From the IMG/VR virus record IMGVR_UViG_3300042887_001022, positions 1 to 20,635 of that record: a stretch of 20,635 nt of DNA. One strand, given 5' to 3'. Below, in pieces: positions 1 through 20,635 of the stretch. Each line of letters starts with the position of its first letter. Positions within the stretch are counted from its first letter, which is position 1. Origin of the DNA: a virus. Under the pieces are notes generated by a model. The model worked only from the letters and a program-made list of their open reading frames with translations. It did not search any database and had not been told where the DNA came from. Made by a program: the position numbers and the translations under genes.

Positions 1-2953
1 TCGCGCGCTTCAAACGACGATCACGAATACGCTCAGCCTTACGCGCAGTCCTACCAGCATCAAGCGCCTCAAGCCGATTATTCCTAGCCGCCTCAGCCTT
101 ATCAACCTTAGCCTGAAGCCGAGCAACCTGCTTCTCATCAGGATTCGGGAACGACTGATACGCCGCAAGCTTAGCCCTCGCATCAGCAAGGCGCTCCTCA
201 GCTCGAACAAGATTAGCCTCATTCACACGACGCAACCCGCCACGCTCAAGCGCCGCAGCCTCAACCCCACGAGCCTCAGTAGCCGCCGCAACAGCACGCT
301 CAGCAGCCTCATACTCCATCCGCGCCTGCGGACTCAACAACGCCTTCTGCTCATCCGTCAACGCCACACGCGCAAGATCATCAACCAAACCAATACTCGC
401 ACCACGAGAACCAATCGTACGAATCTTCGCAGCAGCCAACTCCTTACGAGCAGCAGCAAACACATCAGCCAACTCGCGATTATTATTCTGCAACGCCAAC
501 CGCTCAGCAAGAACCAAGTCTCGCATCATCTGATTCATAACCTCGCGAAACCGCTTACGACTCTTAGCAGGCCCATACTTACCCCAACCAGTCTCACGCG
601 CACGAGCCTGGATAACAATCCCAAGACGCTTCAATCGAGCCTGCACAGCAACAAGCTCAGCAATCGGCTCATTACGCTCGCGATACAACGCTTGAGCGCG
701 ACCCTCCAAACCATCATCACTAAGGCGACGATCCATCGCAACAAGACGAATGTAATTCGCGCGACGAGCCTCCTCAGGACTCATACCCAAAGCCTTCGCC
801 ATATGCGCCTCAATGATCTCAGCAATAGGCTTCACACCAGCACGAAGCCGAGCCATCACAACAGGATCAATCTCAACAGCATCCAGCTCGCGCATACGCG
901 CAATCTGATCAACCAGCCGACGCTCCTTTTGCTCGTCGTACTTAGTCGCAGGGCCACCCTCTTCTTCTTTTCTCCGAGCCATCATCGCGCGATGATCCTC
1001 AAGCTCAGCCTCAAAAAACCGTGCAACATACGCTGGCGTAACCGCAACACCATCAGCATCAACAGCCGGATAAATCAGATTGAACGCCGCACGATCCTTC
1101 ACAAGCTCACTCGAACCCTCACCAAGAAGACGAGTGATCGTCGCGCGCAACTCCAACCCCTCACCCTGCGCAACATTCACATCAAACCGCTGCTGACGCT
1201 GCGCCGCTTTCTTCTCCAACCGCTTCCGATACCACGCAACACGCCTAGCCGCAGGAGCCTTCGCAAACTCAGTAACAAGAGTCCCAGCAATACCACGACC
1301 AGCACGCCCAATCATAACCTCAGGCGTAACATCAACCATCTCACCAGTCTCTTCAAACCGGCGCTGCTGCTCCTCATAAACATCACGAGCAGCCTTATTC
1401 TCAGCAGCCGTCGCAGCACGCTGACGCGCAACACGCGCATTCTCCGCAAGCCGCTGACGCAAAGCAGACTGACCAACAACACCAGGACTAGGCGAATACT
1501 CTGGAAGCGGCACCTCTTCCGGCATACTCGGAGCAGCCTTAGCCTCCTCGCCACGCACAGTAATAGCTCGCCCACGAGCAGCAAACCGCTGCGCCCCCGA
1601 CCCAGCAAGACCAGCACGCGCGCCAACACCACCACCAACACTAACGCCCTTCGCCGCACTCATAAAGATCGTCAACGCATCAACGGGATTATCCCGAATA
1701 AACTCCCCAACAGCCGCCCAAAAACCACGCTCATCAGCAGCCCGATCCGCATACACATACGGCGAAATAGCCGCCTCAAAAACCCGACTACCTTCCTCCG
1801 TATCACCACGAAACGCAGCCGCAGCAGCCGCATCAACAATCGCCTTCACACCAGCAGGCGCAGCTCCAACCTCACCAATCTGCCGAACAACAGACCGGAA
1901 AAACAACTTCTTATTATTGTTCTGATTGACCGCTCGATACACCTTCTCACCAAGCGGCAACTCGTCCCAATCACCAACATCCCAACCATTCTCAACCGCA
2001 GTGCCACGAAGCGCCACCAACGCATCCGCCGAAAACGGATTACTCTCAACCAACGCAGCATCAAGCTGACTAGGCGTAGCACCCGTCTTCCCATACTCAA
2101 AGATATACTCAGTGCCCTCATTCGAATCAGGAATAACAATCGGAGCCTTACGAGTCACATCCACATAATCATTCGACCTCGTTGCAACATTCTGAATCTC
2201 CGCATTCACATCTTTAACACGCGGAGGCGTAGGCGAAACAACATCATAAGCCTGCCCAAGACCAGTAGGCATAATCACAGGCGGCCCCGGAAGACCAGCA
2301 GGCACCTCTCCAAACGCCTCAATCGCAACATCCGTCAACGGCTTAGTCTTCTTCAAACCAGCAGTAACAGGAGCGCCAGCACCACGCGCACCACCACCCG
2401 TCACCTGCCCAGGCTCAGCCTTCATCGCCTCCCGAGCTTGCCTAAGTTTTTCCCGAGAATCACTCGTATCAACACCACGACCAAGCCACTTCTCCGTCGC
2501 AAACCCAAGAGCCTCGCGACCCGGCTCAGTCGTCACAAGCAACGATGCGGGATTAAGAACCGTCGCCGCCCCAAACAAAGCAGACTTAATGCCCTTACCC
2601 GCCTCAGCATCAATCGCATCAAGCGCAGACGCAAACTCATTACTAGCGCCACCACCAACCTTCTTACGCTCAGCCGAACCAATACCAGGCTTCAACAAGC
2701 CAACGCTTTCTAGCGCGACACGCTCATCCGCCTCGTCCGCCAGCTCGCGACCAGTGCGCTCAAGATACAAGTCTCGACGCGCCTTCTGCTCATCCGAAAG
2801 AATGTCAGAGAACTGTCCCGTCGGATCAAAAACAAGATTAGACGAAAACGAAACAGAACTAGGCGAAGGCTTAGCCGAAGGCTTGACACGAGGCTTGACA
2901 GTTTTCTTGCCACCACTAACGCCACCAGCAATGATCTCTTTACGCTTAGCCAC
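1..2953 (-). CDS. Very large virion-associated protein, N-terminal 984 residues (partial at left edge)
   Basis: An uninterrupted reading frame of 984 codons runs from a GTG at 2953-2951 to the window edge with no stop, so the C terminus is missing. An in-frame TAG at 2965-2963 leaves this GTG (MAKRKEIIAGG) as the only reasonable start. It sits 6 nt after a TAGACT element. The first 35 residues are Lys/Ser/Pro-rich and basic. Around residues 405-450 there is a hydrophobic, Gly-rich stretch (FIRDNPVDALTIFMSAAKG, then GVSVGGGVGARAGLAG). From about residue 490 onward the protein is Arg/Ala/Glu-rich and probably helical, with long coiled-coil-like segments near the edge. Position after the nozzle, fibre and two Ala-rich proteins suggests a DNA-ejection or internal virion protein, but I do not recognise a family. 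A tape-measure role is possible but less likely because no tube proteins are seen. Codons are strongly T/G-ending. The frame is certain; the function is inferred. Confidence 0.85.
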   Translation of the reverse strand, partial: MAKRKEIIAGGVSGGKKTVKPRVKPSAKPSPSSVSFSSNLVFDPTGQFSDILSDEQKARRDLYLERTGRELADEADERVALESVGLLKPGIGSAERKKVGGGASNEFASALDAIDAEAGKGIKSALFGAATVLNPASLLVTTEPGREALGFATEKWLGRGVDTSDSREKLRQAREAMKAEPGQVTGGGARGAGAPVTAGLKKTKPLTDVAIEAFGEVPAGLPGPPVIMPTGLGQAYDVVSPTPPRVKDVNAEIQNVATRSNDYVDVTRKAPIVIPDSNEGTEYIFEYGKTGATPSQLDAALVESNPFSADALVALRGTAVENGWDVGDWDELPLGEKVYRAVNQNNNKKLFFRSVVRQIGEVGAAPAGVKAIVDAAAAAAFRGDTEEGSRVFEAAISPYVYADRAADERGFWAAVGEFIRDNPVDALTIFMSAAKGVSVGGGVGARAGLAGSGAQRFAARGRAITVRGEEAKAAPSMPEEVPLPEYSPSPGVVGQSALRQRLAENARVARQRAATAAENKAARDVYEEQQRRFEETGEMVDVTPEVMIGRAGRGIAGTLVTEFAKAPAARRVAWYRKRLEKKAAQRQQRFDVNVAQGEGLELRATITRLLGEGSSELVKDRAAFNLIYPAVDADGVAVTPAYVARFFEAELEDHRAMMARRKEEEGGPATKYDEQKERRLVDQIARMRELDAVEIDPVVMARLRAGVKPIAEIIEAHMAKALGMSPEEARRANYIRLVAMDRRLSDDGLEGRAQALYRERNEPIAELVAVQARLKRLGIVIQARARETGWGKYGPAKSRKRFREVMNQMMRDLVLAERLALQNNNRELADVFAAARKELAAAKIRTIGSRGASIGLVDDLARVALTDEQKALLSPQARMEYEAAERAVAAATEARGVEAAALERGGLRRVNEANLVRAEERLADARAKLAAYQSFPNPDEKQVARLQAKVDKAEAARNNRLEALDAGRTARKAERIRDRRLKRA

Positions 2954-2959
2954 GCTAAT

Positions 2960-2965
2960 AGTCTA
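2960..2965 (-). promoter_or_regulatory. TAGACT -10-like element, leaderless spacing
   Basis: TAGACT ends exactly 6 nt before the GTG at 2953, which would place the transcription start at the start codon. It lies partly in the 16-nt gap after the previous gene's stop (2970-2972). A G stands two bases upstream of the hexamer, as in the six similar sites in this window. No Shine-Dalgarno sequence is visible. Confidence 0.55.
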
Positions 2966-2969
2966 GCGG

Positions 2970-4322
2970 CTAAGTAACGCTACCGCCGACCCCACCCATA
3001 AACGCGCCAGACGTATTCACGTTAAGACCAGCAGGAGCAAGAACAAACTTACGCACCCACGCCTGCGCATTCCGACGACTCATACCCTGATTAACAAGCT
3101 GCGCAGAAATCTGCCTTATGATCTGCTGAGCCGTCGGCTGACCAAGCTGCTCCTCTCCCTTTTCCGCACTAATAGTGTCAACCCTATTCTCCGGCACCGA
3201 ACTCTTAGCCTGCTCAATTGCCTCCGCCTCAGACATGGCAACAAAAGTCTTCGGCAACTTCTTAAGACCGTCAATTGGATCAGTAAAGAAAACCGTATAC
3301 TCGAACTTGCCAGTCGGCACAGTCGCGCCAGTCCACTGATCAAGATCCGCCAAAATCTGAGCTTTCGTATTCCTAATAGCCTTAGCCTTATCCTTACCCG
3401 CCTTCGCGCCAGCATTAGCAGCACTCTGCGCAAGACGCTGCCAACCCTGAGAAATACGAGCAGTATCAACCTGACGATCCCAAGCCTGATTCTCAGCAGT
3501 CAACCCAAGACGCGCCTCATTCTGCGCAAGCGTACCCTGACTAATCGCACGCTGAATCTCATCATTTCGCAACTGATACAGATACTTCGCCGTATCCGCA
3601 CTAAGCTTACTCGACCGATCCATCAGCGCCTTCGTAAGATTCGCCGTCACCGCACCAACCATCTGCGCACCAGTCACCGCAGCAGCAGGCGCATACCCCA
3701 TAGTCGGAGCAGAAAGATTCGCAAGATTCGACGCCATTGTCGGAGATGCACCAGGCGCAATACTCGTCGGAGCGCCAGCAGCCGCAGCAGCCGACTGACC
3801 AGCCGACTGGGCCTGACCAGCAAGCTGCGAATACAAGTTTCCAAACCCAGCAAGACTAGCCTGCGTACGATCAGCAATCCCAGTAAGCGTACCCGTTAAC
3901 GCGCTAGTAAGCCCACCAAGGCCAGCCTGTTGCTGAGCAGCCGTAGCGCGGAGCGCGTCCTCACCCGCAACGCCCATCGCAGCAAGCTCAGCCGCATCCT
4001 TACGCAACTCGGCAGGAGTCTTAAACGGAGCCGTTAGAGGATTGCGCTTAGCCGCTTCGGCAGCGGCACGAGCAGCAGCGCGCTCCTCTCGGCGCTTTTT
4101 TGCAGCAGCCCTGCGCTCTGCCGCTCGCTCAGCAGCCGTCTTCCCAGTAGTAGCGGGTGCCGAAGGAGTACCACCTCCGCCACCACCACCATCATCTTGC
4201 TTGGACACAGTGCCATCACCAGCAGCGCCCTGCCAAAGCTTTGTACGCTTTCCCTTACCGCCAGTAGCAGTATCCGTATAAACAGCGTCAGGATTTTTAG
4301 CGTCATAAGTAAACTGCGGCAT
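2970..4322 (-). CDS. Ala-rich virion protein, possible internal/ejection protein
   Basis: 450 residues, ATG start 6 nt after TAGAAT, stop TAG. I do not recognise the family. Residues 1-60 hold an MPQFTYDAKNP start, then a Gly run of seven and low-complexity Ser/Pro/Thr. Residues about 60-95 are a highly charged Ala/Arg/Glu/Lys helix. Residues about 95-310 are Ala/Gln/Ser-rich and probably helical. The last 120 residues look like a folded domain (KFEYTVFFTDPIDGLKK ... TISAEKGEEQLG) followed by a helix and a Gly-rich end. The neighbouring 399-residue protein has a similar build: disordered N terminus, Ala-rich helical middle, and an LY-S/N motif (NLYSQL here, DLYSNI there). Location between tail genes and the giant protein suggests a virion or ejected protein. 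That role is inference only. Confidence 0.85.
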   Translation of the reverse strand: MPQFTYDAKNPDAVYTDTATGGKGKRTKLWQGAAGDGTVSKQDDGGGGGGGTPSAPATTGKTAAERAAERRAAAKKRREERAAARAAAEAAKRNPLTAPFKTPAELRKDAAELAAMGVAGEDALRATAAQQQAGLGGLTSALTGTLTGIADRTQASLAGFGNLYSQLAGQAQSAGQSAAAAAGAPTSIAPGASPTMASNLANLSAPTMGYAPAAAVTGAQMVGAVTANLTKALMDRSSKLSADTAKYLYQLRNDEIQRAISQGTLAQNEARLGLTAENQAWDRQVDTARISQGWQRLAQSAANAGAKAGKDKAKAIRNTKAQILADLDQWTGATVPTGKFEYTVFFTDPIDGLKKLPKTFVAMSEAEAIEQAKSSVPENRVDTISAEKGEEQLGQPTAQQIIRQISAQLVNQGMSRRNAQAWVRKFVLAPAGLNVNTSGAFMGGVGGSVT

Positions 4323-4328
4323 GACTAG

Positions 4329-4334
4329 ATTCTA
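4329..4334 (-). promoter_or_regulatory. TAGAAT -10-like element, leaderless spacing
   Basis: TAGAAT is the closest of the seven sites to a canonical -10. It ends 6 nt before the ATG at 4322. Its TAG is also the stop codon of the upstream gene (4332-4334), so stop and promoter are superimposed. GG precedes it. Confidence 0.6.
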
Positions 4335-5531
4335 CCTGCCCCTACCCTTAGGCGGCTTCGGCTTATTATTCTCAATCCAATCACTAATCCACTTAAGCTG
4401 CTGAGGAGTCAAAGCAAAACGCTTCAACGCATTCAACGAAGCAACTTTCTGAAAATACGGCGCATCACGCTGAGCAACAATCGCATTCGCCTGACCCATA
4501 AACTGACCCTGCGGCCCACCACTAAGCTGCTGACCAGCAACAAGACCAGTAGCAGTTACAGGATTCGTATTCGGAGCAGCCGCAGGAGGAATCGCCTCAG
4601 CAGCCGGAGCAACCGGAGCAACCGGAACCTCAGTCGTTGTCGGAGCAGCGAGCGCAGCAGCCTGCGGAGCAAGCGTCTTAAAGATATTCGAATACAAATC
4701 AGCGTACTGCTTATCAATACCCGTCAACTCGCCAGCAGCCCTCTTCGTCAAACCAGACAACGCTGACTGCAACGCACCAGTCTCAGCCGCACTAGCCTGA
4801 CCACGCATACCACTACGACGCGCACCCGCCCGAGCAGCTACATCACCAATACCAAACTGATTACGCTCACTCGTAGCCTCAGCAGCACCAAGCGCGCCCT
4901 CAAGATAACCCTCTTGCCCCTTAGCGATGCGATTAATTTCCATCTCAAGATCCGCAGGTGCGTACACCTTGCCCGCCGAATCCTTATAGACCGGCTTGCC
5001 AGCATCATCAAACGTCTGAAGAATGCCAGTTGCGAGATACACCGGCTTACCCGTTTCGTCAAGCACTGGCTTCTTCGTTACCGGATCAATCTTTGGCGCT
5101 CGATAGTACGCCTGACCCTTAGTCGGAGAGCCTTCAGTCGTGTCACGATTGATCGTGTAACCATAATTAGTGCTTGTCTGATTCTGAGCTGCGCGAAGCA
5201 CCGGATCAGTCAGGAGAAACGACGGATCGCTTGTGTACTGTCCCTGCCACCAAGCAGCATTAGGAGGCGTACCCGGCGTAGTAACAGTCGTCGTAGTCGG
5301 CGCAGCGGGAGGCGCAACAGCCTTAGGAGCGGCAGGCGGCTTTAGCGTAGTTGTACCATCAGCATTAAACGAAACAGCAAACGGAGTCCTACTTCCGCCC
5401 GGTCGCCTAGGAGTAGTCGGCGGCTTAAACCCAGCAGCAATCGCCTTAGGCGAACCAGGACGCACGCCCTCCATGCCCTTAGGCGTACCAGTCTTTCCCG
5501 GCTTAGGAATCTTGACGCGCGTTACCGCCAC
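4332..5531 (-). CDS. Ala/Pro-rich virion protein, function unknown
   Basis: 399 residues with a GTG start that shares one base with the stop of the upstream gene (TAGTG), so it is probably translated by reinitiation. Residues 1-95 are Pro/Gly/Thr/Ala-rich and basic, probably disordered. Residues about 95-190 hold a possible folded segment (TSDPSFLLTDPVLRAAQNQT) with two PV-containing turns that look repeated: VTKKPVLDETGKPVYLATG and DAGKPVYKDSAGKVYAPAD. Residues about 190-290 are helical and Ala-rich (RAGARRSGMRGQASAAETG). A second Ala/Pro linker then leads to a basic C terminus (NNKPKPPKGRGR). I do not recognise the family. Neighbours and composition suggest an internal virion protein paired with the 450-residue protein downstream. 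Confidence 0.82.
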   Translation of the reverse strand: MAVTRVKIPKPGKTGTPKGMEGVRPGSPKAIAAGFKPPTTPRRPGGSRTPFAVSFNADGTTTLKPPAAPKAVAPPAAPTTTTVTTPGTPPNAAWWQGQYTSDPSFLLTDPVLRAAQNQTSTNYGYTINRDTTEGSPTKGQAYYRAPKIDPVTKKPVLDETGKPVYLATGILQTFDDAGKPVYKDSAGKVYAPADLEMEINRIAKGQEGYLEGALGAAEATSERNQFGIGDVAARAGARRSGMRGQASAAETGALQSALSGLTKRAAGELTGIDKQYADLYSNIFKTLAPQAAALAAPTTTEVPVAPVAPAAEAIPPAAAPNTNPVTATGLVAGQQLSGGPQGQFMGQANAIVAQRDAPYFQKVASLNALKRFALTPQQLKWISDWIENNKPKPPKGRGR

Positions 5532-5788
5532 TAGCGTCCGCCCATCATCCTAGCCCGAGTCTCAACCCCGCCCAGAATGTTCCCCTTCATGCCACTCGCA
5601 ACATCCGAAGGATTCGTCACAGCTCCCATCACAGCAGCAGGCGACTGATCCATAATCCCCTGCGTCTTCTTATCGCCAAGCTTCTTTAGCGAGTTGAGGA
5701 GAATTTTGCGCGGATCAATTTCAGCGTTGGCGTTGGGTGCGGTCGGTTTGTAGTTGACGCGCTGGGGTGCGTAGAGGGTGGAAGGCAC
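5531..5788 (-). CDS. Small hypothetical structural-region protein with internal codon-usage switch
   Basis: 85 residues, GTG start (MPSTLYAPQRVNYKPT) 6 nt after TATACT. No family is recognised. The N terminus is Pro/Asn-rich, the middle is basic and helical (KILLNSLKKLGDKKT), and the C terminus is Gly/Met/Arg-rich (MMGGR). Codon use changes abruptly near codon 32. The first third uses C- and A-ending codons (ACC, CTC, TAC, AAC, CCC), while the rest uses the T/G-ending codons of the genes downstream. This places a possible recombination edge inside the gene. Its stop overlaps the next start as TAGTG. Confidence 0.75.
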   Translation of the reverse strand: MPSTLYAPQRVNYKPTAPNANAEIDPRKILLNSLKKLGDKKTQGIMDQSPAAVMGAVTNPSDVASGMKGNILGGVETRARMMGGR

Positions 5789-5794
5789 GCTAGA

Positions 5795-5800
5795 AGTATA
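5795..5800 (-). promoter_or_regulatory. TATACT -10-like element, leaderless spacing
   Basis: TATACT ends 6 nt before the GTG at 5788 and is preceded by GG. It lies in the 13-nt gap between two genes, with no room for a leader or Shine-Dalgarno sequence. Confidence 0.6.
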
Positions 5801-5801
5801 C

Positions 5802-6125
5802 CTATGGCTCAGTCGGCTTAGGGAATGATTCTTTTACAGCACGAATCTTCTCAGCCATTTCTGGAGGGAAAACACCAGCATGGTAGAGAGCATCCAACTG
5901 ATCACCAATAGGAGGGTAAGCATTCTTGCGATGCTCGCGGTACATAAAACTCAACTTTTCTGCTTCCATACGCGCCATCTCTGCTTCGACATCTTCGCGA
6001 GAAGGTTTTTCTATATCTTCGCTATCCCAAATAACTTGGTCATAGTCGTTAGCGTAAACCGTGAACGATGCAGAAGGCACAAGCGAATGGATCGCTTCCC
6101 CAACTTTTACGGGTCGGTCAATCAC
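5802..6125 (-). CDS. Tail fibre chaperone-like protein with YPPIGDQLDALYH motif
   Basis: 107 residues; the GTG start overlaps the fibre stop by 4 nt (GTGA). The N-terminal part is a short beta-like segment (SASFTVYANDYDQVIWDSED). A charged helix follows at about 42-66. Residues 70-82 read YPPIGDQLDALYH, followed by FPPEMAEKIRAVKESFPKP. The sequence YPxIGDQLDALYH with a closing AVKxxFPKP is widespread in small phage proteins encoded next to tail fibres and usually treated as fibre assembly helpers. The position directly behind a fibre gene fits that role. Codon use (many GAA, mixed third positions) differs from the GAG-rich genes on both sides and matches the fibre's C-terminal half, so fibre tip and chaperone may have been acquired together. 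Family resemblance is from memory of the motif; the exact role is inferred. Confidence 0.75.
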   Translation of the reverse strand: MIDRPVKVGEAIHSLVPSASFTVYANDYDQVIWDSEDIEKPSREDVEAEMARMEAEKLSFMYREHRKNAYPPIGDQLDALYHAGVFPPEMAEKIRAVKESFPKPTEP

Positions 6126-7024
6126 GGCCTAATCTCCATCAACAAAACCCAAGAGTAATACTGGCTATCGTCTTGGAAATCCAATTGGTAAGCCTGATAG
6201 TTGCCACCATAGAAATAGTAAGTTGTCGCGGCAGTTGTTCCCGGTACATCAGTTCCCATAATTGAGAACTTCCCGCTCATTGGCCCTGGGTAGAGCATCG
6301 CATAGTTCTCAGTATCGCTCATACCAAGGTTGACTGTTCCGTTTCGGTAGCACCTAATACCGGCAGACGAACCAGCGCTGGTAAACGTGCGGCATTGGAT
6401 AGACGCTTGGATAAAGATGACGCTGTTGCTGAACTTTGGTGTGATTGTTCCGGCGAGGCCAATGTACGCGCCGCCCGTGCGGCTGGTGTTGAACGTCGAG
6501 ACCTCGGTCTTAGTGCCGTTGTAGGTGACCTGCACGACAGACCCGGACGGCATAGCCGTTGAAGGGATACTCGCAACGGTCGGGTTTGGATAAGTACCCG
6601 AAAGGCCACCACCAGCAGCGAGTCCACTAATACTCGCAACACTAGGGTTCGGATAAGTACCCGAAAGCATCCCACCAGCAGCGCCCGTCGGAGGACTAGA
6701 CGCATTCACCCAAGCAGACCCATCCCAAAAATACGACAACTGCGTATCCGTCTCATAAATCATCTGACCCACCACAGGATCAGCAGGCCGACGAGTAGAC
6801 AAACACGACACCGCACCCGTCGCCAACTGCTTCGCCAACGCAGGCACATTCGCATTCATCACAGCCTGAGCCAACGGCCCAGTATCGCCCAAACCAAACC
6901 GCACCTGCTCAACCTGCTGATGCGTCAACGCCGTCTGGCGATCCAACGGAATAATCCGAGGATCAGGCGGCTCCGGCATCGGCTTCACACCCGGCATCGC
7001 CGGAGAATCAAATTTCTCAGCCAC
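6122..7024 (-). CDS. Tail fibre / receptor-binding protein with LSGTYPNP repeats
   Basis: 300 residues with a GTG start in a TAGTG overlap with the nozzle gene. Residues 1-75 form an N-terminal helical/Pro-rich region that may anchor it to the tail. Residues 80-107 carry the common fibre module ADPVVGQMIYETDTQLSYFWDGSAWV. Two repeats of LSGTYPNPxVASI follow at residues 120-127 and 141-148. LSGTYPNP repeats are typical of phage fibres and other extracellular rod proteins. Residues about 150-300 form a beta-rich C-terminal domain (YIGLAGTITPKFSNSVIF ... WVLLMEIRP) that resembles the TNF/C1q-like tips of other fibres. Codon use changes sharply at the second repeat: T/G-ending before it, then CAA, GGA, ACA, AGC and C-ending after it. 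This is a likely host-range determinant with a swapped tip. Confidence 0.85.
   Translation of the reverse strand: MAEKFDSPAMPGVKPMPEPPDPRIIPLDRQTALTHQQVEQVRFGLGDTGPLAQAVMNANVPALAKQLATGAVSCLSTRRPADPVVGQMIYETDTQLSYFWDGSAWVNASSPPTGAAGGMLSGTYPNPSVASISGLAAGGGLSGTYPNPTVASIPSTAMPSGSVVQVTYNGTKTEVSTFNTSRTGGAYIGLAGTITPKFSNSVIFIQASIQCRTFTSAGSSAGIRCYRNGTVNLGMSDTENYAMLYPGPMSGKFSIMGTDVPGTTAATTYYFYGGNYQAYQLDFQDDSQYYSWVLLMEIRP
6567..6604 (-). repeat. Second copy (in reading direction) of LSGTYPNP DNA repeat
   Basis: This 38-nt segment matches 6630-6667 at 34 of 38 positions by eye and is offset by 63 nt (21 codons). It encodes LSGTYPNPTVASI. The change of codon usage in the fibre gene begins at this copy. 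Confidence 0.8.
6630..6667 (-). repeat. First copy (in reading direction) of LSGTYPNP DNA repeat
   Basis: This is the partner of the repeat at 6567-6604 and encodes LSGTYPNPSVASI. Near-identical direct repeats inside a fibre gene are natural sites for homologous exchange of the downstream tip. Confidence 0.8.
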
Positions 7025-9036
7025 TACACCACTCGACCAGGACGAAGCTGATTAAACCCATTCGTGATCTCATACAACGAGAAACCAATCGGATAACCCG
7101 TCGTTTCAATCGTATACGTCACAGCCTGACTAAGCGTCTGATGATCACAACGAAGCACACTAGAAGTCTGCGTCTGCGCCGTCGCAATTTCCGAACCAAT
7201 GCTCGTAGTAGAGCCAGAAGCGTCAAGCCCCTTAGTGGCCGTCACCGTAAACGCGCCCGCACTCGACCCGGGATACAACAATGCCGACGGATACGTTGTC
7301 GCAGATGGGTACGTCGCGGCTCCACCATAAAGCGTATACGTCAACAAGCCGTGACGATACCGCCGCTTCTGCGCCGGATCACCCTCAGCATACGCGCGCG
7401 TAGTGATTGAACAATTGATCTGCGAACCATCCGCATCCGTCGAAGTGTTATCCGGAACAACAACTCGATCAATACGAATCACACGATCCAAACCACTTGT
7501 AGCCGCCGTCGTCCCATACTTCACAGCGTAAATACGATTAGTCGTCTGATCAGAATCAACACACGCAGCAGCAATCTCAAGCTGCCCAGCCTGCACACGA
7601 GTCCAACCAAACGAAGCGCGAAGATCACACAAGAAACCACCAGTCGCAAGACTGATGTAATAGTGCGAATCATTAATGTTGGCCGAGCCGTACACGCCAA
7701 GGTTCACATTATTGCCGGCAAACACATCAGTGCCATCAAACAAAGACTGATTGAACTTAAATAGCGACTGTCCCGCAAGCGCATCGCCCCACAAGTTCGC
7801 AACCTTCTTCGTCATCGTATTCACAAGCGAAGCGCCATCCGTCAAATACACACCATCCGACGCAGCAAACATCACACCAGCACTCGTACGCTGCACACTC
7901 TTAGCGCTCAAGCACCCAACCTGTTGAGAAAAACCACGAATGTTCGCCGTAATACCGCCTCGACTCAGCGAAGCACTAGCCGCACCACCAGACTGCGTAA
8001 GGAGATAACCACTCAGCATCACACAACCCTTAGTGCCAAGCACCATCATGTTGCCCGAACCAACCGGAACAAGCGCAATGATCTGCTCAATATCCTCAAT
8101 ATCAATATAGTTCAACGCGGGAAACCCAGCACGAGTAGCCTGGACAAGACCATCAACTTGAGTCACCGTCGCATCCGCAGCTTCGCGAATGCTCCACACA
8201 AGCCGATTCGGATACGCAGCCGTCGTGTTCGTTGTCGTGTTCGTGATCTTTACGTCAGCAAGGATAATGCGCGAATCACCACCAGAAGTAAACGTGCCAA
8301 TACAACCAGCCGACGAAACGTACTGACCATCATTACGAGTACCGACCTGTGGAAGAACCGGATAGTACGCGGCGCTCGTATACGTCTTCGCGTAGAGCGG
8401 GGGCGGATCAACCGTGATTGTCGTAGAACCCGTGTTGACAATGCGTCCCGTGTATTCGTCTGTACCACCATTTGACAAGTGAACATATCCGCCGACACTC
8501 ATCGTGCCAACCGCCGTCGCGCCAAGCGTGATCACATTATTGCCCACGGCTGTAGTCGCACTAACCACCGTCGTAGCATTCGCGCTTGTTAGCGAGAAAT
8601 CAGCTCCACCAACAAACGCCATCGGACTTGTACCCGACGTAGACGCAACTGGGAACACAGAAGAATCACCATAAATCGTCGGCGCACTAATCGCATTAGC
8701 CGTGATGCTTGACGTAAACGGATAGAGCGTCTGCGCCGTAGAAGCAAACGCCATAGACCCGAACTTAACAACTCCGCCCTCAACGCCAGCAGGATAGAGC
8801 CGAGTGCGCCCATCAATATTCGCACTACGCTGCGAAGCCATCTCCGTCGGAGCAAGACTCGTAGCCGCAGCAAGCGCAGTCGTAGACGCGCCACGCTTCG
8901 CAAGCGAACCAGAATTCGTAATCACAATGTTCGTAGCGTCATACACCGCACCATCAGGAATCAAGTGCCGTGGAACGTCACGAACCATTCCCGTAAAAAA
9001 GTTGGAATGGCTTGCGTACTGAACAGTACCTGCCAT
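7024..9036 (-). CDS. Tail nozzle / stabilisation protein (P22 gp10-like beta-propeller)
   Basis: 670 residues, ATG start 3 nt after the adaptor stop. The N terminus holds the signature of short-tail nozzle proteins: IPDGAVYDATNIVITNSG followed by SLAKRG at about residues 26-49, comparable to the pattern of a Pro/Gly turn, an Asn-Val segment and an R-G motif in P22 gp10-like proteins. The rest is beta-rich with many Thr, Ser, Gly and Val and few charged residues, as expected for a beta-propeller with inserted domains (for example TTAVGNNVITLGATAVGTMS, about 160-230). Aromatic motifs such as ALLYPGSSAGAFTV lie near the C terminus. In P22- and SU10-type phages this hexamer closes the tail tube below the adaptor ring, and here it directly follows the adaptor gene. 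Confidence in a tail/nozzle role is good. The precise family needs a profile search. Confidence 0.8.
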   Translation of the reverse strand: MAGTVQYASHSNFFTGMVRDVPRHLIPDGAVYDATNIVITNSGSLAKRGASTTALAAATSLAPTEMASQRSANIDGRTRLYPAGVEGGVVKFGSMAFASTAQTLYPFTSSITANAISAPTIYGDSSVFPVASTSGTSPMAFVGGADFSLTSANATTVVSATTAVGNNVITLGATAVGTMSVGGYVHLSNGGTDEYTGRIVNTGSTTITVDPPPLYAKTYTSAAYYPVLPQVGTRNDGQYVSSAGCIGTFTSGGDSRIILADVKITNTTTNTTAAYPNRLVWSIREAADATVTQVDGLVQATRAGFPALNYIDIEDIEQIIALVPVGSGNMMVLGTKGCVMLSGYLLTQSGGAASASLSRGGITANIRGFSQQVGCLSAKSVQRTSAGVMFAASDGVYLTDGASLVNTMTKKVANLWGDALAGQSLFKFNQSLFDGTDVFAGNNVNLGVYGSANINDSHYYISLATGGFLCDLRASFGWTRVQAGQLEIAAACVDSDQTTNRIYAVKYGTTAATSGLDRVIRIDRVVVPDNTSTDADGSQINCSITTRAYAEGDPAQKRRYRHGLLTYTLYGGAATYPSATTYPSALLYPGSSAGAFTVTATKGLDASGSTTSIGSEIATAQTQTSSVLRCDHQTLSQAVTYTIETTGYPIGFSLYEITNGFNQLRPGRVV

Positions 9037-9039
9037 ACG

Positions 9040-9741
9040 CTAACCCTGCCGCTGCGTAAACGAGTAGTACGTCGAAGGATCGTGAAACGGACGACGAGGA
9101 TTACGCAAGTAACCATACGGAATCGTCTTCGCCGAACGACCCTGGCGACGAGTAAGCCACTTCTGGAAACGATCCATACCAGCCACAAACTTAGCGTCTA
9201 GCGCATTACTAAGGTTCTGATCCTCGCCCACAGCATCAGCAAGTCGAGCAGCTGCACCAATCGTGATCAGCCAATGCCACTGCGACGGAATATCCTCCGG
9301 GACATCACCGTCATTAACAAGATCCGTTGAAGTCTGAACATAGTAAATCTTCAACGTATCGCCAGTCTGCTGCGGAACAGGCCACAAGCGAATCGTGTCC
9401 AACCCGAGAAACGCATACTTACGAGTAGCACCAATCGGGTTTGTCGCGTTCAGCGCAAGCAGTTCGTCCGCGCTTGACTGTTCAAGGATATACGAGTACG
9501 TTGAACCTAGGCCAAGGTACTCAAGATACTGAAGCGCACCAAAGTCAGAAATGCTCCAATCGGACGAAATATCGTACACCGACTGACCAGTCGTCAGAAC
9601 CTTGCTGACCTGCGTGACCTTAAGCTGGGCGCTAACAACGATGTCATCAATCGCATCATTGACATGCAGTCCAGCTTCGGTTTCATTATCGTTTAGCGCA
9701 AGGTTCTGAGCGCGCGTCTTAAGCTGAGCAAACGTAGCCAT
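9040..9741 (-). CDS. Head-tail adaptor (SU10-type adaptor / P22 gp4-like)
   Basis: 233 residues; ATG in a TAATG overlap with the zinc-ribbon gene. The N-terminal helical part (MATFAQLKTRAQNLALNDNE ... HVNDAIDDIVVSAQLKVTQ) followed by a beta strand LTTGQSVYDIS at about 50-59 is the standard layout of dodecameric adaptor proteins that bind under the portal. A beta region with an aromatic turn follows (LRLWPVPQQTGDTLKIYYVQ-type, about 115-135). A helix with PSQWHWLITIGAAARLADA and a basic, aromatic C-terminal tail complete it. The order adaptor then nozzle is that of SU10- and P22-like phages. The protein would sit between portal and nozzle. Confidence 0.78.
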   Translation of the reverse strand: MATFAQLKTRAQNLALNDNETEAGLHVNDAIDDIVVSAQLKVTQVSKVLTTGQSVYDISSDWSISDFGALQYLEYLGLGSTYSYILEQSSADELLALNATNPIGATRKYAFLGLDTIRLWPVPQQTGDTLKIYYVQTSTDLVNDGDVPEDIPSQWHWLITIGAAARLADAVGEDQNLSNALDAKFVAGMDRFQKWLTRRQGRSAKTIPYGYLRNPRRPFHDPSTYYSFTQRQG

Positions 9742-10124
9742 TACTCGTCCATGCCCTTCGGTCGGAGCGGATCAAGACCACGATGCATCGTGTCATGCAT
9801 CTCCTCACGCACCTCACTCGCACACGTAGGACACAAGCCGCGCGACACCATGCTGATCACTTCCTCCTCAGTACGCATCGGATACCACTCCTTCGCGTAC
9901 GGCTTCCAAGCCTGGAGGTTCGTAATGTCAGGACGAGCGGGAAACGTCGCAAGACACACGCCGCACGCCTCACCCTTCGAGAGTCGCTCAGCATCCTCAG
10001 CCTGATGCTCGCCCTTCAGATACCACATGATGCTGCGCTGAGGCTCGCCCCACGAGTAATCGTACGTTTCCTCAGCGTGCGCTTCAATCGGCCTACGCCA
10101 AGACTGCTTCTCAGTAATGATCAT
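9741..10124 (-). CDS. Small CxxC-CxxC (zinc-ribbon-like) protein, function unknown
   Basis: 127 residues; its ATG overlaps the glycosyltransferase stop as ATGA. Four cysteines form two pairs, C54-C57 (CGVC) and C98-C101 (CPTC), spaced 40 residues apart, which is a plausible zinc-binding knuckle pair. The N terminus is aromatic (TYDYSWGEPQRSIMWYL). The C terminus is acidic and His/Met-containing (EVREEMHDTMHRGLDPLRPK). It lies between a glycosyltransferase and the head-tail adaptor, with overlaps on both sides, so it belongs to the same transcription unit. I do not recognise it. A head-tail completion or assembly role is possible from position only. Confidence 0.75.
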   Translation of the reverse strand: MIITEKQSWRRPIEAHAEETYDYSWGEPQRSIMWYLKGEHQAEDAERLSKGEACGVCLATFPARPDITNLQAWKPYAKEWYPMRTEEEVISMVSRGLCPTCASEVREEMHDTMHRGLDPLRPKGMDE

Positions 10125-11686
10125 GCTAGTGCAGTAGTATACCTGCTCCGCAACGACTCATTACCAACCATGCGATCCTGTTTCACATGAAACATACTGC
10201 GACGAATCATACGCTTCCGTTCAGTCTCGTCACCGAGCAACTCAGCGACCGCGCCACGAAACCCCTTAGCGTCCTTGATTCTGATAATCGAGTCGTCTGG
10301 CACTCGCTTATACGCCTCAGCATCACTAGCGACGAGCGCAGCACCACTCATCGTGAACTCAAGCCACTTGAGATCACTCTTGCACCGAGTAACATCATTG
10401 TCTACAACTGGCGCTAAACCAATCGTCCACTTAGACAACACGCGCCGATACGCCGCCACACTAGGCGTAAACCCAATATGCGTATACGCAAAATCCCACC
10501 CAGGGTCAAGCCCAACGATCTGAACCTCAGCACCATTCATGCTCGCGTACCGCATCGCATCTTCCACGAGATGCATGTCGCCAAGATGATTCGCGCTGAA
10601 CACGCAGCCAACAATCTTCTTGCGTGATGATGGTTTGATCCAATCAGCCGGATCAACCGTGTTCTCACACAACACCACATTCGGATTCACCTTAGAGTAA
10701 ACATCAACCAGAGCTGGCGTGGCGCAAATAATGTAGTCGGCTTCTTCAACCATTCGCTTATGCGACGCTTGGCGACTCGCCCACACATCACCATTCTTCT
10801 TGTGATACGCGCCAACAACATTGCCTAGCTCGCTCGATAAGTAATTGTCGTCCACATCAATCACGCGCTTCTTCCCAAGCTCAGCGCCCGTATCCCAAAA
10901 CTCCTGCACATCACTATTCGGATACTGATACACCCACGCTCGCGCCTCATGCGAATCACGCGAATCAAGACTCATCCGCACAACACTCCGAGTCGTACGC
11001 GAAGGCAACTCGCACCGCACATACCCAGTACCCTCAATACGCCACTCATAAAACACCGCAGGCACTGGCTCTCGAACCTCGTACGGCGCAAGATCACTCC
11101 AAGTCATACGCATACGCGCAGCCTCACGCACCGTCGAGCGATGCAACCCATCATGGCGCTGCCGATACCCGTATCGCGCAAGCGGAGCAGGAGCCAACCG
11201 GCACCCCGCCTTCGCCAAGCGATACACAAGATCCCAATCCTCAATCACCGAATCAGTCCAACCACCAACACGCCGCAACCAATCCGTCTTAATCATGATG
11301 ATCCCACAAATGTTCTGATCCTGAACACGAAGCGGCGACCACGGCTCAGCATTAAACCTAAACCGATCAGCTCCAAAGCCAAGCATCCACGGATACGAAC
11401 CATCGTAATCAATCGCGGCTTCCCACAAGCGCCACAACGTCTTAGAGTCAACAACATCATCAGACCCCATGAGAAACACGTACTTCGTCTTCACCATGCT
11501 CAGCGCGCCATTCAACGCCGTAGCCATCTCATGCTTCCCAGCATTCTTCGCAATCATCACCTGGACACCACGAGGCAACGAGCGAAGAGTCTCTCTAAGA
11601 AGATCCTCATTCTCACCATGCCACGGAATCAAAACCGTCACATGACGACGCACAGCCGCCTCATACGCGGCAATGTTGTGATGCAT
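10121..11686 (-). CDS. Two-domain glycosyltransferase (GT2-like plus GT4-like)
   Basis: 521 residues, ATG start 2 nt after the upstream stop. Residues about 15-195 read as a GT-A fold family 2 transferase: VTVLIPWHGENEDLLRETL, the metal/nucleotide motif GSDD at 74-77, and IEDWDL at 148-153 containing the ED pair expected for the catalytic base. Residues about 255-500 look like a GT-B family 4-type transferase: VIDVDDNYLSSE (275-286), ATPALVDVYSKVNP, GLAPVVDN (423-430) and KSDLKWLEFTMSGAALVAS (436-454), which corresponds to the C-terminal nucleotide-sugar-binding region. Both motif sets look intact, so the protein may add two sugars in sequence. No signal peptide or membrane segment is visible, so it should act in the cytoplasm. 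Placement inside the head genes suggests glycosylation of a capsid or tail protein, as known for some actinobacteriophages. The substrate is inferred. Confidence 0.85.
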   Translation of the reverse strand: MHHNIAAYEAAVRRHVTVLIPWHGENEDLLRETLRSLPRGVQVMIAKNAGKHEMATALNGALSMVKTKYVFLMGSDDVVDSKTLWRLWEAAIDYDGSYPWMLGFGADRFRFNAEPWSPLRVQDQNICGIIMIKTDWLRRVGGWTDSVIEDWDLVYRLAKAGCRLAPAPLARYGYRQRHDGLHRSTVREAARMRMTWSDLAPYEVREPVPAVFYEWRIEGTGYVRCELPSRTTRSVVRMSLDSRDSHEARAWVYQYPNSDVQEFWDTGAELGKKRVIDVDDNYLSSELGNVVGAYHKKNGDVWASRQASHKRMVEEADYIICATPALVDVYSKVNPNVVLCENTVDPADWIKPSSRKKIVGCVFSANHLGDMHLVEDAMRYASMNGAEVQIVGLDPGWDFAYTHIGFTPSVAAYRRVLSKWTIGLAPVVDNDVTRCKSDLKWLEFTMSGAALVASDAEAYKRVPDDSIIRIKDAKGFRGAVAELLGDETERKRMIRRSMFHVKQDRMVGNESLRSRYTTALA

Positions 11687-11688
11687 AA

Positions 11689-12333
11689 CTAAGCGGGAAT
11701 CTCGCGCTGAAGCGAAGCATTCTCAGCAGCCTCAGCCGCCAGCTCCACCTTCAACGCCTCAATCGCCTTCGGAATGTCGTACCGAGGACGCTCACGCTGA
11801 AGCTCGTACGCGATCACATAATCAGGATCGTACCCGCCCTCGCGAATCATGTTGCAAATCAGCGCACTCGTCGGCTGACCCTTCTTGCCCTGCATCTGCT
11901 CGTACGTCGGCCACGGCGGATCAAGCTTCTTACCCGTCACCTGAATGTAGTGATTACCATTGCTGGCATCCTCCACAAGGCGCTTCTCCGTATACGCTCG
12001 ATCCTCCTCATTCGGGATCGTGTCCGTATCAAACACGCTGAACATCAGGTCGGGATTCCAACCATCATGCGCCTGACCATTCACCACACCAACGACCGTC
12101 GTAGGCGTAGCGCCATACGCAATAGCCGTGCCATCCTCGCGCCGACCAAAGCCAAGCCAATGCTGCTTAGCCATCTCAGCCTCCTCAGGACGCACAAGAC
12201 CATGCTGGAAATCACACTGAATTGCCGCCACAACAGTCTGCGGAGCCATCGTCCCGTTCGTGGTCAGAACCATCTGAACCTGATCGGGGCGAGCAATGAA
12301 CGTGTAATTAGCGTGGCGACTGACAAAACGCAT
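11689..12333 (-). CDS. Hypothetical head-region protein following the capsid gene
   Basis: 214 residues, ATG preceded by AGGAG with 7-nt spacing. The N terminus (MRFVSRHANYTFIARPDQVQ) is a beta-like start. It continues with QTVVAAIQCDFQHGLVRPEEAEMAKQHW, a form I associate with small conserved phage proteins encoded after the capsid gene. The middle carries short acidic turns (FDTDTIPNEEDRAYTEKR). The C terminus ends in an Ala/Glu-rich helix (IEALKVELAAEAAENASLQRE), a possible coiled coil. It could be a head-tail completion, decoration or head-assembly protein; nothing in the sequence decides between these. A strong hairpin lies between the capsid gene and this one. Confidence 0.78.
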   Translation of the reverse strand: MRFVSRHANYTFIARPDQVQMVLTTNGTMAPQTVVAAIQCDFQHGLVRPEEAEMAKQHWLGFGRREDGTAIAYGATPTTVVGVVNGQAHDGWNPDLMFSVFDTDTIPNEEDRAYTEKRLVEDASNGNHYIQVTGKKLDPPWPTYEQMQGKKGQPTSALICNMIREGGYDPDYVIAYELQRERPRYDIPKAIEALKVELAAEAAENASLQREIPA

Positions 12334-12340
12334 TAGGTTT

Positions 12341-12345
12341 CTCCT
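12341..12345 (-). promoter_or_regulatory. Shine-Dalgarno AGGAG for the gene after the capsid
   Basis: AGGAG lies 7 nt before the ATG at 12333, which is optimal spacing. It is one of only three clear Shine-Dalgarno sequences in the window, all in the head region. Confidence 0.75.
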
Positions 12346-12364
12346 GGTCGGTAGAAGAGTTGGA

Positions 12365-12400
12365 CTAGGCGGCGGGGAATCAGATATCCCCGCCGCCTAG
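12365..12400 (-). terminator. Perfect 14-bp hairpin after the major capsid gene
   Basis: The arms 12365-12378 and 12387-12400 are exact reverse complements (CTAGGCGGCGGGGA and TCCCCGCCGCCTAG) around an 8-nt loop. The hairpin lies 11 nt after the capsid stop and about 20 nt before the next Shine-Dalgarno sequence. No U-run follows, only a mildly T-rich stretch. It could be a partial or U-less terminator, or an mRNA-stabilising 3' structure that raises capsid expression relative to downstream genes. Confidence 0.6.
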
Positions 12401-12411
12401 ATTGGGTTGGC

Positions 12412-13569
12412 TTAGTAGCCGGTGATGCCCGAGATGATAGCGTGCTTCTTCTCGCTACCAAGCTCGAACGACCACTCGGTGAGGTACTCCTGCTTCACGG
12501 AGTCCTCGTCGTTGGCCTGACGATCCGGCTTCAGCACCGTGTCGCGCAGAGGACGCATCGTCACGTCCTCCATGTCCACGACCACGCCGATGCCGCCGTA
12601 CTGGTTAGCGGTGGACTGGAAGTCGTACCAGTCGCGCTTCACCATGATCTGCACCTTCGCACCCGACGCGCTCTGGTACTCCTTCAGCGACACGCCGTAC
12701 GTGTCAATGCTCGGAGCCGGAGGAGCGAGCTTGCCCTGCGGGAACGAGGACAGAGCCGACGCGACGAGCGGCGAGCAGAACATGACCTTGTTCTGCGAGC
12801 CATAGCGAAACGCCTTGCGGAGGAACGTCTCAAAAACGCTCTCCGTCAGCGTGCCAACGCCGGTCGTGAGGTTCGAGGTGACGTACTGGTAGATACCACC
12901 GACGTAACCAATCGGGGCGCTACCGCTCGTGTTCAGGTCGCGAACGCCCCAGAACAGCGAGTTTTCAAGCTGACGCTTATGCTCAATCAGCTTCTTCTTC
13001 GCCTCGTTAGCAGGCTCCGGGCCGCCATACAGCTTCGACGCGACCAGCGTGTTCGTAAAGCCGAACGGATCACGCTGGATCTGCGCGTAGTTGTAGTTAG
13101 CAACCTTCTTCGTCTGCACGAGGGTACCGAGGGTCGCGCCCTCAGCAGCCGCGTTGCCGATCTTCACGAGGTCAATGCCGCTCGCAGCCGAGAGAGCAGT
13201 GACTCCGCCAAGAGCGCGCGTGACGGTGATGGCGTTAGCAGCCGTAGCCGAAACGACAGCGTTCTCGCCCGTGGAGGCAAAGCGCACAACGTCGTTCGGA
13301 CGGAAGTAACCACCCGTGCCGGTAGCGACCGAGATGTTCGTGTCGCCAGAAGCCGCCGACGCAGCAAGCGTTGTGAGGCGCGGCATCAGCTCGTCGCTCA
13401 GCCACTCGACCTTCTGCGAGTAAGCAGCGCGCTTGCCGATCTTCTGAAGCATCGTCGTCAGCGGAGCCTCGTCCGGCTCAAGCTGCGCGATGGTGGGGGA
13501 CATATCAACGACGCGCTGGTTCGACAGAATGTCCGCGTCGTCAACGACCCCAGTGAGGATAGTAGGCAT
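12412..13569 (-). CDS. Major capsid protein (DUF5309 / SU10 major head protein type, HK97 fold)
   Basis: 385 residues. The N terminus (MPTILTGVVDDADILSNQRVVDMSPTIAQLEPDEAPLTTML) has the usual opening of this capsid family: an early helix, then SP/T-I and a D-E-A-P-L-T segment. Residues about 72-136 form an inserted small beta domain (DTNISVATGTGGYFRPNDVV ... NAITVTRALGG), as in DUF5309/SU10-type capsid proteins. The following GNAAAEGATLG and YNYAQIQRDPFGFTNT are typical of the E-loop and spine region. The C terminus (VVVDMEDVTMRPLRD ... YLTEWSFELGSEKKHAIISG) matches the closing P-domain strands. It follows the scaffold and precedes a strong hairpin. Codons favour C at the third position (ATC, GTC, AAC, TAC, CGC), unlike most of the window, which fits high expression. 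Ribosome site: AGGAG 12 nt before ATG. Confidence 0.9.
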   Translation of the reverse strand: MPTILTGVVDDADILSNQRVVDMSPTIAQLEPDEAPLTTMLQKIGKRAAYSQKVEWLSDELMPRLTTLAASAASGDTNISVATGTGGYFRPNDVVRFASTGENAVVSATAANAITVTRALGGVTALSAASGIDLVKIGNAAAEGATLGTLVQTKKVANYNYAQIQRDPFGFTNTLVASKLYGGPEPANEAKKKLIEHKRQLENSLFWGVRDLNTSGSAPIGYVGGIYQYVTSNLTTGVGTLTESVFETFLRKAFRYGSQNKVMFCSPLVASALSSFPQGKLAPPAPSIDTYGVSLKEYQSASGAKVQIMVKRDWYDFQSTANQYGGIGVVVDMEDVTMRPLRDTVLKPDRQANDEDSVKQEYLTEWSFELGSEKKHAIISGITGY

Positions 13570-13581
13570 AGCCTAAGTTTT

Positions 13582-13586
13582 CTCCT
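13582..13586 (-). promoter_or_regulatory. Shine-Dalgarno AGGAG for the major capsid gene
   Basis: AGGAG lies 12 nt before the ATG at 13569, somewhat long spacing. The 85-nt gap 13570-13654 between scaffold and capsid is the longest intergenic stretch in the head block and could hold a capsid promoter. I cannot name a convincing -10/-35 pair there. Confidence 0.6.
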
Positions 13587-13654
13587 GTGTAGAGAGGTTT
13601 ACGGGATTCTGCGGTTGTCCAACGGTCGGGTTGGGCCACACATGGTCAGAACTG

Positions 13655-14533
13655 CTATCCATTCAGGATTGCAGCATTGATCTTAGCAGCATAATCCACC
13701 GGGCCAGTGTCAGCCACGCCCTGACGCGACTGCGTAAACGCGCTCGGCTGCTCAACTGCCTGCTGCTGAACGGGCTGCTCCTGCATACGAACAATCGCAT
13801 ACAGGCTCTTTACGCCATTCTGAATCTTCTCCGGCGTATCCATGCCCTGTGGGAAGAATGCTAGATGAAGCTGGTCAACGGGAATGTTGTCAATGTACGC
13901 CTGGATCTTCTCCGAGTAGTCGGCAAGATCGGGGATCTGCGACTCAAGCGACTCAAGGCTAGACTCAAACAGCGTCTGCGTCTGCTGATCACGAAGCGGA
14001 GTGATCTGCTCGCGCAGCGAAGCCAGCTCGTTCTCGTACTGCTGACGGATCTGCTGCGTCTGCTGCTGAACGTACCACGCATTCGCCTCAGCAGGCTTAG
14101 TCTCAAACCAATGCTCCCACAGCGAGTTTACAGTTTCAGACGGGATGCGATTCGCGTTGGCCATCGCCCACTGTGCGGCAGCGCCAGCGTCACGCTCAGC
14201 CCAACCAATGAGCTGTTCCTCATTCTCAGGCTCGCCATTGAACGTCATGCCCCACGGCTGAACCGCGTCCTCTTCCTCATCATCCTGCATCAGCAGTGCT
14301 TCGAGTTCGGACAGGCGCTGGTTTGTCTGCGTGTTGTGCGACTCTAGATTCTTATAGGCTTCAACAACGTCATCAACGCTCTTGAACTTGCCAAGAATCA
14401 GTTCTTCGGGCGCGCTCTGCTCAACAGGCGTATCAGCGCCACTGTCAACAGGCTCAGACTGCTGAACGCCACCATGCAGAATCGCGTCTGCAATCGGGTC
14501 GCGCTCGTCAGTAGTCTCTTCAAACTCGCTCAT
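13655..14533 (-). CDS. Scaffolding protein
   Basis: 292 residues, acidic and Gln-rich, between portal and capsid, the normal position of a scaffold. Residues 47-64 read LGKFKSVDDVVEAYKNLE, a form of the GKFKSVEDL-AY-LE motif seen in many phage capsid assembly/scaffold proteins. A predicted helix with heptads follows at about 66-84. An acidic patch DDEEEDA occurs at 84-90. Residues about 150-200 form a Gln-rich coiled coil (YVQQQTQQIRQQYENELASL). The C terminus (DYAAKINAAILNG) is a short helix that could bind the capsid protein, as in other scaffolds. It is led by a strong Shine-Dalgarno sequence (GGAGGA). Confidence 0.85.
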   Translation of the reverse strand: MSEFEETTDERDPIADAILHGGVQQSEPVDSGADTPVEQSAPEELILGKFKSVDDVVEAYKNLESHNTQTNQRLSELEALLMQDDEEEDAVQPWGMTFNGEPENEEQLIGWAERDAGAAAQWAMANANRIPSETVNSLWEHWFETKPAEANAWYVQQQTQQIRQQYENELASLREQITPLRDQQTQTLFESSLESLESQIPDLADYSEKIQAYIDNIPVDQLHLAFFPQGMDTPEKIQNGVKSLYAIVRMQEQPVQQQAVEQPSAFTQSRQGVADTGPVDYAAKINAAILNG

Positions 14534-14537
14534 CTTG

Positions 14538-14543
14538 TCCTCC
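14538..14543 (-). promoter_or_regulatory. Shine-Dalgarno GGAGGA for the scaffold gene
   Basis: GGAGGA lies 4 nt before the ATG at 14533 and is the strongest ribosome binding site in the window. Confidence 0.75.
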
Positions 14544-14565
14544 GGTCGGATAGTCGGTTAGTCGG
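14542..14565 (-). repeat. Three tandem 8-nt units before the scaffold gene
   Basis: On the coding strand the units read CCGACTAA, CCGACTAT and CCGACCGG, running into the Shine-Dalgarno sequence in the 34-nt gap between portal and scaffold. This may be chance or an operator-like site. Confidence 0.4.
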
Positions 14566-14567
14566 AA

Positions 14568-16274
14568 TTACTGGATTGGTTGGCCGGAACCGGCCCCGAG
14601 CGCAGCAAGAATCTCCGGCGGGATGCTAGGAGTCCCAGGCGCTGCGCCCATTGGGGTTGTCGGTTCCGGCTGTGACTGACCCGGCCCTCCGACCAAAGGC
14701 GGGTTCTGCACCTGCTCGGCGTTACCAAGGTACTCCTTCGGATCTTCATCAAACGCTTGAATCACATCCTCTGCGACTCGACGCATATTCGGAGTAACGC
14801 CACTCTGCATAAGAAGCATGTAGTTCTGCCCAAACCAATTCGCAAACGCAAGAGCCTCAGCGCGACGCTCCTGCCGCATCAGACTCTCATTCGCATCCTC
14901 AACGCGATAATCGTACTGACCCTGAATATCCGTAGGCGACACAAGTTTCCAATCATTCTCAGCCTCACGATCAATACGCACCGCGACCGGGCCGGGAAGG
15001 AGCTGCTGGTTAAGCGCGATCTGCTGTTCGCCTGCTCGACGCATTGCGTACATAATCTGCTGCTTCATCCTGATGATGCGCTTAGCTGCCATGTTGCTGA
15101 TGACTGAGATACCAGTTGCGGTGGTCTGATCAATCTGCGTATTGGACGCGCCACTCAGATAACCAACCGCGCCCGTGATGTTCTGAAGATCACCCTTCAG
15201 CATCTCCTCAGCCTGAACACTGGGCTGAAGAATGCTGATATTCGGCTGAAACGCCTGCACCTGATCCGGGCGCAACGGAATGACAGCGCCAGGATACAAG
15301 CGAATGTCTTGCTGCTCCGTGTTCGGATCAACGAACATTGCGGCGTTCGCCATGAACTTAGAGTTGTCAATGCGCTGATTCTGAAGCTCCCACAGCGCAA
15401 TCTGAAGATCACTAATGATCTCAACGATGCTCTTGCCACGAAAAGCGAACGGAGTCGGCATGATGTTTGCGACGGTGAACGGGAACTCGCCGTGCCAGAA
15501 CGGGCTGGCACAATCACGGATGATTGTGTTGCGGTTGGCGACGACGGTGAGGCGCATCATGTTGCCGTCACGCCACCACCACTCCACAACCTCAACACGA
15601 TTACGACGCTCCTTGTCGTCGGGAGAAATGGTCGTCGTCATCTCAACGATCTTGTCAAGATTCTCGTACACACCCGACGTTTCAAGACTCCGCTTCGACT
15701 CGTACGTGCGAAAGAACACGTACTCAGCATCATCAAGACTGGTGGCGTTGCAGTCCCACAAGAAGTGGTTTACGTCCACGTTGACAAATCCTGGCTGTTG
15801 GCGATGCGGCACTGTTTCGTACGGCTTGCGCATCCCGAGCGGGTCAGGCTTGTAGTTCGGAGTCGGCACCTTACGCCATTCTTCTAGCCACGGGATCTTC
15901 GCCACGCTAATGCCGCGCACGAGCGCTTGCTTCACGAACAGCGCGTACTTCTCACCAAAGTTATCCTTGTATCGCTGCTGCTTGAGAATGTGCGTCAGCA
16001 TCTCCGCGCCATCTTCGTACTGTGGCTGAGCTGCGATTACGCGCACATCAGGATCATCATCAACAATGTTGGACTCGATGATGTCAATGATTTGGAGTGC
16101 GTAGGGCGGGTGCAGATCACTTTGCCATTCACTGTTGGATGGCTTGATGATTGCGTTGTATCCGTCGTCGCACTTCTTGTAGAACTCGCGATTAGCGCGG
16201 TGCTTCTGGTCGGACTGGCTCCAGCACTTCTGGAATCGGTCTAAGAGTTTCTTCTGGTCGGAGGATTCAATCAT
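14568..16274 (-). CDS. Portal protein (SU10/P22-type)
   Basis: 568 residues, ATG 3 nt after the preceding fibre stop (TAATCAATG), with no obvious ribosome site, so probably coupled. The N terminus holds the portal pattern of a long charged helix (LLDRFQKCWSQSDQKHRANREFYKKCDDGY), NSEWQSDLHPPYALQIIDIIESNIVDDDPDVRV, and then YALFVKQALVRGISVAKIPW. The middle shows WDCNATSLDDAEYVFFRTYESKRSLE-like and FPFTVANIMPTPFAFRGKSIVEIISDLQ, the conserved core of SU10-like portals (G-S-V/I-E and aromatic turns). Residues about 375-400 (GYLSGASNTQIDQTTATG) followed by a long helix match the stem/tunnel-loop region. The last 60 residues are Pro/Gly-rich and flexible. It forms the dodecameric DNA channel at one capsid vertex. 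Confidence 0.88.
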   Translation of the reverse strand: MIESSDQKKLLDRFQKCWSQSDQKHRANREFYKKCDDGYNAIIKPSNSEWQSDLHPPYALQIIDIIESNIVDDDPDVRVIAAQPQYEDGAEMLTHILKQQRYKDNFGEKYALFVKQALVRGISVAKIPWLEEWRKVPTPNYKPDPLGMRKPYETVPHRQQPGFVNVDVNHFLWDCNATSLDDAEYVFFRTYESKRSLETSGVYENLDKIVEMTTTISPDDKERRNRVEVVEWWWRDGNMMRLTVVANRNTIIRDCASPFWHGEFPFTVANIMPTPFAFRGKSIVEIISDLQIALWELQNQRIDNSKFMANAAMFVDPNTEQQDIRLYPGAVIPLRPDQVQAFQPNISILQPSVQAEEMLKGDLQNITGAVGYLSGASNTQIDQTTATGISVISNMAAKRIIRMKQQIMYAMRRAGEQQIALNQQLLPGPVAVRIDREAENDWKLVSPTDIQGQYDYRVEDANESLMRQERRAEALAFANWFGQNYMLLMQSGVTPNMRRVAEDVIQAFDEDPKEYLGNAEQVQNPPLVGGPGQSQPEPTTPMGAAPGTPSIPPEILAALGAGSGQPIQ

Positions 16275-16277
16275 TGA

Positions 16278-16973
16278 TTAAGCAATACCACGAACGCTAA
16301 TGAAACGACGACGAATATTCCACGACCCACCCGGCGAGTTGTTCGCACCGTTTAGAGTGAACGTATTAGTTCCCGCCGTAAGTCCAGTAAGCAAAACAGA
16401 TCCAGCCACACCACCAACTGTGTTGGCAAGAAGTGTCGAAGCGGCAACGGCGTAAACTTCTGTCGCCGCCTGCGTGGTCGCCCCACTGACAGCAGCAGCC
16501 GCAAAAAGCGTAAGGTTATTTGCACTATTGTTCAGCCCCACAAGACCAAGACTTACCATCGCAGTAGTTCCCGTAACAAGCGTTACAGAGTTAGTGACCG
16601 TATCGCCCGTTCCTGCTGTCCACGCCGCTGCATACGATGTAGTCATAGCGGCAGTTGTGCTTGTCACAGACGTAGAAGCAACGTCAGTCACGCAAACCCA
16701 AACCGAACCGTTGTAAATCGTATTAACACCAGTAGGGATGCTTGTTACAGACCCAGTAGCGGCAGGAATAGTAGGTGCCGTCAGGTACGCAATCTGCCCC
16801 TCAAAAGGAGATGTAATTGCTGCGTCGCGAGCAGCTTCGTTTGTAAATGTCTGGATCTGATCGTTGGCAGACTTGATACCAAGATCCATCGTATTCAGCG
16901 CAGTGGCGTTGATAGGCGTTGTGGTGGCGGGGAAGTCTACGAAGCCACCGCTGTAGGGTCGAGTGTAAGGCAC
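16278..16973 (-). CDS. Fibre protein with short N-terminal anchor and beta C-terminal domain
   Basis: 231 residues, GTG start in a TAGTG overlap with the fibre upstream. Residues 1-40 (MPYTRPYSGGFVDFPATTTP, then INATALNTMDLGI) form the short anchor typical of phage fibres and appendage proteins, with the DFP-TTTPI-A-LN pattern. Residues 45-95 contain AARDAAITSPFEGQIAYLT and IYNGSVWVCV, the degenerate Gln-Ile-x-Tyr/Trp-Asn-Gly-Ser-x-Trp module also present in the other fibres here. Residues about 100-231 are Thr/Ala/Val-rich beta and probably form a trimeric TNF-like tip ending in a basic strand (NIRRRFISVRGIA). It is placed just upstream of the portal gene rather than with the tail genes. Confidence 0.78.
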   Translation of the reverse strand: MPYTRPYSGGFVDFPATTTPINATALNTMDLGIKSANDQIQTFTNEAARDAAITSPFEGQIAYLTAPTIPAATGSVTSIPTGVNTIYNGSVWVCVTDVASTSVTSTTAAMTTSYAAAWTAGTGDTVTNSVTLVTGTTAMVSLGLVGLNNSANNLTLFAAAAVSGATTQAATEVYAVAASTLLANTVGGVAGSVLLTGLTAGTNTFTLNGANNSPGGSWNIRRRFISVRGIA

Positions 16974-17653
16974 TATGTAGTCCTAGCAATCATTGTTGCC
17001 GAAAGACTTGTATGAAGATACGACTGAATTGAAGAAGAACCAGTAATTTGTCCCGAACCAGTAATTGCACTCCACTGCCATTGGGTCGTAATCTGATCAT
17101 TAACAGCGCACGGGATAACCGCAGAAAAAACTCCATACGCCGCTCCTCCACCAACATTAACCGGAGAAAACCCCCATCCGGCGGTATTATTCAAAAGAAT
17201 TGCAGGAACAGGATTTGTCACAGTCGTCATGCTAAGTGTGCTCTTGAAAGACACAAGATATACGCCAGCAGTTTTAATAGTCAAAGTAGTTGGCGTTCCC
17301 GCCGACCACATGGAATTGGTGTCGTAAAGAGCCGACTCATACGTAATAGCGGTATTTGAAACAGTGTAACTATACGAAGTTGTGCGCTGGATATACGCCG
17401 ATGGGCTAGAGTTCACAAACCTAAGCCACGCCGACCCATTCCAAATCTGCAACTGGTTAAGGGTTGAGTCGTAAATCAAAGTACCCGTCGAAACACCAGT
17501 CAACGCAGTCTTCTGAGCCGTCGTATACGACTCAACGCCCGTCTTAATCCGCGTTTCGTGATCCGCAATATCCCCAGCAATAATGTTATACGCCGTAGAT
17601 GGGAACGTATCGCCAGGAGCTACGGTACTAGGAGTTGGAGCGGTATACGGCAC
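16973..17653 (-). CDS. Fibre protein with C1q/TNF-like tip
   Basis: 226 residues, GTG start 6 nt after TACACT, so probably leaderless. The N terminus (MPYTAPTPSTVAPGDTFPST) shares MPYT with the neighbouring fibre and continues AYNIIAGDIADHETRI, a common anchor/trimerising region. Residues 48-80 contain KTALTGVSTGTLIYDSTLN and IWNGSAWLRFV, a common pre-tip module. Residues about 85-226 are a beta sandwich-like tip with GVYLVSFKSTLSM, resembling C1q/TNF-like fibre heads. Codons shift from T/G-ending to a mix with AGC, ACA, GGA and ACC near residue 83 (about 17404), a sign that the tip may have a different origin. The reading frame overlaps the end of the 51-residue coiled-coil gene by 26 nt. 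Confidence 0.8.
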   Translation of the reverse strand: MPYTAPTPSTVAPGDTFPSTAYNIIAGDIADHETRIKTGVESYTTAQKTALTGVSTGTLIYDSTLNQLQIWNGSAWLRFVNSSPSAYIQRTTSYSYTVSNTAITYESALYDTNSMWSAGTPTTLTIKTAGVYLVSFKSTLSMTTVTNPVPAILLNNTAGWGFSPVNVGGGAAYGVFSAVIPCAVNDQITTQWQWSAITGSGQITGSSSIQSYLHTSLSATMIARTT

Positions 17654-17783
17654 GCAAGTAGTGTATCAGTAGAGGGCGATGATACGACCCGCGACGCATC
17701 GCCTCACGCTCCTCCAACTTCAAGAGACGAGCCTCGATCCTGTCAAGCGAGCGGAAGATGCGATCGATCTCAGCGTCACTCAT
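17628..17783 (-). CDS. Small coiled-coil protein, 51 residues
   Basis: ATG at 17783-17781, 6 nt after the upstream stop (17790-17792); stop TAG at 17628-17630. The product starts MSDAEIDRIFRSLDRIEARL and continues with a second Leu/Glu-rich segment. Hydrophobic residues at I9, L13, I16, L20 and L23 fit a short amphipathic coiled coil, and the tail is basic and aromatic (RRGSYHRPLLIHYLRAVYR). It has no membrane segment and no recognised family. It fills an otherwise empty 136-nt gap between two genes but overlaps the fibre gene by 26 nt, longer than other overlaps here. It may be a real assembly or oligomerising peptide. I rate it likely but unproven. Confidence 0.55.
   Translation of the reverse strand: MSDAEIDRIFRSLDRIEARLLKLEEREAMRRGSYHRPLLIHYLRAVYRSNS
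17660..17665 (-). promoter_or_regulatory. TACACT extended -10-like element, leaderless spacing
   Basis: TACACT ends 6 nt before the GTG at 17653 and is preceded by TGA, i.e. an extended -10 (TGnTANANT). It lies inside the 3' end of the small coiled-coil gene. Confidence 0.55.
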
Positions 17784-17789
17784 CAGAAG

Positions 17790-18143
17790 CTACTTCGGAG
17801 GCTCCGGCCACTCAATCGGCTGCGTCGGATCAGTAATCGTCGCGGGAAGATCACGCAGCGCCTGCCGATACGAACGCCACGCCTTCGCATTCGTAGGAGC
17901 ATCAGCTCCCTGCGTCCAATCTGAAGCAGCCAGGCGAGCATTACGCTCCACGCGAAGATCACTGAACGCCAACTCTGCGTGAGCCGTATCCCACGCGGAC
18001 TGAATGTCACTCCAGGTCGGAGGATCTCCAGGCCCGTGCCACATCAAAGCAGCTTTGTATTCAGCCTCATTGGTAGGATCGCCACGATAACCAAAATTAG
18101 CCTCTGAAGCAAGATAGCGAATAACGATAGCGAGACTCGTCAT
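17790..18143 (-). CDS. Phage tail assembly chaperone-like protein (PF16778 type)
   Basis: 117 residues from the ATG at 18143, which overlaps the fibre stop as ATGA. An in-frame ATG at 18161 also exists but would give a longer overlap and a six-residue non-conserved extension. The C-terminal half contains the recognisable motif: VERNARLAASDWTQGADAP followed by AWRSYRQALRDLPATITDP and PIEWPEPP. This R-N-x-L-L-x-x-x-D-W-T-Q ... YRQALRDLP pattern is the phage tail assembly chaperone domain found behind fibre genes. The N-terminal half (AIVIRYLASEANFGYRGDPT) is a separate small region. It probably helps fold or trimerise the fibre encoded directly upstream. Confidence 0.82.
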   Translation of the reverse strand: MTSLAIVIRYLASEANFGYRGDPTNEAEYKAALMWHGPGDPPTWSDIQSAWDTAHAELAFSDLRVERNARLAASDWTQGADAPTNAKAWRSYRQALRDLPATITDPTQPIEWPEPPK

Positions 18144-18670
18144 ACCAGAATCTCCATACATACAATATTAGACTGCTGGTTTACAAATTGAGCGACCATA
18201 TTCGCAGCATTAGCCGTCGTATTTACTTTCCCTTGAATCTTGTAGGTAACAGCAGACGATGTGGCAGGGGAATCAAGGTAGACAATACTCCAAACACCGC
18301 GAACAGCCGTGAGTCCAGAAATAGTTCCTCCCGTTGAACCAATGTGTTCTCCAGTCGTACTACCAATAACCGTAGAACCTCGCAATAACGCTAGACCAGA
18401 GTTATTGGCGTCTGTTTCACGAAAAGACTGCATCGGAACCCAAGCCCACACTAGAACTTTGCTCGTAGCACTCGTCGGAGTAATTGACACACTCAGACCA
18501 GTATCCGTCAGAGTAGTGCTTGCAATTGTTGTAGCCGTACTGTCTGTACCCATCACGACATTGGTTCCAGCCGTATAGATTGCGTTCAGATTGTCGCGTA
18601 CATTGGTGTTCCAGAATGCGGCGGTGAGTCCGCTATTAGTAACGGCTGTTCCAGGGGTAGTCCAAGCCAT
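18140..18670 (-). CDS. Short fibre protein with beta C-terminal domain
   Basis: 176 residues, ATG in a TAATG overlap with the 37-residue gene. The N terminus (MAWTTPGTAVTNSGLTAAFW, then NTNVRDNLNAIY) is a well-known fibre opening of the W-T/P ... L-TAA-x-W-N-x-x-V-R-DN-x type. Residues about 62-176 are a beta domain: SITPTSATSKVLVWAWVPM, LLRGSTVIG, YLDSPATSSAVTYKIQGKV and a closing SNIVCMEILV, matching the small fibre-tip fold used by many marine and freshwater phages. Codons are mixed (GGA, ACA, AGC, ACC), like the other fibre tips. The tail assembly chaperone gene follows immediately, so the two form a fibre/chaperone pair. Confidence 0.83.
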   Translation of the reverse strand: MAWTTPGTAVTNSGLTAAFWNTNVRDNLNAIYTAGTNVVMGTDSTATTIASTTLTDTGLSVSITPTSATSKVLVWAWVPMQSFRETDANNSGLALLRGSTVIGSTTGEHIGSTGGTISGLTAVRGVWSIVYLDSPATSSAVTYKIQGKVNTTANAANMVAQFVNQQSNIVCMEILV

Positions 18671-18783
18671 TAGCCAAACACATCCTCTCCACCAAACACC
18701 GACACCCCAAACGTAACCACACTATGCTCGCGATCATCATAACCACCAACAATCGCAAGCGCGATCTGAAGAGCCAACCGCAC
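18670..18783 (-). CDS. Very small protein, 37 residues, overlapping both neighbours by one base
   Basis: GTG at 18783-18781 shares its G with the upstream stop (TAGTG), and its TAA at 18672-18670 shares its last base with the next ATG (TAATG). The product begins MRLALQIALAIVGGYDDREH and ends VVTFGVSVFGGEDVFG. The first 14 residues are hydrophobic and the end is Gly/Val/Phe-rich with a repeated VFG. It fills the gap completely and uses the same 1-nt overlap style as its neighbours, which argues for a real gene. No family is recognised; it could be a small virion or spike accessory peptide. Confidence 0.6.
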   Translation of the reverse strand: MRLALQIALAIVGGYDDREHSVVTFGVSVFGGEDVFG

Positions 18784-19052
18784 TACACAAGCCCCAGCAT
18801 ATTCGTAGCCGTACTCGCCGTCGTCACAAGACTCGCACGAACCGGAAGAATCGTCCCAGCCACAACACCACTAAACGTCACCGTAGACGAATCACCAAAA
18901 AGCCGAGCAACAACCGTACCGCCACCACCAACATAAATAGCGCGCGTCACCTGAGCAAGCTCGTTCGTATCATGCGGAGTGATCGAAAACGCACTCGACG
19001 CAGGAGCCTGCGTAGCAGTATCGTTCTGAGAAAAACTATTCGTCGCTGGCAT
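18783..19052 (-). CDS. Spike base-type protein, copy 2 (RCAP_Rcc01079-like)
   Basis: 89 residues, ATG 6 nt after TATACT. The core reads [42 protein letters not shown] and [20 protein letters not shown]. The sequence of S/A-I-T-P-x-D-T, R-A-I/L-Y-V-G, a G-D-x-x-V-T-F strand, L-P-x-R-A and a closing A-T-x-x-x-G/A-L is that of the small beta-rich spike base proteins known from gene transfer agents and many phages. It is paralogous to the protein encoded immediately upstream. It probably sits at the base of a fibre or spike on the particle, consistent with the fibre genes that follow. Confidence 0.75.
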
Positions 19053-19058
19053 ATGACG

Positions 19059-19064
19059 AGTATA
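19059..19064 (-). promoter_or_regulatory. TATACT extended -10 element, leaderless spacing
   Basis: TATACT preceded by TGG (TGGTATACT) ends 6 nt before the ATG at 19052, in the 29-nt gap between the two spike base genes. It is one of the best examples of the recurring element. Confidence 0.65.
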
Positions 19065-19081
19065 CCAAGCCTACGGACACA

Positions 19082-19363
19082 CTAGTAGAGAGCAATGATA
19101 CGAGTCGCATCCGTACCCGTCGCATACACACGACGAGCGCGAAGCGGCACCACAAAACCAACCTGGAACGTAAACGTCACCGGGTTGGCATCGCCCCACA
19201 AGAGAACACGAATATCCGTAGTCGAACCACCAGTTCCCTTATGAATATTCAATGCTCGCGGAATCTCAGCAAGATCAGTCGTATCACTTGGCGTAATCGC
19301 TACCGCGCGAGTGTACGGCGAGAGAATACTCGCTTCGCTCGACGCAAAATTATTAGTAGACAC
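19082..19363 (-). CDS. Spike base-type protein, copy 1 (RCAP_Rcc01079-like)
   Basis: 93 residues from the GTG at 19363. A longer frame exists from 19423, but its first 20 residues (hydrophobic, translated from the 3' end of the upstream gene) have no counterpart in the paralogue. From the GTG the protein reads MSTNNFASSEASILSPYTRA, then VAITPSDTTDLAEIPRALNI, VLLWGDANPVTF, VVPLRARRVYATGTDATRIIALY. The ending L-R-A-R-R-V-x-A-T-G-T-x-A-T-x-I-I-A-L-Y is a strong match to the usual end of spike base proteins. A GGGTGG stretch about 8 nt upstream may serve as a weak ribosome site, and the start overlaps the preceding gene by 11 nt. Confidence 0.78.
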   Translation of the reverse strand: MSTNNFASSEASILSPYTRAVAITPSDTTDLAEIPRALNIHKGTGGSTTDIRVLLWGDANPVTFTFQVGFVVPLRARRVYATGTDATRIIALY

Positions 19364-19685
19364 CAGTACCGCCACCCATTGGCATATCGCCCATAGGAGC
19401 AGCATTACTAGTATCCGCACCACTCATCATCGGCGTAAGCGGCGCACTCACAGCAGCCTCACCAGCCGGATTCGGCGTAGGAAGCGAAGCAATAAGCATC
19501 ATAATCTGCTTATTCATCTCATCCTGAATCTGCATCATCTGAGCCGACTGCGCCTCAGCAAGCTGCGCCATACCAGGCAGAGCAGCAGCAGCCGGAGGAA
19601 CAAACCCGCTAGGAGCCGGAGGCATCGGCGCGGGAGGAGCCATCATCGCGGGGCCTGCGCCCATCATGTTCGGAGGTACGCTCAT
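19353..19685 (-). CDS. Met/Pro/Ala-rich small protein, function unknown
   Basis: 110 residues, ATG 7 nt after TACACT. Extremely rich in Met, Pro and Ala: MSVPPNMMGAGPAMMAPPAP at the start and MGDMPMGGGTGVY at the end. A short helix with Gln and Met lies in the middle (QSAQMMQIQDEMNKQIMMLI, about residues 45-65) and could oligomerise. Low-complexity Met/Pro proteins of this size are common upstream of portal genes in environmental phages, usually unannotated. I cannot assign a role. Confidence 0.7.
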   Translation of the reverse strand: MSVPPNMMGAGPAMMAPPAPMPPAPSGFVPPAAAALPGMAQLAEAQSAQMMQIQDEMNKQIMMLIASLPTPNPAGEAAVSAPLTPMMSGADTSNAAPMGDMPMGGGTGVY

Positions 19686-19692
19686 ACGATTT

Positions 19693-19698
19693 AGTGTA
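19693..19698 (-). promoter_or_regulatory. TACACT extended -10-like element, leaderless spacing
   Basis: TACACT preceded by TGC ends 7 nt before the ATG at 19685, in a 17-nt gap between genes. Confidence 0.5.
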
Positions 19699-19702
19699 GC
19701 AG

Positions 19703-20026
19703 TTACGCCTTCTCCGAATCCATCTCGGACTCGACTTCTGCTTCTACTTCGCTCGTATCAGGCTTCTCTTCCGAATCTTCCTTGTGCTGCATGTAGTACG
19801 CAAGGGCTTCGCCAATCAGCATCTGATACTTCGCGCACTTAGGACATTCCTCGTACGACTCTTCGCGAGCTTCTTCACGCATCGGCATTTCTTCCATGTC
19901 GTCTTCGGGCTTGTCGTACGACGAGTCTTCACTCATCATGTTTTCGCGACGCATGGGCTTCATGCGCATCAAGGCGATGCTGACGGTCGGAGCGTTCTTC
20001 TTCTTGAGCTTATCAAGCGGAGCCAT
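19703..20026 (-). CDS. Acidic small protein with one CxxC pair, function unknown
   Basis: 107 residues, ATG in a TAATG overlap with the upstream gene. The first 27 residues are basic (MAPLDKLKKKNAPTVSIALM). The rest is very acidic (Glu/Asp/Ser runs), with a single CPKC motif at residues 61-64 followed by a short hydrophobic helix (YQMLIGEALAYYMQ). A single CxxC could bind zinc in a dimer. Charged disordered flanks suggest a DNA mimic or assembly factor, but that is speculation. No family is recognised. Confidence 0.7.
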   Translation of the reverse strand: MAPLDKLKKKNAPTVSIALMRMKPMRRENMMSEDSSYDKPEDDMEEMPMREEAREESYEECPKCAKYQMLIGEALAYYMQHKEDSEEKPDTSEVEAEVESEMDSEKA

Positions 20027-20457
20027 TACTTACGATTGTCCTTTGGCGTTCCGCCTTCGCGACGTTCCTTGCGCTTGCCAAGAACCTTGCTTAGAACCTT
20101 TGCACCTTCGCGCACTTCATCGCGCTGATTTGTGGGGTACTTTGGGCGCGAAGAAGACGACCCTGGCCCTTGTGCTTTGTTGTAATTGCTGCGATTAATG
20201 TTTGAAACGTCTTTACGTCGGGCAGTTTGAGTTGCGCTAAGAAGAAACCCGCCAGGCCCAAAAACAGAATTGTCAATATTTTCAGAGTTATAAGTTCCAT
20301 TCGTACCAAAATCCGCTGGAAGGTCTGGGCCGAGTCCGCGAGTATCAGTGTAACCACCAGTGCTAAACGGGCGATTCTTGCCACCAATATACGGGTAAGT
20401 TGCAACTGGTCGGCGCTCACCACGAGCCATAGATTCGGTAGGAATGCGCTCTGCCAT
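20026..20457 (-). CDS. Hypothetical basic, Gly/Asn-rich protein
   Basis: 143 residues, ATG 6 nt after TATAGT. Low in hydrophobic residues and rich in Gly, Asn, Arg, Ser and Thr: TYPYIGGKNRPFSTGGYTDT, NSVFGPGGFLLSATQTARRK. The C terminus is strongly basic (REGAKVLSKVLGKRKERREG). It is probably disordered or nucleic-acid/virion-associated. No family is recognised. It is transcribed into the acidic protein gene with a 1-nt overlap. Confidence 0.7.
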   Translation of the reverse strand: MAERIPTESMARGERRPVATYPYIGGKNRPFSTGGYTDTRGLGPDLPADFGTNGTYNSENIDNSVFGPGGFLLSATQTARRKDVSNINRSNYNKAQGPGSSSSRPKYPTNQRDEVREGAKVLSKVLGKRKERREGGTPKDNRK

Positions 20458-20463
20458 GTAAGA

Positions 20464-20469
20464 ACTATA
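20464..20469 (-). promoter_or_regulatory. TATAGT -10-like element, leaderless spacing
   Basis: TATAGT preceded by GG ends 6 nt before the ATG at 20457, in the 14-nt gap after the small basic gene. Confidence 0.55.
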
Positions 20470-20471
20470 CC

Positions 20472-20624
20472 CTAAGATGCCCTGCGACGACCAGCAGCCG
20501 CCCTACGCTGAAACTCTGCGGCACCAAGTTTCTTGCGACCAATATACGCAGCAAGCGCCTTAGGATCGCGCGAACCCTTTGCGCTCAACGACTTCACTAG
20601 CTTGTCGTATTTCGACATACCCAT
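20472..20624 (-). CDS. Small basic protein, 50 residues
   Basis: ATG at 20624, stop TAG at 20472-20474. The product begins MGMSKYDKLVKSLSAKGSRD and continues PKALAAYIGRKKLGAAEFQR with an Arg/Ala tail. The core DPKALAAYIGRKKxGxxxFQxxAAxGR recurs, from memory, in small phage proteins encoded between terminase and portal genes; their role is unknown. The reading frame is open to the right edge of the window, so an earlier start is possible. The second Met (MSKYDK) is also a candidate. The bases before the ATG end in TAGT plus 7 nt, which could be the end of another TATAGT-like element cut by the window edge. Confidence 0.7.
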   Translation of the reverse strand: MGMSKYDKLVKSLSAKGSRDPKALAAYIGRKKLGAAEFQRRAAAGRRRAS

Positions 20625-20635
20625 GCGCAGAACTA

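Follow-up and report, generated by a model that had tools for sequence, protein, structure and literature searches.

We have studied the tail-fiber gene of an uncultured phage, contained in a 20.6-kb virus record (the window, i.e., the whole stretch of 20,635 nucleotides that was analyzed), and find that a break in codon usage within this gene marks a genuine exchange of the fiber tip. Very probably the fiber is modular, the tip having been exchanged as a cassette with the small companion gene behind it and joined to the resident part by recombination in a linker bearing the motif GTYPNP. The constant anchor (residues 1-107) would attach the fiber to the virion, and all that lies behind it, together with the following small gene, would be the exchangeable cassette. 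Homologous recombination in the linker would have united a first repeat copy of native composition with an incoming second copy, head and companion gene, and the codon break would have arisen because the donor used other codons. In the present cassette a TNF/C1q-like head likely binds a surface sugar, the companion of 107 amino acids probably aids folding or trimerization of the head, and exchange of the cassette may change the host range.

The portal and major capsid protein (MCP) of the window are of SU10 type, and all its main genes lie on the minus strand. Phages of this family have genomes of ~40 kb with SU10-type capsid and portal genes and a modular tail fiber. The fiber had no match in a tblastn search of a collection of isolated phages. 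Comparison of the MCP with bacterial genomes gave a single match of 29% identity, to a Phycisphaerales MAG, and on this lone match we therefore claim no host. Inside the structural block, 10121-11686 encodes a protein in which two domains are of glycosyltransferase type (GT2-like and Glyco_trans_1_2-like), kept in the relatives examined. The features of the fiber locus are collected in Table 1.

Table 1. Features of the fiber locus, with positions in the window
Feature	Position	Strand	Basis or remark
Tail-fiber gene (anchor, linker, head)	7024..6122	minus	ORF, GTG start, 300 aa; synteny between 7024-9036 and 5531-5788 conserved in relatives
N-terminal anchor, residues 1-107, native G/T-ending codons	6704..7024	minus	68-99% amino acid identity, 12 relatives
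Joint motif, residues 74-107, GAVSC..ADPVVGQMIYETDT..YFWDGSAWV region	6704..6805	minus	final stretch in common; all relatives diverge after it
Linker repeat copy 1 (GMLSGTYPNPSVASI), native-type codons	6630..6683	minus	97-100% identical to L133, codons 115-132
Linker repeat copy 2 (GGLSGTYPNPTVASI), goes with head module	6567..6620	minus	72-78% identical to L147, codons 133-156
Maximum-likelihood codon-usage changepoint, codon 134	6625	minus	support codons 123-146 = 6658-6589
C-terminal head, residues 155-300, predicted TNF/C1q-like jelly roll, presumed receptor-binding tip	6125..6562	minus	AlphaFold2 model
Companion gene, 107 aa, PHROG 9114, remote XkdW kin, probable fiber chaperone or cap	5802..6125	minus	swapped together with tip
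Whole block replaced relative to near-identical phage L003	5810..6703	minus	DNA comparison
Constant 3′ border ATAGGTATACT	5794..5804	minus	6-7 nt ahead of GTG of gene 5531-5788; homology of relatives resumes here

Codon usage along the fiber gene

The first-pass annotation had claimed a sharp break in codon usage within the fiber gene, and this was clearly borne out. In codons 2-133 the third position is G or T in 96% of cases (120 G/T versus 5 A/C), compared with 49% in codons 134-300 (78 versus 82; Fisher p = 3e-20). In windows of 20 codons, third-position G+T stays at 0.95-1.0 through codons 1-115, and most of codons 160-280 give 0.2-0.55. A scan for a single changepoint gave LLR = 44.3 at codon 134, where the highest value among 2000 shuffles was 18.5. 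The changepoint falls between the two copies of LSGTYPNP, and the positions within 3 log-units of it span both copies. The change is steep, with no single-codon step, G+T being 0.67-0.83 over codons 127-150. The linker repeats are two copies of 54 nt, 63 nt apart and 85% identical, each encoding LSGTYPNP. The earlier description of near-identical 38-nt repeats at the break holds in that the repeats are real and the changepoint lies between them; it is slightly generous, since the 38-nt core has 4 mismatches between the copies.

The bias toward G- and T-ending codons is common to much of the genome, reaching 91% at most, in gene 2-2953, and the block of low G/T runs beyond the fiber gene to ~5689. 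Over 2-12333 the third-position G/T bias is extreme; apart from the swapped block, most genes have A3 = 0.01-0.06. This strand-asymmetric bias may result from mutation bias on the coding strand.

A break that is equally strong is found in gene 5531-5788, where it is kept in relatives and lies outside the swap. Codons 1-30 of this gene (5689-5788) have a G/T fraction of 0.10-0.55, versus 0.78-0.96 in the rest (13 sequences); they are mainly C/A-ending in most of the 13, the remainder of the gene being G/T-ending. The low G/T of these codons is not caused by the tip swap. Deviations in codon composition are also seen in the portal and capsid genes, and tip-like composition is present in the portal gene. 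Because gene 5531-5788 has a conserved break without a swap, a codon break alone is weak evidence for exchange, and codon breaks in this genome do not prove it.

Replacement of the tip and the gene behind it

Direct evidence of exchange comes from L003, a contig of 39.7 kb. Window positions 13022 to 6703 share 96.8% DNA identity with it, and identity resumes, at 94.9%, from 5810 to 4311. Between 6703 and 5810 there is no L003 match, and the 893 bp of the window correspond to ~1390 bp of unrelated DNA in L003. The tip was earlier proposed to have been replaced by recombination through the repeat. This is largely right: the replacement itself is evident from L003, and the mosaic linker described below supports recombination, but the borders are shifted and an additional gene is involved. 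Compared with the nearest relatives, the swapped part does not start at the repeats; it starts ~25 codons upstream, just after FWDGSAW at codon ~108. It also extends beyond the fiber tip, to include the whole of gene 5802-6125.

The gene order 7024-9036, fiber, 5531-5788, 4332-5531 is kept in about a dozen relatives. They retain the anchor wholly or partly, and then diverge after codons 105-115. The end of homology is preceded by a widely shared motif, GQMIYETDT..FWDGSAW, and the joint motif of residues 74-107, where the DNA homology of the relatives stops, is common to ~65 otherwise unrelated loci. Beyond it the tips of the relatives comprise a collar domain, a collar with GTYPNP and C1q, a carbohydrate-module-like tip (L010, a weak Pfam match), or are very short; that of L003 matches Pfam C1q (3.7e-8). 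When the two halves of the fiber were aligned separately their nearest relatives differed. The N half has ~12 close relatives, while the C half is intact only in L002/L082, which is the same phage at 99.96% identity, with other matches at 28-42%. Thus the two halves do not share nearest relatives, and windowed codon composition breaks between them. The related contigs have a conserved stem and a variable tip, and two features of a modular fiber are observed, i.e., an N-terminal anchor conserved across relatives, and C-terminal replacement between otherwise near-identical phages.

The third-position composition is homogeneous across 9 anchors (p = 0.15) and heterogeneous among the tips (p = 4e-9), as expected if the tips came from different donors. 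It is highly improbable that nothing was imported, and that selection acting within a single gene, on its expression or mRNA structure, set the codons of the tip. Native segments do deviate in a manner that such an explanation could accommodate, namely the MCP (C3 = 0.40), the 5′ half of the portal gene and the conserved codons 1-30 of gene 5531-5788. Yet the tip codons fit the MCP model poorly (mean log-likelihood −1.49, versus −1.23 for the portal), and the tips of the relatives differ mutually in composition. Codon selection as the sole cause is ruled out because the DNA itself has been replaced relative to the 97% identical phage L003.

The neighboring gene 7024-9036 is also mosaic; to one side of 8807 L013 shares 97% identity with the window, and to the other it has diverged. 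At the opposite border, the sequence GGTATACT occurs exactly three times in the window (5794-5804, 10136-10143 and 19059-19066), each time on the minus strand, which is the coding strand. It sits 6-11 nt ahead of a start codon and is kept before the same genes in relatives; possibly it is a −10 element that yields leaderless transcripts.

The mosaic linker and the position of the join

By bootscan analysis the join lies in the linker. L133, a fragment with a different anchor and a different head, matches codons 115-132 at 97-100% DNA identity and falls to 25-33% in the flank. L147 matches codons 133-156 at 72-78%, compared with 25-39% before codon 133. Beyond its own segment each is thus at or close to background. 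The switch from L133-like to L147-like sequence thus lies between copy 1 and copy 2, the same place as the codon changepoint. L132 shares the linker (81% identity over 125 nt) with unrelated flanks, and in L133 as in L132 the same linker lies between N and C modules that are unrelated. L147 contains a unit of donor type, with a single GTYPNP, a head 43.5% identical to that of the window, and directly behind it a companion that is 56% identical. The exact donor was not found; close to the join L147 reaches only 72-78% DNA identity. In the records L132, L134, L147 and L148 the MCP is 60-63% identical to that of the window, and the pool of tips therefore circulates within the wider phage family.

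The simplest reading of these alignments is that recombination occurred within the linker, before or after an exchange at the upstream joint. We regard it as possible, though rather doubtful, that the exchange took place at the upstream joint (FWDGSAW, codon ~108), with the linker arriving together with the head, so that the break within the linker would reflect the mosaic history of the donor itself. DNA homology with L003 and the other close relatives does stop at codons 96-109 and not at the repeats, and a two-copy linker already exists elsewhere (L132, L133). Against this, codons 109-133 are of the native G/T type for this phage family, and the passage from L133-like to L147-like sequence occurs at copy 2 within this fiber gene. 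The two events may also have occurred in succession.

Alternatively, the two repeat copies could serve to vary the fiber in place, through slippage or changes in copy number, or as part of a diversity-generating element. We consider this very unlikely. There are indeed two copies 63 nt apart, and copy number varies, with one copy in L147 and L134 and two in L132, L133 and one L148 fiber. But two copies of 85% identity are all that is present here, neither a reverse transcriptase nor a template-repeat arrangement is apparent in the list of ORFs of the window, and the relatives vary by replacement of whole modules and not by copy number.

We also asked if GTYPNP is a general breakpoint. In a survey of 125 ORFs the strength of the break at the motif was slightly raised (mean percentile 0.547, KS p = 0.016). 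In a test of N-only and C-only similarity the motif was not clearly different from the offsets, where the controls were poor, some offsets containing the motif itself. A privileged role for GTYPNP as a breakpoint across phages was not established by these two wider surveys, and the string was not found in the literature searched.

The head, its companion gene and known systems

The head was modeled by AlphaFold2 as a jelly roll, with pLDDT = 81.5 and pTM = 0.80. Its closest structural matches are PLTL (9ib7; Z = 14.4), the C-domain of Pgp3 (Z = 13.8) and BC2L-C (Z = 13.6), while TNF and C1q domains give Z = 9-11 (caprin-2 C1q, 10.3). The predicted fold is a TNF/C1q-type jelly roll nearest to the TNF-like lectins, and with these as the best matches a trimeric, sugar-binding tip is therefore likely. 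The head had no Pfam match, C1q and TNF included, and a search of PDB sequences found nothing for the fiber or the companion. PLTL (PMC12914763) and the N-domain of BC2L-C resemble the head in predicted fold, but share 7-8% sequence identity with it; here the head stands on a phage fiber.

The companion gene overlaps the fiber gene by 4 nt, and lies within the swapped block except for its last few bases. Its product belongs to PHROG 9114, annotated as of unknown function. In 51 of the 87 distinct relatives that had room upstream, an ORF of the head family ends directly before the companion, compared with 21 of 1189 control ORFs, and in L147 there are two fibers, each with its own companion copy behind it. 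Conversely, a companion follows just 3 of 58 heads of this family. A tight two-way pairing is rejected on this count; the pairing is therefore one-directional, and not every head of this fold needs the companion. Being directly behind the fiber and transferred with the tip, the companion has the position of a tail-fiber chaperone. Our best guess, by analogy with V22 gp27 (PMC7289586) or T4 gp38, is that it is probably a fiber chaperone or cap.

The companion of the window did not match Pfam XkdW, though 2 of 25 family members did so (best E = 4.4e-6). Among the chains examined XkdW (2hg7) was the sole one to give Z of at least 2 to the companion, at Z = 3.8. Foldseek found no significant match to the companion in the PDB, and there was no Pfam or NCBIfam match to the curated chaperone families Tfa and Phage_tail_APC. 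XkdW of PBSX and the XkdW-like gp25 of phage Sam46 (PMC8190038) are likewise encoded by small genes beside tail genes, and have a weakly similar N-terminal fold; the companion differs in having a C-terminal part, YPxIGDQLDALYHAGVFP. A role in tail assembly has been proposed for the XkdW-like protein of Sam46 (PMC8190038). We suggest, tentatively, that PHROG 9114 might be an unrecognized and widespread XkdW-related class of chaperone behind TNF-like heads, found also in cyanophages and Pelagibacter phages, and that with GTYPNP linkers it could make up a mobile linker-head-chaperone cassette, inserted by phages behind their own anchors.

The C1q-tipped fibers of L003 (7430-7720), L004 (7506-7793) and L006 (7517-7795) have a different small gene behind them, of the EAAALAHVMADPQEW type, and thus the type of companion changes with the type of tip. 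This small gene had no PHROG match in L003, the one tested.

Exchange of a fiber tip with its cognate small gene is already known (PMC10684548, PMC10579305), and this locus is an unusually clear example, if a fairly ordinary case of phages altering their binding target. In the domain mosaicism of receptor-binding proteins (Smug et al., 2023; PMC10684548) there is similarly a conserved N-terminal attachment part, an exchanged C-terminal receptor part and recent exchange. In the present case, by contrast, the borders are resolved to the base, the swap distinguishes a pair of near-identical phages, and the head is marked as foreign by the break in codon usage. Borders at base resolution have rarely been so clear in uncultured phages; to the pair and the codon mark of foreign origin the locus adds a mosaic linker, and the co-transferred small gene becomes a testable candidate chaperone. 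In the Alteromonas phages A5 and V22 a tail fiber and its cognate chaperone are common to different phage families (PMC10579305, PMC7289586), and there too the fiber tip travels with the gene directly behind it. V22 gp27 is a protein of 21.8 kDa whose homologs have DUF4376, whereas here the putative chaperone is a 107-amino-acid PHROG 9114/XkdW-like protein. The antireceptors of Streptococcus thermophilus phages (PMC5601072) also have host-recognition domains separated by repeats and a variable host-range region, but the repeats are collagen-like, in place of the GTYPNP repeat found here.

A second gene in the window, 18140-18670, has a head of the same TNF-like family (E = 1.7e-23). Behind it, overlapping by 22 nt, is a gene of the Phage_tail_APC chaperone family (17790-18161; E = 2.2e-19).
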